Positions 1-64,000 of a stretch of 64,000 bases of DNA are shown piece after piece. Position 1 is the stretch's first letter; each line of letters opens with the position of its first letter. A program made the translations under genes and the position numbers. The notes under the pieces were generated by a model. The model did no database searches and had not been told where the DNA came from. It saw only the letters and a list, made by a program, of their open reading frames with translations. The stretch covers positions 186,001 through 250,000 of the forward strand of contig NZ_JARHUJ010000006.1 of NCBI RefSeq assembly GCF_029223285.1, written 5' to 3'. This stretch comes from Paraflavitalea sp. CAU 1676. Lineage in GTDB: Bacteria > Bacteroidota > Bacteroidia > Chitinophagales > Chitinophagaceae.

Positions 1-718
1 GCATGTCATGTACGTTGGCGAGCTGGCCAAGATTATTGCCGGTTAAGATATTGCTATGGCGGATAGGATCGGGCAACGCGTCGATGCCAATACCCAACTT
101 CACATTCGGCTTCTCCACCTGGAACAGGTTACTCTCATCTACCTTACAATACCAGTCGCCGCCAAGCCGGGCTATATGGTGCAGTTTACGTTGATCAATG
201 AAGCCTTTTTCATCCAGTATCGATTCGTCGATATGCATCACCTTCACTTCGCAGATCACCAGGTTACCAGCCCCTCCTTCCTCTCCCAGCATCTTCACTT
301 CCTTAACAAGACACTCCATCTTCACCTTGCTTTCTTTTACCATCGGCGGACGAATGGTTGTGGCTGGTTCAGGCGTAAAACCAGCTTTGATGAACTCGTT
401 CACATCGCGGGGAAACTCGCAGCTGGCCAGGCTCATCTGCTGTACCATACTGTAATCGACAATATTGATCACCACCTCCGGAACATCCAGCACGTTCTGC
501 AAAGTGTGTTTAGTGGTATTGTCACGCACCCGCCGTGAAGGAGAGAAAATGACCACAGGCGGTTGCGTGGAGAATAGATTAAAAAAGCTGAACGGACTCA
601 GGTTCACTTGTCCGTTTTTATCGATGGTGCTGGCAAAACAAACCGGCCTTGGCGCAATGGCATGCTGCAGGTAGTTTTGCCTTTGTACTGTTGTAAGTGT
701 ACTGAGGTCTAAGATCAT
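1..718 (-). CDS. Flavin reductase family protein (partial, 3' end outside window)
   Basis: The minus strand reads open from an ATG at 718 to the window edge, giving about 239 residues without a stop. The N-terminus (MILDLSTL, then IAPRPVCFAST and NLSPFSFFN) matches the FMN-binding split-barrel flavin reductase family (DIM6/NTAB type), which binds FMN and either reduces flavin or stores it for oxygenases. The stop lies beyond base 1, so full length cannot be judged. It starts 20 bases downstream of the fumarylacetoacetate hydrolase-family gene and is probably co-transcribed with it. In Bacteroidota this pair often sits near homogentisate dioxygenase genes, but no such gene is visible here, so a role in aromatic degradation is inference. 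Confidence 0.85.
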   Translation of the reverse strand, partial: MILDLSTLTTVQRQNYLQHAIAPRPVCFASTIDKNGQVNLSPFSFFNLFSTQPPVVIFSPSRRVRDNTTKHTLQNVLDVPEVVINIVDYSMVQQMSLASCEFPRDVNEFIKAGFTPEPATTIRPPMVKESKVKMECLVKEVKMLGEEGGAGNLVICEVKVMHIDESILDEKGFIDQRKLHHIARLGGDWYCKVDESNLFQVEKPNVKLGIGIDALPDPIRHSNILTGNNLGQLANVHDM

Positions 719-737
719 TATCGGTCAGTTTCAGGCA

Positions 738-1754
738 TTATGCATTTTGCATCTTCTTCCTGGCCAGGATAGAAAAGTCATCATCTTCTTTCACAATGGT
801 ATTACTGAGAATGCCCAGGCCATCGATTTCCATATCTACCACATCCCCTTCCTGCAGCCATTGCTCAGCATAATTGGGATCGTTTAGCTTTCCGGTACCG
901 TTTAGCTCGAGGAAGCATCCGGTGCCAACTGTTCCGCTGCCGATCACGTCGCCGGGATATAAAGTAACGCCGTAAGATGCCCGTTCGATGATCTCGGCAA
1001 AGGTCCAATCCATATCACCCACATTGCCATCGCTTACCTGTACACCGTTGACGCGGCATTGCATACGAAGGTTCCAGTTTTTGCCCACGTGACCTTCACG
1101 GGCAGGCATTTCCAATGGCTCCAGTTCGTCCGGTGTAACCAGCCAGGGTCCTATTACGGTAGAGAAGTCTTTTCCTTTGGCTGGCCCCAGGTTCAGCAAC
1201 ATTTCTTCCATTTGCAACGTACGGGCGCTCATGTCATTCATGATCATCAGTCCGCCGATGTATTGATCAGCCTCTTCGGCACGGATATTACGTCCCTGCT
1301 TACAGATCACAATGGCCGCTTCCAGTTCAAAATCGAGCTTTTGAAAATGATCGGGCATACAGAAAATATCGCCTGGCCCCTGGATCGCCTGGTGATTCGT
1401 AAAATAGAAAATGGGATATTGATCAAACTCGGGGATCATAGGTACTTTTCGGTTGCGGCGTGCGGCTGCAACGTGCTGCCGGAAAGCATAACCATCCCTG
1501 CAAGAGGTAGGGAAAGGAACAGGAGCGAGCAACTCCACCGAATCGGGAGAAAAGCCTTTGCTCCGGCTGATGCGCCCTTCACGAACCATCATTTCTCCTC
1601 CCTGTACCATGGGCAGCGATTCCTCCCAATAGCTAAGGAACATACTCATGTTGTGGGGAATATCGGGGTGCAAAGACTCCATATCATACAGCAGCCCATC
1701 AATCAGTGCAGCAAGCCTGTCGTGGCCTTCCCGGCGATAAGATACCAATTTCAT
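738..1754 (-). CDS. Fumarylacetoacetate hydrolase family protein
   Basis: A protein of 338 residues from the ATG at 1754; an in-frame ATG 13 codons upstream adds a tail that does not look conserved, so the MKLVSYRR start is preferred. The family hydrolyses C-C bonds in acylpyruvates; the best-known member splits fumarylacetoacetate in tyrosine breakdown. Expected metal-site signatures are present in order: CRDGYAFRQH (first Asp), DFELEAAIV (two Glu) and MNDMSAR (Asp). The C-terminal half keeps GDVIGSGTVG. It lies directly upstream of the flavin reductase-like gene on the same strand. The exact substrate is not certain, since the family also includes isomerases and decarboxylases of related catabolic routes. 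Confidence 0.85.
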   Translation of the reverse strand: MKLVSYRREGHDRLAALIDGLLYDMESLHPDIPHNMSMFLSYWEESLPMVQGGEMMVREGRISRSKGFSPDSVELLAPVPFPTSCRDGYAFRQHVAAARRNRKVPMIPEFDQYPIFYFTNHQAIQGPGDIFCMPDHFQKLDFELEAAIVICKQGRNIRAEEADQYIGGLMIMNDMSARTLQMEEMLLNLGPAKGKDFSTVIGPWLVTPDELEPLEMPAREGHVGKNWNLRMQCRVNGVQVSDGNVGDMDWTFAEIIERASYGVTLYPGDVIGSGTVGTGCFLELNGTGKLNDPNYAEQWLQEGDVVDMEIDGLGILSNTIVKEDDDFSILARKKMQNA

Positions 1755-1807
1755 TGCGGCATTTTTAGAGGCTGCAATATATGGAAAAAGCATTGCGCTT
1801 ACCTAAA

Positions 1808-1836
1808 GCCCATCGTGTTGAGCCAACACGATGGGC
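1808..1836. other. Perfect 13-bp hairpin upstream of the FAH-family gene
   Basis: Arms 1808-1820 and 1824-1836 are exact reverse complements with a 3-base loop. There is no long T-tract on either side, so it may be a weak terminator for the 104-residue gene upstream or a structure in the leader of the FAH-family mRNA. Confidence 0.6.
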
Positions 1837-1948
1837 CGGAGAAAATACAGGCGAAAACGAAGTGTCCGCTTAAGCGAGCAGCACTATTGGGGGCTTCAAT
1901 AAAGCGGGCCACTAAAAATGTTAGTTGTTTGGCCCACCTGCCGTAGCA

Positions 1949-2263
1949 CTAATTATTTTTAACTTTCTTCTTTTTCTTACGGTGCCTGCGCGCATTCTTG
2001 TCCGATTGAATCAGGTAAACAGCTTCGGCGAATGCTTCCATGTTTTCGTACAGGAAGATCAGGTTGCTTCGGTCGGCCCCCTTGGGATAACCGTTATCGG
2101 AAGATAGACCTGCCGTAAGCCATTGCCAAAGTAAGGTGCGGAGATCCTGGAGATGGTAGCATTCAAAAAAATTATCCACTACACTGCGTGGATCCTGTTG
2201 TTGCGCATTGGTAAGCCTTAATATCAGTTGATGAGGCTCTTTTTGTTGCAGACAGCTTTCCAT
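1949..2263 (-). CDS. Hypothetical protein with lysine-rich tail
   Basis: A 104-residue protein of unknown family. It appears cytoplasmic and largely helical, with no signal peptide or membrane segment. The middle contains a Trp/Leu-rich stretch (LLWQWLTAGL) and the last 15 residues are strongly basic (RRHRKKKKKVKNN), which could contact nucleic acid or simply be disordered. It stands alone between two non-coding stretches. Amino-acid composition and lack of a competing frame support a real gene. No function is assigned. Confidence 0.6.
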   Translation of the reverse strand: MESCLQQKEPHQLILRLTNAQQQDPRSVVDNFFECYHLQDLRTLLWQWLTAGLSSDNGYPKGADRSNLIFLYENMEAFAEAVYLIQSDKNARRHRKKKKKVKNN

Positions 2264-2672
2264 GGCCCACTGTATTTAAATAGGTTTGATAATAAGCACC
2301 CAAAAAAAATATTTTAAAAAATTGAGTAAGGCTGATACCCTTTTTTCAGCTACCAGCAAGCAGTGCATACCTGCACAACCTACCGTGACCGCATTAAGGT
2401 ATATCAATAGCAGTTTGGTGTAAGCCTCTGAGTTAGAATAGGCTAATCATGCGTATAACGTTTAAAAGTTTTTATCATCTATGCAGCAGCTTCGTGTTTC
2501 GTAGAGACCGGGGAGTTCGTGTGGAGGATGATGAATGATTTTCGCATACCCGGTTAGTGATGTTTATAATATTCTGCTGCACTCAGTTTACAAAATATAA
2601 ATATATTTATAATCACAAATATATTAACTCCCCTGAAGCCTGCCAATTTTTTTAGTACAAAATTTAAAATTT
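2264..2672. other. Intergenic region between divergent genes
   Basis: About 400 bases with no convincing gene. It must hold the promoters of the minus-strand hypothetical gene and the plus-strand XRE regulator. The right-hand part (2590-2660) is very A+T rich and holds a palindrome listed separately. A 29-codon open frame at 2449-2538 on plus has no supporting signal. Confidence 0.6.
2596..2611. promoter_or_regulatory. 16-bp perfect palindrome upstream of XRE regulator
   Basis: The sequence tataaatatatttata is its own reverse complement and lies about 60 bases before the start codon of the XRE-type regulator. A symmetrical site here is a candidate operator for autoregulation. A+T-rich palindromes also arise by chance, so this is tentative. 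Confidence 0.3.
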
Positions 2673-3050
2673 ATGGAGCAGTCTTTAAACTTTTTTGGAA
2701 AGAACCTTCAATTCCTACGAAAGGAAAAAAAATTGCGGCAACACCAAATGTTTGACAGTCTTGGCTTTTCACGAACTACCTGGTCCAATTATGAGCAATG
2801 CCGCACCGCACCCTCACTGGATGGGCTGATCAGGATATCCAGATTTTTTGGCGTAACACTCGATGAACTCATTGCAGAAGACATTGAGCTGAAGTTTGAA
2901 GGCAGAAAATACAAGCGTTACGCGATCAATGAGACTTTATCATTAGTAGAAGAGTCCAATGAAGGACTCGACTATCTCAAAACAAGGCTGGAAAGGCTGG
3001 AGAACGAAGTAGGGCTTATCAGAAATGCCCGGGAAGAATCTCCTTTTTAG
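2673..3050 (+). CDS. XRE-family helix-turn-helix transcriptional regulator
   Basis: A 125-residue protein. Residues about 8-68 form a Cro/C1-type helix-turn-helix: NLQFLRKEKKLRQ, then FSRTTWSNYE in the recognition-helix region, then LIRISRFFGVTLDELI, which is the typical end of the fold. The C-terminal 50 residues are charged and probably coiled coil (DYLKTRLERLENEV), suggesting dimerisation. It stands alone 79 bases upstream of tadA. Its targets are unknown; a palindrome in its own upstream region is a candidate site. Confidence 0.88.
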   Translation: MEQSLNFFGKNLQFLRKEKKLRQHQMFDSLGFSRTTWSNYEQCRTAPSLDGLIRISRFFGVTLDELIAEDIELKFEGRKYKRYAINETLSLVEESNEGLDYLKTRLERLENEVGLIRNAREESPF

Positions 3051-3129
3051 TTCCAGGATCGATAGCAACTTCTCCTATCCGTTTAGCCAGGGCGGCTGTT
3101 GTAAATGACGGGTGCTTTACCTTCGCGGT

Positions 3130-3567
3130 ATGACAGATGAATTCTTTATGCAACAAGCGTTGAAGGAAGCCCAAAAAGCGTACAGCGAAGGCGAGATACC
3201 AGTTGGCGCGGTCGTCGTGTTGAACAACAAGATCATAGCAAGGGGGCACAACCAGGTAGAGCGACTGAATGATCCTACTGCACACGCAGAAGTGATCGCC
3301 CTTACCTCTGCATTCAATTTCCTGGGCGCCAAATACCTTCCCGAAGGAACCCTGTACGTTACCGTAGAGCCATGCCTGATGTGTGCAGGCGCGCTTTACT
3401 GGAGCAAAGTGAGCAAAGTAGTTTGGGGAGCAGATGATGAAAAGAATGGCCACAAAAGGATCACTGGCAACAACTGGCCGTTTCATCCCAAAACAGAAGT
3501 AGTGAAGGGTATCCTGAAAGAAGAATGTGCAGCAATCATGAAAAATTTCTTTCGCGATAAGCGATAA
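3130..3567 (+). CDS. tadA: tRNA-specific adenosine deaminase / nucleoside deaminase
   Basis: A 145-residue zinc deaminase. TadA converts adenosine-34 of tRNA-Arg to inosine for wobble decoding. The catalytic signatures are complete: HAEVIAL (His52 zinc ligand, Glu54 proton shuttle) and PCLMCAGA (Cys82 and Cys85 zinc ligands). Length and the ending KNFFRDKR fit TadA better than cytosine or guanine deaminases, although a guanine deaminase-like role cannot be fully excluded. The ATG at 3130 is preferred over one six codons upstream because MTDEFFMQQAL is the usual family N-terminus. A strong terminator follows about 30 bases after the stop. Confidence 0.9.
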   Translation: MTDEFFMQQALKEAQKAYSEGEIPVGAVVVLNNKIIARGHNQVERLNDPTAHAEVIALTSAFNFLGAKYLPEGTLYVTVEPCLMCAGALYWSKVSKVVWGADDEKNGHKRITGNNWPFHPKTEVVKGILKEECAAIMKNFFRDKR

Positions 3568-3600
3568 AGAATATAGCCATTGGGTAGTATCAACTAACTA

Positions 3601-3640
3601 AAAAGTGGGTATAGCGGGATCAACCGCCATACCCACTTTT
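3601..3640. terminator. Bidirectional intrinsic terminator between tadA and DUF1080 gene
   Basis: Arms beginning aaaagtgggtat and ending atacccactttt pair over about 16 bp around a short loop. The A-run and T-run at the two ends let it serve both convergent genes. Confidence 0.85.
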
Positions 3641-3667
3641 GTATTTTACAGATATGCTTACGGCGTC

Positions 3668-4390
3668 TTATAGCGGCCGGATCTTGATGTTCTTGAACCA
3701 GATGCCGCCGCCATGATCCTGCAGGGCAATATGACCTTTTTTGATCATTCCATACAGTTTGGCATCTTTCCATTTGCTTTTCGCTTTCAGCGCCTCCCAT
3801 TCGGGCGTCCACAGATCAAACTCCACTACTTTCTTTCCATTGAGCCAATGTTCCACATGAGCTCCCTTCACCACGATCCTCGTTTGGTTGTATTCGCCGG
3901 CCGGCTTTGCGGCTATAGCCGTTGGGGGATGCATGGCATAGTCCGATCCGCTTTTCTGCCAGTCTTCCAGCTTATCGGGGTACCCTTCGTCATCGATCAG
4001 CTGGTACTCGGGACCGGTTTCGTACGTAGCCCTGTTCCCTTCCTCAACCCGGTAAATAACCCCGCTGTTGAACCCCTTGTCGATCTTCCAATCGAAAGCC
4101 AGTTCAAAGTTGTCAAACTGTCCTGTAGTGATCAGGTCGCTTCTGCGGGCCAGCTTCCCGTCTTTGCAATGTAGTTGACCGTTTAATACTTCCCAGCCTT
4201 CGGAAGCCTGGTTTCTGTAAGGACGCCAGCCATTGGTAGACTGGCCGTCGAACAGGAGTTGCCAGCCGGCTTTTTTCTCCTCTGTACTGAGGGTGTTGTC
4301 TTTCGTCTGCTGTAGGGCAAATGACAGCAGTCCGGCTCCCAGACTTACCAGGCAGCAGGTAACAAGGAGGTAACTTTTAAACAGGCGCAT
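3668..4390 (-). CDS. Secreted DUF1080 (3-keto-disaccharide hydrolase-like) protein
   Basis: A 240-residue exported protein. Residues 1-27 form a signal peptide (MRLFKSYLLV, hydrophobic core to LLSFA). The rest matches the DUF1080 fold, a concanavalin-like beta sandwich: WQLLFDGQSTNGW near the start, FELAFDWKI and NSGVIYRV in the middle, HIALQDHGGGIWFKNIKIRPL at the end. Some members hydrolyse 3-keto-glycosides; others have no known activity. It is likely periplasmic or surface exposed. It is a single-gene unit between a terminator and the sod promoter region. Confidence 0.88.
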   Translation of the reverse strand: MRLFKSYLLVTCCLVSLGAGLLSFALQQTKDNTLSTEEKKAGWQLLFDGQSTNGWRPYRNQASEGWEVLNGQLHCKDGKLARRSDLITTGQFDNFELAFDWKIDKGFNSGVIYRVEEGNRATYETGPEYQLIDDEGYPDKLEDWQKSGSDYAMHPPTAIAAKPAGEYNQTRIVVKGAHVEHWLNGKKVVEFDLWTPEWEALKAKSKWKDAKLYGMIKKGHIALQDHGGGIWFKNIKIRPL

Positions 4391-4511
4391 AGTTAGTTGA
4401 TGTTTTGAGTAAGTAAGTGGTCAGTAATTTACTATAAATCCGGTGCCCGGAAAAACCAGTCGTTCATCTTTTGCATAATCCTATCAAATCAGGGTAGTAT
4501 TCGTATTTGAA

Positions 4512-4542
4512 TTGGTCAATCAACCAATGACCTGTAAATTTG
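4512..4542 (+). promoter_or_regulatory. Bacteroidota-type promoter of superoxide dismutase gene
   Basis: TTG at 4512-4514, a 20-base spacer and taaatttg at 4535-4542 fit the Bacteroidota sigma-ABfr pattern (TTTG/TANNTTTG). Predicted transcription start is about 4549, leaving a leader of roughly 48 bases. A small inverted repeat (ttggt/accaa) lies in the spacer. Confidence 0.6.
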
Positions 4543-4596
4543 TTATCCTTTCACGATTAGCGGAAAGACTATTCAACAATTTAAAACTTTATAGCT

Positions 4597-5205
4597 ATGG
4601 CATTTACATTACCTGCGCTTCCTTATGCACATGAAGCTCTGGAGCCGCATATCGACACCCTGACAATGCAGATTCACCATGGAAAGCACCACCAGGCGTA
4701 TGTTGATAACCTGAACAAAGCCATTGCCGGTACACCCAACGAAAATAAATCTTTGGAAGAACTGGTGAAGGTTGCAGGAACTATCAGCCCTGCAGTTCGC
4801 AATAACGGTGGAGGTCATTGGAACCACACTTTCTTCTGGGAAAGCTTGGCGCCCAATGCAGGCGGTGCTCCTTCCGGTGCCCTGGCAGAAGCCATCAATG
4901 CAGCTTTCGGCTCATTCGATGAGTTTAAAGAAAAGTTTAATACTGCCGGTGCTACCCGCTTTGGCAGTGGCTGGGCATGGTTGCTCGTAAAAGACGGCAA
5001 GCTGGAAATTTCTTCTACTCCCAACCAGGATAACCCCCTGATGGATGTAGCTGATGTAAAAGGCACACCCGTTCTCGGTGTTGACGTATGGGAACATGCC
5101 TATTACCTGAAGTATCAGAACAAACGCCCCGATTACCTGAAGGCTTTCTGGAATGTGGTTAACTGGACAAAGGTAGCTGAGCGTTTTGCTGCTGCTTCCA
5201 AATAA
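4597..5205 (+). CDS. sodA: Superoxide dismutase, Mn type (Fe/Mn family)
   Basis: A 202-residue enzyme converting superoxide to peroxide and oxygen. All four metal ligands are visible: His27, His77 (in HWNHTFFW), Asp163 and His167 (in DVWEHAYY). The residues that separate subtypes, GGG before HWNH and Gln144 in PNQDNPL, point to the Mn form, although cambialistic enzymes share them. No signal peptide is present, so it is cytoplasmic. It has its own promoter and terminator, so it is monocistronic. Confidence 0.95.
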
Positions 5206-5232
5206 GCAAATGAAAAATTTTCCGTTACTTAG

Positions 5233-5265
5233 TAATCCCGGTTCCTGTACCGGGATTATTTTTTA
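5233..5265 (+). terminator. Intrinsic terminator of superoxide dismutase gene
   Basis: A 10-bp perfect stem (taatcccggt / accgggatta) with a 6-base loop is followed by a T-tract, 28 bases after the stop codon. Confidence 0.9.
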
Positions 5266-5292
5266 TCCAATCAACCTTTCAATTGTTATCTC

Positions 5293-5907
5293 ATGAAATT
5301 ATTAACGCTTTCTACTGCTTGCCTTTCCTTGTCATTGTTAGTTGCCTGTTCAGGCGAGCCCAAGCAAGGCAAAACGCTGGTGGTTTACTCGAGCGGCAAA
5401 ATGCAGATCGACAAAACCAAACCAGAAACAATAACCCTCGAGCCCAGCAACCAACATAACGAAGAGATCCTGACCTATAGCGGCGAGGGCAAAGTTACTG
5501 TTACCGTAAAAAGCCCCGCTGGTGATAAAACCTATGAGTTGCCAGATAATGGCACTTATTTACTCAACCTGAAGAAAGATACGCTGATCGGTGGCGCAGT
5601 GAATTTTGGCAATACCGGTATGCCTAAGAACATCAGCACAGTAGAGTTGGAGCATATCATCGACAGCACACGCCAATTGATTGAAGGGAAGAATGCCAGT
5701 GATGCCAACAAAACCTACTTCTTAACACCTGGCTCCATTAAGAAGATCACCGCTAGCGAAACCGCTAAGATACTCGGACCCTACAATGCAATTCCCGGCA
5801 CTATCGAAGCAGATAAGGATGGTAAAGCTCCTGAATACTACAAGTTCTTTACCAATCCCGACAAAAGGAAAGCACTCGACGAACTGATCTTACGTTTGCA
5901 GAAATAA
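5293..5907 (+). CDS. Hypothetical lipoprotein
   Basis: A 204-residue protein with a lipoprotein signal: MKLLTLST, a hydrophobic core and lipobox LVAC, with the modified Cys at residue 19 followed by SGEPKQ. The mature part begins with a beta-rich domain (GEGKVTVTVKSP, GTYLLNLKKDTLIGG) and ends with a helical segment. No named family is recognised. A plausible location is the inner leaflet of the outer membrane or the periplasmic face of the inner membrane. It lies between two terminators, so it is transcribed alone. Confidence 0.75.
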   Translation: MKLLTLSTACLSLSLLVACSGEPKQGKTLVVYSSGKMQIDKTKPETITLEPSNQHNEEILTYSGEGKVTVTVKSPAGDKTYELPDNGTYLLNLKKDTLIGGAVNFGNTGMPKNISTVELEHIIDSTRQLIEGKNASDANKTYFLTPGSIKKITASETAKILGPYNAIPGTIEADKDGKAPEYYKFFTNPDKRKALDELILRLQK

Positions 5908-5941
5908 GCTGCAGAGCACAGACCGGTATTGATCATACAAG

Positions 5942-5997
5942 GCACAGGATAGCACCACAGGCACATTCCGCCATAATGCTTTCCTGTGCTTTTTTAT
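5942..5997 (+). terminator. Terminator downstream of the lipoprotein gene
   Basis: Arms gcacagga (5942-5949) and tcctgtgc (5982-5989) enclose a 32-base loop and are followed by a T-rich run. The long loop makes it weaker than others in the window. Confidence 0.55.
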
Positions 5998-5998
5998 T

Positions 5999-6232
5999 TC
6001 AGGGCACCGGGTCGTATCCTTTGCCTCCCCAGGGGTGACATCGGCTAATGCGCTTAATGGCCAGCCAACCTCCCTTAAAAGGACCATATTTCTTTAAAGC
6101 CTCTGCGGCATAGTGAGAGCAGGTAGGGGTAAAACGGCACTTATTTGGCCCCAGGATGGGCGAAATGATCCATTGGTAGATCTTTATCAGCGCGAGAAAC
6201 GGAAGACTAAGAAGCCTCAGCAGGAATTTCAT
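5999..6232 (-). CDS. yidD: Membrane protein insertion efficiency factor YidD
   Basis: A 77-residue member of the YidD family, which assists YidC-dependent membrane insertion. The signature is complete: a hydrophobic amphipathic N-terminus ([22 protein letters not shown]), [11 protein letters not shown] with two conserved Cys, and the tail [15 protein letters not shown]. It overlaps the 3' end of rnpA by 26 bases, the standard rpmH-rnpA-yidD arrangement, and should be translationally coupled to it. Confidence 0.95.
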
Positions 6233-6626
6233 GGGCTGCCTTTATTAAACGATTCAAAATTACAGCGATCTTTTCACTCACCACGTCGTATTGAGGAAGC
6301 TCTTTTCCTGTATAGATCAGGAAAATGGCAGCGGGAAGCTGCTTCTGCTGAACCAGGTCCTGCAACCCGTTCTTCTGCTTCCTGTAACCTTCTCTGGTGA
6401 TGCGTTTGATGCGGTTGCGGTCAACGGCGTGTTTGAAATTCCGGGTACTTACGCCCACTCCGAATTTCAGCAGGTGCTTATCGGCGGGAATAGCTTTGCC
6501 TGGCGCAAAGAGATAATATACCCGGAAAGGGAAAGCATTAAAATTGCGGCCCTCGGCAAATACCTTGTCGATCAGCTTGCGGCTTTTGAGGCGTTCTTCT
6601 TTCCCTAAAGTGAGTTTTTTCACCAT
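6207..6626 (-). CDS. rnpA: Ribonuclease P protein component
   Basis: A 139-residue basic protein that binds the RNase P RNA and helps cut tRNA 5' leaders. The RNR motif is present ([12 protein letters not shown]) after the usual [14 protein letters not shown] strand. The ATG at 6626 ([12 protein letters not shown]) is chosen; an upstream in-frame ATG at 6656 lies in the rpmH terminator hairpin and gives a non-conserved extension. The chosen start sits only a few bases beyond the T-tract of that hairpin, which leaves almost no room for a conventional ribosome-binding site. Confidence 0.95.
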
Positions 6627-6674
6627 ACAAAAATAAAATAGCCCTGTATTCCGCAAAGCTAAATACAGGGCTAT
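6627..6674 (-). terminator. Terminator/attenuator between rpmH and rnpA
   Basis: Arms 6638-6650 and 6662-6674 form a perfect 13-bp stem with an 11-base loop. In the direction of transcription the stem is followed by TTTTATTTTT and then immediately by the rnpA start codon. It should end most rpmH transcripts and lower rnpA expression relative to L34. Confidence 0.88.
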
Positions 6675-6733
6675 CAGCTAATATTGTAACAATCCCGGTC
6701 GTTCTGTTCAAATGAACAGGTTCCCGGAAATGA

Positions 6734-6889
6734 TTATTTCAGCTTTCTTTCATCAGAAACTGTCAGCTTCTTACGGCCTTTTGCACGGCGGCTTGCTAAT
6801 ACTTTGCGACCGTTGGCAGTTTGCATACGCTTACGGAAACCATGAACGGTTTTACGACGACGGCGATGAGGCTGGAATGTACGTTTCAT
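6734..6889 (-). CDS. rpmH: 50S ribosomal protein L34
   Basis: A 51-residue basic protein, read directly from the minus strand: it begins [20 protein letters not shown] and continues [19 protein letters not shown], the universal L34 sequence, with a slightly extended tail ending ERKLK. It is part of the large ribosomal subunit. The gene leads the rpmH-rnpA-yidD cluster and is followed by a strong hairpin. No dnaA or dnaN gene is next to it, so this copy of the cluster does not mark a visible replication origin. Confidence 0.96.
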
Positions 6890-6995
6890 AATATCTTACT
6901 CTTTTTCACTTTTTTGAAATAAGGATCGGGAGAAGCGATCCGGGTTCCAGTTACAGCCTGCGGGTCACCACACCTACAGGTTTGTGAAAGGACGG

Positions 6996-7003
6996 CAAAG
7001 GTA
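6996..7003 (-). promoter_or_regulatory. Putative -7 element of rpmH promoter
   Basis: Minus-strand taccttTG fits TANNTTTG about 107 bases before the rpmH start. No clear -33 TTG is seen at the expected spacing. It predicts a leader of about 100 bases. Confidence 0.4.
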
Positions 7004-7086
7004 ATAAAACGACGGCAGATGTGGAGAACATCTGGGTAATAAAATTTAAACCATTACCTATCTAATTGATAATCTATAGCTTAAAT

Positions 7087-7977
7087 CTACTGGTACTGAA
7101 CCGTAAAAGCGCCCTCCGTCATTTGGGCCGATGCAGCTCCGCCCAGGATGTCAACGGCCTTAAAATCGAAAGTGCCTTTAATAATCTTTGTAGTGGTATT
7201 GTGCTCCGTGATCTTGAGTGTGCCCGACTGTGAGCCTAAATTGGTAGTACCCGTAATATATACTCCTAAAACGGGCCCCAGTTGCTGGAAACTATAGGTG
7301 CCGGCCGTAATACCTGCCGGCATATAAAGGCCCACCGTTTTAGAAAGATCCAGTTCCGAAGCCGTGATCATGAGATTGCCCTGCACCATGGCCCCGTTTA
7401 CAGTTTTACCCGTCCAGCTGGTGCCATCGATCTTCACTTTGAAATCGGCATTGGGCCCATTATTGGGAGGCAACTGTGTTTCGTAAGGAATGTTCTCAAA
7501 AACACCTTCCGTAAGGACGATCTGCTTACTATCGAGGTCGCGGTATACTTTAAGGGTGAAAGTGCCCGATATCGTTTTCTTGGTCGCATCGATCTTTGTT
7601 ACCACCACCGATCCGCCGGCATCGGCAGCGGATTGACCTTGGTTGGTGGCAAAAGCTTCGGGGTTTACATCATTGTCGTCCGAAAGGGCTGCCACATGCG
7701 CACTTTGCTGATCGAGTTGGTAGGTGGTGGCACCTTCATCCTCCAACTGAATCATGAAATTCTTCTTATCGCTGCTTATCCCCGTGATCACTATATAACC
7801 GGCAAGAATGGTTGCACCGGCGTAGGAATCAGCCTCCCACTGCTTACCATCGATCTTCATGCGCAGCTTTCCTTTTGCCGCGCCACCATTAGCCGTTTCA
7901 TCACTGATTTCTTTTTGGCAGGCAAAGAATGCGGGGGTTAGCAGCAGGAAAAGGAGTGCACGCGTTAGCCGGTTCAT
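7087..7977 (-). CDS. Hypothetical lipoprotein with two related beta-rich domains
   Basis: A 296-residue protein with signal MNRLTRALLF and lipobox FFAC (Cys20). Two copies of a similar domain follow. Each opens with an MKIDG/VKIDG-x-W strand (RMKIDGKQWEAD, FKVKIDGTSWTGK), continues with ITGISSD or ITASELD, and closes with a TISGTF or IIKGTF strand and TEG(V/A)F. Such tandem modules are common in Bacteroidota surface lipoproteins of unknown role. It lies 120 bases downstream of murI on the same strand and could be the last gene of that run. Confidence 0.75.
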   Translation of the reverse strand: MNRLTRALLFLLLTPAFFACQKEISDETANGGAAKGKLRMKIDGKQWEADSYAGATILAGYIVITGISSDKKNFMIQLEDEGATTYQLDQQSAHVAALSDDNDVNPEAFATNQGQSAADAGGSVVVTKIDATKKTISGTFTLKVYRDLDSKQIVLTEGVFENIPYETQLPPNNGPNADFKVKIDGTSWTGKTVNGAMVQGNLMITASELDLSKTVGLYMPAGITAGTYSFQQLGPVLGVYITGTTNLGSQSGTLKITEHNTTTKIIKGTFDFKAVDILGGAASAQMTEGAFTVQYQ

Positions 7978-8097
7978 AGCAATAAAATTAAATATGTGTA
8001 CGATTGGGGAAAAAGGTCTGGTGCAATTAAATTATTTTATAGATAAGTTCGCCAACTCTGTCGATAAATATTTACCATCCGGAAACAGCTGCAACCC

Positions 8098-8922
8098 TTA
8101 TAAATTCAGGTGTTTCGAGTGCAATGCCTCTCCAAAAAAGATACTGGCGTGAGCATCAAAGTCTTCCGGATCATCGGTGGTATAAAAGGTGCGCTCTCCG
8201 CTCCTGCTGCACCGATTTTCGATCCCGGGGTGCCGTTGCAGATAGTCGGCCAGGCTATTGGCAACGATCTCGCCCTGCGAGATCACTTTAATGCCATCGG
8301 GCAAGAACTTCCTGATCTTATCCAACAGTAAGGGATAGTGCGTACAAGCCAGCAGCAGCACATCGATGCCGGCTTCTTGCTGTATGATATGCTCCAGGTG
8401 CTTTTGAACGAAATAATCGGCTCCGGGACTATTGTGCTCGTTGTTTTCAATGAGGGGTACCCAGATGGGGCAAGCTTCCTGGGTAACCGTGATATCGGGG
8501 TAGAATTTCTCTATTTCGATCGTATAAGAACCTGAATTGACGGTACCTCTGGTAGCGAGTATGCCAATCTTCTTCGAAGTCGTATACTGACCTATAACTT
8601 CTGTGGTAGGCCTGATGACACCGAGTACCCGGTTGTCTGGATTGAGCCGCTGCAGGTCATTCTGCTGAATGCTACGTAGCGCTTTTGCCGAGGCTGTGTT
8701 ACAGGCGAGAATAACCAGTGGACAGCCCTGTTCAAAAAACCACTCCACGCATTGCAGGGTATAGCGGTAAACCGTTTCGAATGACCGGTTGCCATAGGGC
8801 GCACGTGCATTATCGCCCAGGTAAATATAATCGTACTGTGGTAGCTGCTGAAGGATCTCCTTCATAACCGTGAGGCCGCCATAACCTGAGTCGAAAATTC
8901 CAATGGGCTGTGATATAGGCAT
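8098..8922 (-). CDS. murI: Glutamate racemase
   Basis: A 274-residue enzyme making D-glutamate for peptidoglycan. The two catalytic cysteines are in their expected motifs, ACNTAS and ACTHYPLL, and the N-terminus has GIFDSGYGGL with GDNARAPYG after it. The ATG at 8922 (MPISQPIGIFDSG) is favoured over one two codons upstream. It closes the conserved envelope run that begins with gldC, with bamA and the two ompH genes just upstream. Confidence 0.95.
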   Translation of the reverse strand: MPISQPIGIFDSGYGGLTVMKEILQQLPQYDYIYLGDNARAPYGNRSFETVYRYTLQCVEWFFEQGCPLVILACNTASAKALRSIQQNDLQRLNPDNRVLGVIRPTTEVIGQYTTSKKIGILATRGTVNSGSYTIEIEKFYPDITVTQEACPIWVPLIENNEHNSPGADYFVQKHLEHIIQQEAGIDVLLLACTHYPLLLDKIRKFLPDGIKVISQGEIVANSLADYLQRHPGIENRCSRSGERTFYTTDDPEDFDAHASIFFGEALHSKHLNL

Positions 8923-9014
8923 AAACAAAAATAACTGAATATGGCTTAAAATGCGAGAGGGCCTGGCCGGGCATTTCGCCTAACCAAACCCTCAGAGCAA
9001 AAAGAGTTAATCAC

Positions 9015-9584
9015 TTATGGTTTACCGCCGGTAGCAGGCTTCGCAGCAGGCTGATTAGCACCTGGCGTTGGCAGTTTAATGTTCAGTTTTTTAGCAACCA
9101 GGGGCAGAATGTCTTCGGCAGGAGGAGCAACCAGCAGGGCTTCCTTTTCGAAAACAAATACGTAGTTGGCTTCTTTAGCTACAGCCTGAATAGCATCATA
9201 TGCTTTCTTGTTGATAGGCTGAATCAGCTCTTGTTGTTTTTGCTGGAGCTGTTGTTGAATGCGCTCTTCTTCACCACCCAGTTCCTGGCCCATCTTGGTG
9301 AGCTCGGTTCTCTTTACCACCTTAACAGCTTCGGAGAGCGTTGCAGAATCTTTATTGAATTTTTCGATCGCTGCATAAAAAGCGTTCTGCTTTTCAGTAG
9401 CGTTCTGTACGAGTGCGTTGCGGAATTCGGTAAGCAGTGAGTCGGCTTTACGCGTTTCAGGCATAATGCTTACTACTTCCTGAGAGCTGATATATCCGAT
9501 CTTTGTTTGTGCGTTTACTTCACCAGCCACCATCAGGCCCAGGGCAAACAACATACCTGTAAAAAACTTTTTCATGCGTTTCAT
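9015..9584 (-). CDS. OmpH/Skp family periplasmic chaperone (copy 1)
   Basis: About 189 residues with a signal peptide (MKRMKKFFTGMLFALGLMVAGEVNAQ). The mature protein starts with KIGYISSQEVVSIMPE, the usual OmpH opening, then a long charged helical region rich in Gln and Lys, which builds the coiled-coil arms of Skp, and ends in a disordered Pro/Ala/Gly tail. Skp-type trimers hold unfolded outer-membrane proteins for the BAM complex. A second paralogue and bamA lie directly upstream. ATGs at 9584 and 9575 are both possible. Confidence 0.9.
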   Translation of the reverse strand: MKRMKKFFTGMLFALGLMVAGEVNAQTKIGYISSQEVVSIMPETRKADSLLTEFRNALVQNATEKQNAFYAAIEKFNKDSATLSEAVKVVKRTELTKMGQELGGEEERIQQQLQQKQQELIQPINKKAYDAIQAVAKEANYVFVFEKEALLVAPPAEDILPLVAKKLNIKLPTPGANQPAAKPATGGKP

Positions 9585-9705
9585 TTTTGTTGTTAAGGCC
9601 ACCCAAAGCCTTTGTTTTGCTGCTTCAGGTGTACGGTTTGTATTATTTAAAATTTAAGTTGAAAAAAGGCTCTATGAAGTTGTTTCCAGGCTATTGTTTT
9701 CACGT

Positions 9706-10218
9706 TTATTTAACACCCAATTCTTTCAATACGTCTTCACTCCGGTCCAGTTTAGGGTCGGCAAAGATAACAGTAATTCCCTCACTTTTATCCAAAATAA
9801 AATCGAAGGCGCGGTTAACGGCGATCTTCTGAATCGCGTTGTAAACCTTGTCCTGTATGGGTTTTATCAGTTCCTGACGCCTTTTGAACAGATCACCTTC
9901 AAAACCAAAGCGTTTGCGCTGGAGGTCACGTAATTCCTTCTCCCGCACGAAAAGTTCATCTTCTCTTTTCTTCTTCAGTTCCTCACTAAGCATCACCTGC
10001 TCGGCATCAAAATCCTTGTACATTTTGTCGAGCGCCGCTTGCTTGTCATCGATCTCCTTCTGCCACTGGATGCTGAACTGGTCGAGCTTCTTTTGTGCCT
10101 CTTTGTACTCGGGCATCTTATCGAGAATGTATTTAGTATCAACAATACCATAGCGTTGCGCCAACGATACACCCACAAAGGCGAGGAGGGCAAAACAGGT
10201 AAACAGTATCTTTTTCAT
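9706..10218 (-). CDS. OmpH/Skp family periplasmic chaperone (copy 2)
   Basis: A 170-residue protein with signal peptide MKKILFTCFALLAFVGVSLAQ. The mature start RYGIVDTKYILDKMPEY is the typical OmpH strand, followed by about 90 residues of charged coiled coil (KKKREDELFVREKELRDLQRK split by Phe/Gly turns) and a conserved C-terminal strand (FDFILDKSEGITVIFADP). It lies 150 bases after bamA and before the first copy of ompH. Tandem ompH after bamA is the normal Bacteroidota order. Confidence 0.92.
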   Translation of the reverse strand: MKKILFTCFALLAFVGVSLAQRYGIVDTKYILDKMPEYKEAQKKLDQFSIQWQKEIDDKQAALDKMYKDFDAEQVMLSEELKKKREDELFVREKELRDLQRKRFGFEGDLFKRRQELIKPIQDKVYNAIQKIAVNRAFDFILDKSEGITVIFADPKLDRSEDVLKELGVK

Positions 10219-10369
10219 AGTTCTTTTATTTAAGTTGATAAGATAATAAAGAATTAGAAAACCTGGTCATCCAGCCAGTAAACAGTGGCAGAATGGCCAG
10301 GCTTATAAATATCCTTACAATCCTGTAATTCTCAAAAAGAGCCTCTTTCCAATACTCGCTTATCCCCGG

Positions 10370-13099
10370 CTATTCGGGTTCAAATCCGAGCATGAAGGTG
10401 AAGCGGGCGGCATCACGCAGTTTGCCGTTGGGCTTCAGGCGGTCGAATCCAACACCATAGTCGAAGCCGAGCAGGCCAAACATGGGCAGGAAGAAACGCA
10501 TGCCCACACCAGCACTTCTGCGGAGGCGGAATGGATTATAGTCTTTATAATCGTACCATCCGTTGGCGGCCTCAAACCAGGCCATACCATAGATCGTACT
10601 GTTGGGATTGGTGGTAAATGGATAACGCAGTTCCAGCGTGTACTTGTTGAACATGGTGAAGAACTGGCTGGCGTTCTGCTGATCGGGGTTGATCTTCGGA
10701 TCGGAATTCTCGTACACCGGATATCCACGGTGTGCAATGATATCGTAACCGAGGATATAGTTTCCATTGGCCAATCCCGCATCACCCACCTGGAATCGCT
10801 CGAAGGGTGAATAGGCGATCTTATTATTGTATCGTCCCATGAAACCATATTTGGCTGCAGCCCGCAATACGAACTGACGGCTCCTGTCGGCCCCCATCGG
10901 TTTACCGATCGGGATGAACCATTCGGCATTGAAGCGCCATTTATGGAACTCGGGGGTTTTATAACTATCCTCCGTCGTAATATTGTCATTGAACAACGAA
11001 TAGGGCGGCGTGAATTGTAAGCTGGCCAGGAAGTTCGAACCACTGGTTGGGAACATAGGGTTGGGCCCTGCCGAGTTACGATTCAGCGCAACCTTAAAGC
11101 TCAGGTTGTTGGACGTTCCATTTTTGAAGTCCTGGGTGAACAACGGATAGTTGTTCAGTTGATACTGGGTAAAGCTCAGTGAATACACGAGTGTGAAATA
11201 GTCATCGGGCCATTTCAATTGTTTACCCAACGAGAGCGTTACGCCCAGGTTCTTCAGCTTGTTGGTGTCACTGAAGAAGTAACGGCCATTGGCATCCAGA
11301 CCGCCGGTACGGAATATACTATTATATAAGCTAACCGTAAATGAGTTGCGCTTCTTGCCACCCAGCCACGGCTCGGTGAAAGAGAAGTTGTACGATTGGA
11401 ACGCACGGCCGTTCGACTGAACACGCACGCTCAGCTTTTGTCCGTCGCCGGTGGGCAATGGATCCCAGGCCTGTTTACGGAAGATATTCCGGATAGAGAA
11501 GTTATTGAAGGATACACCGAGTGTACCGGTCAATCCGATACCTCCACCCCAGCCAGCACTCAACTCGAGCTGGTCGGAAGATTTCTCTTCAAGGGTATAG
11601 TGAATATCCACCGTACCATCTTCCTGGTTGGGTACGGGATTGATACCGATCTTCTCCTGGTTGAAGAAACCCAATTGCGCAATCTCACGATTGGAACGGA
11701 TAAGGTCCTGACGGCTGAACTTGTCACCGGGAAGGGTCCTGATCTCACGACGGATTACGTGCTCTTTGGTTTTCTCGTTACCAGAGATGAAAATATTTTT
11801 GATGGTGGCTTGCGGGCCTTCCATCATACGGATCTCAAAATCGATCGTATCATTATATACGGCTGTTTCCACCGCATCGGCCTTGTAAAACAGGTAGCCG
11901 TCGTCGAGGTAAAGGCTGCTGATATCACCGCCTTCTGGTGACGCCGCTTTACCTAATTTATTATTCAGGATCTCCAGGTTATAGGTATCGCCTTTTCTGA
12001 TACCCATGATGAAGGAGAGAACAGAGTCGGAATATTTCGTATTTCCTTTCCAGGTGATGTTACCGAAAACGTATTTATGGCCTTCCTCGACTTTCAGGCC
12101 AACACGAAGGTTGCCTTTTTTATCATAGGTCTGAGGTTTGGCTTCAACGGTAGCATCGCGATAACCGAGTGAGTTGTAGTAAGCGAGGATATTGTCCATA
12201 TCTTCCTCAAACTTCTTGTCGTTGAATTTTGCCGAACTGAAAAGTTTGAAGCGGAAATAAGGATCCAGAAAATCCTTGGTTTTGGACATGGAAAGAAATC
12301 CTACATCATTCAGGTAATCCTTAAAGGAAGTTCTGTTTTGTCCAACGGTATCTGCGGAATCTTTCGAAGGGAACAAGGTGAGGCGGCTCATTTCCTTGGT
12401 GCCTTTCATTTTCTTTTTGATCTTCAGGTCGGTCACACTCTCGTTGCCTTCAACGGAGATATCAGCGATGCGGACCTTATGCCCTTTCTGAATGAAAAAA
12501 GTGAGGATAACCGAATTGGGCAAAGCAGGATCTACTGACTCATCAATATTCACCTGGGCGCTTTGATATCCCTTTTCAGTAAAATAAGATTGAATCAGCT
12601 GGATGGCGCTGATCTTGGTATTTTCTGTCACTACCCTTCCAACAACGAGGTTGAGTTTATTGCGAAGATCTTCTTCGCCCGATTTGCTGACCCCTTTAAA
12701 GAAGTACTTGGAAAGTGCTGGGCGCTCTGTAACCTGTATCTCTAAATATAGGTTGGTGCCGTCGAGGCGGGTAAAATAGATCTGAACGTTTGAGAAAAGG
12801 CGTTGATTCCACAGATTGGTAATGGCTTTGCTGAACTGATCGCCACCGGGCACCATAACGCGGTCGCCTATGTTGATGCCAGCAATGGAAATGAGCAACT
12901 GTTCATCGTATCGTTTAGTCCCTGTAACCTTGATGCCAGCTATAGTATATTCTTTGGGCGTTTTGGCATGAGCGAGAGCTTCCAACTCGGGGTCAATCGA
13001 CGTGGGGAGGGTATCGGTCTTTTCCTGAGCATAAGTAGAACTTACTGTAAAAGTCACCAATGCCAGTAAAATAGCAGAAAATGTAAACGTACGCTGCAT
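10370..13099 (-). CDS. bamA: Outer membrane protein assembly factor BamA
   Basis: A 909-residue Omp85 protein and core of the outer-membrane protein insertion machine. A signal peptide (MQRTFTFSAILLALVTFTVSSTYAQ) is followed by five POTRA-like repeats across roughly residues 50-480 (for example IAGIKVTGTKRYDE, IADISVEGNESV, KNIFISGNEKTKEHVIRREI) and a C-terminal 16-strand barrel. The late barrel carries the RGYP-type loop motif (AHRGYP) and a terminal GVGFDRLKPNGK region. The ATG at 13099 is used; the longer frame opens with TTG at 13123. It stands between uppS and the two ompH genes. Confidence 0.95.
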   Translation of the reverse strand: MQRTFTFSAILLALVTFTVSSTYAQEKTDTLPTSIDPELEALAHAKTPKEYTIAGIKVTGTKRYDEQLLISIAGINIGDRVMVPGGDQFSKAITNLWNQRLFSNVQIYFTRLDGTNLYLEIQVTERPALSKYFFKGVSKSGEEDLRNKLNLVVGRVVTENTKISAIQLIQSYFTEKGYQSAQVNIDESVDPALPNSVILTFFIQKGHKVRIADISVEGNESVTDLKIKKKMKGTKEMSRLTLFPSKDSADTVGQNRTSFKDYLNDVGFLSMSKTKDFLDPYFRFKLFSSAKFNDKKFEEDMDNILAYYNSLGYRDATVEAKPQTYDKKGNLRVGLKVEEGHKYVFGNITWKGNTKYSDSVLSFIMGIRKGDTYNLEILNNKLGKAASPEGGDISSLYLDDGYLFYKADAVETAVYNDTIDFEIRMMEGPQATIKNIFISGNEKTKEHVIRREIRTLPGDKFSRQDLIRSNREIAQLGFFNQEKIGINPVPNQEDGTVDIHYTLEEKSSDQLELSAGWGGGIGLTGTLGVSFNNFSIRNIFRKQAWDPLPTGDGQKLSVRVQSNGRAFQSYNFSFTEPWLGGKKRNSFTVSLYNSIFRTGGLDANGRYFFSDTNKLKNLGVTLSLGKQLKWPDDYFTLVYSLSFTQYQLNNYPLFTQDFKNGTSNNLSFKVALNRNSAGPNPMFPTSGSNFLASLQFTPPYSLFNDNITTEDSYKTPEFHKWRFNAEWFIPIGKPMGADRSRQFVLRAAAKYGFMGRYNNKIAYSPFERFQVGDAGLANGNYILGYDIIAHRGYPVYENSDPKINPDQQNASQFFTMFNKYTLELRYPFTTNPNSTIYGMAWFEAANGWYDYKDYNPFRLRRSAGVGMRFFLPMFGLLGFDYGVGFDRLKPNGKLRDAARFTFMLGFEPE

Positions 13100-13208
13100 T
13101 CCGGGTTGTTTAAGCTGGGGCAAATTAAAGGGATTTAAGTAAGATTAACTTAAAAGTGTTTGTTAAAACGGAAGTGGTATGTGTGATTTGTGGCAGTTTA
13201 CAGTAAAC

Positions 13209-13970
13209 TTATTGGCTGATGGTCTCCTGCTGAATCTGGTCTCCGGTTTTACCAAAACGTCTTTCCCGGGTTTGAAAATCGACGATAGCCTCGTAAAGGT
13301 TCTCCTTGCGGAAGTCGGGCCAGCGCACATTCGTAAAATAAAGTTCTGCATAAGCCAGTTGGTATAATAAGAAATTGCTGATACGGTATTCTCCACTGGT
13401 GCGGATCATGAGCTCAGGATCCGGGAAATTACTGGTCGCAAGGTATTTTTGAAGGGTGTCCTGGGTAATCGTGTCTGGATCGATAGAACCTGCTTTTACA
13501 TCTGCAGCAATCTGTTTTACAGCCTGTACAAGCTCCCACCGGCTGCTATAGCTTAGCGCCATGATGAGGTTGAGTCCTGTATTTTTGCTGGTGATCTCCA
13601 GCGACTCGTTCAATTCTTTTTGTGCATACGCTGGCAACATGTTCATATCGCCGATCACATGCAGCTTGATATTGTTCTTATTCAGCGTTTCTGTTTCCTT
13701 CCGGATCGTATCAACCAGCAGCTCCATGAGTCCGCTAACCTCATACTCCGGCCGATCCCAGTTTTCGGTCGAAAAAGCATACAGTGTAAGGTAACCTACC
13801 CCCAGCTCGGCACAACCTTCAACAATATTGCGCACGCTTTCTACGCCATGAAAATGGCCATAAAGGCGGTCCTGGCCTTTTTCCTGTGCCCACCGACCAT
13901 TACCGTCCATAATGATGGCAATATGGCGAGGGAGGCGCTGCAAATTAACTTGCTCCTTAAGGCTCTGCAT
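13209..13970 (-). CDS. uppS: Isoprenyl transferase (undecaprenyl diphosphate synthase)
   Basis: A 253-residue cis-prenyltransferase that makes the C55 carrier lipid for peptidoglycan and other glycans. The catalytic Asp22 sits in IIMDGNGRWAQ; the conserved LYAFSTENW and the late RTSGEYRISNFLLYQ motif are present. The usual bacterial motif is RTSGE(x)RLSNF, here with Ile for Leu. It lies between DUF6089 and bamA, linking carrier-lipid supply to outer-membrane assembly. Confidence 0.95.
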   Translation of the reverse strand: MQSLKEQVNLQRLPRHIAIIMDGNGRWAQEKGQDRLYGHFHGVESVRNIVEGCAELGVGYLTLYAFSTENWDRPEYEVSGLMELLVDTIRKETETLNKNNIKLHVIGDMNMLPAYAQKELNESLEITSKNTGLNLIMALSYSSRWELVQAVKQIAADVKAGSIDPDTITQDTLQKYLATSNFPDPELMIRTSGEYRISNFLLYQLAYAELYFTNVRWPDFRKENLYEAIVDFQTRERRFGKTGDQIQQETISQ

Positions 13971-14217
13971 TTACCTTGCTTTTTTTTGAAGTGCACGAAG
14001 GTACAAAAAGATTAAGTGGGAATATAAAATGGATATCGAAATATGGCCCGGTGGGTTCACGAGCCTCTATTGCCTGCTGAATTGCCGGCATTTTTCTCCG
14101 ATTATCCTTAGGTTCAACACATTATGCTTTTTTGTGTTACCGGAAACAGCCACTCCGCTGCTCAATGGGAGCAATTAAAATAAAGACTTGATAATCAATT
14201 AAAAAATGGGGACTCCG

Positions 14218-15078
14218 TTAATTTGCTGTGGGACAGCGATAAGAAGTGAGGTTGAACGACAAAGTAACCTCTGCAAAGATGTATTGGTCTTTCTGCTTGG
14301 CAAAGCCGCGCTGACGACCTTCCTCGCCGATCTTTTCAGGACCAGTTTCGTAGGACCTATCCTGCAACAGGAAGGCCTGCGATCTTGATCCATCTGGTAA
14401 ATTAGGAAACCTATTTTCTCCAACATAAGTTTTACTCACGTCATCAAGATAATCTGTGCCGGTAAAACGATGCACGATCTCCACCCCTATATTCATGCGA
14501 TCGGTAAGTGCATACTTAACACCTACACCCAATGGCAGGCAAAGAGCCATCGTATTATAGGGCTTACGATCCGGATAATCCGGATGACCCTGCCCTTCGG
14601 TACCCAATGGACGCAGAAATACCTTCTGATTGGCAAGGTATGCGTAAGGATCATAACTAAAGATACCCACGCCCAATGTAACGTATGGTGTAAACGCATG
14701 CTCGGGATCTCCGGGCACAAATTTGAAGAAGTTAAAATCACCCTGCAGGGCCAACTCAAAAATGTTCGAGTTAAAGCTCAGATTCCTTCGTTGCTGATAA
14801 GAGTTGCTGGTATTGTATATATCCGAATAACCCAGTTGAGCATAGTGGGCCGATACCCGCAGGCCAATATAATTACCAAATTGTTTGCGAAAGAAAGCAC
14901 CCACGGCAAGCTTCGGGCGATTGATCTTAGCCCTCGTGTTGAGGTCTCCGAAATAGTGGGCAACGCCGGCTGATATACCAAATTCCCCTTCCTGCCGAAT
15001 AGCCTCATATTGAGCAGCAGCAGGTTTGATGAATGACATGCCCAGGAGCAGGAATAATGCAACAGCCAGCTTGTTCAT
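14218..15078 (-). CDS. DUF6089 family outer membrane beta-barrel protein
   Basis: A 286-residue protein from the ATG at 15078; the longer frame adds 45 residues overlapping nadK with no signal peptide. A clean signal peptide (MNKLAVALFLLLGMSFIKPAAAQ) precedes GEFGISAGVAHYFGDLN, the hallmark opening of this family, and alternating hydrophobic strands consistent with a small outer-membrane barrel (YVTLGVGIFSYDPYA, GVGVKYALTDRMNIGVEIVHR). Members lie between nadK and uppS in many Bacteroidota. The function is unknown; placement suggests a role in envelope assembly. Confidence 0.88.
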   Translation of the reverse strand: MNKLAVALFLLLGMSFIKPAAAQYEAIRQEGEFGISAGVAHYFGDLNTRAKINRPKLAVGAFFRKQFGNYIGLRVSAHYAQLGYSDIYNTSNSYQQRRNLSFNSNIFELALQGDFNFFKFVPGDPEHAFTPYVTLGVGIFSYDPYAYLANQKVFLRPLGTEGQGHPDYPDRKPYNTMALCLPLGVGVKYALTDRMNIGVEIVHRFTGTDYLDDVSKTYVGENRFPNLPDGSRSQAFLLQDRSYETGPEKIGEEGRQRGFAKQKDQYIFAEVTLSFNLTSYRCPTAN

Positions 15079-15148
15079 ATCCGCAATATAATGATTAAAG
15101 TATTTAGGTTTAACGTAGCCCAGGGGCTTTTTCTTTCTATAAGAATTG

Positions 15149-16027
15149 TTAATTCCGGGTGTCCAGGCCCCAGGAAAGTTTGTTGCGCAGGGTTTGCAGA
15201 AAGTTGTTTTCATTCAACCGCACGAGGCTCAACGTAAATGCTTCACGCTGAACGGCCAGCTGTACCTTCTTATCGACAATCTCCTTACGCGAGTCCAACG
15301 CGCAGATAAAATGGTCGGTTCGGCCTTCCACTTCAAAAGAAATAACATTGTCGTCACCTACTACGATCGGCCGCACATTGAGGTTGTGGGGCGCTACCGG
15401 GGTAATGACAAAACTGGCCGATTCGGGAAATACCACCGGACCGCTACAGCTCAACGAATAGCCCGTTGACCCGGTAGGTGTGGCAACAATCAGGCCATCT
15501 GCCCAGTACGTATTCAGGAACTCCCCGTTGAGATAAGTGTGGATCTTGATCATGGGGGAGGTATCCGTTTTATGGATCGCGAATTCATTTAATCCATAAG
15601 GCACGTCCCCAAAAAGCGATTTATTGGCGTCCAGGTGTATCAGCGAACGTTTATCGATCACGATGGTGCGGGTAACGAGCGACTGCACGGCGGTGATCAG
15701 TTCCGTGCGGCCGATACTGGCCAGAAAACCCAGCCGGCCAAAATTAATGCCGAGTACAGGTATATTCTTGTTTCTGACCAGGGTTACCGTATCTAGCAAG
15801 GTACCATCGCCTCCCAGACTGATCAGAAAGTCGATATCGCTGTTGAGGTCGTTGGAATCTTTAAATATCGAGATCCGGTCGGGGAACCTGAAGGACGACC
15901 GGATGGTTTCATAAAATGGCTCATGGATCACCAGTTCCATATTCTCTTTTCCCAGCAAATCGAAAAGTTGTTGAACTTCTCCCTTCTGATCGTAATCAAT
16001 GACCCGACTATAAATAGCTACTTTCAT
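15149..16027 (-). CDS. nadK: NAD kinase
   Basis: A 292-residue enzyme phosphorylating NAD to NADP. The GGDGTLL motif is at residues 72-78 (Asp74 catalytic), NEFAIHK follows, and the substrate loop DGLIVATPTGSTGYSLS is intact. Two Cys near the C-terminus are not known to matter. It sits between the Omp85-like gene and the DUF6089 gene on the same strand. Confidence 0.95.
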   Translation of the reverse strand: MKVAIYSRVIDYDQKGEVQQLFDLLGKENMELVIHEPFYETIRSSFRFPDRISIFKDSNDLNSDIDFLISLGGDGTLLDTVTLVRNKNIPVLGINFGRLGFLASIGRTELITAVQSLVTRTIVIDKRSLIHLDANKSLFGDVPYGLNEFAIHKTDTSPMIKIHTYLNGEFLNTYWADGLIVATPTGSTGYSLSCSGPVVFPESASFVITPVAPHNLNVRPIVVGDDNVISFEVEGRTDHFICALDSRKEIVDKKVQLAVQREAFTLSLVRLNENNFLQTLRNKLSWGLDTRN

Positions 16028-16151
16028 AATTAATAACAGGTATCCTGTATTCAGTACACCGGCATTTCGAAGCCAGGTACCTGGAATACGGGCTCAAAGA
16101 TACAGGATATGCAACACAGGACTAAATGGATAAAGAGTTAGCGGGTAACGA

Positions 16152-17588
16152 TCAGAAATCATTTTTGACGTGGAAAAATAATCCTTTTTGACCCATTTGG
16201 TTGAAGCTATAATCAAACCGCAGGATGATATCATAAAAGGTAACCACGTCCATTCCAAAGCCACCGGTATATAACATACGATTGGTGAGCGAGTTATTGG
16301 TAAAGTTTTTATTGTATGCGTAGCCCATGTCGCCGAAAGTGCGGGCATATATTTTAAAGGGGATCCTGTCGTGCGAACGTGACCGTACGGGCGTATTGAT
16401 GTTGAAGCGTAACAATTCGTACCGGAGCGAATTGCGCACCATACCGGCCGCTACCCCATCGATCACATACCGCTCCAGGCCACGCAGGAACATATCGCCA
16501 TAACCAAACATGCGGTGATTGATGTAGGGTTGATCGAATGGCACCCTCAGCACACCCGAGCCCTGCAAGGAATAATAGGTCTTTTTGGCCAGGCGCCAGC
16601 CTTTATTGGCTTTAGCACTGACTTGCCACATGTTCATTTCCTTATTGAAGCCCCTTTTCACAATACCGCCTTCAGCCACCCAACCGGTGAGGGGGAAATG
16701 AACATAATCGACGTTCACATACTTGATATTGTACGAGAGTTCGGGGTAAGTAACCGAACTGCTACGGGCTGTAAAATATTTTGGATTGAGGCCAAGCAGG
16801 TTGCTGTCGACCCGCTGACTGGTCACAGACAGGCGAATGGCATGAAAGGTGCGCAGGCCGGGACGGTAGGTGTACTCGAGCTTTCCTTCCCAGCGTTTGA
16901 TTCCATCCGTCAGTGAATCCGTGAACATCTGCTGGTTGTTGACGGTAGCGTAGTTGATCTCCTTGTTGAATGAATAGGAGAATCCAATGCCATAGCCATG
17001 TTTGAGAGTTTTGTCGGCATAGGGCTGGTCGTATTGGAACTGGATCTGTTTAGTATACCCAGTGATGAGCCAGAAACGCAATTTATCGTTACGGCCGGTA
17101 ACATTGTATTGGGTGAACTTGAGCCCATAGTTGACCCGGTTAAGCCCGTATCCCTGCCGGGACCATTCCGAAAGGTTGCGGTCTACCGGTTTTACATAAG
17201 GGATGGGAAAAGTATACCATCGCTCTTTAACCTGGATGATCACGTCGACCTCGTAACCGCGAAATGATTTCAGGGCTACTACTACTTCGTTGAAAAGTCC
17301 GGTATTGAATAGCTGCTGGCGGGATACTTCGAATCCTTTTACCAGTTCGGGCAGGTAAATGGAATCACCCGCACGGAAGGGAAGCTCCCGCTCTATAATA
17401 TACGATTTGGTGCGGCGGTTTCCTTCGATATAGATCTTGCCAATGTAAAAGGAGGGCGTACGTGCCTCCTGGAAGGTAGGCCGTGAGGCAACGCCGGCTG
17501 TATCCTGCGGCAATGACTGGGCAAGGAGCCAATTACTTCCCAGCAACAGGATCAGTACTACAGCACAATATTTGGTTGTTATCCGCAT
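16152..17588 (-). CDS. Omp85 superfamily outer membrane protein (BamA/TamA-like, short)
   Basis: A 478-residue protein with signal peptide (residues 1-23, ending LLAQ). A single POTRA-like domain covers about residues 46-120 (FYIGKIYIEGNRRTKSYIIEREL, broken by Arg/Lys turns, and LFNTGLFNEVVVAL). The rest is a barrel of aromatic-rich strands. It is about half the length of the BamA encoded 3 kb away. It lies between the CBS-domain gene and nadK. Members of this class may insert a subset of proteins or lipids in the outer membrane, but the actual substrate is unknown. Confidence 0.85.
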   Translation of the reverse strand: MRITTKYCAVVLILLLGSNWLLAQSLPQDTAGVASRPTFQEARTPSFYIGKIYIEGNRRTKSYIIERELPFRAGDSIYLPELVKGFEVSRQQLFNTGLFNEVVVALKSFRGYEVDVIIQVKERWYTFPIPYVKPVDRNLSEWSRQGYGLNRVNYGLKFTQYNVTGRNDKLRFWLITGYTKQIQFQYDQPYADKTLKHGYGIGFSYSFNKEINYATVNNQQMFTDSLTDGIKRWEGKLEYTYRPGLRTFHAIRLSVTSQRVDSNLLGLNPKYFTARSSSVTYPELSYNIKYVNVDYVHFPLTGWVAEGGIVKRGFNKEMNMWQVSAKANKGWRLAKKTYYSLQGSGVLRVPFDQPYINHRMFGYGDMFLRGLERYVIDGVAAGMVRNSLRYELLRFNINTPVRSRSHDRIPFKIYARTFGDMGYAYNKNFTNNSLTNRMLYTGGFGMDVVTFYDIILRFDYSFNQMGQKGLFFHVKNDF

Positions 17589-17665
17589 GCAGGGTCACTC
17601 TGTTGCAGGTATCGGAATTTGGTCTTGGAACACAGACGAAGATAGCAGAATCCTGTATACTTGTG

Positions 17666-18325
17666 CTAAATACTGAGGTAATTCATTAAATGGTCGTAGT
17701 TGCTGCGTAACTCATTCTCGTACAGCTCTTCACCAAAATAATATTTAATCTGGTATTCGTAGCGCTGGAAGGTGGCGATGATGTCGGAGATCTCGAATTT
17801 ATTGATTTTGAGGGTCACAATAAAGGACCCCGAGCTTGCGTCCCAATAGGTATTGAGCTGGGTGATCTGTGCGTCGTTGGTTTCGACCAGTTTGCTGACC
17901 TCAGAGAAGGAGAAGCTGCGCTGCTCCATTTCAAGCACGATAATGCCGCCTGGCTCGCTGGCGCCGGTTACCTTGCCCAATTGCTTCAGGAGGTCGGTGG
18001 CTGTGATAACGCCCACAAAAACATTCTCAGGCTCCACCACCGGTATAATACAAAGATTATGATCATTGACGACTTGCACGGCTTCCATAAAATGGGCGTT
18101 GGCACGTACGGCCGCCTTTGAGAAATGAGGTTCAAGCGTTTGTATAGGCAGGTTTTCATCGACATTCATCAACTCATCTTCCGACACCGTTCCAAGCAGC
18201 TTATTATCGGCTACTACAGCCAGTTGCATTACATGAAACTCGGACATCATTTCCAGTGCCTGGAACACTGAATCTTTAAGATTCAACGTAGGGATGGTAG
18301 CTGATATGAGTTCTTTGTTTAACAA
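17666..18325 (-). CDS. CBS domain-containing protein
   Basis: A 219-residue cytoplasmic protein with two CBS motifs. The first covers about residues 1-65 (VMQLAVVADNKLLGTVSEDELM), the second about 70-125 (LCIIPVVEPENVFVGVITATDLLKQL). The C-terminal 90 residues look like an ACT-type sensing region (GGIIVLEMEQRSFSFSEVSKLVE). CBS pairs usually bind adenine nucleotides. In Bacteroidota this gene lies next to nadK, which suggests, without proof, a link to nucleotide status. Confidence 0.88.
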   Translation of the reverse strand: MLNKELISATIPTLNLKDSVFQALEMMSEFHVMQLAVVADNKLLGTVSEDELMNVDENLPIQTLEPHFSKAAVRANAHFMEAVQVVNDHNLCIIPVVEPENVFVGVITATDLLKQLGKVTGASEPGGIIVLEMEQRSFSFSEVSKLVETNDAQITQLNTYWDASSGSFIVTLKINKFEISDIIATFQRYEYQIKYYFGEELYENELRSNYDHLMNYLSI

Positions 18326-18497
18326 TTGACCTGGTTTTAACCGTTAAAATCTGTTGATGATACAATAGGTCGATCATGCCAGAAGCAAACCACTTTCTGA
18401 TAGAGGCATTATAAACGCTTCTGGTGCGAGCAGTCGTTGTTGGCGATTATCCCTTTCAGCGAATTGGCGGGATACTTTTCTATATAGACGATAAAAC

Positions 18498-19274
18498 TCA
18501 GGCTACCGCTGCCGGCTCATTTAATTTTGTCAAAAATTTATGGAGTATCCGGTTGAATTCGTCGGGTACTTCCATCATCGGCGCGTGCCCACACTTGTCG
18601 ATAAAGTGCAATTCGCTATTGGGGATCAGTTTTTGAAACTCTCTGGCAACGAAAGGTGGTGTTACCGAATCGTTGTTCCCCCATATTAGTAACGTAGGTT
18701 GCTTGATTTGATTGAGTTCTTCGCCCAAATTATTCCGGATGGCACTTTTGGCCAGGGCAATAACCTTGATGGCTTTGAGACGGTTATTGACTGTCTCATA
18801 CACCTCATCCACGATTTCCTTGGTGGCTACACTGGGATCGTAGAAAGTTACTTCCGCTTTCTTTTTAATATACTCATAATCACCTCTCTTGGGATAAGTA
18901 TCGCCCATTCCGTTCTCAAAAAGGCCTGAGCTTCCGGTAAGGATCAGTGACTTTATCCGTTCGGGGTGTTTAAGGATATATAATAAACCAACATGCCCGC
19001 CAAGTGAGTTACCCAGCAGATGCACGTTCTTATAATCGCGGTGCTCCAGGAATTTGTGGACGTATTTCTGTAATCCGCCAACAGAAGTGTGGAGGAGGTC
19101 AAGATCAAGCAAAGGGAGCATGGGCACCACTACCTTGTAATGATGCTTGAAATAATCTATCAAATCATTGAAGTTTCCCAGCGCGCCGAACAAACCGTGT
19201 AACAATACCAACGGTTCACCCTCACCTTCTTCAATAAATTTGAACTTATCCACTTGTTTGATCTCGTAATTCAT
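18498..19274 (-). CDS. Alpha/beta fold hydrolase
   Basis: A 258-residue cytoplasmic enzyme. LLHGLFGALGNF forms the oxyanion region, the nucleophile is Ser90 in LLGNSLGGH, the acid is probably in WGNNDSVTP and the catalytic His in KCGHAPMMEVP. It resembles 2-hydroxymuconic semialdehyde hydrolase-like and other MhpC/BioH-type enzymes, so the substrate cannot be named. It is in the same direction as its neighbours but is separated from the CBS gene by 170 bases. Confidence 0.88.
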   Translation of the reverse strand: MNYEIKQVDKFKFIEEGEGEPLVLLHGLFGALGNFNDLIDYFKHHYKVVVPMLPLLDLDLLHTSVGGLQKYVHKFLEHRDYKNVHLLGNSLGGHVGLLYILKHPERIKSLILTGSSGLFENGMGDTYPKRGDYEYIKKKAEVTFYDPSVATKEIVDEVYETVNNRLKAIKVIALAKSAIRNNLGEELNQIKQPTLLIWGNNDSVTPPFVAREFQKLIPNSELHFIDKCGHAPMMEVPDEFNRILHKFLTKLNEPAAVA

Positions 19275-19407
19275 CTCTTAATTCGGTTCAGTTCAGTCAA
19301 TTATTCGCTAAAATAAACGTTTTACCGCAAATATCACATCCCGACCATTTTGCGGTTAAATTTTTACTGTAAACTACTGATTATTTTGCTTGTTTAAGTT
19401 GTTCTGT

Positions 19408-19947
19408 TTAGTGAACACCTTGTTTCGCAATATGATCGAAAAATCCCTCCAGCTCTGTAAACATATCTTTAAACCATGGAACAAGCCTGCCCAATGCATT
19501 TATTACCATAGGGCCCAGTGGCTGTATTTTGGAATAAGTAACCGATTGGGCTATTGTCTCTTCTTTGATCAGTTTAAGCTCGGTGGCATAAAACAACAAC
19601 ACACTAAATGCAAAGGTGTATACTATTATATATAACAACATACCCCCTAAGCGGTTCACCCAACCCATCAAAGTTACCTCCAGCGAAGCCTCGATCAGGT
19701 TTGCTCCCAGCCTTATAAGCAGGATCACGCCGATCAGTACAATGGCAAAAGACAGAAATGGCAGCCACTGAACAGAAACGTTGGTGGAGTCCTTCAGCCA
19801 GCCGGCTACCAGGGTTGATAGCTTCAGGGCAGCTGCTATACCAACGATAATGGCTATGACCGAAAATACTGCAATTATAAGACCCCGCCGCCATCCTTTG
19901 ATCACGGCCAGTAACAGCAAGATCGCAAATAGTATATCGACTATCAT
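19408..19947 (-). CDS. CvpA family membrane protein
   Basis: A 179-residue protein with four predicted membrane segments (about residues 2-20, 24-46, 62-83 and 102-122) and the CvpA opening MIVDILFAILLLLAVIKGWRRG, broken by charged residues. The family is named for colicin V production, and current data link it to envelope stress. Its start overlaps the stop of the YqeY-like gene by one base (TAATG), a sign of translational coupling. Confidence 0.88.
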   Translation of the reverse strand: MIVDILFAILLLLAVIKGWRRGLIIAVFSVIAIIVGIAAALKLSTLVAGWLKDSTNVSVQWLPFLSFAIVLIGVILLIRLGANLIEASLEVTLMGWVNRLGGMLLYIIVYTFAFSVLLFYATELKLIKEETIAQSVTYSKIQPLGPMVINALGRLVPWFKDMFTELEGFFDHIAKQGVH

Positions 19948-20399
19948 TATTTTGCCAGCAATTCCTTGACAGCTGCGCTGATGGCTTTCCCATCGGCCTT
20001 CCCGGCCAACTGCTTGGTGGCAGCCCCCATCACCTTACCCAGATCGGCCAGTGACGTAGCCCCTACTTCGGCAATCAGACTGGTAAGAAAGCCCTTCAGT
20101 TCTTCTGCACCCATTTGCTTGGGCAGAAACTTCTCGATCACGGCTATTTCTTCCTGTTCCTTCTGCGCAAGGTCGGCCCTGTTCTGCTGCTGAAAGATCT
20201 CCAGGGAGTCTTTGCGTTGCTTCACCATCTTCTGAAGCAGTTTTACCTCATCTTCCTCTTTCAGTTCTCCTCCGGCGCCTTCCGACGTTTTTGCCAGGAG
20301 AATGGCCGCTTTAATAGCCCTGAGGCTACGCAACGCTACTTCGTCCTTGGCCAGCATGGCCGTCTTCAGGTCGGTGGTTATAAGTTGTTCTAAAGCCAT
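19947..20399 (-). CDS. GatB/YqeY domain-containing protein
   Basis: A 150-residue protein of the YqeY family, related to the tail domain of the Asp/Glu-tRNA amidotransferase subunit GatB. Signatures are LKTAMLAKDEVALRSLRAIKAAI in the N-terminal helix bundle and LGKVMGAATKQLAGKADGK in the C-terminal part. Free-standing YqeY has no settled function; tRNA binding is plausible. It is coupled to cvpA downstream and lies 10 bases after gldC. Confidence 0.92.
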   Translation of the reverse strand: MALEQLITTDLKTAMLAKDEVALRSLRAIKAAILLAKTSEGAGGELKEEDEVKLLQKMVKQRKDSLEIFQQQNRADLAQKEQEEIAVIEKFLPKQMGAEELKGFLTSLIAEVGATSLADLGKVMGAATKQLAGKADGKAISAAVKELLAK

Positions 20400-20409
20400 A
20401 ATGGTAATG

Positions 20410-20757
20410 TTATGCCTTGTTTTCCTTTAATTGGATGTCCTGGAATTTAGTATAAAAAGCCTTGGCAAATTCCCTGATGTCATTTACCAGCTCCTGTTGA
20501 TGGGTAGCTCTTTCGAACGAATCGGCCATCGTCATCATAGTTTGGTAATAAAAGTCGGCCATTTCATCGACCATCATCTCTTTGGTCCAGAGATCCATCC
20601 GAAGCGCCGATTTATCGCCTCCATCCCAAAACGACAACATGAGCGCTTTGGCGGGGCGGGGGATATCGGCAGTGCTGGCGGTAGCGCTCCAGCTGATCTG
20701 CTCCGGAACGTTCTTCTCGTCGAGGGCGACGTCGATCGTTATCGTGGATTTCTTCAT
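20410..20757 (-). CDS. gldC: Gliding motility protein GldC
   Basis: A 115-residue cytoplasmic protein with the GldC pattern: KSTITIDVALDEKNVPE, ISWSATAS, KALMLSFWDG and LRMDLWTKEMMVDEMADFYYQT (broken by small turns). In Flavobacterium GldC supports gliding but is not strictly required; homologues also occur in non-gliding Bacteroidota. It is the first gene of the long minus-strand envelope run, has its own promoter element upstream, and diverges from the DUF4290 gene. Confidence 0.93.
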   Translation of the reverse strand: MKKSTITIDVALDEKNVPEQISWSATASTADIPRPAKALMLSFWDGGDKSALRMDLWTKEMMVDEMADFYYQTMMTMADSFERATHQQELVNDIREFAKAFYTKFQDIQLKENKA

Positions 20758-20793
20758 TTTTTATTGAATATCAGGTTTTTGTATATAGAACGA

Positions 20794-20801
20794 CAAAAAT
20801 A
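20794..20801 (-). promoter_or_regulatory. Putative -7 element for gldC operon
   Basis: Minus-strand tatttttg matches TANNTTTG 37 bases before the gldC start. No TTG is found at the usual -33 distance, so confidence is limited. Confidence 0.4.
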
Positions 20802-20946
20802 CGTCGAATAATGTTCTTTTCCCGCACAAAACCCTGCAAAGGTTGTTCTCCTATATTACCCAGGGCGTCTTATTAACCACTGAAACAGATGAAGTTGCTA
20901 TTTTATTTCGCAACAAATCTGCTTTCGTATTATAAACTTACTTTGT

Positions 20947-20954
20947 TACTTTTG
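20947..20954 (+). promoter_or_regulatory. -7 element of DUF4290-murA promoter
   Basis: The sequence tacttttg matches TANNTTTG. It is so close to the ATG at 20960 that a transcript would start at or after it, which argues for the downstream ATG at 20981 as the real start. A weak -33 (ttcg) lies 19 bases upstream. Confidence 0.55.
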
Positions 20955-20980
20955 TAAGCATGTCAAATACACTAGGGGAA

Positions 20981-21727
20981 ATGGAGTATAACACCACCCG
21001 AAACCATCTGATCTACCGGGAATATGGCCGTCATATTCAGAAGATGATTGAATACCTGTTGAGTCTGGAGGACGCTGAGGCCCGCCAGCGCAATGCGTAT
21101 GCTGTGATCGAACTGATGGGATTTCTCAACCCGCACCTGAAAAACGTTGAAGACTTCCGCCATAAATTATGGGATCACCTGTTCCTGATCGCCGATTTCA
21201 AACTGGATGTTGAATCGCCCTATCCGATCCCCACGAGGGAGACTTTGAAGGCAAGACCCAAGCCGCTTCCTTATCCCAAGCGCTACCCCAAGTTCAGCCA
21301 CCTCGGCAAGAACCTGGAGCTGGTAATCAATAAAGCACTGAAAGAAGACAATCCCGAAAAACGCCAGGGCTTTGCCAACGCAGTAGCTTATTACATGAAG
21401 CTGGCCTATAACAACTGGCACAAGGAAACAGTACACGACGACGCTATTCAAAGCGAGCTGACCAACCTGACCGATGGCCAGCTGACCTTTACCAATACAC
21501 CTTATGTACGTCAGCATCGCCCCAATGAAGGACGCGACCGCGACAACAGGGGTGGTGGTGGATATGGCGACTTCCGCAATAAGCGTAACCAGAAGTTCCA
21601 GCACCAGAACCGCGACAACAGAGGTGGCGGCGGCGGCGGTAACCGCAACGACAGAAACGATCGCAACGACCGCAATGATCGCAACGACCGTGGCGGTAAC
21701 AACAAGTTCAAGAAACGCTACAAGTAA
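20981..21727 (+). CDS. DUF4290 family protein with Arg/Gly/Asn-rich tail
   Basis: A 248-residue protein. The start MEYNTTRNHLIYREYGRHIQ is the conserved family N-terminus, and the ATG at 20981 follows a purine-rich aggggaa that could bind ribosomes; an ATG 21 bases upstream is too close to the promoter. Residues 1-170 are the globular DUF4290 part. The last 70 residues are low complexity: RDNRGGGG blocks, five NDR repeats and a basic end, resembling RNA-binding RGG tails. The family is found next to murA in Bacteroidota and has no known function. Confidence 0.9.
   Translation: MEYNTTRNHLIYREYGRHIQKMIEYLLSLEDAEARQRNAYAVIELMGFLNPHLKNVEDFRHKLWDHLFLIADFKLDVESPYPIPTRETLKARPKPLPYPKRYPKFSHLGKNLELVINKALKEDNPEKRQGFANAVAYYMKLAYNNWHKETVHDDAIQSELTNLTDGQLTFTNTPYVRQHRPNEGRDRDNRGGGGYGDFRNKRNQKFQHQNRDNRGGGGGGNRNDRNDRNDRNDRNDRGGNNKFKKRYK
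21641..21691 (+). repeat. In-frame 9-bp tandem repeat encoding (NDR)n
   Basis: About five copies of a 9-base unit (aacgaccgc-like, with synonymous variation) encode Asn-Asp-Arg repeats in the tail of the DUF4290 protein. Copy number may vary between strains without changing frame. Confidence 0.85.
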
Positions 21728-21754
21728 GCAGGTTCAATAAAGTAAAATATTAAT

Positions 21755-21790
21755 AAGTTGATCGGGAGGCTGGTCAACTTTTTTTATTTT
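21755..21790 (+). terminator. Terminator between DUF4290 gene and murA
   Basis: Arms aagttgatc and ggtcaactt pair over 8 of 9 positions around an 8-base loop, followed by a long T-tract. It lies 28 bases after the DUF4290 stop, so murA may be read partly from its own promoter. Confidence 0.8.
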
Positions 21791-21832
21791 GCACTCCTTT
21801 AAATCAATCACCTTTCAATTCCCAGCCAAGCT

Positions 21833-23140
21833 ATGCTATCCTTTGAAGTAAACGGCGGTAAGAAACTGCGCGGCGAGATCAATCCGCAAGGCGCCAAAAA
21901 TGAAGCGCTCCAGATCATTAGCGCCGTATTGCTAACGCCGGAAAAAGTTACGATCACCAATATTCCCGACATCCTCGATGTTAACCTGCTTATTGAGCTG
22001 TTGGGCGAAATGAACGTCAAGATCGAACGGCCACAGCGCGATACCTGCATATTTCAGGCAGACAATGTAAACGTCGATTACCTGCGCAGCGAAGATTATA
22101 AAAAGAAGAGCGGCAGACTGCGCGGATCGGTGATGCTGGCTGGCCCATTGCTCGCACGCTATCGCAAAGCATTTATTCCAAGGCCTGGTGGCGATAAGAT
22201 CGGCCGCCGCAGGCTCGACACCCATATATTAGGTTTTGAAAAACTGGGCGCCACCTTCAATTACGAATCGGGCGATGGCTTTTTCCACCTCGAAGCATCC
22301 AACCTGAAAGGCGCTTACCTGCTGCTTGACGAACCATCCGTTACGGGCACTGCCAATATCGTGATGGCGGCAGTGATGGCAAAAGGAACTACCACCATTT
22401 ACAATGCCGCCTGTGAGCCCTACCTGCAGCAGCTTTGTAAGATGCTTACCCGCATGGGTGCCAAGATCAGCGGCGTCGGTAGTAACCTGCTTGTTATTGA
22501 AGGCGTTGACTATCTCGGCGGAACCGAACACCGCATGCTGCCCGATATGATCGAGATCGGTTCTTTTATCGGCCTGGCAGCCATGACGCAAAGCGATATC
22601 ACCATTAAAAACGTAAGCCTCGACAACCTCGGCGTGATCCCGGAGAAGTTCAAACAACTGGGCATCCAGATGGAATTCATCGGCGATGATATCCATGTGC
22701 CCGAGCAGGAGATGTATGAAATAACCACCTTCCTCGATGGGTCGGTGCTCACTATCTACGATCATCCATGGCCAGGCTTTACGCCCGACCTCATCAGCAT
22801 TGTGCTGGTGACAGCAACGCAGGCCAGAGGCAGTGTGCTGATCCATCAGAAGATGTTTGAAAGCCGACTCTTCTTTGTAGACAAACTGATCGATATGGGA
22901 GCGCGTATCATCCTCTGCGACCCACACCGTGCAGCCGTGATCGGTCTCGGCCGTGAGCAGAACCTGCGTGGCATCACCATGAGCAGCCCTGATATCAGAG
23001 CAGGGGTATCCTTGTTGATCGCCGCTTTGAGCGCCGATGGCCGTAGCATTATCCAGAACATCGAGCAAATAGACCGCGGATACCAGCAGATCGATGAACG
23101 CCTGCGCAAGCTGGGCGCCGACATTCGCCGCATCTCTTAA
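21833..23140 (+). CDS. murA: UDP-N-acetylglucosamine 1-carboxyvinyltransferase
   Basis: A 435-residue EPSP-synthase-fold enzyme catalysing the first committed step of peptidoglycan synthesis, the transfer of enolpyruvate to UDP-GlcNAc. The N-terminus has the binding motif PQGAKNEAL with Lys22 and Asn23. The active loop reads PRPGGDKIGRR, so Asp121 replaces the cysteine that most bacterial MurA enzymes carry there and that fosfomycin alkylates. The rest (LRAG-type segments, PDIRAGVSLLIAAL, QIDRGYQQIDERLR) is standard. A strong terminator follows. Confidence 0.95.
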   Translation: MLSFEVNGGKKLRGEINPQGAKNEALQIISAVLLTPEKVTITNIPDILDVNLLIELLGEMNVKIERPQRDTCIFQADNVNVDYLRSEDYKKKSGRLRGSVMLAGPLLARYRKAFIPRPGGDKIGRRRLDTHILGFEKLGATFNYESGDGFFHLEASNLKGAYLLLDEPSVTGTANIVMAAVMAKGTTTIYNAACEPYLQQLCKMLTRMGAKISGVGSNLLVIEGVDYLGGTEHRMLPDMIEIGSFIGLAAMTQSDITIKNVSLDNLGVIPEKFKQLGIQMEFIGDDIHVPEQEMYEITTFLDGSVLTIYDHPWPGFTPDLISIVLVTATQARGSVLIHQKMFESRLFFVDKLIDMGARIILCDPHRAAVIGLGREQNLRGITMSSPDIRAGVSLLIAALSADGRSIIQNIEQIDRGYQQIDERLRKLGADIRRIS

Positions 23141-23164
23141 TATTCAGGTGATCTATAAAATACA

Positions 23165-23202
23165 AATCCCGGAACGGCTATGCTGTTCCGGGATTCTTTT
23201 TT
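23165..23202 (+). terminator. Intrinsic terminator of murA
   Basis: A perfect 11-bp stem (aatcccggaac / gttccgggatt) with a 9-base loop is followed by cttttttg. Confidence 0.92.
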
Positions 23203-23215
23203 GCATCCTGCTACC

Positions 23216-25633
23216 CTATTCAATATCACAACCGATGGGCGCGCCCGGTGGAATTTCTTTGTGTATGGTGGGCTTCGCTTTATCGGGCGCTTTCATACGC
23301 TCCAAGGCAAATGCCAGATGTGCTGTATAATCTGCGTCTTTGCTTAGTTTCTGCTGAGACTGGATGTATGTTTTCAGCTGACTGATCGCCAGTTGTGTAA
23401 CCGCCCTCGTTTGGAAGGAGGCATTGTCATCGACAGAAACGGTGAGCAGGTAAGTCAGCAGCACTTGTTCTGTTTGCAACTGGATCAATTTTTCCATACC
23501 TGTGCTGCGGGTAGCTTTCCAGGTTTTAGCGATCAATGTATTGATCATGTCGGCCAGGCCAAGCCCGTCCTGTTGTACCTGATATTGCACCATGCGGTTG
23601 AGCCGTTCGGTATTGAACAGGAACGAAAGCGGAAGATCGGCCGCCGTTTCTGCAGGCGCCAGCGCATCGAAAGCGAGTCCGGTCCTTTTCTTAAACAACT
23701 CTCTGGTAAAATTGTAGCCGGCTGGTCTCGGCGGTATCAGTTTAACAATGTTATCGGGTATACGTAAGGTTTGCGGATCAAGGCAATCGATGAGTGCATT
23801 TAGTGCATGCTGCTGTTCTGCTTTACTAACAGGGCGCGTGACGGTTTGCCCATCTCCGCGCAAGGCATAGGTATAATGCATGCCTCCGATGATCTTTGTT
23901 ACGGCTTCGGCCTGATAGCGATGAAACAGGTAAACGGGCACCAGCACATCTTCAAGCATGGCCATCGATTGTCCCGGCCGGATGTTCTTTTCGCCAAATT
24001 GAGCCAGGGCCTTTTTACGTATGGCGAGTACCTCTTTCAGTTCCTGGGTGGCATCTGCCCCATTATCCCATAAATGCGCCTGCGGATGCAGGCCGCCGGC
24101 GGCGCGCGCATCGCGGTCGGCGATATACTGCAGGCCTTTGGCTGCAGCCTCGCGCAGGATATTGTCGAGCGCTTTGGCTTCTTCTGTGCCTTTGGGAAAA
24201 TCCTGGTAACCCCAGGTAATGGCAGCTTTGTCCCACGCACCTATCTTATTATCGTAAGCATCGGAAAGATCGATCTGCCCTGTGGGCGACAGTTTCACCT
24301 GGGGATGCGGATAGTCCATCACGCTGGCGCGATCACTTACACTGGAAGCGTAGTTATGCATGAGCCCCAGGGTGTGCCCCACTTCATGCGCTGCCAATTG
24401 CTGCAGACGGGACAGCGCCATTTTCAGCATTTTATCGTCGGCGGGAGCGCCATTTTCGAAAGGAGCCAACAGTCCCTGTGCTATCAGATAGTCCTGGCGC
24501 ACCCGCAGAGAGCCCAGGGTTACATGTCCTTTGATGATCTCACCGGTGCGGGGGTCTGTTACGCTGTTTCCATACGACCAACCGCGGGTAGACCGGTGAA
24601 CCCAGTTGATGACGTTGTAGCGTACATCCATTGGGTCGGCGCTATCCGGCAGCACTTTAACCTGGAAGGCATTGCGATAACCGGCCGCTTCGAAAGCCTG
24701 GTTCCACCACGATGCTCCTTCGAGCAGGGCGCTACGGATGGGCTCGGGCGTGCCATTGTCGAGATAATAAATGATTGGTTTAACGGGGTCGCTGATAGCG
24801 GCGGCAGGATCTTTCTTTTTCAGCCGGTGCCGGGCAACATAATATTTCTCGATAGGAGCTGAAACAGGCGAGCTATAGTCGAAAAATGATGTACCAAAAT
24901 AACCTGATCTCGGGTCAAACAATCGAGGCTGGTAATCGCTATCGGGCAATTGTACAAAAGAGTGGTGAATGCGTAGGGTTACGGCATCTGGCGACGGGGT
25001 AACGGCATTCACAAAACTGCCCGTTTCGCCATCGCTGTTCACCAACGTAATGGTAACTTCTACCTCAGTATTATTGGGGAAGTTCTTTGTGCGCGGCAGG
25101 TAAAGCGCAGACCTGCTTTTATCGAAAGCATAACTCCCCTGGCGGGATGATTTGAGCCGGTTGCCAACGCGAATGGCATCCCGGACAATAAAGTCGGTGG
25201 CATCTACCAGGTAGTGACCATTGGTTTCCGCTTCAACCGTGAAACCCCAGATGGCGGATTGTGCAAAGGATTGTTCCACCGCTTTGCGTTCGGCAGGGTC
25301 GTTGGTGAGGGCGCGATAGTCGTAGTTGGGTACGACCATCAATATTTTACGGCCCACTTTGGTGAACCTCACGATGCGTGTAGCATCGAGCAGGCCCCTG
25401 TCGAGCCCTATGTCGTTGGATCCCAATCCTGCCGGCAGGGAGGTGACATAGATCATTTCCGAGTCGAGCTTGTTGATATCGAGCCAGATCCTGCCGGTAT
25501 TTTCATCCCAGTAAAAATCGAGGAACCCGGCATGTTTTTTCAAGCCTGCGGTTTTATCCGAAATGGTCGGTAGTGATTGGGCGGAAGTAAATAAAGAGAA
25601 CAGTAGGAAAGAGAACAGGTAGATAAATCTCAT
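23216..25633 (-). CDS. Secreted zinc-dependent metalloprotease (metzincin-like, DUF5117/DUF4953 type)
   Basis: An 805-residue exported protein with signal MRFIYLFSFLLFSLFTSAQ. Residues 40-290 match the DUF5117 region (SLPAGLGSNDIGLDRG, VRFTKVGRKILMV). The zinc site HEVGHTLGLMH near residue 413 fits HExxHxxGxxH of metzincins, and a Met-turn-like SVMDYPHP follows about 20 residues later. The rest is the DUF4953 type C-terminus. These large proteases are frequent in Bacteroidota; substrates are unknown. It converges on murA. Confidence 0.92.
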   Translation of the reverse strand: MRFIYLFSFLLFSLFTSAQSLPTISDKTAGLKKHAGFLDFYWDENTGRIWLDINKLDSEMIYVTSLPAGLGSNDIGLDRGLLDATRIVRFTKVGRKILMVVPNYDYRALTNDPAERKAVEQSFAQSAIWGFTVEAETNGHYLVDATDFIVRDAIRVGNRLKSSRQGSYAFDKSRSALYLPRTKNFPNNTEVEVTITLVNSDGETGSFVNAVTPSPDAVTLRIHHSFVQLPDSDYQPRLFDPRSGYFGTSFFDYSSPVSAPIEKYYVARHRLKKKDPAAAISDPVKPIIYYLDNGTPEPIRSALLEGASWWNQAFEAAGYRNAFQVKVLPDSADPMDVRYNVINWVHRSTRGWSYGNSVTDPRTGEIIKGHVTLGSLRVRQDYLIAQGLLAPFENGAPADDKMLKMALSRLQQLAAHEVGHTLGLMHNYASSVSDRASVMDYPHPQVKLSPTGQIDLSDAYDNKIGAWDKAAITWGYQDFPKGTEEAKALDNILREAAAKGLQYIADRDARAAGGLHPQAHLWDNGADATQELKEVLAIRKKALAQFGEKNIRPGQSMAMLEDVLVPVYLFHRYQAEAVTKIIGGMHYTYALRGDGQTVTRPVSKAEQQHALNALIDCLDPQTLRIPDNIVKLIPPRPAGYNFTRELFKKRTGLAFDALAPAETAADLPLSFLFNTERLNRMVQYQVQQDGLGLADMINTLIAKTWKATRSTGMEKLIQLQTEQVLLTYLLTVSVDDNASFQTRAVTQLAISQLKTYIQSQQKLSKDADYTAHLAFALERMKAPDKAKPTIHKEIPPGAPIGCDIE

Positions 25634-25690
25634 TGCAGCACTTTTAGGTGCAACAAGATAAGGAAATTGACAGGTTGTTAATTCCCGTTA

Positions 25691-25909
25691 TCAGGCAACG
25701 CGGTTACTTTTCCACCAACGGTATCCCACATACCCCATGATGGCTAAAGGAGTGAATGCGAGGTAAATGATGCCTGTATTCAGCGCTTTTGCGGGACGTT
25801 CACCGAGTTGAGAAGCGGTTTTTGTGCAAATAGAACACTGTGCAAGGGCTCCGGTGGAGAACATTGTTAATATTAACAATACGGGTAATATCAATCGGCA
25901 CTTCTTCAT
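25691..25909 (-). CDS. Small exported membrane-anchored protein
   Basis: A 72-residue protein from the ATG at 25909. It has a signal-like N-terminus (MKKCRLILPVLLILTMFSTGALAQ) followed by CSIC, a linker (KTASQLGERPAKALNTGI) and a C-terminal membrane segment (YLAFTPLAIMGYVGY) with a basic end. The CxxC just after the cleavage site might bind metal or form a disulfide. Similar small proteins are common in Bacteroidota, but I know of no function. It lies 57 bases upstream of the metalloprotease gene and may be co-transcribed. Confidence 0.7.
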   Translation of the reverse strand: MKKCRLILPVLLILTMFSTGALAQCSICTKTASQLGERPAKALNTGIIYLAFTPLAIMGYVGYRWWKSNRVA

Positions 25910-26084
25910 AATTCGTAAGGAATCACAAAAATACGAGCAAAACAGGAACTGAGCAAGTGGTGGTTTACAGCGCAGCCAGGGGCCCGCCCGAGGCACCCCG
26001 GATCTGGTAAACACATCCACCCCGCTAAGAATGCCCGATTAGGTTCCTGCGCCAACGACAAAACACGGACAATGCCCCTCTTTT

Positions 26085-26113
26085 AAACAAAAAGCCCCGC
26101 TATTCAGCGGGGC
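26085..26113 (-). terminator. Terminator of the PepSY-like secreted protein gene
   Basis: The stem gccccgct / agcggggc (8 bp, loop attc) is followed on the minus strand by TTTTTGTTT. It lies 28 bases after the stop of the gene at 26141. Confidence 0.88.
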
Positions 26114-26140
26114 CTATGTAGTTGCAATGAATTGTTGTTA

Positions 26141-26584
26141 TTATTTCTTATCCTTTTTAAATGTTTCCCAACCGGCAGAGCCGAAGGATTTGAGCACTAC
26201 TGTCTGGTCGCTGTTTTGCACCGTTACATAGTAGTAAGTGGTATTCTCGGAGGCCATTTCAAAGAGGTCGCTGATCCAATAGCCTGCATAAGACTTCTTC
26301 AGATCGCTGAGCAGGTTGATGGGCAATTGACCGGAAACGATGTTCCTTACTACTGCCAGCAGGTTACCTTCTTCTGAATAATAGGCGAACATCACCTGAT
26401 CGTTCAGCTTGAAGGTTGCCTTTGAAATGTCTTTTGATTTTTCCCAGCTAACATCCTGTGCGGATGCAAACTCCTTCTTGAAGGAATTAATAACTTGTTC
26501 GTTTACGTTTTCTGTCTTGTGGGCAAAGGTGGCACTAAGACCAACTGCTAACAGCAGTACCCAGGTTAAAATTGTCTTTTTCAT
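26141..26584 (-). CDS. Small secreted protein, probably PepSY-like
   Basis: A 147-residue protein with signal peptide MKKTILTWVLLLAVGLSATFA. The mature part has the layout of the PepSY-like secreted proteins of Bacteroidota: a helix (VINSFKKEFASAQDVSWEK), a strand (ATFKLNDQVMFAYYSEEG), and a second half with LLSDLKKSYAGYWISDLFEM and YYYVTVQNSDQTVVLKS. It is periplasmic or surface exposed; the role is unknown. It has a clear upstream promoter giving a leader of about 187 bases and its own terminator. Confidence 0.75.
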   Translation of the reverse strand: MKKTILTWVLLLAVGLSATFAHKTENVNEQVINSFKKEFASAQDVSWEKSKDISKATFKLNDQVMFAYYSEEGNLLAVVRNIVSGQLPINLLSDLKKSYAGYWISDLFEMASENTTYYYVTVQNSDQTVVLKSFGSAGWETFKKDKK

Positions 26585-27115
26585 TTTAAATGCTTTTTTT
26601 GTTTTTATGGCTATTATTAACTTAAGTGTTGCGCTATACTTGTTGCATCACACTTAATAAGACGCGACTAATTTTCGAATGTTACAACCTGTTTCCTGTT
26701 TTTTTATCCTTTTGATTTCTTTAACAAATCAACTTTGTTCGCTGCAGAAACCGTGGATCATGAACCAGATTGCGCCGCAAAGTTAGCAACGATTTTTTCT
26801 CTTGCAAGTGATCATTGAGTGAACGGTAGTGTTCTTTGAATGAAATGCGGGTTTATTATAACAAAATGGGGATGGGCGGCAAAAGCGAAGCTGGCAGGGC
26901 ATTTCAGGCGACTAACCGATAGCCACATTGATAATCAAGCAGATAAATTAAAGCCGCCAAACAACTGTATCATAAGCGTACAGTTGTGTCGCGTGGTTTT
27001 ACTTACACACTCATCGTATTTACTGAGTGCTGCAAAATAATGTTAAAATAATATGCTTGACTTTCTCATTGATTTGACAGCACTACCTGTGATAGGCAGG
27101 TGCTTTTATCATTGG
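26585..27115. other. Long intergenic region with leader of the PepSY-like gene
   Basis: A 530-base stretch. The left 190 bases are the predicted leader of the minus-strand gene at 26584, with an 8-bp inverted repeat (26622-26629 / 26650-26657). A consensus promoter lies at 26778-26807. The right part (26810-27115) shows no gene; a 66-codon plus-strand open frame at 26840 lacks supporting signals. Confidence 0.6.
26778..26807 (-). promoter_or_regulatory. Consensus Bacteroidota promoter for PepSY-like gene
   Basis: On the minus strand TTG, a 19-base spacer and taactttg match TTG-N19-TANNTTTG exactly. The predicted start is about 26771. Confidence 0.7.
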
Positions 27116-27865
27116 TTAGAACTTGGAGAACAGTTCCATGAATTCCTGTCTGCGCGAGCGTGAAATACTGATGTTGGCGTTATCATCCATGATCACATAG
27201 CCGCCTTCGCCGCGTACAAACTTCTTGATATGGTTGATGTTTATGAGGAATGAATTATGCACCCGGAAGAAGTCGGGCCCCGATAATGCTTCGTCGATAT
27301 CTTTGAGCACCTTGGATACCATGATCTTTTTTCCACCTGCCAGCACAATATTGGTGTAGTTACTTTCCGCTTCGCAATACACAATATCCTGCGTAGATAC
27401 AAAGATCATCCCATCGTTCGTTGTGAGCGCAATGCGCGGCACTGTGTTCCTGCTTACACTCTTTACGTGCTGTAACAGCAGATCGATCTGCTCCCGGGTG
27501 GGTATGGATTTCTTTTCTTCCAGGCGGCGTATGGTCTCTTTAAGGTCGTCGGGATCGATGGGCTTCAGCAGATAGTTTAAAGCGCTATACCGAAATGCCT
27601 TGATCGCAAATTTATCGTAGGCCGTGGTGAATACTACATCGAATTGCAGTTTATCGAACTGCTCAAGCATATCGAAACCATTCATCCGCGGCATTTCTAT
27701 GTCGAGGAATACCACTTCGGGCTTGTGCAGGTTGATCGCCGCCAGTCCTTCTTCTGCTGAGAGGCACATGGCGCTGATGGTGACTTGTGGACAATAGGTT
27801 TTCAGCAACCACTCGAGCATTTCGATACAGTTGTTCTCGTCATCTACAATTACACAGCTTATCAT
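27116..27865 (-). CDS. LytTR family DNA-binding response regulator
   Basis: A 249-residue regulator from the ATG at 27865. The receiver domain (residues 1-120) has the acidic pair DDE near residue 9, the phosphorylated Asp55 in VVFLDIEMPRMNG and Lys in LNYLLKPID. The C-terminal LytTR DNA-binding domain (about 140-247) includes DIVYCEAESNYTNI and FFRVHNSFLININHIKKFVRG, split by hydrophobic residues. It is 37 bases after the propeller-type kinase gene and is almost certainly its partner. Confidence 0.94.
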   Translation of the reverse strand: MISCVIVDDENNCIEMLEWLLKTYCPQVTISAMCLSAEEGLAAINLHKPEVVFLDIEMPRMNGFDMLEQFDKLQFDVVFTTAYDKFAIKAFRYSALNYLLKPIDPDDLKETIRRLEEKKSIPTREQIDLLLQHVKSVSRNTVPRIALTTNDGMIFVSTQDIVYCEAESNYTNIVLAGGKKIMVSKVLKDIDEALSGPDFFRVHNSFLININHIKKFVRGEGGYVIMDDNANISISRSRRQEFMELFSKF

Positions 27866-27908
27866 GGTCAATCTCTTTTAGTTGTTAAGCAATTATCTGT
27901 TTTGGTAT

Positions 27909-30900
27909 TTATACAGGTATTTTCAGGACCACTTTGGTGCCTGCTGCATCGCCATTGTCGGCAACGAGGTCCACGATCGTAATGCTCGCATTGGGCGATG
28001 CATGCTTGTTGAGTATGGCAATCCGGTCTTCGGTCAGCTTCATACCCAGCGACTTCTTGGTGGTCGCCGATTTGCTCTTAAACTCCCTGGCTCGTTCCCT
28101 GCCTACTCCATTGTCTTCTATCACACACTGCAACATACTTTCTGTGAGCATGGTTAAACGGATGGTGAGGTGGCCGGCCGTTTCCTTATGCAGCAGCCCA
28201 TGCCATATGGCATTCTCCACATAGGGCTGTATGATCAAAGGAGGCACTTCCACCACTTCGGGAAACACCTCTTTATCAACGATGATCTCGTATGTGAACT
28301 TATTATTAAATCGAAGGGATTCCATTTCCATATAGATCCTGAGCGCCTCAAGTTCGTTCGAGAGTAATACGTTCTTACTATTGGAGTTGTCCAGGATCAG
28401 TCGTATGAGTTTCGAAAAGCGGGTAAGGTACAGGGATGCTGTGGTGTGGTCGCTCTTAACGATGTACCGGTTGATAGAGTTGAGGCAATTGAAAATAAAG
28501 TGCGGATTCATCTGCGCCCTCAGTGCTTTCATTTCAATCTCGGCGATCTTCTGGTTGTATTCCGATCGTAACTTTTCTTTCTCGCGCACCTGTTGCAGGC
28601 GCATGCGGTAAATGGTGTGGATGAGCAATACCACCAGGGCTGTGATGGCCGCAATGAACCACCACCTTTGCCATACAGGCGGAATGATGCGTATGCTCAC
28701 TTCATTGTTGGCAGACGTCCAATTGATATGATCAATACTGGCCCTCACGAGGAAGGTGTATTTACCGGCGGGAAGGGAGGGATAGCGGGCCTCCCGGATA
28801 TCGGTTCCCGTGTGCCACTCTTTATCGTACCCCTTGAGCATATACTGGTAGTCGATATTCCGGGATCCATTGAGGTTGATCGCTGTAAAATAAAAGGTGA
28901 TGTCGTTTTGACTATGGGGGGAGGTAAAGTTTCTTTGTGCGCCAAAATACTGCAGCGTATCATTCGTGCCCATTGCGTATATACTTACCTGCAGCAGGGA
29001 AGGCGTTACTACCAGTTTTTCGGGAAAAAATGAATTGATGCCCCGTTCACTACCCCACAGTAATTCGCCGTTGGCTGCTTTCACAGCAGCATTGCTCCTG
29101 AACCCATCGATGCTAAGGCCCGAATTTTCTTCGAAGTGCGTGAGCTTCTGTGCAGCGGGATCATACTGCACCAAAGATTTGCTGTTGGCAATCCAGATAT
29201 TACCCCTTGCATCTTTAAGCAGCGATTCGCAGCGCTCGTAGCTTAATCCATTCCTCCGGTTGTACAGCCGGATCTTTCCCTGCTGGTCGATGATCACAAA
29301 GCCATGAGCTGTACCGGCATAAACAGCTCCGGCATTATCCTGCGTAAACCCATAGATGATATCGCCGGGCAGCCCTTCTTTGGTGGTGAGGTTGATGATG
29401 CTGTGCTGTGCAGGATCGTAACAGTAAATGCCTGTGCCGTGTGTGCCGATCCACAAACGGTGCCGGTTATCTTCGAAGAGACTAATGACCAGTTTGTTGT
29501 TCAGTTCTTTCAATTGCGGATGGTTGCCAAAGGCAATAGTCTTTTGGGTGAGCGGGTCAAAAGCATATACGCCCCTGCTGGTGCCTACCCAAATGTTACC
29601 GTCTGACAAGGATTGCAACTCGTAGATATAGGGCGATAATACGGCTTTATCAGTATCGTGGCCAAAGCGGATCTTACGAAATTGCCCCGAGCCTTTGTCA
29701 AAGAGGGATAATCCGTTACTGGCGCCGCTCAGCCATAGCTGACCATACCGGTCGTTGCAGAGCGCCCGTATTTCGAGTGGCCTCAGCCCTTGGGCCGAAT
29801 TAACATAAGAGTGATAGAAAGTTGATTGGTTGGTCGTTCTGTTCCACCTGATCAGCCGGTCATTGGCGCCCACCCAGAATATACCGTTCCCTTCTTCAAC
29901 AATGCGGGTGATGTAATTATCGTACAGGTTCCCGTTCTCATCGCTGAAAATGCGGGTATATACAGCTGGCCGGTTAAAGATATTGGCCATGTTGACACCC
30001 GATGCCTGCGTACCCACAATGATCTCACCACGTTTGCCGGCGAAGGCCCGGTAAGTGTTGTTGGCCGAGATGGTACTGAGGTTGAGCGGATCGTGGGTAT
30101 GGCGGGTAATATTACCTTTCGTATCGATGATGGTGAGCCCTGCAAAATCGGTGGCCACGAGCAGGTCGCCATTGGCAGCGCGCCTTACCTCCGTAAGATA
30201 GGTATTGATGGTTTTGCCACCCAGCTGATTGACGAGTTGGTAGGATGCGATCTCCCTGCCGCTACGCGTACTTATTAACAACACTTTGCCGGTTTTGAGG
30301 CCAACCGCGATAGATGTGTCGGTGGCCGGACAAGCACTCAGCGGAGATTCAAATGTTTTCCGGAAAACGATCTGCTTCGTTGCGTAGTCGAGGATAGATA
30401 ATGTAGAATCGGTAATGAAAATAATCTGATCGGTATTGGCCGCTTCTGCGTCTACAAAATTACCCTGTGCTAAAGCTGCCGGCACCCAGCTCAGCTCTTT
30501 CCATTTACCGGCCGTGCTGTCGAAATAATACTGTCCCTTACCCGTATGCAAAACGACACCATAACTAGCAGTTTCGAAGATAGACGGGCAACGGAATCGT
30601 TTAAGCGTATCCTGTATCGTAATACGATGAAAGATACGACTTTCATCTACCCAGCCTGCGCCTGAAAAGGTTCCCATCCAGATACGGTTACGGCTGTCGG
30701 CCATGAGGTGCAGCACCACGTCGGAAGGCATTTCGGGATTTCTTTCCTTATTGTATCCTGTAACGGAATAGCCATCGTAAACATTCAATCCATCGTTGGT
30801 ACCTACCCAGAGAAAGCCGTTCTTATCGATGGTGAGCGATTGGGCATTGTTGCCGGTAAGGCCGTTGGCGGTGTTGAGGTGCGAAAAACTGATCACCTGC

Positions 30901-30965
30901 CCCCGCATCGTAGTGGAGAGCATCAATAGAATAATACCTGCTATCGTAAGCCTGGTCAAGAACAA
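27909..30965 (-). CDS. Propeller-type sensor histidine kinase (LytS-like catalytic domain)
   Basis: A 1018-residue membrane sensor. A signal sequence is followed by about 14 two-component-regulator propeller repeats (GFLWVGTNDGLNVYD, RIWMGTFSGAG, NIWVGTSRGVYAFD and others), a Y_Y_Y domain (about 690-750), one membrane segment (WWFIAAITALVVLLIHTIY), a coiled coil and the His_kinase domain with His822 in QMNPHFIFN. The ATPase part is of the GHKL type (NAIWHGLL, DNGVGRERA). The best start is TTG at 30965; the first ATG would delete the signal sequence. It pairs with the LytTR regulator downstream. The ligand is unknown; homologous hybrid sensors often sense glycans. Confidence 0.93.
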   Translation of the reverse strand: MFLTRLTIAGIILLMLSTTMRGQVISFSHLNTANGLTGNNAQSLTIDKNGFLWVGTNDGLNVYDGYSVTGYNKERNPEMPSDVVLHLMADSRNRIWMGTFSGAGWVDESRIFHRITIQDTLKRFRCPSIFETASYGVVLHTGKGQYYFDSTAGKWKELSWVPAALAQGNFVDAEAANTDQIIFITDSTLSILDYATKQIVFRKTFESPLSACPATDTSIAVGLKTGKVLLISTRSGREIASYQLVNQLGGKTINTYLTEVRRAANGDLLVATDFAGLTIIDTKGNITRHTHDPLNLSTISANNTYRAFAGKRGEIIVGTQASGVNMANIFNRPAVYTRIFSDENGNLYDNYITRIVEEGNGIFWVGANDRLIRWNRTTNQSTFYHSYVNSAQGLRPLEIRALCNDRYGQLWLSGASNGLSLFDKGSGQFRKIRFGHDTDKAVLSPYIYELQSLSDGNIWVGTSRGVYAFDPLTQKTIAFGNHPQLKELNNKLVISLFEDNRHRLWIGTHGTGIYCYDPAQHSIINLTTKEGLPGDIIYGFTQDNAGAVYAGTAHGFVIIDQQGKIRLYNRRNGLSYERCESLLKDARGNIWIANSKSLVQYDPAAQKLTHFEENSGLSIDGFRSNAAVKAANGELLWGSERGINSFFPEKLVVTPSLLQVSIYAMGTNDTLQYFGAQRNFTSPHSQNDITFYFTAINLNGSRNIDYQYMLKGYDKEWHTGTDIREARYPSLPAGKYTFLVRASIDHINWTSANNEVSIRIIPPVWQRWWFIAAITALVVLLIHTIYRMRLQQVREKEKLRSEYNQKIAEIEMKALRAQMNPHFIFNCLNSINRYIVKSDHTTASLYLTRFSKLIRLILDNSNSKNVLLSNELEALRIYMEMESLRFNNKFTYEIIVDKEVFPEVVEVPPLIIQPYVENAIWHGLLHKETAGHLTIRLTMLTESMLQCVIEDNGVGRERAREFKSKSATTKKSLGMKLTEDRIAILNKHASPNASITIVDLVADNGDAAGTKVVLKIPV

Positions 30966-31253
30966 ATTTCAATTAAGCGTAATAAGAAGGGCTTGCCAGG
31001 GTAAATCTACCAAACAATCCAGGGCCGCCCAATACCGGGTGCGTGTGTGGCAGGTTTTATGAGTGGTTGGCAGTAATTCGGGGGTCGCTATCCATTGAAC
31101 ATCAGGCTTCGAACTGTGCCTATCCGTTTTACTGGATTAAACTGTTCGATCACAGGCAAAAACAGACCACCTACTCAATAGATGAGCACAATCGGTGATT
31201 TAGCGCTACTTTGTGGCTACGGTTAAAGGCACCTGTTAAAATCCAAGTAAGCT

Positions 31254-32531
31254 TTGATTATTTATTACCTGATAATAGCTATCCTGCTGGCCACCACCTT
31301 GTTCCTGGTGTGGCGTTTGTACCAGCAACGTAAATCCAGTCAATCCGACGACCTCGAAATTGAAAGGACGATCAATTATTTTGCCACCTCCCTCTTCGGC
31401 AAAAATACCATAGAAGAGATCCTCTGGGATGTTACCAAGAATTGCATTTCCCACCTCAATTTTGAAGATTGCGTTATATACCTAGTCGACGAGGAACGGA
31501 AAATATTGGTGCAGAAGGCGGCTTATGGGCCCAAGAACCCGAAAGACTATGAGATCTTCGAACCGATCGAAATACCATTGGGTAAAGGTATTGTGGGCAG
31601 TGTGGCGGTGAGCGGCATACCGGAGATCATTGCCAATACCACGACCGACCCCCGGTACATTGTCGATGACGACCTCCGCTACTCGGAGATCACAGTGCCC
31701 ATCATTTACCAGGGCAAAGTGCTGGGCATTATCGATGCGGAGCACCATGAAGCAAATTTCTTTCAGTCGAAGCACTTGTTCATTCTCAATACCATTGCAT
31801 CTCTTTGTGCCAATAAGATCATGCGCTACCAGGTAGAGGAAGCTTACCGCGCTACAACGATCAGGCTGCATGAGAACAATCGTAAGATCGCCGAGAACAG
31901 GCTGTCAGTGCTTAGGTTGCAGATGAACCCGCATTTCGTGTTCAACAGCCTCAACTCAATTGGCAACTTCATCCTGAAGAATGAGCCTATGAAGGCTTCT
32001 ACTTATCTCACCAAATTCTCCAAGCTGGTGCGGCTGATCTTCGACAGCGCCCAATCGGAATGGGTTTCGCTGGAGCAGGAGATCAAATCGCTGGAGTTGT
32101 ATATTGAACTGGAGCAACTTCGGTTCAACAATAAGTTTGATGTTATTATCCACGTAAGCGACGATATCAACCGGGGCACGCTGATGGTGCCGCCACTGTT
32201 GCTGCAGCCTTTTGTTGAAAATGCCATCTGGCATGGTTTGATGCCCAAGGAAGGTGAAAGAGGCGAACTCTACTTACATTACTGGCTCAACAAAGACCGC
32301 CTTTGCATGAGTATTGAAGATAACGGCATCGGACGGGCGGCGGCGATCCAATCCAGGTCGGGCCGCATCAGCACACTTCAAAAGCATGGTCTCAAACTCA
32401 CCGATGAACGCATTCAGATCATCAATGAGATTTATCATGCCCACGTCCACGCAGAAATCAAAGACCTCAGCGACGACCTGGGACAGCCGGCGGGTACCAG
32501 GGTCATTCTTTCCATGGCGATAAAGCAATAG
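31254..32531 (+). CDS. GAF domain sensor histidine kinase (LytS-like), no adjacent regulator
   Basis: A 425-residue kinase starting at TTG (31254); an in-frame stop immediately upstream rules out extension and later ATGs would lose the membrane segment. Residues 3-22 span the membrane. A GAF domain (about 40-190, GKGIVGSVAVSGIPEII) follows, then the LytS-type His_kinase region with His227 in QMNPHFVFN and the GHKL ATPase motifs (NAIWHGLM, DNGIGRAAA). It diverges from the propeller kinase gene with 288 bases between them. No response regulator follows, so it may use the LytTR protein next door or a distant one. Confidence 0.92.
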   Translation: MIIYYLIIAILLATTLFLVWRLYQQRKSSQSDDLEIERTINYFATSLFGKNTIEEILWDVTKNCISHLNFEDCVIYLVDEERKILVQKAAYGPKNPKDYEIFEPIEIPLGKGIVGSVAVSGIPEIIANTTTDPRYIVDDDLRYSEITVPIIYQGKVLGIIDAEHHEANFFQSKHLFILNTIASLCANKIMRYQVEEAYRATTIRLHENNRKIAENRLSVLRLQMNPHFVFNSLNSIGNFILKNEPMKASTYLTKFSKLVRLIFDSAQSEWVSLEQEIKSLELYIELEQLRFNNKFDVIIHVSDDINRGTLMVPPLLLQPFVENAIWHGLMPKEGERGELYLHYWLNKDRLCMSIEDNGIGRAAAIQSRSGRISTLQKHGLKLTDERIQIINEIYHAHVHAEIKDLSDDLGQPAGTRVILSMAIKQ

Positions 32532-32588
32532 CTACATAGATTATTGCTGATGGTAGTAGGCATGTTGTGTGTCCACTATCATCAGTTA

Positions 32589-32667
32589 CTGCAGTTTGAT
32601 CACAATCCATCAGAGGCAATTTCCTGTTCCACGGGGTCAATAATGTACATTATTAGGCAAACTGCAG
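32589..32667. repeat. Nested inverted repeats after the GAF kinase gene
   Basis: Outer arms ctgcagtttg (32589-32598) and caaactgcag (32658-32667) are perfect complements. Inside lies the 16-bp perfect palindrome aataatgtacattatt (32639-32654). There is no T-tract, so this is not a standard terminator. Confidence 0.7.
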
Positions 32668-32742
32668 ACATTTAATGTGTGGCACATTAGGAGAACTAAG
32701 CGACCCAAAAATGGAAACGCCAGCGAGCAGACATGCGGGCAT

Positions 32743-32778
32743 AAAAAAAGGGCCGTTCCAAGTGAATGAAACGGCCCT
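32743..32778 (-). terminator. Intrinsic terminator of typA
   Basis: The 9-bp stem agggccgtt / aacggccct with a 12-base loop is followed on minus by seven T, about 24 bases after the typA stop. Confidence 0.9.
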
Positions 32779-32801
32779 GATCTATTTAGTGAAGCGGTTG
32801 A

Positions 32802-34616
32802 TTAAACAGCTTCGGTCTTCATTGCTTTCGACACCTTGTTACGCTCGTTCTCATCGAGGATCACTTTACGCATCCGGATGAAGTTGGGCGTTACTTCGAT
32901 GCACTCATCCTGCTGGATGTACTCCATACATTCTTCCAGTGTCAGCAAAGTTTTGGGAGCGATGCGGGTTGCATCATCGCTACCGCTGGCGCGGTGGTTG
33001 GTAAGCTTCTTGGCTTCCGTAACGTTTACTACGAGATCGCCGGGCTTGATGTTCTCAGCCACGATCTGGCCGGTGTAGATATCTTCGCCTGGATCAACGA
33101 AGAAGGTACCACGGTCCTGCAGTTTATCGATCGAGTAAGCGGTTGTCTTTTCAGAGCTCTTGGAAACCAATACACCGTTGTTACGGCCGGGGATCATACC
33201 TTTCCAGGGCTTGTAATCGACAAAGCGGTGTGCCATTACTGCCTCGCCGGTAGTGGCGGTCAGCATTTGGGTACGCAAACCGATCAATCCGCGGGAAGGG
33301 ATCTCGAATTCCAGGTGCTGCATTTCGCCCTTGGTTTCCATGATCTGCATTTCACCTTTACGGCGGGTAACGAGGTCAATTACTTTAGAAGCGAACTCCT
33401 GGGGTACATCTACTACCAGGTTTTCGTATGGTTCAGACTTAACGCCATCGATTTCTTTTACAATTACCTGGGGCTGTCCTACAGTCAGCTCATATCCTTC
33501 GCGACGCATGGTCTCGATGAGGATACCAAGGTGAAGGATACCACGACCATACACGAGGAAGCTATCACCACCGCCTTCGGCTTCTTTAACACGGAGGGCG
33601 AGGTTCTTTTCTGTTTCTTTCATGAGGCGATCGCGAAGGTGACGGCTGGTTACGAACTTACCATCGCGGCCATAGAAAGGAGAGTTGTTGATCGAGAACA
33701 TCATGTTCATGGTTGGCTCATCCACGCTGATTACCGGCAGTGCTTCGGGATTTTCTGCATCGGCGATGGTATCACCGATACCGAAATCTTCGATACCTAC
33801 TACAGCGCAAAGGTCGCCGGCTACTACTTCAGTAACACGCTTCTTACCCATGCCTTCGAATACGTACAGTTCCTTTACCCTCGACCTTTTGTTTGTACCG
33901 TTGGTTTGCATCAGCATAACCGGTTGGTTTTCCTTGATGACACCACGGCTCACCTTACCTACGGCGATACGGCCCAGGAAGGAAGAATAGTCGAGTGATG
34001 TGATCTGCATCTGAACCGGACCTTCGTTCACCTTGGGAGGAGGAACGTGTTTCAGGATACCGTCGAGCAGGGGGTTGATGTTATCGATCTGTGTGAGCGA
34101 GTCGTTGAACCAACCGTTCTTACCCGAACCGTAGAAGGTGGGGAAGTCAAGTTGTTCCTCAGTAGCATCGAGGTTGAAGAAAAGCTCGAATACCGCATCG
34201 TGCACTTCGTCGGGGCGGCAGTTGGGCTTATCTACTTTATTGATGATCACAATGGGCTTCAGGTTGAGCTGGAGCGCCTTTTGGAGTACAAAACGTGTTT
34301 GAGGCATAGGGCCTTCGAACGCATCGACCAGCAAGCATACGCCATCGGCCATTTTCAATACACGCTCTACCTCTCCGCCAAAGTCGGCGTGCCCAGGGGT
34401 ATCGATCACATTGATCTTAACGTCCTTGTAAGTAACGGAAGCGTTCTTACTGAAGATGGTGATACCTCTTTCACGTTCCAGATCGTTGTTATCCATGATC
34501 AATTCACCAGTATCCTGGTTGTCACGGAACACCTTGGTGGCGTGTAAGATCTTGTCTACCAGGGTAGTTTTACCGTGGTCTACGTGGGCGATAATCGCTA
34601 TGTTTCTGATTTCCAT
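32802..34616 (-). CDS. typA: Translational GTPase TypA/BipA
   Basis: A 604-residue ribosome-binding GTPase. The ATG at 34616 ([19 protein letters not shown]) is the family start; a longer frame adds 11 codons. GTPase motifs are complete: AHVDHGKT (P loop), [16 protein letters not shown] and NKVDKPN. The C-terminal domain has [17 protein letters not shown] and the TypA-specific [18 protein letters not shown]. It acts in 50S assembly and in adaptation to cold and stress. It is monocistronic, with a consensus promoter and a terminator. Confidence 0.96.
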
Positions 34617-34696
34617 AATTAACTCATTAATAGGTTGACTCACTGACAAGCAAGCGATTAGCTATTATGCAGGTTTTCAACGGGCAAAAAGAGGCG

Positions 34697-34727
34697 CAAA
34701 AGTACGCTAATTCGGTGGGTGGGACAA
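34697..34727 (-). promoter_or_regulatory. Consensus Bacteroidota promoter of typA
   Basis: On the minus strand TTG, a 20-base spacer and tacttttg fit TTG-N20-TANNTTTG. The predicted start is about 34690, giving a 74-base leader. Confidence 0.65.
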
Positions 34728-34797
34728 GGATTTTAAGGAAACTTATTAATTAATTAACGGATTCTCCTTAGTGGAAAGGCGCTTTGCAAGAATATGC

Positions 34798-35022
34798 TCA
34801 TAAGAACTTCTTTACCAATGCGATAACTCCGCTGACCAACAGGCTGAAAAGGATCAGGGTAGTAACCGGAAAATAGAATCGCACATTTCCCTTCTCTACC
34901 CGGATATCGCCTGGCAGGCGGCCTATCCAGTGCAGTTTATCATGGAAGAAATAGATGATCACGCCGATGAAAACGACTGCCAACCCGATGACAATAATGA
35001 ACTTACCCGTATCGGAATTCAT
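34798..35022 (-). CDS. DUF2905 family small membrane protein
   Basis: A 74-residue inner-membrane protein with two helices (about residues 7-26 and 50-70) and the conserved loop IGRLPGDIRVEKGNVRFYFP, which identifies DUF2905. Its function is unknown. It diverges from the hydrolase gene at 35081. Confidence 0.93.
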   Translation of the reverse strand: MNSDTGKFIIVIGLAVVFIGVIIYFFHDKLHWIGRLPGDIRVEKGNVRFYFPVTTLILFSLLVSGVIALVKKFL

Positions 35023-35080
35023 ATATGGATAATTTTCTGAAGCGTTCGTTTTGCCTTAATTTAACGTACAAATTTACCTC

Positions 35081-36079
35081 ATGGGCAAGAAGAAATGGTG
35101 GTTTATTGCTGCTCTTGTCATTTTGATCGTGTACCTGATGGGACCTAAACCGGCCGACCCGCTATACCGTGCCGACATGCTGGTGGTACCTGCGGCGGCG
35201 GACTCGCTGGACCATTTTGTGGCGGCCACAGAGGCTCAGCACCGCCTAAAACCCGACAATGAAGCGCGGATCATTTGGGCCAATGACTCGGCGAAAAACA
35301 GAACGCCCTATTCAATGGTTTACCTGCATGGATTTTCTGCTTCCCAAGCCGAAGGCGAGCCCGTACACCGCAATATTGCCCGGCGGTTTGGTTGCAATCT
35401 GTATCTCTCGCGCCTGGCAGAACATGGCATCGATACGACTGAACCTTTGGCCAACCTCACTTCCGACCGATATTGGGAAAGCGCCAAGCAGGCTTTGGCC
35501 ATCGGAAAGCAGCTGGGTGAAAAAGTGATCCTGGTGGGAACTTCTACCGGCGGTACCCTCGCTTTGATGCTGGCGGCTGAATTTCCGGATATCCATGCGC
35601 TGGTGCTGCTGTCGCCGAATATAGCGATAAACGATGCCAATGCCTGGTTGCTGAACAATCCGTGGGGGCTGCAGATCGCACGACTGGTAAAGGGTTCAAA
35701 GTATATGGTTTCGGAAGATACCCGTGCAGTGTATAAACAATACTGGAATAGCCCCTACCGGCTGGAGGCGGCGGTAAATCTCGAGGAGTTATTGGAAACG
35801 TCGATGGACAAAAAAACCTTCGAACAGGTTAAACAACCGACCCTGTTATTGTATTATTTCAAAGACAAGGTTCACCAGGATAGCGTAGTAAAAGTGGAAG
35901 CTGAACTGAAGATGTTTGAAGAACTGGGCACTCCATCTGGCGAAAAGAGAGCCGTCGCTATGCCTAATACCGGAAACCACGTATTAGGATCGTGGATCAA
36001 ATCGAAAGATGTAGCAGGTGTTGAACGGGAGATCGGGGGATTTATGCAGGACATGTTGCACATTTCTCCTGTTAAATAG
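35081..36079 (+). CDS. Membrane-anchored or exported alpha/beta hydrolase
   Basis: A 332-residue protein with an N-terminal hydrophobic segment (residues 6-21), so it acts on the periplasmic side or is anchored. The hydrolase core shows VYLHGFSASQAEG (oxyanion region), nucleophile Ser155 in GTSTGGTLAL, probable acid in YYFKDKVHQD and His in TGNHVLGS. It resembles carboxylesterase/monoglyceride-lipase-like enzymes. The substrate is unknown. It lies 144 bases before the fabH-like gene. Confidence 0.88.
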   Translation: MGKKKWWFIAALVILIVYLMGPKPADPLYRADMLVVPAAADSLDHFVAATEAQHRLKPDNEARIIWANDSAKNRTPYSMVYLHGFSASQAEGEPVHRNIARRFGCNLYLSRLAEHGIDTTEPLANLTSDRYWESAKQALAIGKQLGEKVILVGTSTGGTLALMLAAEFPDIHALVLLSPNIAINDANAWLLNNPWGLQIARLVKGSKYMVSEDTRAVYKQYWNSPYRLEAAVNLEELLETSMDKKTFEQVKQPTLLLYYFKDKVHQDSVVKVEAELKMFEELGTPSGEKRAVAMPNTGNHVLGSWIKSKDVAGVEREIGGFMQDMLHISPVK

Positions 36080-36222
36080 AGAATTTTGGTGACACGAATC
36101 ACACCTAACCCTTCTGCAGCAACAGGCTTTGTTAAATCGCCCCCGAATGGTTGGATTTGCAACAGTTTCATTTCCCATGGAATCTTCTTTTCCTTAACTT
36201 GTTCAGCTAAAATGTCTTGCAT

Positions 36223-37272
36223 ATGATACGTTCAAGAATTGCCGGTATTGGCATGTATGTTCCCGAGCAGGTAGTGACCAACCAGGACCTCACCCAATAC
36301 ATGGATACCAGTGACGAGTGGATACAGGAAAGAACCGGCATCAAAGAACGGCGCTTTGCCCATCGCACCCAGGAAACAACGACCACCATGGGCGTAGAAG
36401 CCGCGAAAATGGCGATCGCGCGCGCCGGCATTACCGCGCAGGACATCGATTTTATTGTATTCGCCACACTGAGCCCGGACTATTACTTTCCCGGTTGTGG
36501 AGTGCTGGTGCAACGGTCGCTCAGGATGAAAGAGATCGGCGCACTGGATGTACGCAACCAATGCAGCGGCTTTATATATGCTTTGAGTGTGGCCGACCAG
36601 TTTATCAGGGGCGGCATGTATAAAAATGTGCTGGTAATTGGCAGCGAAAAACATTCGTTTGGCCTTGACTTTAGTACCCGTGGCCGGAATGTGAGTGTGA
36701 TCTTTGGCGATGGTGCCGGTGCGGTGGTGCTTCAACCAACCCAGGAAGCAGGAGTGGGTATTCTCAGTACGCATTTGCACAGTGACGGCGAAAGCGCTGA
36801 AATACTCGCCATGTACAACCCGGGCACCCATGCCAACCATTGGCTGGAGCAACCGCTGGCAGCTTTCGATACTGCAGAAGTCGGAGAAATGTTCATGAGC
36901 CATGCTATGATCGATAATGCCCAGAACTTCCCCTTCATGGACGGACCGGCTGTTTTCAAAAAAGCGGTGGTGAAATTCCCGGAGGTGATCATGGAGGCGC
37001 TCGACGTCAATGGTTATAAACCTTCCGACCTGAAGATGCTGATCCCCCACCAGGCTAATCTGCGCATTGCGCAGTTTGTGCAGCAAAAACTTGGTTTGTC
37101 GGACGACCAGGTATACAACAACATTCAAAAGTATGGCAATACAACGGCTGCCTCTGTTCCCTTGGCGCTTTGTGAAGCCTGGCAGGAGGGCAGGGTAAAA
37201 CCAGGAGACCTGGTATGCCTGGCAGCTTTTGGCAGTGGCTTTACATGGGCCAGCGCTTTACTCAAATGGTAG
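36223..37272 (+). CDS. 3-oxoacyl-ACP synthase III family protein (FabH-like)
   Basis: A 349-residue condensing enzyme from the ATG at 36223. The catalytic triad is Cys114 (NQCSGF), His276 (PHQANLR) and Asn306 (KYGNTTAAS). The N-terminus has the KAS III pattern GMYVPEQVVTN and DEWIQERTGIKERR. Insertions around NPGTHANHWLEQ separate it from the housekeeping FabH, and such homologues occur in special lipid or polyketide starter reactions, so the symbol fabH is withheld. It overlaps the convergent SnoaL-like gene by 15 bases. Confidence 0.92.
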   Translation: MIRSRIAGIGMYVPEQVVTNQDLTQYMDTSDEWIQERTGIKERRFAHRTQETTTTMGVEAAKMAIARAGITAQDIDFIVFATLSPDYYFPGCGVLVQRSLRMKEIGALDVRNQCSGFIYALSVADQFIRGGMYKNVLVIGSEKHSFGLDFSTRGRNVSVIFGDGAGAVVLQPTQEAGVGILSTHLHSDGESAEILAMYNPGTHANHWLEQPLAAFDTAEVGEMFMSHAMIDNAQNFPFMDGPAVFKKAVVKFPEVIMEALDVNGYKPSDLKMLIPHQANLRIAQFVQQKLGLSDDQVYNNIQKYGNTTAASVPLALCEAWQEGRVKPGDLVCLAAFGSGFTWASALLKW

Positions 37273-37686
37273 TGGCGTGGCCTCTTCGTTCATGGCGGGT
37301 TTCAGCACTTTGCGGATCTCCATGCGCTTAATGGTGCCCTGCAAGATGAGGTAGGCGTGCTGAACAGTTTCTTCCAATAACACATTGCCTTCCAGGTCGC
37401 GCACGGTAGTGTGCACTTCCACGACAATGTTTCCATCTTCTCCATGGCAAATACTAACCGGTTCTACCAGGGGGTCGATCATATGCCATTGACGTACCCA
37501 GTAATCGTGCACGGCTTTATGGCCGTAAACGTATCCCCCTTCAAGCCCGTTAGGCCAATCTACATCGGGATCCATACAGGCAAGGGCGGCCTCCACATCG
37601 CGTGCATTGAATGCCGCGTAAGCACGCCGTAATACATCCAGGCTCACGGGATCTACCTCTTCGTCTTTTTGAATAGCGGGCAACAT
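37258..37686 (-). CDS. Nuclear transport factor 2-like (SnoaL-type) protein
   Basis: A 142-residue small cone-shaped alpha+beta protein: an N-terminal helix (VLRRAYAAFNARDVEAALACM) leads to DPDVDWPNGLEGG and HDYWVRQW, the usual SnoaL/NTF2-like pattern, followed by strands with PVSICHGEDGNIVVEVH. Members bind small hydrophobic ligands or act as isomerases and hydrolases; no specific role is visible here. It ends inside the 3' end of the fabH-like gene on the opposite strand, with no terminator between them. Confidence 0.85.
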   Translation of the reverse strand: MLPAIQKDEEVDPVSLDVLRRAYAAFNARDVEAALACMDPDVDWPNGLEGGYVYGHKAVHDYWVRQWHMIDPLVEPVSICHGEDGNIVVEVHTTVRDLEGNVLLEETVQHAYLILQGTIKRMEIRKVLKPAMNEEATPLPFE

Positions 37687-37841
37687 ATATTTCCTTTTTG
37701 ACTACCTATAAAAATCCCGTGCCAGGATTTACGGGGCGATGATGTTATAGTAGTCAATTTGAGGCGTTTTTTGACCGATGAACATTCTAATAACATTGAA
37801 TACGATGGAGTTTACTATAATTGTTGGAATTTTGCAGCCGC

Positions 37842-38738
37842 ATGTCAAGAAAGCTCATTTTTCTCATCAACCCTATATCCGGCACCAAAGGCAAGGATCA
37901 ACTTAGAAACATGATCGTCCGAAAAACGGAGGCGGCTGGTATCCCATTCGAGATCATGGACACGGATATTACCGCAAGGTATTATGCGGTCAGGAAAAAG
38001 ATCATGTCGGAAGGTGTAACGGATATCATTATTTGTGGCGGCGACGGATCGGTGAACCAGGTGGTGCATGCACTGGCCGATACGGACGTCAATTTCGGCA
38101 TTATCCCGATGGGATCGGGCAATGGGCTCGCTTTTGCTGCCGGCATTCCCAAATCGAGCGAGAAAGCCCTGGATGTTGCCTTCTCGGGCGTTCCGCGGCT
38201 TACTGATGCATTCATGGTGAACAGGCAGTTTGCCTGTATGCTGTGCGGACTGGGATTTGATGCGCAGGTCGCGCATCAGTTTGCGAAGCAGCCCAAGCGC
38301 GGACTTGCTACCTATGCTTCACTTACAACGCGTAATTTCTTTTCGGCGGGCTCCTATCTCTTCAAGATCGAGGCGAATAACCTCACTTTTACTACAGATG
38401 CTTTTTTCCTGAGCATTGCGAACAGCAACCAGTTTGGCAACAATTTTACCATTGCGCCCAAGGCGGTACTTTCGGACGGATTGCTCGATGTAGTGATCGT
38501 GAAGAAAATAGCCAAGCCCTTAATGCTGCTGAACGTGATGAGGCAGGTAATGGTTGGCAAGCTGAAGCGGATCGAGAATTCCCTGAGCTCTCCGGTGATC
38601 TATTTCCAGACCGAGGAACTTCATATTTCGAATGTGGGTCATGCGCCCATGCACATCGACGGTGAACCCCGGGATACGCCTGCGAAATTGCACATCAAAG
38701 TAATGCCTCAATTCTTCAAGCTGATACACGGGGTTTAA
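37842..38738 (+). CDS. Diacylglycerol/lipid kinase family protein (YegS-like)
   Basis: A 298-residue kinase from the ATG at 37842. The DAGK catalytic motif IICGGDGSVNQVVHA is followed by FGIIPMGSGNGLAFAAGIP, both hallmark nucleotide-binding segments. The C-terminal beta domain ends with MHIDGEPRDTPAKLHI. Family members phosphorylate diacylglycerol, phosphatidylglycerol or sphingoid bases; many Chitinophagaceae make sphingolipids, so a sphingosine kinase-like role is possible but unproven. It is a single gene. Confidence 0.92.
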   Translation: MSRKLIFLINPISGTKGKDQLRNMIVRKTEAAGIPFEIMDTDITARYYAVRKKIMSEGVTDIIICGGDGSVNQVVHALADTDVNFGIIPMGSGNGLAFAAGIPKSSEKALDVAFSGVPRLTDAFMVNRQFACMLCGLGFDAQVAHQFAKQPKRGLATYASLTTRNFFSAGSYLFKIEANNLTFTTDAFFLSIANSNQFGNNFTIAPKAVLSDGLLDVVIVKKIAKPLMLLNVMRQVMVGKLKRIENSLSSPVIYFQTEELHISNVGHAPMHIDGEPRDTPAKLHIKVMPQFFKLIHGV

Positions 38739-38838
38739 AGTACCCTTTTATTTACTACAGGGTTCGTGGGGCGAAAGCAGTGAGGCTGGCCGGCACGTTT
38801 TACTTGCAGGTGCTTGCGCGGTGACTTCGCAGTACGGT

Positions 38839-38865
38839 TGTCGGGCATCGAAGGATGCCGCGACA
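38839..38865. other. Strong hairpin between two convergent genes
   Basis: Arms around tgtcgggcatc and gatgccgcgaca (one bulge) form a GC-rich stem with a 4-base loop. There is no T-tract; it lies nearest the 3' end of the patatin gene and may help end both transcripts. Confidence 0.5.
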
Positions 38866-38873
38866 GACAGTCC

Positions 38874-41117
38874 TTATCGCGCTACCGGGTTGCTTCTCGG
38901 CTTCAGCAACTCTTTAAAGAATTCAAATCCCTGCTGATTGTTGGCCGTGAACAGCGCTTCACTGATATCGATCTTTTCGCTTTTGGTGAGGTGAAAATTG
39001 AGTGCCGCCCGGGCATCTTCCTTTTTGGGCAAGTACTGGAAGGATAACCGGTAAAACTGGTTACCCAGTATTTCCTGCGAGAGGCAAAGCAATTCACTTT
39101 GCGAATACTCCTGCATCTTATACCAGTTGTATTGCAACAGCATGACCGGTTTGGTAGCGATCTCGGTAATGTTGCCTGCTTCAAAGGGCTCCCAGCCGGC
39201 CATTTTGCGGTCGCGTATCTGAATAAGTACGACGCCGTTGGTATTCTCCTTGATCCAGTGCTGAAATACCTGCAGGAAACGGATCGTGGTTTCCAATCCG
39301 TAGTTATCGCGCAGTCCGGCATCCATTACATCAATGACCGGGCTGGATGGCAGCCATACGTTGGGCAGCACATACGGGAAGGTGGCATTCATGCGCAGCG
39401 CGGTAAGCATGCGCAGGTTCATAGGCGACTGTCCTGCAAACATCGACTGGAAATCGATGGCATCGGGTTCTATTTCCCGTAGCTTATTGGTATCGTATAC
39501 AGGCTTCATGAGAAAGCTGACCGGCTGCGTGCTGATAAGCATCTTGCGGCTATCCTGCGTGATAACCGAACTGAACACCATTAAAGGAGTACGCGCATTG
39601 GCTTCGTCCTCATACAGGTCTTTCAACTGTTTGTTGAGGATGCCGTGGGTATTTTCATTGAGTTTTTGCTCGAAGGCATAACCGCGGTCTTTCACATATT
39701 CGTAGCCACTAACTTTGAATTTCTGTGCCGGCGATGCGAGGTCGCGTGCTACGAAAGAGGTGAACAAGGAATTGAGCAGATCTCCGGAAATATCATCAAC
39801 ATACTGCTCATCCTGCAGGCGAATGTTCTTTCCTGCAGCCTTTTCGCGGCTCAGTTCACGGAAATAGGCGGCTCCCAGCATACCTCCTGACGCACCTGTG
39901 ATAAAAGCGGTTTTCTTCATAAGCTGCCCTTCGCTGAGGCTATCGAGGTATTGCATCACATTCATCGTAAACGTAGCGCTCCGGTTGCCTCCCCCACTGG
40001 TATTGATGATGAACATGGTGGGCTTTTTGGTGTCCTGGTTGGCCTTCCAGCGGTCGAGTATGGCGATCATGTTTGCCTTGTCACGGGCAACATTTTCGGG
40101 CGAGCACAGCATGAACAGGTTTTCGCGCGTATAGGCAGGCCGGTCCTTCTTATTGCTGTAGTTAAGACCGTATGCTTTGTTGGTGGGATCGATGATATTG
40201 TTGCGGTAGAGAACATTCAACCCAAAGAACAACAATACCAGTACAGGTATACTCCAGCTTTGCAGAAAATAGGTAAATGCCCCCGAAACGGCGATGAGGA
40301 TGGCGAAGAACAAGGTTATGCCGGATGCGGCAGGCAACTGAAACAAAGGATCATCAAGGCAAAAGCCCAGGAGAATGAGAAAGATGAAGGCGATAAAGAT
40401 CGATAGTACCGCCGCGAAGTGATGACGGCTGAATATGGTTTCTACAAATTCACGGCTGTAGTGTGATACGTCGCGCACTTTCTTAAGGGTAAACAGCGAA
40501 TTGAGGTACCACTCCACCCGTACCAGCCGGCTTTGGGTAAGTCTATCATCGCCCTTTCTGAACTGCGCCTTGAACAACTGCGGGTTGCTGATCACCGGGG
40601 TAAGCCGGCGGATAATGGTCTTGTCGGCCCGGAAGAAATAATAAAAAGAAATAGCAATGATGATGACGAGGCCCCCGAGGAAGCCTGCTACCAGCAGCAA
40701 TATTTCGCTGGTGGTCATAAGTTCCTTGATCCCGGCAAACTTCACGACTTTGCTGAGGTAGAATACAAGAAACAGTAGTGGTATGATGCCGTTATTGATA
40801 CAATACTTCAGGAATGGATTGGAGGTAGTGGCGAGGAAACGGAAATGACGGCTAAAGAGAATAAAGGTGGTAATGTTCCAGCTCATGATGAAGATGCCGA
40901 TGGCCACTCCTACGAATACGGCACTGAGGGCATTTACCTTTCCCAGGTACTCGGGAGCGAGATACAGAGAATCGGCCCCAAAGCTTTTCATGAAGCTACC
41001 GTTGACCGTACTGAAAAGTACAAACCAGAAGATGAGCAGTACCTGGAATTTTTTAAAATGCAGCAGGAACAGCTGGATGGGAAATGACCGGTAAAATCCG
41101 CGTAAAAATGGTTTCAT
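38874..41117 (-). CDS. Membrane-embedded patatin-like phospholipase
   Basis: A 747-residue protein in two parts. Residues 1-305 hold about seven membrane helices. Residues about 365-740 are a patatin domain: oxyanion loop NTSGGGNRS, nucleophile Ser410 in TGASGGML and catalytic Asp599 in VMDAGLRDN. It therefore probably cleaves acyl chains of membrane lipids at the cytoplasmic face. The architecture is unlike soluble patatins and unlike outer-membrane PlpD types. It starts 59 bases after the heme A synthase gene on the same strand and may be read with it. Confidence 0.88.
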   Translation of the reverse strand: MKPFLRGFYRSFPIQLFLLHFKKFQVLLIFWFVLFSTVNGSFMKSFGADSLYLAPEYLGKVNALSAVFVGVAIGIFIMSWNITTFILFSRHFRFLATTSNPFLKYCINNGIIPLLFLVFYLSKVVKFAGIKELMTTSEILLLVAGFLGGLVIIIAISFYYFFRADKTIIRRLTPVISNPQLFKAQFRKGDDRLTQSRLVRVEWYLNSLFTLKKVRDVSHYSREFVETIFSRHHFAAVLSIFIAFIFLILLGFCLDDPLFQLPAASGITLFFAILIAVSGAFTYFLQSWSIPVLVLLFFGLNVLYRNNIIDPTNKAYGLNYSNKKDRPAYTRENLFMLCSPENVARDKANMIAILDRWKANQDTKKPTMFIINTSGGGNRSATFTMNVMQYLDSLSEGQLMKKTAFITGASGGMLGAAYFRELSREKAAGKNIRLQDEQYVDDISGDLLNSLFTSFVARDLASPAQKFKVSGYEYVKDRGYAFEQKLNENTHGILNKQLKDLYEDEANARTPLMVFSSVITQDSRKMLISTQPVSFLMKPVYDTNKLREIEPDAIDFQSMFAGQSPMNLRMLTALRMNATFPYVLPNVWLPSSPVIDVMDAGLRDNYGLETTIRFLQVFQHWIKENTNGVVLIQIRDRKMAGWEPFEAGNITEIATKPVMLLQYNWYKMQEYSQSELLCLSQEILGNQFYRLSFQYLPKKEDARAALNFHLTKSEKIDISEALFTANNQQGFEFFKELLKPRSNPVAR

Positions 41118-41176
41118 GCTGCGTGGATACTTTTCGTACTCAATATACTATCAAAAACGAAAAGATATCATATTCA

Positions 41177-42304
41177 TTATGCTGCGGCTGGTTGCCGTTT
41201 GGGCAGCAGGTACAGCATGGCGATAAAACTGAGCAATAACAACATGCCAACCACCTGATGCAACTGGGCCATCCACTCGAACGTTCCCCATTGCTGGGGT
41301 TTGATTCCCGGGCTGGTAAGCACCGTTACGATGCCCAGTATTACCTGCGCCACCACAAACAGCAGGGGCCAGGGGCGCGCTTTGCGGAAGGCTTCGCCCG
41401 GCGCAGCCACTTTATATGCTTTTACTGCATAAACGATCACCAGCACCAGCAACAGGTAAGCAAGTCCGCGGTGTATAAAATGGATGGTCATCTTGTTCTC
41501 GAAAAAGTTTAACAAAAGAGGGCTTTCCCGGAAAATGGAAGGGGGTATTAAATCTCCATTAATATCGGGCCAGGTAGGCGCCGCGAGGGCCGCTTTATGA
41601 CCTGCCATGAGCGCCCCGAAGATCAGCTGGAGGAACAACAGTCCGATGATCCACCAGGTCCATTTGCGTAAGGAAGAATTGGGCTTGCGTTCCCGCGCGG
41701 GTACGCGCAGTTGCAGGGCAAACCAATAGGCATAGCAGATCAATGCCAGCGCAAATATGAAGTGCAGGGCCAACCGGGTAGGCTTTACATATACAGCATC
41801 GCCGGTGAGGCCGCTGGCCACCATGATCCAGCCGATGGCTCCCTGAAAGGCGCCAAACAGGAACAGGAAGAGCAGCGGCTGCTGCATTTCGCGTTTGAGG
41901 TATTTCTTGGAAACCAGGTAAACGAAACCAACGAGGAATACCACACCGATCATCCTTGCCCAGAAGCGGTGGAACCATTCCCAGAAGAAAATGAATTTGA
42001 AGTCGGCCAGGGTGAAGTCGGAATTCAGCAGGAGGTACTGAGGCGTTTGGCGGTACTTATTAAACTCCTGCACCCAACGATCTTCATTGAGCGGAGGCAG
42101 GGTGCCTGTTACCACGTTCCATTCGGTGATGGACAATCCCGAACCCGTTAAACGGGTGATGCCTCCCAATACTACCTGGATCAGCAGCATGCCTACACCG
42201 ATCAGTATCCAGACCGAGACATAGCGACGGGCCTTTTTATCGATCTTGTCTGCTTCCTGCTGAAAGCCCTGTCCGGGCGCTGGGTAGTGGGTATTGGTAT
42301 CCAT
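41177..42304 (-). CDS. ctaA: Heme A synthase (COX15/CtaA family)
   Basis: A 375-residue integral membrane protein with about eight helices. It opens with a soluble tail, then the family signature GGITRLTGSGLSITEWNVVTG interrupted in the usual way, WEWFHRFWARMIG with a heme-ligand His, and late HFIHRGLAYLLLV and WMAQLHQVVGMLLL His motifs. It oxidises the heme O methyl group to give heme A for aa3-type oxidases. Here it is the last gene of a tight run with sulfur-related genes (24-base gap to the DsrE gene), not next to oxidase subunits. Confidence 0.93.
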   Translation of the reverse strand: MDTNTHYPAPGQGFQQEADKIDKKARRYVSVWILIGVGMLLIQVVLGGITRLTGSGLSITEWNVVTGTLPPLNEDRWVQEFNKYRQTPQYLLLNSDFTLADFKFIFFWEWFHRFWARMIGVVFLVGFVYLVSKKYLKREMQQPLLFLFLFGAFQGAIGWIMVASGLTGDAVYVKPTRLALHFIFALALICYAYWFALQLRVPARERKPNSSLRKWTWWIIGLLFLQLIFGALMAGHKAALAAPTWPDINGDLIPPSIFRESPLLLNFFENKMTIHFIHRGLAYLLLVLVIVYAVKAYKVAAPGEAFRKARPWPLLFVVAQVILGIVTVLTSPGIKPQQWGTFEWMAQLHQVVGMLLLLSFIAMLYLLPKRQPAAA

Positions 42305-42328
42305 AGCGCCCGCAAAGGTAGTGCAGGA

Positions 42329-42736
42329 TTATGGAATCACTTTAATGTATCCCCATCCTTGTTTTTGGCGCGTAATGATCTCATATATTCCGTCGGGCAC
42401 TGTTTGTACGCCGGGGATTAACTGGTCTTTGGACAGGTTTTGTCTTTGCATGGTAACTGCACAAACTTTAAACGCGGCTTTTTTGGCCAGTTCCTGTACA
42501 GCAGGTTCTACCACCGATTTGTTTTTGGTGACCAGGTCGAGCCCGCCGCCATATATAACGATCTCTATTTTGGCATCGGGATTGGCTTTTAGTATGCTGC
42601 CAGCCTGGCGCACTACCGTATGATAAGCCATGGTGTCCTTGCTGGTTACATCAAATACGACTTTGTAATCGGTTGTTTGCGCTGATAAGTACTGGCATGC
42701 CAGTAACATCAGAAAGAGAAATAAGTATTTTTTCAT
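42329..42736 (-). CDS. Secreted DsrE family protein
   Basis: A 135-residue protein with signal peptide MKKYLFLFLMLLACQYLSAQ. The mature DsrE/DsrF-like fold shows YKVVFDVTSKD, IEIVIYGGGLDLVTK and FKVCAVTMQ with Cys92 at the place of the active cysteine of DsrE proteins, then IPGVQTVPDGIYEI and a final QGWGYIKV. DsrE-type proteins carry sulfane sulfur as a persulfide. This one must work in the periplasm. It is 33 bases after the TsdA-like gene and shares a C-terminal pattern with the Tat-exported protein two genes upstream. Confidence 0.88.
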   Translation of the reverse strand: MKKYLFLFLMLLACQYLSAQTTDYKVVFDVTSKDTMAYHTVVRQAGSILKANPDAKIEIVIYGGGLDLVTKNKSVVEPAVQELAKKAAFKVCAVTMQRQNLSKDQLIPGVQTVPDGIYEIITRQKQGWGYIKVIP

Positions 42737-42769
42737 GTGGAGGAGTATTAGCGTTGAATGATCTGTGTT

Positions 42770-43771
42770 TTATTTGGGTGATACTGCTTTGGACTGTTCT
42801 TTAAAATCTGCGATCTTTTTAAAGGGGCCATATTTGTGTTGTTGCTCGGAAAAGGTGTCGGCATAGGGGCCGTACGGATGGTCGACGGGTTTACTTTGCA
42901 TGGCAGGCCAATCGCCGGCAAATAACTTCTCGGGCCTTGTCTGCGAGTTGATATAGGCCGCCACATCCCAGGCCTGTTCGTCGGAGAGGACCGGCTTGTG
43001 GTGAAAGGCTTCGTCATACGGCATATTGTCGCGCACATAACCAGCCAGTCGCGAAAGGCGATATATACCTGCCCCGGTGTTGTAACTGCCGGCACCCCAC
43101 AGCGGCGGATATTGGTAGCCAATGCCTGTGATAGAGTCGGGCACCCCCTGACCATCGTTACCATGGCAACGCTGACAATAAGCGACGTATACTTTGCTAC
43201 CTGCTGCAGGATCGGCCGGGCGGTCGAGATAGGCTATGGAGGAAATGCCCACCCCTACCGGTTTCTTTTTTGCGGGTACATTGCTGCCCACCCATTTGAT
43301 ATAGGCTACCATCGCTTTCAGTTCGCGGCTGTTGCTATCGAGGGGCTTTCCGTTGAGGCTGCGCTGCAGGCAATCATTGACACGTTTTTCTACCGACTCT
43401 ACGGTGCCGCTCCTTTCCCGGTAACGGGGATAGGTAGTAGCAACGGCACTATAGTTGTTGCCGTAAGCGCGTGTGCCTGCATCGAGGTGGCAGTTCTGGC
43501 AGTTCATGCCGTTGGAAATGGCCCGTACGGTTCCCTGCGGGCCCAGGTATCGTGCAGTATGGGCGACCAGGGAGCGGCCATACCGGATCAGATCACCGTC
43601 GGTCGTGCGGGGTATGGTGGCTGTGTCGGGCGCTTCCCAGGGCCATTCGGGCAAAGCGGCCGAAGCCAGTTTGCCCGATTGCTGACCTACCGGGTTATAC
43701 TTTATCAATAACATGCATAACGAGGCCACCACGACAACCAGCAATATGGTTAGCTGTAATTTACGTGGCAT
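42770..43771 (-). CDS. Diheme cytochrome c, TsdA-like (thiosulfate dehydrogenase type)
   Basis: A 333-residue protein with an N-terminal membrane anchor (residues 5-23) and two c-type heme sites, C91-Q-N-C94-H95 and C199-Q-R-C202-H203. Between them VNDCLQRSLNGKPL carries Cys134, 43 residues after Cys91; this matches the spacing of the heme-ligating cysteine in characterised TsdA enzymes, as I recall it. LSDEQAWDVAAYINSQTRP near the end also fits. TsdA joins two thiosulfates to tetrathionate or does the reverse. It is bracketed by two DsrE-type genes with short gaps (25 and 33 bases). Confidence 0.88.
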   Translation of the reverse strand: MPRKLQLTILLVVVVASLCMLLIKYNPVGQQSGKLASAALPEWPWEAPDTATIPRTTDGDLIRYGRSLVAHTARYLGPQGTVRAISNGMNCQNCHLDAGTRAYGNNYSAVATTYPRYRERSGTVESVEKRVNDCLQRSLNGKPLDSNSRELKAMVAYIKWVGSNVPAKKKPVGVGISSIAYLDRPADPAAGSKVYVAYCQRCHGNDGQGVPDSITGIGYQYPPLWGAGSYNTGAGIYRLSRLAGYVRDNMPYDEAFHHKPVLSDEQAWDVAAYINSQTRPEKLFAGDWPAMQSKPVDHPYGPYADTFSEQQHKYGPFKKIADFKEQSKAVSPK

Positions 43772-43796
43772 ACAAAAAAATTAAGACGGTGGGGCG

Positions 43797-44495
43797 TTAG
43801 CCTGCGAAACAATAAGAGCATCCGTGTTCCTGCGCCCTGTTAACGGCCCATACGCCTGACGGCATCGGCTGAATATTTGGCAACAAGCCAGCTACCCATT
43901 CCTTCTTCACGACGGCAGGATCCAGGTTCATTTTACCCGCTATTGCTGCGCTGTACACGGTCATCGCTGCATCGCATACACAGAACATGACACCGCTCTC
44001 CTGCAATTCATTGATCCCGATATTTATTACCCCAAAGCCCGGAACTTTAAAGGCACCTTGCTCGGGTTTCCAGAATGGATTGCGGGTGGCGGGTTGCTTG
44101 GTAGCAGGATCATCGGCTTTGAACACTTCGCCGAAATTGTATTTTGCCCAGAGGTCGTGTTGCATCGCGTAGGGTATTGCATCGTGACGCAAGATGACTA
44201 CTACGCTGCAATCTTTTTCGGGAGTGCCGGTAGCGCCGTTGGTAAGCAGGAATACCCGTGGCCAGGCAAACGGAAATATTTCGTGCGGACGGGGTGCATC
44301 GAATACGATGCGGTGTTTCCCTTTAATCTTGTTGAACCATTCTTCCGCATCTGCGATACCCTGTTGTGAAAAGTCGGGTGAGGCCATCATACTAAGTGGA
44401 CTTGCCAGGGTGGTGATTCCCAAAGCGGCAGCTCCTGTAGCCAAAGTGCCGAGAAAACCGCGGCGGGAGGATACATTCAAATCATTGTTTTCCAT
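43797..44495 (-). CDS. Tat-exported DsrE-like protein with C-terminal CxxC
   Basis: A 232-residue protein. Residues 10-37 form a Tat signal (SSRRGFLGTLATGAAAL). The mature region resembles a DsrE fold: CSVVVILRHDAIPYAM, VPGFGVINIGINELQESGV, FCVCDAAM with Cys172 and Cys174, and a C-terminal segment IQPMPSGVWAVNRAQEHG like the neighbouring DsrE protein's VQTVPDGIYEI. It ends CSYCFAG (Cys226, Cys229). Tat export implies folding, perhaps with a bound metal, before transport. It is first in the run Tat-DsrE, TsdA-like, DsrE, ctaA. Confidence 0.78.
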   Translation of the reverse strand: MENNDLNVSSRRGFLGTLATGAAALGITTLASPLSMMASPDFSQQGIADAEEWFNKIKGKHRIVFDAPRPHEIFPFAWPRVFLLTNGATGTPEKDCSVVVILRHDAIPYAMQHDLWAKYNFGEVFKADDPATKQPATRNPFWKPEQGAFKVPGFGVINIGINELQESGVMFCVCDAAMTVYSAAIAGKMNLDPAVVKKEWVAGLLPNIQPMPSGVWAVNRAQEHGCSYCFAG

Positions 44496-44890
44496 AATTG
44501 ACTGTTTTAATAATCAAGCAAATTTCATTTCGCCCGGCAGGTTTTGAAATACCCGAAAGCGCAACTTCCGTTCCCCGAATGCGGGGAGCCGGTACATGGT
44601 TGATGATCTAAAGAGCCGACCGTTGTTGCTCCAATAATTTCAATCCAGACAAAGGATACAGAAAACGAATGTGGTGATAGTGGATCCGATAGTGCTCCTG
44701 GCGTAAGGTTATTCGCCAGCGCAATACCTGTAAAGTGAAAGATATCCAGGCAAATAGAGAAGTTTGTGCAATGCTTACAACAATTCCTGTTATAAATTTA
44801 ATGAATTAAGTATCGCATTCCTATTCTAATTTCTGCCCCTCCCCGCAGAATGAATGGTGCAGCATTGAGTTGTACAGATGGTGGAAGCTG
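44496..44890. other. Intergenic region upstream of the sulfur-related operon
   Basis: A 395-base stretch between the TauE gene and the Tat-DsrE gene. It should hold the operon promoter. A possible -7 on minus near 44648 (tatcctttg, one base too long for TANNTTTG) is not convincing. A small GC hairpin (ccccg/cgggg) lies near 44573. I see no gene. Confidence 0.55.
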
Positions 44891-45697
44891 TTAAGCAGAG
44901 AAGAAGAGTTCATGCACCAATACCAGTATTCCGATCGATAACACGAACCAGCCAAATACTTTACGGAGCGATCCGGCAGATATTTTATCGGAGAGTGACA
45001 TACCCACAAAAATGCCGCCTATGGCGATGGCCGTAAAGCTCATCAACAGGGGCCAATGGATCTGATACTGGGCCATGGTGCTGAAAAAGCCAAACAAGGA
45101 ACTGAAGGTCATGATGGTTAAGGAAGAGCCTACAGCTGTTTTCATCGGCACCTTGCCAAATAATACGAGGGCTGGGATAATGAGGAAGCCGCCGCCGGCG
45201 CCCAGTATACCGGTAATGATGCCTACCCCGGCGCCCTGCAGAAATAGCGGCAGCATTTTCCGGGGCTGATCACCTGCGGGTACGATCGTTAGCTGGTTGT
45301 TGCGGGCGTTACGGATCATGGAAATGGAGGTGAGGAGCATCAGCAGGGAGAACATCAGCATCAGGAACACCGGTTTTGTAACGGCGAGCGGGCCAATGTT
45401 GAAGAAGTAGTTGGGCAACAGCGGCACCAGGTGATGCCGGGCAATAAAGACAGACAACATAGAGGCGCTGCCGAATACGAATACCACGGGTATGTCGACC
45501 AGGTTCTTGCGATAGGCCCGTACGGAACCTACGAGACTGCAGCATCCAACTACGAATAACGAGTACATCGTTGCCAGTACTGGATCAACCTTCAGCAGGT
45601 ACACCAATACCGGCACCGTTATGATGGAGCCGCCGCCGCCTATTAAACCAAGGGAGAGGCCGATCAACACTGCTATGATATAACCCGCTATTTCCAT
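44891..45697 (-). CDS. TauE/SafE family sulfite/anion exporter
   Basis: A 268-residue permease from the ATG at 45697, with eight membrane helices in two halves. Each half has the family's glycine-rich repeat: GLSLGLIGGGGSIITVPVL (first) and GIITGILGAGGGFLIIPAL (second). The C-terminus ends in a membrane helix. The family exports sulfite, sulfoacetate or other sulfur anions and some members import thiosulfate. It is on the same strand as the DsrE/TsdA run, 395 bases upstream, so probably in its own transcript. Confidence 0.9.
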   Translation of the reverse strand: MEIAGYIIAVLIGLSLGLIGGGGSIITVPVLVYLLKVDPVLATMYSLFVVGCCSLVGSVRAYRKNLVDIPVVFVFGSASMLSVFIARHHLVPLLPNYFFNIGPLAVTKPVFLMLMFSLLMLLTSISMIRNARNNQLTIVPAGDQPRKMLPLFLQGAGVGIITGILGAGGGFLIIPALVLFGKVPMKTAVGSSLTIMTFSSLFGFFSTMAQYQIHWPLLMSFTAIAIGGIFVGMSLSDKISAGSLRKVFGWFVLSIGILVLVHELFFSA

Positions 45698-45820
45698 ACT
45701 TTCCTGTCTTTCAAAAAAGTGCGGAAAGGTAAGGTTAGTTTCCGAGGTCACGCATCCCCTTTTCTGTGAAGTTGTGGGTAAATTAAATTATTCCTCCGGC
45801 GCGTATTTGCAGGCTTCCCT

Positions 45821-45828
45821 TATTTTTG
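45821..45828 (+). promoter_or_regulatory. -7 element of rnhB promoter
   Basis: The sequence tatttttg matches TANNTTTG and overlaps the first possible TTG start (45826). This means the message starts about 45835 and translation must begin at the next TTG (45844). Confidence 0.45.
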
Positions 45829-45843
45829 GCCAAAGTTTTTACA

Positions 45844-46443
45844 TTGCTCAAATCTTTTCACCAGGAGGTGTTTATTGAAGCGGGTTGCGATGAGGCCGGC
45901 AGGGGTTGCCTGGCCGGTCCTGTATTTGCAGCGGCCGTCATCCTTCCCAAAGACTTTTACCATCCTTTACTCAATGACTCCAAGCAGGTAACGGAAGAGC
46001 AGCGCTATGAACTTAGGCCGGTGATCGAAAAAGAGGCTATCAGCTATGCCGTCGGCATTGTCGATCACGAAGAGATCGACCTGATCAATATTCTCAAAGC
46101 TTCCTTTAAAGCGATGCACCTCGCCATCGAACAACTCAAAACAAAGCCGGAACTGTTGCTGATTGACGGCAACCGCTTTACGCCCTACCCTTCCATTAAG
46201 CACGAGTGCATCATCAAGGGCGATGGTATCTACGCTTCTATTGCTGCTGCCAGTATCCTCGCAAAGACTTACCGCGACGATTACATGATGCAACTGCACG
46301 AGGCCTTCCCTCAATACAAATGGAATTCGAATAAAGGATATGCGACGCTGCAGCACCGCAACGCGATCGGCGAACATGGCATGAGCCCCTATCACCGCAA
46401 ATCGTTCCAGTGCCTGCCTTCGCAGCTGGAGCTCGATCTCTGA
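45844..46443 (+). CDS. rnhB: Ribonuclease HII
   Basis: A 199-residue enzyme removing RNA from RNA-DNA hybrids, including misinserted ribonucleotides. The catalytic carboxylates appear in [10 protein letters not shown] and [29 protein letters not shown] is the family signature. No ATG is available near the N-terminus. TTG at 45844 ([14 protein letters not shown]) is chosen because the upstream TTG at 45826 lies in the promoter element. It ends 15 bases before a convergent acetyltransferase gene. Confidence 0.93.
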
Positions 46444-46458
46444 TACAGCCTGATTATA

Positions 46459-47073
46459 TCAATACATCATTTCGGGAAAAAAACTGGCTGCTCGCTCGGG
46501 CCATTCGTTCTTCAGCATACTGAAATAAATGGAATCCCTGCGGCGGTCGTGGTGCATCTGCATGTGGCTGCGGAGTACGCCTTCGGGGATCATGCCCACT
46601 TTTAAGAGGGCGGCTTTGGCGCGCTCATTGAGGTTATCGGTCTTGATCTCTACCCTTTCCATTTTCATGACGCCGAAGGCATAACTCAACAATGCGAACT
46701 TAGCCTGTTTATTGATGCCCATGCCAATATAATCAGGCCCCAGCCAGCTGGATCCTATTTCAAGCCGCTTGTCGAAAAAAGATATATTGAGGTAGCTGGT
46801 ACTGCCGCAGATGGTTTTGGTGTCTTTATCGATAACCACGAAGGGTACCCGTTTGCCCTGTGCACGCTCGGTCAGCAGATCATCGATCCAATTGCGCAGT
46901 GCCTGTGCATCATCGAGTTCCTGCACAAAATATTTCCAGGTTTCCCTGGATTGGGCGAGTGGATACAGGGCATCGAAATCGGCCGGAGTGAGCAGGCGTA
47001 GTTTTACCCGTTGTGTTTCCAGTTCGAAGGTATCGGGAAATAGCCGTTGGTATTCTTTCAGGTATGGAGGCAT
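46459..47073 (-). CDS. GNAT family N-acetyltransferase (RimJ/RimL-like)
   Basis: A 204-residue acetyltransferase. It has the RimJ/L layout: TQRVKLRLLTPADFDAL at the start, WLGPDYIGMGINKQAKFALLSYAF around the acetyl-CoA site, and RVEIKTDNLNERAKAALLKVG toward the end. The substrate could be a protein N-terminus or a small molecule. It is a single gene transcribed away from the Sua5-like gene that lies upstream on the same strand. Confidence 0.88.
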   Translation of the reverse strand: MPPYLKEYQRLFPDTFELETQRVKLRLLTPADFDALYPLAQSRETWKYFVQELDDAQALRNWIDDLLTERAQGKRVPFVVIDKDTKTICGSTSYLNISFFDKRLEIGSSWLGPDYIGMGINKQAKFALLSYAFGVMKMERVEIKTDNLNERAKAALLKVGMIPEGVLRSHMQMHHDRRRDSIYFSMLKNEWPERAASFFPEMMY

Positions 47074-47110
47074 GGCGATCGTACTATTAGGGGGGCGAAT
47101 ATACGGCCAA

Positions 47111-47722
47111 TTATTCAGCTACCCATTCACCGGCACCCTGGCGTATAATCACAGGTTCTTCACCCGTACAGTCTACCACAGTAGAAGGTACCATACCACC
47201 AATGCCGCCGTCGGCTACTATGTCGACCAGTTTTTCGAAGTTGGCGTACATCAGTTCGGGATCGGTGTATTCTTCCACCATATCACCCGGCAACGTGGTA
47301 CTGAGGATGGGGTGACCGAGTTCTTTGACGATAGCGCGGGCAATATTGTTATCGGGGACGCGGATACCGATGGTATCTTTTTTGCTTTTGAGGATCTTCG
47401 GCACTTCCTTGCTGGCAGGCAGGATGAATGTGTAAGGCCCCGGCAGGTAGCTTTTCAGCATCCGGTACAGCGGGGTCGATATACTTTTGGTATATTGACT
47501 AAGATCGCTGAGATCGTGGCAAATAAAGGAAAACTGGGCCTTCTGGGGATTGATCTGCTTGATGCGACAGATACGCTCGATGGCTTTTTGCTGGAAGATA
47601 TCGCAGCCCAGACCATAAATGGTATCGGTAGGGTAAATGATCACTTCACCCTTGGCCAATCCCGACACAATGGTTTGAATATTACGGGGCTGTGGATTAT
47701 CGGGATGAAGATGTAATAGCAT
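47111..47722 (-). CDS. L-threonylcarbamoyladenylate synthase (Sua5/YciO/YrdC family)
   Basis: A 203-residue protein from the ATG at 47722 (MLLHLHPDNPQ); the longer frame adds nine codons. The core signature KGEVIIYPTDTIYGLGCDIF is followed by PGPYTFILPA and IGIRVPDN, as in YrdC domains that form threonylcarbamoyl-AMP for the t6A37 tRNA modification. It lacks the C-terminal Sua5 domain. The YciO subgroup lacks proven activity, so the exact role is left open. Confidence 0.88.
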   Translation of the reverse strand: MLLHLHPDNPQPRNIQTIVSGLAKGEVIIYPTDTIYGLGCDIFQQKAIERICRIKQINPQKAQFSFICHDLSDLSQYTKSISTPLYRMLKSYLPGPYTFILPASKEVPKILKSKKDTIGIRVPDNNIARAIVKELGHPILSTTLPGDMVEEYTDPELMYANFEKLVDIVADGGIGGMVPSTVVDCTGEEPVIIRQGAGEWVAE

Positions 47723-47875
47723 ACCGGTAAAGTTAGCGGTAAAAGTCAAAGAATCAGCAAAAAGCAGGTCCGCGGCGCAACAATTGGCCGCCCGCAGTTG
47801 TCAGATTATCAACATATTCGGCAAGGTCATTCCATGAATTTGTATTTAATATTAAATTAGCGCAAAATTTTGTCC

Positions 47876-48763
47876 ATGCGTTTACAAACTGTTGATAGAG
47901 TAGATTCTATAGGAGGAGACGAGTTTCAGCAGCGCTTTTATAAACCGATGAAGCCGGTGGTCATCAGGGATCTGGCCAAGGATTGGCCGGCCTATCAAAA
48001 ATGGAACTGGAATTTTTTTAAAGAAAAGGTAGGTGACAAACGGGTAGGCCTGTACAACAATGTGAAGAGCGATGCCTATACCCCCATTAATACTGCAGAT
48101 GACTATAAGACCTTTGGCGAATACATCGATATGATATCCCAGGGTCCTGCCGGCTGGCGGATCTTCCTGTTCAATATTTTCGATCATGCGCCGGAGTTGA
48201 CACAGGATTTTGAGTGGCCCGAGCATATGATGAGGGGGTTCGTCAAGAAGTTCCCGATGTTGTTTACGGGTGGGGCTACGAGCATCACGCATATGCATTT
48301 CGATATCGACATGTCGCATATCCTGCATACCCAGTTCCAGGGCAGAAAGCGGGTATTGTTGTTTCCCTTCGAGGAACAACACAAATTGTACCGCAAGCCT
48401 TTTGAAGTGTTGAGCCTGGCCGACTTTTCGAACTACAATGTAGATGGCAAGGTGGATTACAGTAAGTTCCCCGCCCTGAAACTGGCGCAGGGATATGAAG
48501 TGATCCTGGAGCATGGCGATACTTTATTCATGCCTGCGGGATACTGGCATCATATGGAATACCTCGACAGTGGGTTTGCGATGAGTTTAAGAGCTTTGCA
48601 ATCTTCGATCAGTGGCAAACTACAGGGCGCCTGGAACCTGTTTGGGATGCGCAGTATCGACACGCTGATGAAAAAGACAGCACCCAAGTGGTGGTATGAT
48701 TACAAGAAAGACAAATTGTACAAGGCTGCGGAAAAGGAAATGAGCTTTCATTCCGTTTCTTAG
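47876..48763 (+). CDS. Cupin-like JmjC-type oxygenase
   Basis: A 295-residue protein from the ATG at 47876; the open frame could start with TTG two codons earlier. The cupin_8/JmjC pattern is complete: KPVVIRDLAKDWPAYQKW near the start, first iron ligands in THMHFDID (HxD) and a second His in PAGYWHHMEYL, with LEHGDTLFMPAG in between. It probably binds Fe(II) and 2-oxoglutarate and hydroxylates a protein, possibly ribosomal. The target is unknown. A weak leaderless promoter (aaattttg) ends four bases before the start. Confidence 0.88.
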   Translation: MRLQTVDRVDSIGGDEFQQRFYKPMKPVVIRDLAKDWPAYQKWNWNFFKEKVGDKRVGLYNNVKSDAYTPINTADDYKTFGEYIDMISQGPAGWRIFLFNIFDHAPELTQDFEWPEHMMRGFVKKFPMLFTGGATSITHMHFDIDMSHILHTQFQGRKRVLLFPFEEQHKLYRKPFEVLSLADFSNYNVDGKVDYSKFPALKLAQGYEVILEHGDTLFMPAGYWHHMEYLDSGFAMSLRALQSSISGKLQGAWNLFGMRSIDTLMKKTAPKWWYDYKKDKLYKAAEKEMSFHSVS

Positions 48764-48904
48764 TAGTTTTAAAATAGATCCGAACCCTTAACTATTGCGC
48801 AATCAGGCGCCTGTTGATCGTGTTGCCCGCTTAATAAGAATAGTTGATCTATCTTAATAAATGGGTGCAAATACTCTATTCATTAAAAATTCTTGAGGAA
48901 ATTA

Positions 48905-48935
48905 TTGATTTTTAAGAAAACTGTGATTACTTTTA
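48905..48935 (+). promoter_or_regulatory. Promoter-like element of the orphan unit
   Basis: TTG at 48905-48907, a 20-base spacer and tactttta at 48928-48935 match the Bacteroidota pattern at 7 of 8 positions of the -7 box. The predicted start is about 48942. Confidence 0.4.
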
Positions 48936-49420
48936 CCCTGCTTATGTGCTGAACCACTATTCACACCTCCAAAGCATTACAATCTCCAATCTCCTCATTC
49001 CAACCATCCAATTTCCAGTCCTGTTTCATTTTCCGGTACTATCGAAAAAGAAAGAACAAGTTAGCCTTGTACCATATAAGATTGTCCGCGACCCTTATAA
49101 ATTGATTTTACCTCTGTCACGTTGTTTACGACCCTGTGCGTTTTGGCCACCCAAATCATGTGCGTTGCTGTAGCCAAAACCATCTGCTCTTACTTCAAGG
49201 TATTAGCAGTAAAAATCAAAGTGAAGTATTAAAAGTGCTCATCTCAACAAGAAGAATTCCTCTTCCAGGCATACGTCCTGTTGGCTGGGCTGCTTTATAA
49301 TCTCTTCACCATTTGTTGAAGAATCCAATTCAAGACCATTATCAGGTTCCTTTAAACTGAATTTATATATACTGAATATATAGTTACCTTCTTTCTTTTT
49401 GTGGTTTCAGAGGTAAGCAC

Positions 49421-49453
49421 AGGCCGGCGATTTCCATCGCTGGCTTTCTTTTT
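49421..49453 (+). terminator. Intrinsic terminator without an assigned gene
   Basis: The stem gccggcgat / atcgctggc (one G-T pair, loop ttcc) is followed on plus by ttctttttt. The minus side has no T-tract, so it serves a plus-strand transcript. Confidence 0.8.
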
Positions 49454-49514
49454 TATAATGAATTACCCGATTCGGATTTGTAATAACTGACAGGGCAGTA
49501 AATACAATTGAGAG

Positions 49515-49536
49515 GCGGGGTCATTGAATGACCCGC
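49515..49536. other. Hairpin downstream of the oxidoreductase beta gene
   Basis: Arms gcgggg-tca and tga-cccgc pair around a short loop, 56 bases after the minus-strand stop. It lacks a T-tract and is at best a weak terminator. Confidence 0.4.
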
Positions 49537-49591
49537 ACTCCGGTTATGCAATGTTGAAACGTTAGTAGGCTGGAGATCGATCGAAGCAGGA

Positions 49592-50623
49592 TCAGGAAAT
49601 TGTCCACGTTTCATGCCCACGCAAAAGTTTATCGAGATTACCCGCACCTTTTGATTGGATGACCTCCTGCAATTGCAACTCCATCATTTCCTCGTAACAA
49701 GGTCTGTCGGTTTCATAGAACACCCCGAATGGGCGGGGCAGGTGTCCGTCTATGCGCGGATCATCGAACATACGCACCAGCAGCTGCGCTTTATTGGAAT
49801 CGCGCTCATCGTGTATCCACAGGTCATCGGCACCGGCACCATCGCCGAGGTCGACGATTACCGGCTTAAAGCCATCGAGCTTGATGCCTTTGTTTCGTTG
49901 TGCTCCAAAAATGAGCGGTTTTCCCTGCTCGAGAAAGAGGGTATTATCGGGCTTGGTCGCTTTTTCGGTGAATGGCTCAAAAGCTGCATCATTGAAAATG
50001 TTGCAGTTCTGATAGATCTCGAGGAAGGAAGATCCCTTGTGCTGGTGACTACGGACCAGCGATTCCTGCAGGTGTTTGGGATCACGATCCATCGTGCGCG
50101 CCACGAAGGTAGCATCGGCCCCTAAGGCCAGCGCTAGTGGGTTAAAGGGATGATCGATGCTGCCATAGGGGGTAGACTTGGTAACCTTCTGCTCTTCAGA
50201 GGTGGGCGAATACTGTCCTTTGGTGAGGCCGTATATCTGGTTGTTGAAGAGCATGATATTGACATCGAAGTTTCGACGCAATAAATGAATGGTATGATTA
50301 CCTCCTATGCTGAGGCCATCGCCATCGCCGGTGACGATCCATACGCTCAGGTCGGGCCTGGCAGCCTTAAGGCCACTCGCTACCGCTGTTGCACGGCCAT
50401 GGATAGAGTGCATGCCATAGGTGTTCATATAATAGGGAAACCGGCTGCTGCAGCCGATGCCTGATATGATCACTATGTTTTCGCGGGCAATACCTAGTCC
50501 GGGCATGATCTTTTGAACCTGCGCCAGGATGGAATAGTCGCCACAGCCGGGACACCACCGGACTTCCTGATCGGTGGCGAAATCTTTTGGTGTCAATATG
50601 GGGATCGATGCGGCTTCGCTCAT
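49592..50623 (-). CDS. 2-oxoacid:ferredoxin oxidoreductase subunit beta
   Basis: A 343-residue thiamine-diphosphate subunit of a KorAB/OFOR enzyme that decarboxylates 2-oxoglutarate or similar acids to acyl-CoA, with electrons passed to ferredoxin. Cluster ligands Cys24 and Cys27 (WCPGCGDYS) and Cys58 (GIGCSSR) and a late Cys in YQNCNIFND are present, with the thiamine site TGDGDGLSIGGNH and NNQIYGLTKGQ. No alpha subunit is in the window: the gene upstream is an AhpD-like protein and the stretch downstream is empty. Confidence 0.93.
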   Translation of the reverse strand: MSEAASIPILTPKDFATDQEVRWCPGCGDYSILAQVQKIMPGLGIARENIVIISGIGCSSRFPYYMNTYGMHSIHGRATAVASGLKAARPDLSVWIVTGDGDGLSIGGNHTIHLLRRNFDVNIMLFNNQIYGLTKGQYSPTSEEQKVTKSTPYGSIDHPFNPLALALGADATFVARTMDRDPKHLQESLVRSHQHKGSSFLEIYQNCNIFNDAAFEPFTEKATKPDNTLFLEQGKPLIFGAQRNKGIKLDGFKPVIVDLGDGAGADDLWIHDERDSNKAQLLVRMFDDPRIDGHLPRPFGVFYETDRPCYEEMMELQLQEVIQSKGAGNLDKLLRGHETWTIS

Positions 50624-50692
50624 ATCCTAAATTTACAAAATTTAGGGCACCCGGCCTTTTTTGAAAGCCAGGGGCGAAAACAGCCGGATAAG

Positions 50693-51040
50693 CTACTGAC
50701 CGCTCACCAGCTCTTCCCAATATTCTGCAGCGCGGCGGGTGTGCGGTACCACGATGGTGCCACCCACAATATTGGCCACGGCAAACACTTCATACATCTC
50801 GGCAGTGTTGACACCCAGCTCATGACTTTTGCCCAGGTGGTATTTGATGCAATCGTCGCAACGCAGTACCATGCTGGCTACCAGTCCCAACAACTCCTTG
50901 GTCTTTTTATCGAGCGCACCTTCCTCATAGGTATTGGTATCGAGGTTCCACAACCGCTTTAATACCAGGTTGTCTTTACTGAGTATCACTTCATTCATTT
51001 TAGCTCGGTAATCATTGAACTCCTGTACTAGCTGGCCCAT
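50693..51040 (-). CDS. Carboxymuconolactone decarboxylase family (AhpD-like) protein
   Basis: A 115-residue protein with the AhpD-type motif CDDCIKYHLGKSHELG (Cys61, Cys64 and His68), used in thiol relay to reduce peroxides. The rest fits the CMD fold (TKELLGLVASMVLR, EMYEVFAVANIVGG). The motif argues for redox activity over decarboxylation. It lies 69 bases before the oxidoreductase beta gene, on the same strand, so it may protect or service an oxygen-sensitive enzyme. A -7 box lies just upstream. Confidence 0.9.
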   Translation of the reverse strand: MGQLVQEFNDYRAKMNEVILSKDNLVLKRLWNLDTNTYEEGALDKKTKELLGLVASMVLRCDDCIKYHLGKSHELGVNTAEMYEVFAVANIVGGTIVVPHTRRAAEYWEELVSGQ

Positions 51041-51060
51041 AATTTTTCTTGTTTATTGTA

Positions 51061-51068
51061 CAAAATTA
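51061..51068 (-). promoter_or_regulatory. -7 element of the AhpD-like/oxidoreductase operon
   Basis: Minus-strand taattttg matches TANNTTTG. The predicted start is about 51054, leaving a 14-base leader. No clear -33 TTG is seen. Confidence 0.4.
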
Positions 51069-51148
51069 AGAAAGCGCTGAATTCATCATTTACGTGTAAT
51101 GTAAAACCCTATCTATTCGTACATTCAGCACTTCAAAAATGTTACATG

Positions 51149-53299
51149 ATGAAATTTCTCTATTCGGGTATCCTCTTTGCCGGTTGCACGTTTAGCGCCG
51201 TGGCTCAATCGCCCAAAGAACCGGTAAAAATAACCGATATGCTGAAGATCAAAACAGCAGGCGCTGTAACAATCAGCAAGGATGGCAGTAAAGCGGCGTT
51301 CAATGTGATGACGATTGAACCCGACGGCGACAGCAAGACCGATTTCAAATACAATACCCAGGTTTGGATGGTGCCCACCGACGGCAGTTCGCAGCCCAGG
51401 CAGCTTACCAGCCGCGAAAGCGCCATGCAGCCCGCCTGGAGCCCCGACGGAAGGCAGCTGGCTTTTGTTCGTGCGGCAGACGGTAAATCGCAGATCTTCC
51501 TGCTTTCACTGGATGGTGGAGAGGCTGTTCAGCTTACCAAATTCAAATATGGCGCTGCTGCACCTGTATGGAGCCCCGATGGCAAGCAACTCCTGTTTGC
51601 AGCCAGCGTACCCTTCAAAGACCTGCTGAAAGACGCAGAACTGAATCCAGGTAAACAGTCGCCCCGTTGGCCGGCAGAAAAGCCTGGCTTTGCAAAAAAT
51701 GAGCAACTCACAGCCGCTGAGGTTAAGGCTGATCCGGATGGCAGCCTCGATGAAGTGCGCGCCTACCTCGACAACAATGCCAACGACCGCAAGGCACGGA
51801 TATTCAACAAGCTCAATTTCCTGGATGAGACGAATATCTCATCCGATATGAGTTTCAACCACTACTTTGTCGTGAATGCCGTGGCTGGCGCTACGCCTGT
51901 AGCGATCACCAAAGGTTTTTACCGGTTCAACGGTGCCGGCTTTACGCCCGATGGCAAACAGCTTTTGCTGGCAGGTGATGTGGACTCGCTGGAACATCCG
52001 GACCGCTCTTTGGAGAGCCAGCTCTTTTTAGTGAATACTAATGGAACCAATTTCAGGAAGGTGCTGGGCGAAGACGGTAAAGTATACTCCAATCCGCGCA
52101 TTTCCCCATCGGGTAAATGGATTGCCTTTCAACACGGCACTACCTCATTCGTAAACGTACCGGCACTGGCCATCATGCCGCTGAACGGTACGGCTAAAGA
52201 CATCGTCGATATCCCTTTCGACCGTAATAAGGGTACGGTTACCTGGAGCGCAGATGAGCAATTCCTGTATTTCACGGCGCAAAGCAATGGAGGTATGCCA
52301 CTTTACCGGGCAGACATAAAATCCCGTAAGGTTGACCAACTAACCGATTATAACAGTGGCATCAGCAGCTTTGATATAACGGGCAATAAACTCGTGTATG
52401 TAAAGGCCGAAGTAGCGAATCCCTTTGAATTATACCTCGCTGATGCGGCCGCCAAAAACCCGAAGCGCATCAGTAATTTTAATGAGTGGGTGAACAACAA
52501 GCTGATCTCCCAACCCGAAAAGAAAACCTTCACCAACAGCAAGGGCATGACGGTTGAGTACTGGGTGATGAAGCCCGCCAATTATGTGGCCGGCAAAAAA
52601 TATCCGGTGGTGCTGGAGATCCATGGCGGTCCTTCTGCGATGTGGGGACCCGGCGAAAGCAGCATGTGGCACGAGTTTCAATATTTCTGCAGCAAGGGCT
52701 ACGGTGTTGTATACTGTAATCCCCGCGGCAGTGGCGGCTACGGAGTCGATTTTCTGCGCGGCAATATTAATGACTGGGGGGCAGGCCCTTCCAGTGATGT
52801 GCTAACGGCGCTGGACAAGGCGGTGGCAGAGGGCTGGGCCGATACCTCCAGGCTCACCATCACCGGCGGTTCCTATGCAGGCTACCTCGTTGCCTGGATC
52901 ATTGCCCATGACCAACGATTTAAAGCCGCTTGTTCGCAGCGGGGTGTTTATGACCTGGCCACCTTTTTTGGCGAAGGCAATGCCTGGCGCCTGGTGCCCA
53001 ACTATTTCGGAGGCTATCCCTGGGAGCCTGCCACCAAAGCTATCCTTGAAAGAGAGTCGCCGATCAACTACGTGCAAAACATGCATACACCCTATATCGT
53101 ATTCCATGGCGACAACGACCGCCGCACCGGTTTCGTGCAGAGTGAAATGTTGTACCACAGCCTTAAAGCGCTTGGCCGGCCAGTTGAATATGTACGCCAC
53201 CCGAATGCAACGCATGAGATCACCCGCAGCGGCGATAACCGCCAGCGGATCGATCAGCTGCTGCGTACCTGGGAGTTCTTTCAGCGGTATATCCAGTAG
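51149..53299 (+). CDS. Secreted S9 family prolyl oligopeptidase
   Basis: A 716-residue exported peptidase. The ATG at 51149 begins a signal peptide (MKFLYSGILFAGCTFSAVAQ); an adjacent ATG and a far upstream one are rejected. Residues about 30-440 form a beta propeller (PAWSPDGRQLAFVR, PVWSPDGKQLLFAA). The catalytic domain has Ser575 (GGSYAGYL), Asp657 (HGDNDRRTG) and His689 (NATHEI), the dipeptidyl/acylaminoacyl peptidase triad. It acts in the periplasm on peptides or modified N-termini. A long hairpin terminator follows. Confidence 0.94.
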   Translation: MKFLYSGILFAGCTFSAVAQSPKEPVKITDMLKIKTAGAVTISKDGSKAAFNVMTIEPDGDSKTDFKYNTQVWMVPTDGSSQPRQLTSRESAMQPAWSPDGRQLAFVRAADGKSQIFLLSLDGGEAVQLTKFKYGAAAPVWSPDGKQLLFAASVPFKDLLKDAELNPGKQSPRWPAEKPGFAKNEQLTAAEVKADPDGSLDEVRAYLDNNANDRKARIFNKLNFLDETNISSDMSFNHYFVVNAVAGATPVAITKGFYRFNGAGFTPDGKQLLLAGDVDSLEHPDRSLESQLFLVNTNGTNFRKVLGEDGKVYSNPRISPSGKWIAFQHGTTSFVNVPALAIMPLNGTAKDIVDIPFDRNKGTVTWSADEQFLYFTAQSNGGMPLYRADIKSRKVDQLTDYNSGISSFDITGNKLVYVKAEVANPFELYLADAAAKNPKRISNFNEWVNNKLISQPEKKTFTNSKGMTVEYWVMKPANYVAGKKYPVVLEIHGGPSAMWGPGESSMWHEFQYFCSKGYGVVYCNPRGSGGYGVDFLRGNINDWGAGPSSDVLTALDKAVAEGWADTSRLTITGGSYAGYLVAWIIAHDQRFKAACSQRGVYDLATFFGEGNAWRLVPNYFGGYPWEPATKAILERESPINYVQNMHTPYIVFHGDNDRRTGFVQSEMLYHSLKALGRPVEYVRHPNATHEITRSGDNRQRIDQLLRTWEFFQRYIQ

Positions 53300-53378
53300 C
53301 ATGTTGAGTGACGGTGGATACCCTTCAACCATTCAATTCTTCATTCCAACGGCATTTTAGGCATTGTGCCGATTAGGG

Positions 53379-53431
53379 CTGGTTGATTTACCCTTAGCAG
53401 AATAGCTTTAGGTAAATCAACCAGCTTTTTT
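53379..53431 (+). terminator. Terminator of the S9 peptidase gene
   Basis: A perfect 14-bp stem (53379-53392 with 53411-53424, 18-base loop) is followed by cttttttatgg. The T-tract leads directly into the ATG of the next gene at 53432. Confidence 0.88.
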
Positions 53432-54235
53432 ATGGCTACCGGAAAATTATATATGGCGGTGTTTGTTGCGGCGTTTACGGCGCTGGTATCCTGTGGCGAC
53501 AAAGATCCGTTGCCGCCGCCCGCCGCAAAGCCTGTAACGGACCAGTTTGATGTGCGCATACGGGACATCGTTGTAACCAATTCCCCATCTCCGTACTATG
53601 GCTTTACGTATAACGATTCGGGGTACGTAACTTCTCTCAACTTCGCCAGCAGCCTTTATATTTACCACTACTACTACAAGAACCAACGTATCGATAGTGT
53701 TACCAGCACTTCGACCGACGCGCGTTATCTATTGTATAAGTACACCGGCAAGCTGGTAACCGGCGTGGATCAATTTAATGATGCCGGGAAATGGCTTGTT
53801 GTCACTATTCAGTATGACCAGCAAAACCGCGTGAGCAAAATGACATGGCGGCAAAAGTCGGCCACTGAGTTTGACAAGGTGAGTGAGTTTACTTATTATG
53901 ATGACGGCAATGTAAAACAATTGAAAAACACCTATCAGCCTGGCGGCATTACTTCGGTCGTGGACTATGAAGCTTATGACAACAAAAGGGGGGTAGACGG
54001 CTTTAGCATCTTCAAGGATTTCTGGGATCACGTGATCCTGTTGCCCGGAGTAAAGTTTCAGTATAACAACCCTGTTCGCATGAAGATCGTGAGTGGCCCC
54101 AATGAAAGAATAATCCGTCACGATTATGTTTACCGCGACTCATTGCCCATTGAGCGCAACTCGCATACGCAGGTAACTGGGGGGCCTTCGGCCGGACAGG
54201 CGTTTACGGGACACACTACATTCAGTTACTATTAA
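53432..54235 (+). CDS. Hypothetical lipoprotein with YD-like repeats
   Basis: A 267-residue protein. MATGKLYMAVFVAAFTALVSC is a lipoprotein signal with lipobox LVSC (Cys21) and a proline-rich linker (LPPPAAKPV). The mature part is built of short strand pairs of the YD/RHS-like type (YGFTYNDSGYVTSLNF, VTIQYDQQNRVSKMTW, SEFTYYDDGNVKQLKN), as in DUF4595-like Bacteroidota surface proteins. The role is unknown. Its start codon follows the terminator above almost without gap, so its expression may depend on read-through; a second ATG lies seven codons in. Confidence 0.75.
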   Translation: MATGKLYMAVFVAAFTALVSCGDKDPLPPPAAKPVTDQFDVRIRDIVVTNSPSPYYGFTYNDSGYVTSLNFASSLYIYHYYYKNQRIDSVTSTSTDARYLLYKYTGKLVTGVDQFNDAGKWLVVTIQYDQQNRVSKMTWRQKSATEFDKVSEFTYYDDGNVKQLKNTYQPGGITSVVDYEAYDNKRGVDGFSIFKDFWDHVILLPGVKFQYNNPVRMKIVSGPNERIIRHDYVYRDSLPIERNSHTQVTGGPSAGQAFTGHTTFSYY

Positions 54236-54393
54236 TGAACCTACGTGCTTCTTCTCAAATATCGCAGGTGACCTTATATACCTGCAAAAAAGACGCTCTT
54301 GATTTCCCGTTCCCAAAAATCGAAAAGTGAAGCTTTTGTAGTAGAATAGGCCTCGAGGCAACGCAGATCACTTTAATGCCGTTGAGCGCTTTC

Positions 54394-55662
54394 TTATTTT
54401 ATTTCCTCGATCCTGATGGCCTCGAGTTGCTGGCGCTGATCCTGTTTGTATTGGTCGAATACCAGCTGGGCCGATTGGGAGATGGGTTCGGCCGATGGGA
54501 ACTTCTGTCTCAAAGGATCCACCTGTACATTGTTTTTCCAGAAGCGGTAACAAACATGCGGGCCGGTAGCGAGCCCTGTGCTGCCTACATAACCGATCAC
54601 CTGCCCCTGGCGCACATGCTGGCCCCTCTTGGCAGCACGCCTGCTCATGTGCAGGTATTGAGTTGTGTAGGTGTTGTTGTGCCTGATCTTTACATAATTC
54701 CCGTTGAAGCGCGAGAAGGCCGACTCTATAACCACCCCATTGCCCGTGGCGATGATGGGCGTGCCGGTGCCGGCGGCATAATCGGTGCCGAGGTGCGCTT
54801 TCCATCGCTTTTGCACAGGATGAAAGCGCCGCAGGGTGAAGCGGGAGGTGATATGACTGAATTTAAGGGGTGCCTTGAGGAAAAAGCGGCGCAACGTTTT
54901 GCCCTGCTCGTCATAATACTCGCCCGGCTGGGTGCTATCGGGCTGAAAGAAGAAGGCATAAAAAGGTTCTCCGTCGTGCGAAAAGACTGCAGAACGAATG
55001 GAGCCCAGTTCTACCGGCTCATCCTTGATGTATTGCTGTTCGTATACTACTTTGAACCAGTCGCCTTCATGGATTGAATAGAAGTCGATGGACCAGGCAT
55101 AAATATCAGCCAGTTTCATAGCGAGGCCGGGATCGGCGCCTGCCTTTTTAAATGTTTCGTACAGTGACCCTTCTATTTTACCGGAAGCCGTGAGCGAGCG
55201 GGTTGTCACTTCTCTCTTACCCGTATAGATACTGATGGAATCGCGCAGATCGTATACCACATAATCGATCGCATTCGGCTGGTACACGAAATATTGTGCT
55301 TTCTGCAGGCTGTCTTTGGTACAAAAAACGGTGTACTGGTTGCCGGCCCTGATATTGCGGATATCGAATACTTTTTTGGATTTAGCGGCCAGCAGGGCGA
55401 TGGTTGGTTCTTCTACCTGGTAGAGTTCAAGTATGTTGGCCAGGAATTCATTGCGTTCGATGGTCTTTTCGATCACCGTAAAGGAGTCCACAGACAGGCC
55501 GAACTTTCTTTGCGGCACTGCGGGAGCTGCAGATGTAGTTTTGGCGAGTGTATCGGATGATGGAGGAGTTGCTTGTTGCTGCCGGTTCTTACAGGCTGTT
55601 ACAGTCAAAACGAATAGCAAGAGTACTAAAATACCGGGGTGTACAAGGCTGGGTTTGTGCAT
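54394..55662 (-). CDS. M23 family peptidoglycan endopeptidase with altered HxH motif
   Basis: A 422-residue lipoprotein (lipobox VTAC, signal MHKPSLVHPG). The middle region contains LysM-like or OapA-type strands. The M23 domain has zinc ligands His290 and Asp294 (HLGTD) and the catalytic His338 (YLHMS). The third motif is GPHVCYRF: His369 is kept but residue 371 is Cys where most LytM enzymes have His. Cys can bind zinc, so activity is still possible. The protein probably splits peptidoglycan cross-links during growth or division. It converges on the lipoprotein gene. Confidence 0.9.
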   Translation of the reverse strand: MHKPSLVHPGILVLLLFVLTVTACKNRQQQATPPSSDTLAKTTSAAPAVPQRKFGLSVDSFTVIEKTIERNEFLANILELYQVEEPTIALLAAKSKKVFDIRNIRAGNQYTVFCTKDSLQKAQYFVYQPNAIDYVVYDLRDSISIYTGKREVTTRSLTASGKIEGSLYETFKKAGADPGLAMKLADIYAWSIDFYSIHEGDWFKVVYEQQYIKDEPVELGSIRSAVFSHDGEPFYAFFFQPDSTQPGEYYDEQGKTLRRFFLKAPLKFSHITSRFTLRRFHPVQKRWKAHLGTDYAAGTGTPIIATGNGVVIESAFSRFNGNYVKIRHNNTYTTQYLHMSRRAAKRGQHVRQGQVIGYVGSTGLATGPHVCYRFWKNNVQVDPLRQKFPSAEPISQSAQLVFDQYKQDQRQQLEAIRIEEIK

Positions 55663-55944
55663 GCAGGTTGATTGTTCGCGGTTCGCGGTTTAATAATGGC
55701 TGATTGCTATTCTATCAGTGGGCCCTGCCGCGTCCGTATGCTTACCTTCTTAAACAATCAACAAAAGACAATAGCGAGGCTTAATTCATTCATCTATGGG
55801 CAATAACGCAATGTCTGCGTTTTTCTTATTCCGGACAAAAAAGGGGGTCATTAAAATTCTGTGAAAATGTCCCCTTGTTCCTCGCGGTAGGTCGATGATG
55901 GGTGCCCAACCGGGGCACTAACCCCCCCTATCGTGCGCTTCTTG

Positions 55945-56316
55945 TTACCCTATAACCGTCCGGCTGAAAGGCATAAACGACAACTCCATCAGCTTCACGT
56001 GCTGACGGGCAAAGGGAATGCCGATGATCGTGATGAAAAGGATCAAAGCGAATACGAGGTGTACGAAGGCAGTGTACAATCCACCGCAAAGCAGCCATAC
56101 GATGTTGGCAAACAGTGAAAGGCAACCGGTGCTTCCATCCCGGGGAACTATTTTCTTACCGAACGGCCACAACACAACGCCAGCGAGCTTAAAACACTGG
56201 AATCCCCAGGGTATACCTACAATGGTGATGCATAATACAAGGCCTCCGAAGAAATATCCGAGGGCCGACCAGAGGCCACCGAATACCAGCCAGATGAGAT
56301 TACCGATTAGATTCAT
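55945..56316 (-). CDS. YccF domain membrane protein
   Basis: A 123-residue inner-membrane protein from the ATG at 56316, with the duplicated YccF pattern: NLIGNLIWLVFGGLWSALGYF and the second copy ANIVWLLCGGLYTAFVHLV, each with IVGIPWGFQ or IIGIPFARQ after it. About four helices. The longer open frame adds a non-conserved N-terminus. Function is unknown, with a suggested role in membrane transport. It lies 155 bases downstream of the RRM gene, after a terminator. Confidence 0.92.
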   Translation of the reverse strand: MNLIGNLIWLVFGGLWSALGYFFGGLVLCITIVGIPWGFQCFKLAGVVLWPFGKKIVPRDGSTGCLSLFANIVWLLCGGLYTAFVHLVFALILFITIIGIPFARQHVKLMELSFMPFSRTVIG

Positions 56317-56417
56317 ATAGGGGTGCAGGCTTTTGAAGGTGATGACTTGCAAAATAAAGGGTTCGGGGCAGGTGGCCAAAAGGAGAATCACGGCTGGCAG
56401 CCACCGCGTCATTGCAC

Positions 56418-56445
56418 GAAAAAAGCCCCCGGTATCCCGGGAGCT
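56418..56445 (-). terminator. Intrinsic terminator of the RRM protein gene
   Basis: The stem agctcccgg / ccgggggct (one G-T pair) with a 4-base loop is followed on minus by six T. Confidence 0.85.
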
Positions 56446-56471
56446 TTGAACTATTATCTTCTAAAAAAAGA

Positions 56472-56780
56472 TTAATAACGGTTGTTGTTGCTGCGGGAGA
56501 AAGAACGACGGTCGTTGTTACCACCACCGGTACGCTCTTCGCGGGGACGGGCTTCAGTAACCTTGATAGCACGACCTTCTACGATACCACCATCCAGTTC
56601 AGCGATCGCTTTGCGGGCAGCCTCATCATCGGGCATTTCCACGAAACCGAAACCACGGCTCTTGTTGGTGAATTTGTCAGTGATTACTTTGGCAGAAGAA
56701 ACTTCGCCGTAATCAGCAAAAAAATCTTGCAGGTCTTCATCGGTAACATTGAAGCTTAAATTCGAAACATAAATGTTCAT
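56472..56780 (-). CDS. Small RNA-binding protein with one RRM
   Basis: A 102-residue protein with a single RNA recognition motif. RNP2 is MNIYVSNLSF and RNP1 is SRGFGFVEMP, the two RNA-contact strands. The remaining 25 residues are an Arg/Gly/Asn/Ser-rich tail (ERTGGGNNDRRSFSRSNNNRY in part). Bacterial RRM proteins of this type are often cold-induced chaperones of mRNA. The predicted leader of about 125 bases fits such regulation. It stands alone with its own terminator. Confidence 0.93.
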   Translation of the reverse strand: MNIYVSNLSFNVTDEDLQDFFADYGEVSSAKVITDKFTNKSRGFGFVEMPDDEAARKAIAELDGGIVEGRAIKVTEARPREERTGGGNNDRRSFSRSNNNRY

Positions 56781-56913
56781 AACAAAAAAACTATTAAATT
56801 ATAGAATGATCTGAGAAAAAAGCAGAGTAATAGAAGACTAACTAACTATTAGCAGATTTGCGTAGCAGACTACATCGTTCACTTACTAAATGCTAAACCT
56901 CAAATTGACGCCG

Positions 56914-56921
56914 CAAATATA
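56914..56921 (-). promoter_or_regulatory. -7 element of the RRM gene
   Basis: Minus-strand tatatttg matches TANNTTTG; predicted start about 56907. No TTG at the usual -33 position. Confidence 0.45.
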
Positions 56922-57074
56922 AGAAGTTTTGCTTTGATATTTTATCACGATATAATAAACCTATGTTAAGCAAGTATCGGATGAGCTCGTCGTCAAATGT
57001 CAGAGAATTGTCACATTTCCCTCTCAGGAATTAGGGTCAATTCCTTATTTTCATCCACTAAATGACTCATTATT

Positions 57075-57482
57075 ATGGTGTTTAACAAGAAGATGACTGT
57101 GATTGGTATGTTGGCGATACTCGTTCTGGCTGGCATTGCGGCAAGCGCCCCTCCTAAACCAACGTATAAAAACCTCAAGGTGCTGCCTAAGAACATTACC
57201 CACGACGAGCTCGACAAGGTAATGGATGAGTGGAAGGCTGCCCTGGGTGTACGATGCAATTATTGCCACTCACCCCGCAAAGACGACCCCAAAAAGATGG
57301 ACTTTGCCAGCGATGATAAGCCCGAAAAGGATATTGCGCGCAAGATGTACCAGATGACAGCCCGCATCAACAAAAAATATTTTCACTACAAACAGGGCGA
57401 TACTACGGCTATTGCACCGCTGAGCTGTGTTACCTGCCACCATGGAAAAGAGCATCCCGATAACGTTTCCGTAAAAAAATAA
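57075..57482 (+). CDS. Small secreted diheme cytochrome c
   Basis: A 135-residue protein with signal MVFNKKMTVIGMLAILVLAGIAASA broken after residue 20, and two heme-binding sites, C61-N-Y-C64-H65 and C118-V-T-C121-H122, the latter followed by HGKEHP. The N-terminal KNLKVLPKNITHDELDKVM resembles the cytochrome subunit-like proteins of Bacteroidota (photosynthetic reaction-centre cytochrome-like). It likely transfers electrons in the periplasm; partners are not visible. It has its own terminator. Confidence 0.88.
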   Translation: MVFNKKMTVIGMLAILVLAGIAASAPPKPTYKNLKVLPKNITHDELDKVMDEWKAALGVRCNYCHSPRKDDPKKMDFASDDKPEKDIARKMYQMTARINKKYFHYKQGDTTAIAPLSCVTCHHGKEHPDNVSVKK

Positions 57483-57500
57483 TTCATAAAAACGTGCAAC

Positions 57501-57536
57501 AAAAGCCCGTTTTGCTTCAACGCAAACGGGCTTTTT
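57501..57536 (+). terminator. Terminator of the diheme cytochrome gene
   Basis: A 12-bp stem (aaaagcccgttt / aaacgggctttt, loop 11) is followed by T-rich sequence. It is nearly symmetrical, but only the plus-strand gene ends here. Confidence 0.9.
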
Positions 57537-57615
57537 CGATTTTTTAAGGCCCTTTCCGCTAACAGAACATATGAAATAGGCAACAGTTCTTTTTTTTCTT
57601 ACCAGCCTCACTACC

Positions 57616-57623
57616 TAATTTTG
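57616..57623 (+). promoter_or_regulatory. -7 element of the gnd-zwf-pgl operon
   Basis: The sequence taattttg matches TANNTTTG. The predicted start is about 57630, a 16-base leader. No TTG is found 19-20 bases upstream. Confidence 0.45.
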
Positions 57624-57645
57624 TTACTCACCTTATAATTTTCAC

Positions 57646-59064
57646 ATGGCTGCACAACAATTCGACTTTGGAATGATCGGCCTGGGGGTAATGGGCAGGA
57701 ACCTGTTACTGAACATGGCAGATCACGGATTTAAAGTAATCGGATTTGACAAAGACAATCAAAAAACTACTGCATTTGAGGCGGCCGCCAATCCTGGTAC
57801 CACCGTTAAAGGGGTTGTTGCCCTCCAGGAAATGGTGAGCCAGCTGGCTGTTCCCCGCAAGATCATGATGCTCGTTCCAGCCGGCAAGCCGGTAGACGAC
57901 GTGATCGAAAGCCTGCTCCCCCTGGTTCAAAAAGGGGATATCATCATCGATGGCGGTAATTCGCACTACACAGATACTTTACGCCGGGTTACTTACCTGA
58001 AAGACAAAGGCATCCACTTTATGGGTGTGGGTGTTTCGGGTGGCGAGCAAGGCGCCCGCACAGGCCCCAGCATTATGCCGGGCGGCGACCAGGAGGCCTA
58101 TCCGCATGTTCAACCCATGCTGGAAGCCATCGCGGCCAAGGTCAATGGCGAACCCTGCGTGGCCCATCTGGGCAAAGGCGCGGCCGGACACTATGTAAAA
58201 ATGGTGCACAATGGCATCGAGTACGCCATCATGCAGATCATCAGTGAGTGTTATGATCTGCTGCACCGCGGCGCCGGTCTCACCAACGACGAACTTCATA
58301 AAGCCTTCGATAGCTGGAACAAGGGCGACCTCCAATCCTTCCTGGTGGAGATCACCGCCGATATTTTCCTGCAGCCCGACGATAAAGATGCCTCCAAACG
58401 CCTCATCGACGTAATCCTCGATAAAGCCGGCGCTAAAGGAACGGGTAAATGGACATCACAAGACGCAATGGAGATCGGCGTTCCGATCCCCACCATCGAC
58501 ATGTCGGTAACGATGCGCAATATTTCTGCCATCAAAGAAGAGCGCCTGAAGGCCAATGCGCTCTACAAGAACCAATCTGGCAAGATCGATACCACCAAAG
58601 AAGCCTTTGTACAACAAGTACACGACGCTCTTTACTTTGGTATCCTCATGAGCTATGCACAGGGCCTTGCCATGTTGCACAAAGCGTCTACCGAGCTGGA
58701 TATGCAGATCCCCCTGCAAAAGGTGGTGAGTGTATGGCGCGGAGGTTGCATTATCCGCTCTACCCTGCTCGATCTCTTTACCAGGATCTATACGCAGAAC
58801 CCTCAGCTTGAGAATTTGTTATTACATGAGCAGATCGCGCAACTGCTTGCGGACAAAACAGAGAATACACGTAAAGTGGCAGGTGCTGCGATCCAGCATC
58901 AATATGCCGCCGGCTGTCTGCTGGCTGCCCTGAGCTACTTCGACGCTTACCGCAGCGGACAATTGCCCATCAACCTGGTGCAGGCACAGCGCGATTATTT
59001 CGGAGCTCATACTTATCAACGTATTGACCAGCCAGGCACGTTTCACACGATTTGGAATAAATAG
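57646..59064 (+). CDS. gnd: 6-phosphogluconate dehydrogenase (decarboxylating)
   Basis: A 472-residue enzyme oxidising 6-phosphogluconate to ribulose 5-phosphate with NADP reduction. The Rossmann motif GLGVMGRN (residues 12-19) opens the protein; [19 protein letters not shown] is the substrate segment, and [13 protein letters not shown] carries the catalytic Lys185. WRGGCIIRS and the C-terminal tail [12 protein letters not shown] are also standard. It is the first gene of the operon, 20 bases before zwf. Confidence 0.97.
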
Positions 59065-59084
59065 TCCGGCTCAAATTAACATAT

Positions 59085-60626
59085 ATGCAAAATCACAAAC
59101 GACCACCAGCTTCCCTGTTGTTCATTTTTGGTGGCAGCGGCGACCTTAATCACCGCAAACTTTCTCCCGCTCTCTTCAACCTGTTTATCGATAACTGGAT
59201 GCCCGATAAGTTTGGCATCGTAGGCATTGGTCGCCGTCCTTACAAGAACGAAGACTACCGCAAACACCTGATGAACGGCATTCAGGAATTCTCCCGCCGT
59301 AAGGAAGACCAGATCGAACAGTGGGATACTTTCTCCAAAAATGTTTCCTACCTGCAAATGGATGCATCGAACGAAGCCGACTATCAAAAGATCGCCGACA
59401 TCGTAAAGGAAAAAGAACAAGAGTTCGGCGAGCATCCCAACGTTATATTCTATATGGCGGTAGCCCCCGGCCTGGTTCCCGAAATAGCCAGCAAACTGGG
59501 TCCGCTCAACATATGCTCCGATACCAAATGCACCCGCATTGTGGTAGAGAAGCCCTTTGGTCACGACCTCAAGAGCGCCCATGAGCTGAATGAACTGCTC
59601 CTGAGCATGTTCGACGAAAAGCAGATCTATCGTATCGATCATTACCTCGGAAAAGAAACTGTTCAGAATATCCTGGCGTTGCGTTTTGCCAATGCTTTGT
59701 TTGAGCCCATCTGGAACAGGAACTACATCGAGCACGTACAGATCACAGCTGCCGAGACCGTTGGCGTAGAAGGCCGCGGTGATTATTACGAAACTTCGGG
59801 AGCCCTGCGCGACATGGTGCAAAACCATATCCTGCAGCTGATGTGTATGATCGCCATGGAAGCGCCTGTATCGTTCGAGGCCGATGAGATTCGTAATAAG
59901 AAAGTAGATGTGCTGAGCGCGATCCGCAAGATCACCAATGAGGATGTGCATGCTCACGCAGTGCGCGGTCAATATTCCGAAGGCTGGATGAAAGGCAAGC
60001 AGGTTCCCGGCTATCGCCAGGAGAAAAATGTTGCGACCAACTCGGGCGTAGACACTTTCGCGGCCGTGAAATTCTATATCGACAACTGGCGCTGGCAGGA
60101 TGTGCCTTTCTATGTGCGCACCGGCAAACGCATGCACCAGAAGTCAACCATCATTACGGTACAGTTCCGTCCGGCTCCATTTTATGCATTCCCTCCGGAA
60201 GCTGCAGAGACCTGGAGGCCCAACCGCCTTACCATCAGTATCCAGCCCGAAATGGATATCCGCCTGCGTTTCCAGGCCAAGCGTCCCGGCCAGTCTATGA
60301 CGCTGAACCCGGTTGACATGATCTTCAGCTACAAGGACTCCTACGACGAAGAAGAACCCGAAGCATACGAAACCCTGTTGCTGGATGTAATGGAAGGCAA
60401 TGCCACCCTGTTCATGCGCAAAGACCAGATCGAAGCGGCGTGGAAGATCATCATGCCGATCCTCGAAACCTGGGAAGCCCGCCCACCGGTAGATTTCCCC
60501 AACTATGCACCTGACAACTGGGGTCCCGAAGATGCCGAAGCATTGATTGCCCGCGATGGCTATAACTGGGTTAACCTGCCGGTACAGAAACAATCCAAAT
60601 CAAAATCGGAAGTAGGTTCCAAATAA
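59085..60626 (+). CDS. zwf: Glucose-6-phosphate 1-dehydrogenase
   Basis: A 513-residue enzyme catalysing the first oxidative step of the pentose phosphate pathway. The nucleotide motif is GGSGDL (residues 16-21) in place of the commoner GASGDL. The active site RIDHYLGKE (Arg183 onward, His186) is intact, and [18 protein letters not shown] and RTGKRM follow. It lies 8 bases before pgl. Confidence 0.97.
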
Positions 60627-60634
60627 GATCGATC

Positions 60635-61357
60635 ATGCAACTGCACATACAAAAAGATCCTACAGCGGTAAGCCATGACCTGGCGGAATGGATTACCAGC
60701 AATATTGAAAGCAATTTACAACAGAAAGGCCGTTTTACCTGGGTGGTGACCGGGGGTAATTCACCCAAACTCTTATATGAGTTGCTGGCCGCCGCTCCTT
60801 ATCGCGAACGGATCGACTGGAGTAAGCTGCATATTTTCTGGGGCGATGAGCGGGCTGTTCCCTTCAACGACGTGCGCAACAATGCCCGCATGACGTTCGA
60901 GCAGCTCCTTGGCCATGTGCCTGTGGTCAATGAACAGGTGCATATCATGAAAACGGACGTATCCCCCGAAGAAAGTGCCAAGGATTATGAAAAGATCCTG
61001 CATGACTATTTTGGTGATGAAGGAGAGAGCTTCGACCTGGTGCTGAATGGCATGGGCGATGATGGGCATACCCTCTCGCTTTTTCCGCATACGGAAGTGA
61101 TACACGAAACAAAAGCCTGGGTAACGTCCTTCTTCCTCAAAGCGCAGGACATGTACCGCATTACGCTAACTGCTCCGATCGTGAACCGTGCCCATAAAGT
61201 GGCGTTCCTCACGTTCGGTGCCAATAAAGCCAATGCGTTGCAGCAGGTACTGAAAGGTGCACGCAATATCGAGCAGTACCCTTCGCAGATCATTCAGCCA
61301 GCCTCGGGCGAGCTGCATTGGTTTGTAGATGAAGCGGCAGCAGCTGGCGTTCAATAA
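60635..61357 (+). CDS. pgl: 6-phosphogluconolactonase
   Basis: A 240-residue DevB-type lactonase that opens the product of Zwf. It has GGNSPKLLYELLA, FWGDERAVPFND and NGMGDDGHTLSLFP, the conserved motif of this enzyme class. It completes the oxidative branch in the order gnd-zwf-pgl, and a terminator follows 20 bases after the stop. Confidence 0.95.
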   Translation: MQLHIQKDPTAVSHDLAEWITSNIESNLQQKGRFTWVVTGGNSPKLLYELLAAAPYRERIDWSKLHIFWGDERAVPFNDVRNNARMTFEQLLGHVPVVNEQVHIMKTDVSPEESAKDYEKILHDYFGDEGESFDLVLNGMGDDGHTLSLFPHTEVIHETKAWVTSFFLKAQDMYRITLTAPIVNRAHKVAFLTFGANKANALQQVLKGARNIEQYPSQIIQPASGELHWFVDEAAAAGVQ

Positions 61358-61377
61358 TTATACTTCTTTAAATAGCG

Positions 61378-61411
61378 AGACCGATAAGCCTGGGGCCTAT
61401 CGGTCTTTTTT
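61378..61411 (+). terminator. Terminator of the pentose phosphate operon
   Basis: The stem agaccgata / tatcggtct (9 bp, perfect) with an 11-base loop is followed by tttttatttc. Confidence 0.92.
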
Positions 61412-61473
61412 ATTTCCTGGGCGACGTACGCCCGCTGATACTGCTGTGAATGATTCGGGCGCCTGTTTGTTGT

Positions 61474-61884
61474 TTACCCGAATATTTCCGCGATGATCGC
61501 GTTGGTCAGCTTTCTGTCGCTTTTGGTCCAGAAGCTATTGGGCGGCGGAAACTCATTGATACAATAACCACCCTGCTTCTCAAAATCGAAGAGCGCATGG
61601 CATTGGGCATTGACCACGAGTGCACATTTGAGCCAATCCCTCGACCAGATTACCTTAATGTTGAGCGGCTTCTCTTCCTCTGTCAATTCTTCCACATTGT
61701 AAATATGAACAGCATCGAGGATACGCTGGCCACCTGTTTCGGGAGTCAACTCCAGCGCATAGAAATAGCCTGTGCTGGTATCATCTTCAAATACAACGGC
61801 ATAATTGTTCTCGCTGGACACACTTTCAATAAACGTATCCTCACCCGGGGTGATTTTCTTTTCTGCTAATAGGTATCCTTTCAT
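61474..61884 (-). CDS. DUF2251-like cytoplasmic protein
   Basis: A 136-residue protein resembling DUF2251 (YFYALELTPETGG, LDAVHIYNVEELTEEEKP, IKVIWSRDWLKCALVVN). It looks like a beta-rich cytoplasmic immunity-type or housekeeping protein; no activity is known. Its start overlaps the stop of the Dabb gene by four bases (ATGA), showing translational coupling. The family assignment is moderate. Confidence 0.7.
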   Translation of the reverse strand: MKGYLLAEKKITPGEDTFIESVSSENNYAVVFEDDTSTGYFYALELTPETGGQRILDAVHIYNVEELTEEEKPLNIKVIWSRDWLKCALVVNAQCHALFDFEKQGGYCINEFPPPNSFWTKSDRKLTNAIIAEIFG

Positions 61885-62291
61885 ATTGCATCTACTGAAT
61901 CATATACAACCACTTTCTTCCACAGGGAGGAGCATTCTTCCACAAACTTCAGGTGTATGGGATCGGTTTGGTAGCTGGCCTGATCGGCATCGTTGTCGAA
62001 CATCAGGCACCAGGAGATGGAATAACTGCTGTCGATCACTTCGCGGTTGGTATTGGCCGGCTGGCCGATATGGAACCACTTGATCGTTTTTACAGCAGAC
62101 AGCTTTTTCAAACCGGCTATCAGCTTTGCTTTGTCTTCCTTGCTATCGGGATGATTAAGCCAAAAATATACGTGGTGAATAAACTTGTGGTCGGCCATGG
62201 TTGACTGATTATTTTCTGCTAATGTAATCAATCCTCCGGCAACTACGGCTTTACCGGTATTGGCGATAAACTCACGACGGGTAGTGCTCAT
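61881..62291 (-). CDS. Dabb family protein with N-terminal Tat-like signal
   Basis: A 136-residue protein. The N-terminus (MSTTRREFIANTGKAVVAGGLITLA) carries RREF and a weak hydrophobic stretch, resembling a Tat signal. The rest is a Dabb (stress-responsive alpha/beta-barrel) domain: HHVYFWLNHPDSKEDKAKLIAGL, WFHIGQPANTNREVIDSSY, with the conserved ending HLKFVEECSSLWKKVVVYD. Dabb proteins form dimers of ferredoxin-like folds; the ligand is unknown. It is coupled to the DUF2251-like gene downstream and follows the amidase gene by 18 bases. Confidence 0.85.
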   Translation of the reverse strand: MSTTRREFIANTGKAVVAGGLITLAENNQSTMADHKFIHHVYFWLNHPDSKEDKAKLIAGLKKLSAVKTIKWFHIGQPANTNREVIDSSYSISWCLMFDNDADQASYQTDPIHLKFVEECSSLWKKVVVYDSVDAI

Positions 62292-62309
62292 ATTAGAACT
62301 TTTTATTTT

Positions 62310-63485
62310 TTACCTCCTGTTCGCCTTCAGCCAATCCCTGATGCCTTTGTAGATCTTTTTAGCTACTGCCTTATGAAACGCAGGGTCCATGATCTTCTTC
62401 TCCTCTTCTTCATTGCTCAGGAATGCGATCTCGACCAGGCAATTGGGATATTCGGTGGGACCGCTCAAGGCGAAATTGAAGTTGCCGATATTTCCGTAAT
62501 TATCCAAACCCAGTTGGAGCATCCGGTCAAGAATAGCCGTGGTGAGGGGGCGGAAGCCGATATAGCGGTAGTAGGTGCTGGTGCCTTTGCTGGCAGGATT
62601 ACCAGAGGAGTTGAGGTGCAGGCTGATGAGCAGGGAGGGGTCCTGTTGCCGGAGGGCAAGGGTACGGTCGGGCATGCTGATATCGACATCGGCAGTCCGT
62701 GTCATATATACCTTTACTCCCTTACGGCCGAGGTAATGCTGCAAGGCTTCTGCAAACTGCAGGGTATAGGCTTTTTCTAGGCCCTTATTCATTTTACCAG
62801 ATGCTCCCGTATTGCTGCCTCCATGCCCTGCATCGACGGCAATAGTGAGATTTCTGATGTTTAGCTTTCCTGGTTGCCGTTTGATGCGGATGACCAGCTT
62901 TTTTCCGGCGCTGTCATAAGAAATAAAATGTCCCCAATGCTGATGGTGCTTCAATTCGATGAACACCCGCAGCACATCGTCTTCTGTTTGTTCGTACCAG
63001 GCATTCTTAATTTCTTTCAATGTTTTCAACTGGGTGATCCAATTGCTGTTGGAGGTGGCGCCGAATATATCTACTGCCAGTCGGGAAGGATTGATCTGTT
63101 GTATCGCACGGTAAGGCAGGCGCTCTTCCATAGCTATGGTGACATAATCGTGGGTATCGTTGCCGTAAGCCCGCCAGCTGCCGGTGAGGTAGTAAGGTTT
63201 ATCTTTTGTGGCTGTATCCGTCTTCACGTTACTTTTTGCGACGTAGGCGATGTGATACTTTGACAACTGCACTTTATAATCGGTACCGGCAGAATCAATC
63301 ACCTTCAACACGACATTGGTATCGAGGTAAGTCATCTTGGCGCCGCCAAGACGATCATCTCCCAGGCCGTATTCCAGGAAGGGAAGCTGGCCGGTAGTCC
63401 TTACAAAGAAGTAACGCGTGGTATCCTGAGCGCGGGATGTAGAGAACAGGAGAAAGAGAAATGAGAGTGTTGCGAATTGTTTCAT
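62310..63485 (-). CDS. N-acetylmuramoyl-L-alanine amidase (AmiC-like)
   Basis: A 391-residue exported amidase from the ATG at 63485 (MKQFATLSFLFLLFSTSRAQ signal). The zinc site of the Amidase_3 fold is present: VDAGHGGSNTGASG with the first His, a second His in LLISLHLNSSGN and the catalytic Glu in NCLVEIAFLSNEEEE. The first 200 residues are a beta-rich region that may act as a cell-wall binding part. It cleaves stem peptides from peptidoglycan during division. It is in the same direction as the two small genes after it. Confidence 0.93.
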   Translation of the reverse strand: MKQFATLSFLFLLFSTSRAQDTTRYFFVRTTGQLPFLEYGLGDDRLGGAKMTYLDTNVVLKVIDSAGTDYKVQLSKYHIAYVAKSNVKTDTATKDKPYYLTGSWRAYGNDTHDYVTIAMEERLPYRAIQQINPSRLAVDIFGATSNSNWITQLKTLKEIKNAWYEQTEDDVLRVFIELKHHQHWGHFISYDSAGKKLVIRIKRQPGKLNIRNLTIAVDAGHGGSNTGASGKMNKGLEKAYTLQFAEALQHYLGRKGVKVYMTRTADVDISMPDRTLALRQQDPSLLISLHLNSSGNPASKGTSTYYRYIGFRPLTTAILDRMLQLGLDNYGNIGNFNFALSGPTEYPNCLVEIAFLSNEEEEKKIMDPAFHKAVAKKIYKGIRDWLKANRR

Positions 63486-63647
63486 ATGGCAAAATACACA
63501 GCAATAGCATACTAAATGCAGTTGCAGCATATTGCCGGTAATGCATGAGCTTTTTGAAAATCTATGGCACTCAAGTTCCTGCATGGGCAACAAAAAGGGC
63601 CGCAGTAGACACTGCCGCCCATAGTATAGCCATGATTCTAAATATGC

Positions 63648-64000
63648 TTATAAGGGATACTTATTGTCTTTGATCAGTTTGTCGGCAATACGTCGACGGG
63701 CATCTTTCGTATTGAAAGGCTCCACTTTCGAGAATCGCTTAATGCCCAGCAACATCATGCGTTGTTCATCACCTTCGGCAAAGGCGTTGATGGCCTCGCG
63801 GCCGAATTTGTTGATGTTGTCTGCAGCATCATACAGGTAGGTGCGCATGATGTCGAGTTCCCACTGGCAGGCAGCTTCGCCTTTTCTGTCGACCAGTTTA
63901 ATGGTCCTCAGCAAGGCACTTTCGGCACAGAAGGTTTCAATAGCCATGTCGGCGATGTGCATCAGTATTTCCTGCTCGCTTTCGATCTTCATCATCAGCT
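63648..64000 (-). CDS. Acyl-CoA dehydrogenase family protein, C-terminal part (5' end outside window)
   Basis: The minus strand reads open from the window edge to a stop at 63648. The residues (ESALLRTIKLVDRKGE, TYLYDAADNINKFGREAINAFAEGDEQRMM, KRFSKVEPFNTKDARRRIADKLI, split here) match the extended C-terminal region of Bacteroidota acyl-CoA dehydrogenases, which oxidise fatty acyl-CoA in beta-oxidation. The catalytic and FAD domains lie outside, so the substrate cannot be named. Confidence 0.8.
   Translation of the reverse strand, partial: LMMKIESEQEILMHIADMAIETFCAESALLRTIKLVDRKGEAACQWELDIMRTYLYDAADNINKFGREAINAFAEGDEQRMMLLGIKRFSKVEPFNTKDARRRIADKLIKDNKYPL

Follow-up and report, generated by a model that had tools for sequence, protein, structure and literature searches.

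The window, which is the whole stretch of 64,000 nucleotides that was analysed, comes from the 8.8 Mb genome of a soil-type member of the Bacteroidota. Five neighbouring open reading frames, all intact and all on the minus strand, encode a TauE/SafE permease, a Tat-exported protein, a TsdA-type cytochrome c, a small secreted DsrE protein and the heme A synthase CtaA (Table 1). The genes for the Tat protein, TsdA, secreted DsrE and CtaA follow each other with gaps of 25, 33 and 24 bases, respectively, and the co-directional TauE gene precedes the Tat gene by 395 bases. A patatin-like gene is found 59 bases downstream of CtaA. The gene set and positions given in a preliminary description of this DNA were reproduced, with Pfam recovering the TauE, COX15-CtaA, DsrE (the 135-residue protein) and SoxA-TsdA domains.

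Table 1. Genes at the locus and its flanking landmarks in the window.
Feature	Coordinates	Strand	Basis
TauE/SafE permease, 268 aa	44891..45697	-	PF01925, 139.7 bits, above cut-off
Tat-exported DsrE-fold protein, 232 aa	43797..44495	-	TIGR01409, above cut-off; AlphaFold model with Foldseek/VIA
TsdA-type diheme cytochrome c, 333 aa	42770..43771	-	PF21342 (SoxA/TsdA cytochrome domain), 55.5 bits, above cut-off; PDB match
Secreted DsrE protein, 135 aa, Sec signal	42329..42736	-	PF02635, 34.9 bits (cut-off 22.7)
Heme A synthase CtaA	41177..42304	-	PF02628, 304 bits; co-directional neighbour
Patatin-like membrane protein; landmark, outside the module	38874..41117	-	PF01734, 28.1 bits
RNase HII; landmark at the opposite end of the slot for sulfur genes, outside the module	45826..46443	+	PF01351, 138 bits

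The TsdA-type cytochrome has an N-terminal membrane anchor and two CxxCH heme motifs, CQNCH at 91 and CQRCH at 199. A sequence search against solved structures matched it to TsdA of Allochromatium over the entire catalytic domain (E 3e-40). Cys134, the axial ligand of heme 1, and Met250, the ligand of heme 2, align to the corresponding Allochromatium residues and are invariant among the relatives. The cytochrome is a TsdA homologue that has kept both hemes and the catalytic heme-ligating cysteine, and it is predicted to be active. The TsdA reaction passes through a Cys-S-thiosulfonate (PMC4423706). At heme 2, Asn249 precedes the ligand Met250, in agreement with a family consensus of Lys-x-Asn-Met. 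TsdA of Campylobacter jejuni, a tetrathionate reductase, also has an asparagine, Asn254, before its Met255, unlike the Lys208 of Allochromatium (PMC5146829). This similarity would fit a reversed module: TsdA would reduce tetrathionate, for respiration at low oxygen or as a detoxification step, and the DsrE proteins would accept the resulting thiosulfonates or give protection from them. We consider this reversal unlikely. Since the wild-type C. jejuni enzyme runs at about the same rate either way (PMC5146829), the asparagine before the heme 2 methionine does not set the direction.

The 135-residue secreted protein is the only match to PF02635 in the source genome, and it also matches MTH1491 with an E value of 2e-19. 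Its Cys92 is invariant in two alignments (17 of 17 and 26 of 26 sequences). Together with the Sec signal, these features bear out the earlier assignment of a second exported DsrE protein.

Export of the larger protein by the Tat pathway, also proposed in the preliminary description, agrees with its signal sequence and with the presence of a TatC gene in the source genome. Its family was less apparent from sequence. The protein has no Pfam match, none of 21 family members matches PF02635 at E 0.1, and as a single sequence it matches no solved structure, whereas the profile of its family gave a weak sequence match. An AlphaFold model built with an alignment of 52 sequences has pLDDT above 90 across nearly the whole mature domain, and its top Foldseek matches are DsrE-like proteins (E 1e-4). 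Superposition of the model against ST0148 gave a Z score of 14.0 and an RMSD of 1.4 Å over 107 residues, well above unrelated entries; the Z scores against DsrE (2hy5) and TusD were 10.2 and 9.9. The name Tat-DsrE is thus justified by the fold of the model and not by Pfam. Cys174 and Cys226 are invariant in the relatives, and in a profile comparison Cys174 aligns with the single conserved cysteine of the secreted DsrE. In addition, 46 of the 52 family members remotely match NF052225, an NCBI model named thiosulfate dehydrogenase, with a best E value of 5.4e-7. The similarity is confined to the C-terminal half wherever a range was given, and both invariant cysteines lie inside it. The window protein itself scores 13.1 bits, far below the curated equivalog cut-off of 300 bits, and is a remote relative of that family. 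A search of plasmids for the Tat protein gave no match.

Tat-DsrE is present in 35 of 197 genomes and 24 of 103 genera of the family. TsdA occurs in all 35 of these genomes, as compared with 73 of the 197 overall, an association far beyond chance (Fisher p ~1e-18, not corrected for kinship). In a phylum-wide sample, Tat-DsrE was matched in 8 of 296 genomes. A scan of GTDB genomes yielded 324 relatives, 80 of which were kept as loci for neighbourhood counts. All 80 belong to the Bacteroidota (Chitinophagales, Sphingobacteriales and Cytophagales), and the relatives at the window locus include Chitinophaga, Niastella and Terrimonas. The examined flanks contain TsdA at 61 of the 80 loci, secreted DsrE at 37, a persulfide-dioxygenase (PDO)-like gene at 18, a YeeE pair at 15-17, CtaA at 15, TauE at 14 and a SoxB-like gene at 4. 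TsdA is placed downstream of Tat-DsrE on the same strand, downstream and inverted, or upstream, and on a quick tree the adjacency is kept through at least nine orientation changes, few of them on strongly supported branches. When TsdA and secreted DsrE were compared by independent pairs, too few supported pairs were obtained to count for or against a link. At 19 loci no TsdA lies within the examined flanks; therefore, Tat-DsrE may in some cases work independently of TsdA. The preliminary description would have abandoned the module if its neighbours were not conserved beyond close relatives, and the core pair was found to recur in three orders. The co-occurrence of five families that it proposed to check held for Tat-DsrE and TsdA, and to a lesser extent for secreted DsrE and TauE, but their order varies and the inclusion of CtaA is not supported, as described below.

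The constant presence of TsdA in Tat-DsrE genomes and the tight adjacency of the two genes might also be explained if the Tat protein helped TsdA to assemble or to work and were not itself a sulfur carrier or enzyme. In Wolinella, a lipoprotein has reportedly been found to enhance TsdA. However, 38 of the 73 TsdA genomes of the family sample have no Tat-DsrE, which indicates that TsdA is independent of it, and the DsrE fold, the invariant cysteine at the DsrE position and the similarity to a family named for an enzyme activity make such a helper role quite unlikely.

CtaA is encoded in 189 of the 197 family genomes and in 168 of the 169 good ones. RNase HII, CtaA and the patatin-like gene stand together in eight control regions that have no sulfur genes (L159-L163, L166, L168 and L169). 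In other control regions the gap between RNase HII and CtaA holds TauE alone, Crp-PDO-YeeE-YeeE or YeeE-YeeE-TsdA. Because the flanks are kept while the contents of the gap vary, CtaA marks a slot in which sulfur genes come and go, and we judge it a positional bystander. A heme A synthase that belongs to the module and sets the oxidase supply for sulfur oxidation would account for its co-directional placement close downstream and for its occurrence at 15 loci. This is nevertheless very improbable, as CtaA is missing at other Tat-DsrE loci and lies on the strand opposite to the Tat gene at several. As a near-universal gene that keeps its flanks without sulfur genes, CtaA was rejected as a module partner, and the coupling to heme A supply that had been suggested is positional only. 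The variable gene subsets in the gap could also mean that the genes share only a location, a much-used insertion site flanked by RNase HII and CtaA, with no joint function. We give this almost no credence, since the subsets consist of sulfur genes or a linked regulator, and Tat-DsrE and TsdA stay together in three taxonomic orders, at genomic sites that are unrelated and in differing orientations.

Niastella and Longitalea have the full run Crp-TauE-PDO-YeeE1-YeeE2-TatDsrE-TsdA-secDsrE between RNase HII and CtaA. The YeeE pair (YeeE/TsuA-like) matches PF04143, a family of sulfur transporters, and the PDO-like protein combines a metallo-beta-lactamase domain with a rhodanese domain. The SoxB-like protein of the relatives reaches 241 bits with TIGR04486, under the cut-off of 550. 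Crp, TauE, PDO, YeeE1 and YeeE2 of the source genome lie together on another contig (L191, 7502-11588); therefore, its gene set is complete and split in two. In Larkinella humicola (L104), TauE and TsdA are fused in a single reading frame of 577 residues, with TauE first. TauE of the window probably exports sulfite or a related anion. A Hyphomicrobium TauE has been proposed as an exporter of sulfite made from sulfane sulfur (PMC12423496), a role that by analogy would suit the place of TauE at the window locus. A SoxY search was negative in all 35 Tat-DsrE genomes, whereas it was positive in 35 of the 296 genomes of the phylum sample. A search for a close SoxB in the source genome found none, the best match scoring 59.9 bits against ~223-265 bits in the eight relatives that do encode a close SoxB-like protein. 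The linked PDO-like, YeeE, TauE and SoxB-like genes are oxidation genes, and the source genome encodes three heme-copper oxidase subunits I; both observations argue against a module working as a tetrathionate reductase. The periplasmic sulfur and electron unit of the preliminary description holds for Tat-DsrE and TsdA, often with secreted DsrE, in many genera, and extends to TauE by neighbourhood and fusion; heme A synthase drops out of it.

Gene order, export signals, protein families, fold, invariant cysteines and co-conservation are established directly. Based on these, we propose that the genes from 44495 to 42329 form a periplasmic module for thiosulfate or tetrathionate. TsdA would handle the electrons, the cysteines of the DsrE proteins would hold the sulfane or thiosulfonate groups, TauE would export sulfite, and CtaA is a bystander. 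We assign this reading a probability of roughly 55%. The substrate, direction, sulfur transfer and electron path that we infer would be as follows. Thiosulfate would be oxidised by TsdA at the Cys-ligated heme, and the second heme would pass the electrons to cytochrome c and on to a heme-copper oxidase. Tat-DsrE would be the cysteine-based thiosulfate partner of TsdA, binding thiosulfate or thiosulfonate on Cys174/Cys226, and might serve either as a carrier or as a dehydrogenase with TsdA as its electron acceptor. The secreted DsrE may be a second sulfane carrier through Cys92. The second locus of the source genome, with Crp, TauE, PDO and the YeeE pair, would account for import and persulfide oxidation, and TauE would export the sulfite formed inside from the imported sulfur. 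A precedent for such cysteine chemistry is a DsrE of Metallosphaera, which takes thiosulfate from tetrathionate onto a cysteine (PMC4175335). Several observations speak against the proposal: the 19 loci with no TsdA nearby, secreted DsrE at only 37 of the 80 loci, the sub-threshold and C-terminal similarity to NF052225, and the cytoplasmic location of the Metallosphaera protein, which is unreactive with thiosulfate itself.

More tentatively, and with rather low confidence, the genes might represent a Sox-like pathway without SoxYZ, in which exported DsrE-fold carriers are loaded by TsdA and SoxB-like hydrolysis follows in some members. In that case, the cofactor-free thiosulfate dehydrogenases known from Acidithiobacillus would have the DsrE fold, and their unknown electron acceptor would be a TsdA-like cytochrome. 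A review lists the structure and mechanism of the cofactor-free enzyme as open questions (PMC6335251), for which the remote link found here predicts a DsrE fold and a cytochrome acceptor. If the proposed module is correct, common soil Bacteroidota heterotrophs in which no SoxY was found would gain a defined thiosulfate route, and DsrE sulfur carriers would be placed in the periplasm beside a heme enzyme. As predicted from sequence, activity and direction included, the gene set probably handles thiosulfate outside the cytoplasm, and the pairing recurs across many Bacteroidota.

TsdA is a known heme enzyme, here paired with two exported sulfur-carrier-like proteins. Literature searches turned up no account of TsdA together with an exported DsrE, most subscription papers being outside our coverage. 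The cytochrome resembles TsdA of Allochromatium vinosum and Campylobacter jejuni in being a diheme SoxA-type protein with both CxxCH motifs, the heme 1 cysteine and the heme 2 methionine. The conserved unit described here differs from them in having no TsdB partner and one or two exported DsrE-fold proteins instead, and in its fusion to the TauE permease in one relative, Larkinella. The cofactor-free thiosulfate dehydrogenase (TSD) of Acidithiobacillus ferrooxidans, AFE_0042, has a Tat signal (PMC2754497) and a size of ~25 kDa (PMC6335251), and from name, size and Tat signal we infer that NF052225 models this enzyme. Tat-DsrE is similar to it in Tat export, in size and in the profile similarity of the C-terminal half with both invariant cysteines. 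However, Tat-DsrE adjoins a TsdA cytochrome whereas TSD adjoins doxDA and a rhodanese, and Tat-DsrE scores far under the cut-off of the TSD model, AFE_0042 itself being compared by description only. The TsdA-SoxB pathway of Erythrobacter flavus shares TsdA, a SoxB-like protein in some relatives and the lack of SoxY, but DsrE is unmentioned there (PMC7608252). The source genome has no close SoxB; therefore, the Erythrobacter route from tetrathionate through SoxB is not its pathway. DsrE3A-TusA of Metallosphaera cuprina provides another parallel, with a DsrE-type cysteine potentially carrying thiosulfate. DsrE3A reacts with tetrathionate and not with thiosulfate (PMC4175335), and it is cytoplasmic and works with TusA, whereas the DsrE-fold proteins described here are exported and have a cytochrome as their partner.

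In most relatives, the gene next after CtaA (heme A synthase) at the landmark locus encodes a large patatin-domain membrane protein. In Larkinella humicola, the TauE permease and the TsdA cytochrome share one reading frame, which lies directly downstream of the Tat-DsrE gene. No TsdA was found near the Tat-DsrE gene at the Spirosoma loci L117 (Spirosoma telluris), L098 and L149. TauE is interrupted at L117, being read in two frames, and an FAD-oxidase-like gene lies upstream at L098 and L117.

Another diheme cytochrome, TsdA/SoxA-like and distant (37% identical), is encoded in the window's own genome, with neighbours that are SusC/SusD-like by translation. In one congener (G086), tsdA is split over two frames, the cause being a frameshift or else an error in the sequence.

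The window's genome also carries a second sulfur locus, Crp-TauE-PDO-YeeE1-YeeE2, with OmpA and ABC transporter genes farther along. Its gene order matches that of the full Niastella cluster.

Positions of the features (L, locus; G000, the window's genome)
Feature	Location	Locus
Patatin-domain membrane protein	window 38874-41117	
TauE-TsdA fusion, L. humicola	9716-11446	L104
S. telluris locus (Tat-DsrE, broken TauE)	9741-10525	L117
Second TsdA/SoxA-like cytochrome	G000:C19:336681-337670	L070
Split tsdA, G086	about 9070	L034
Second sulfur locus	7502-11588 (on G000:C6)	L191
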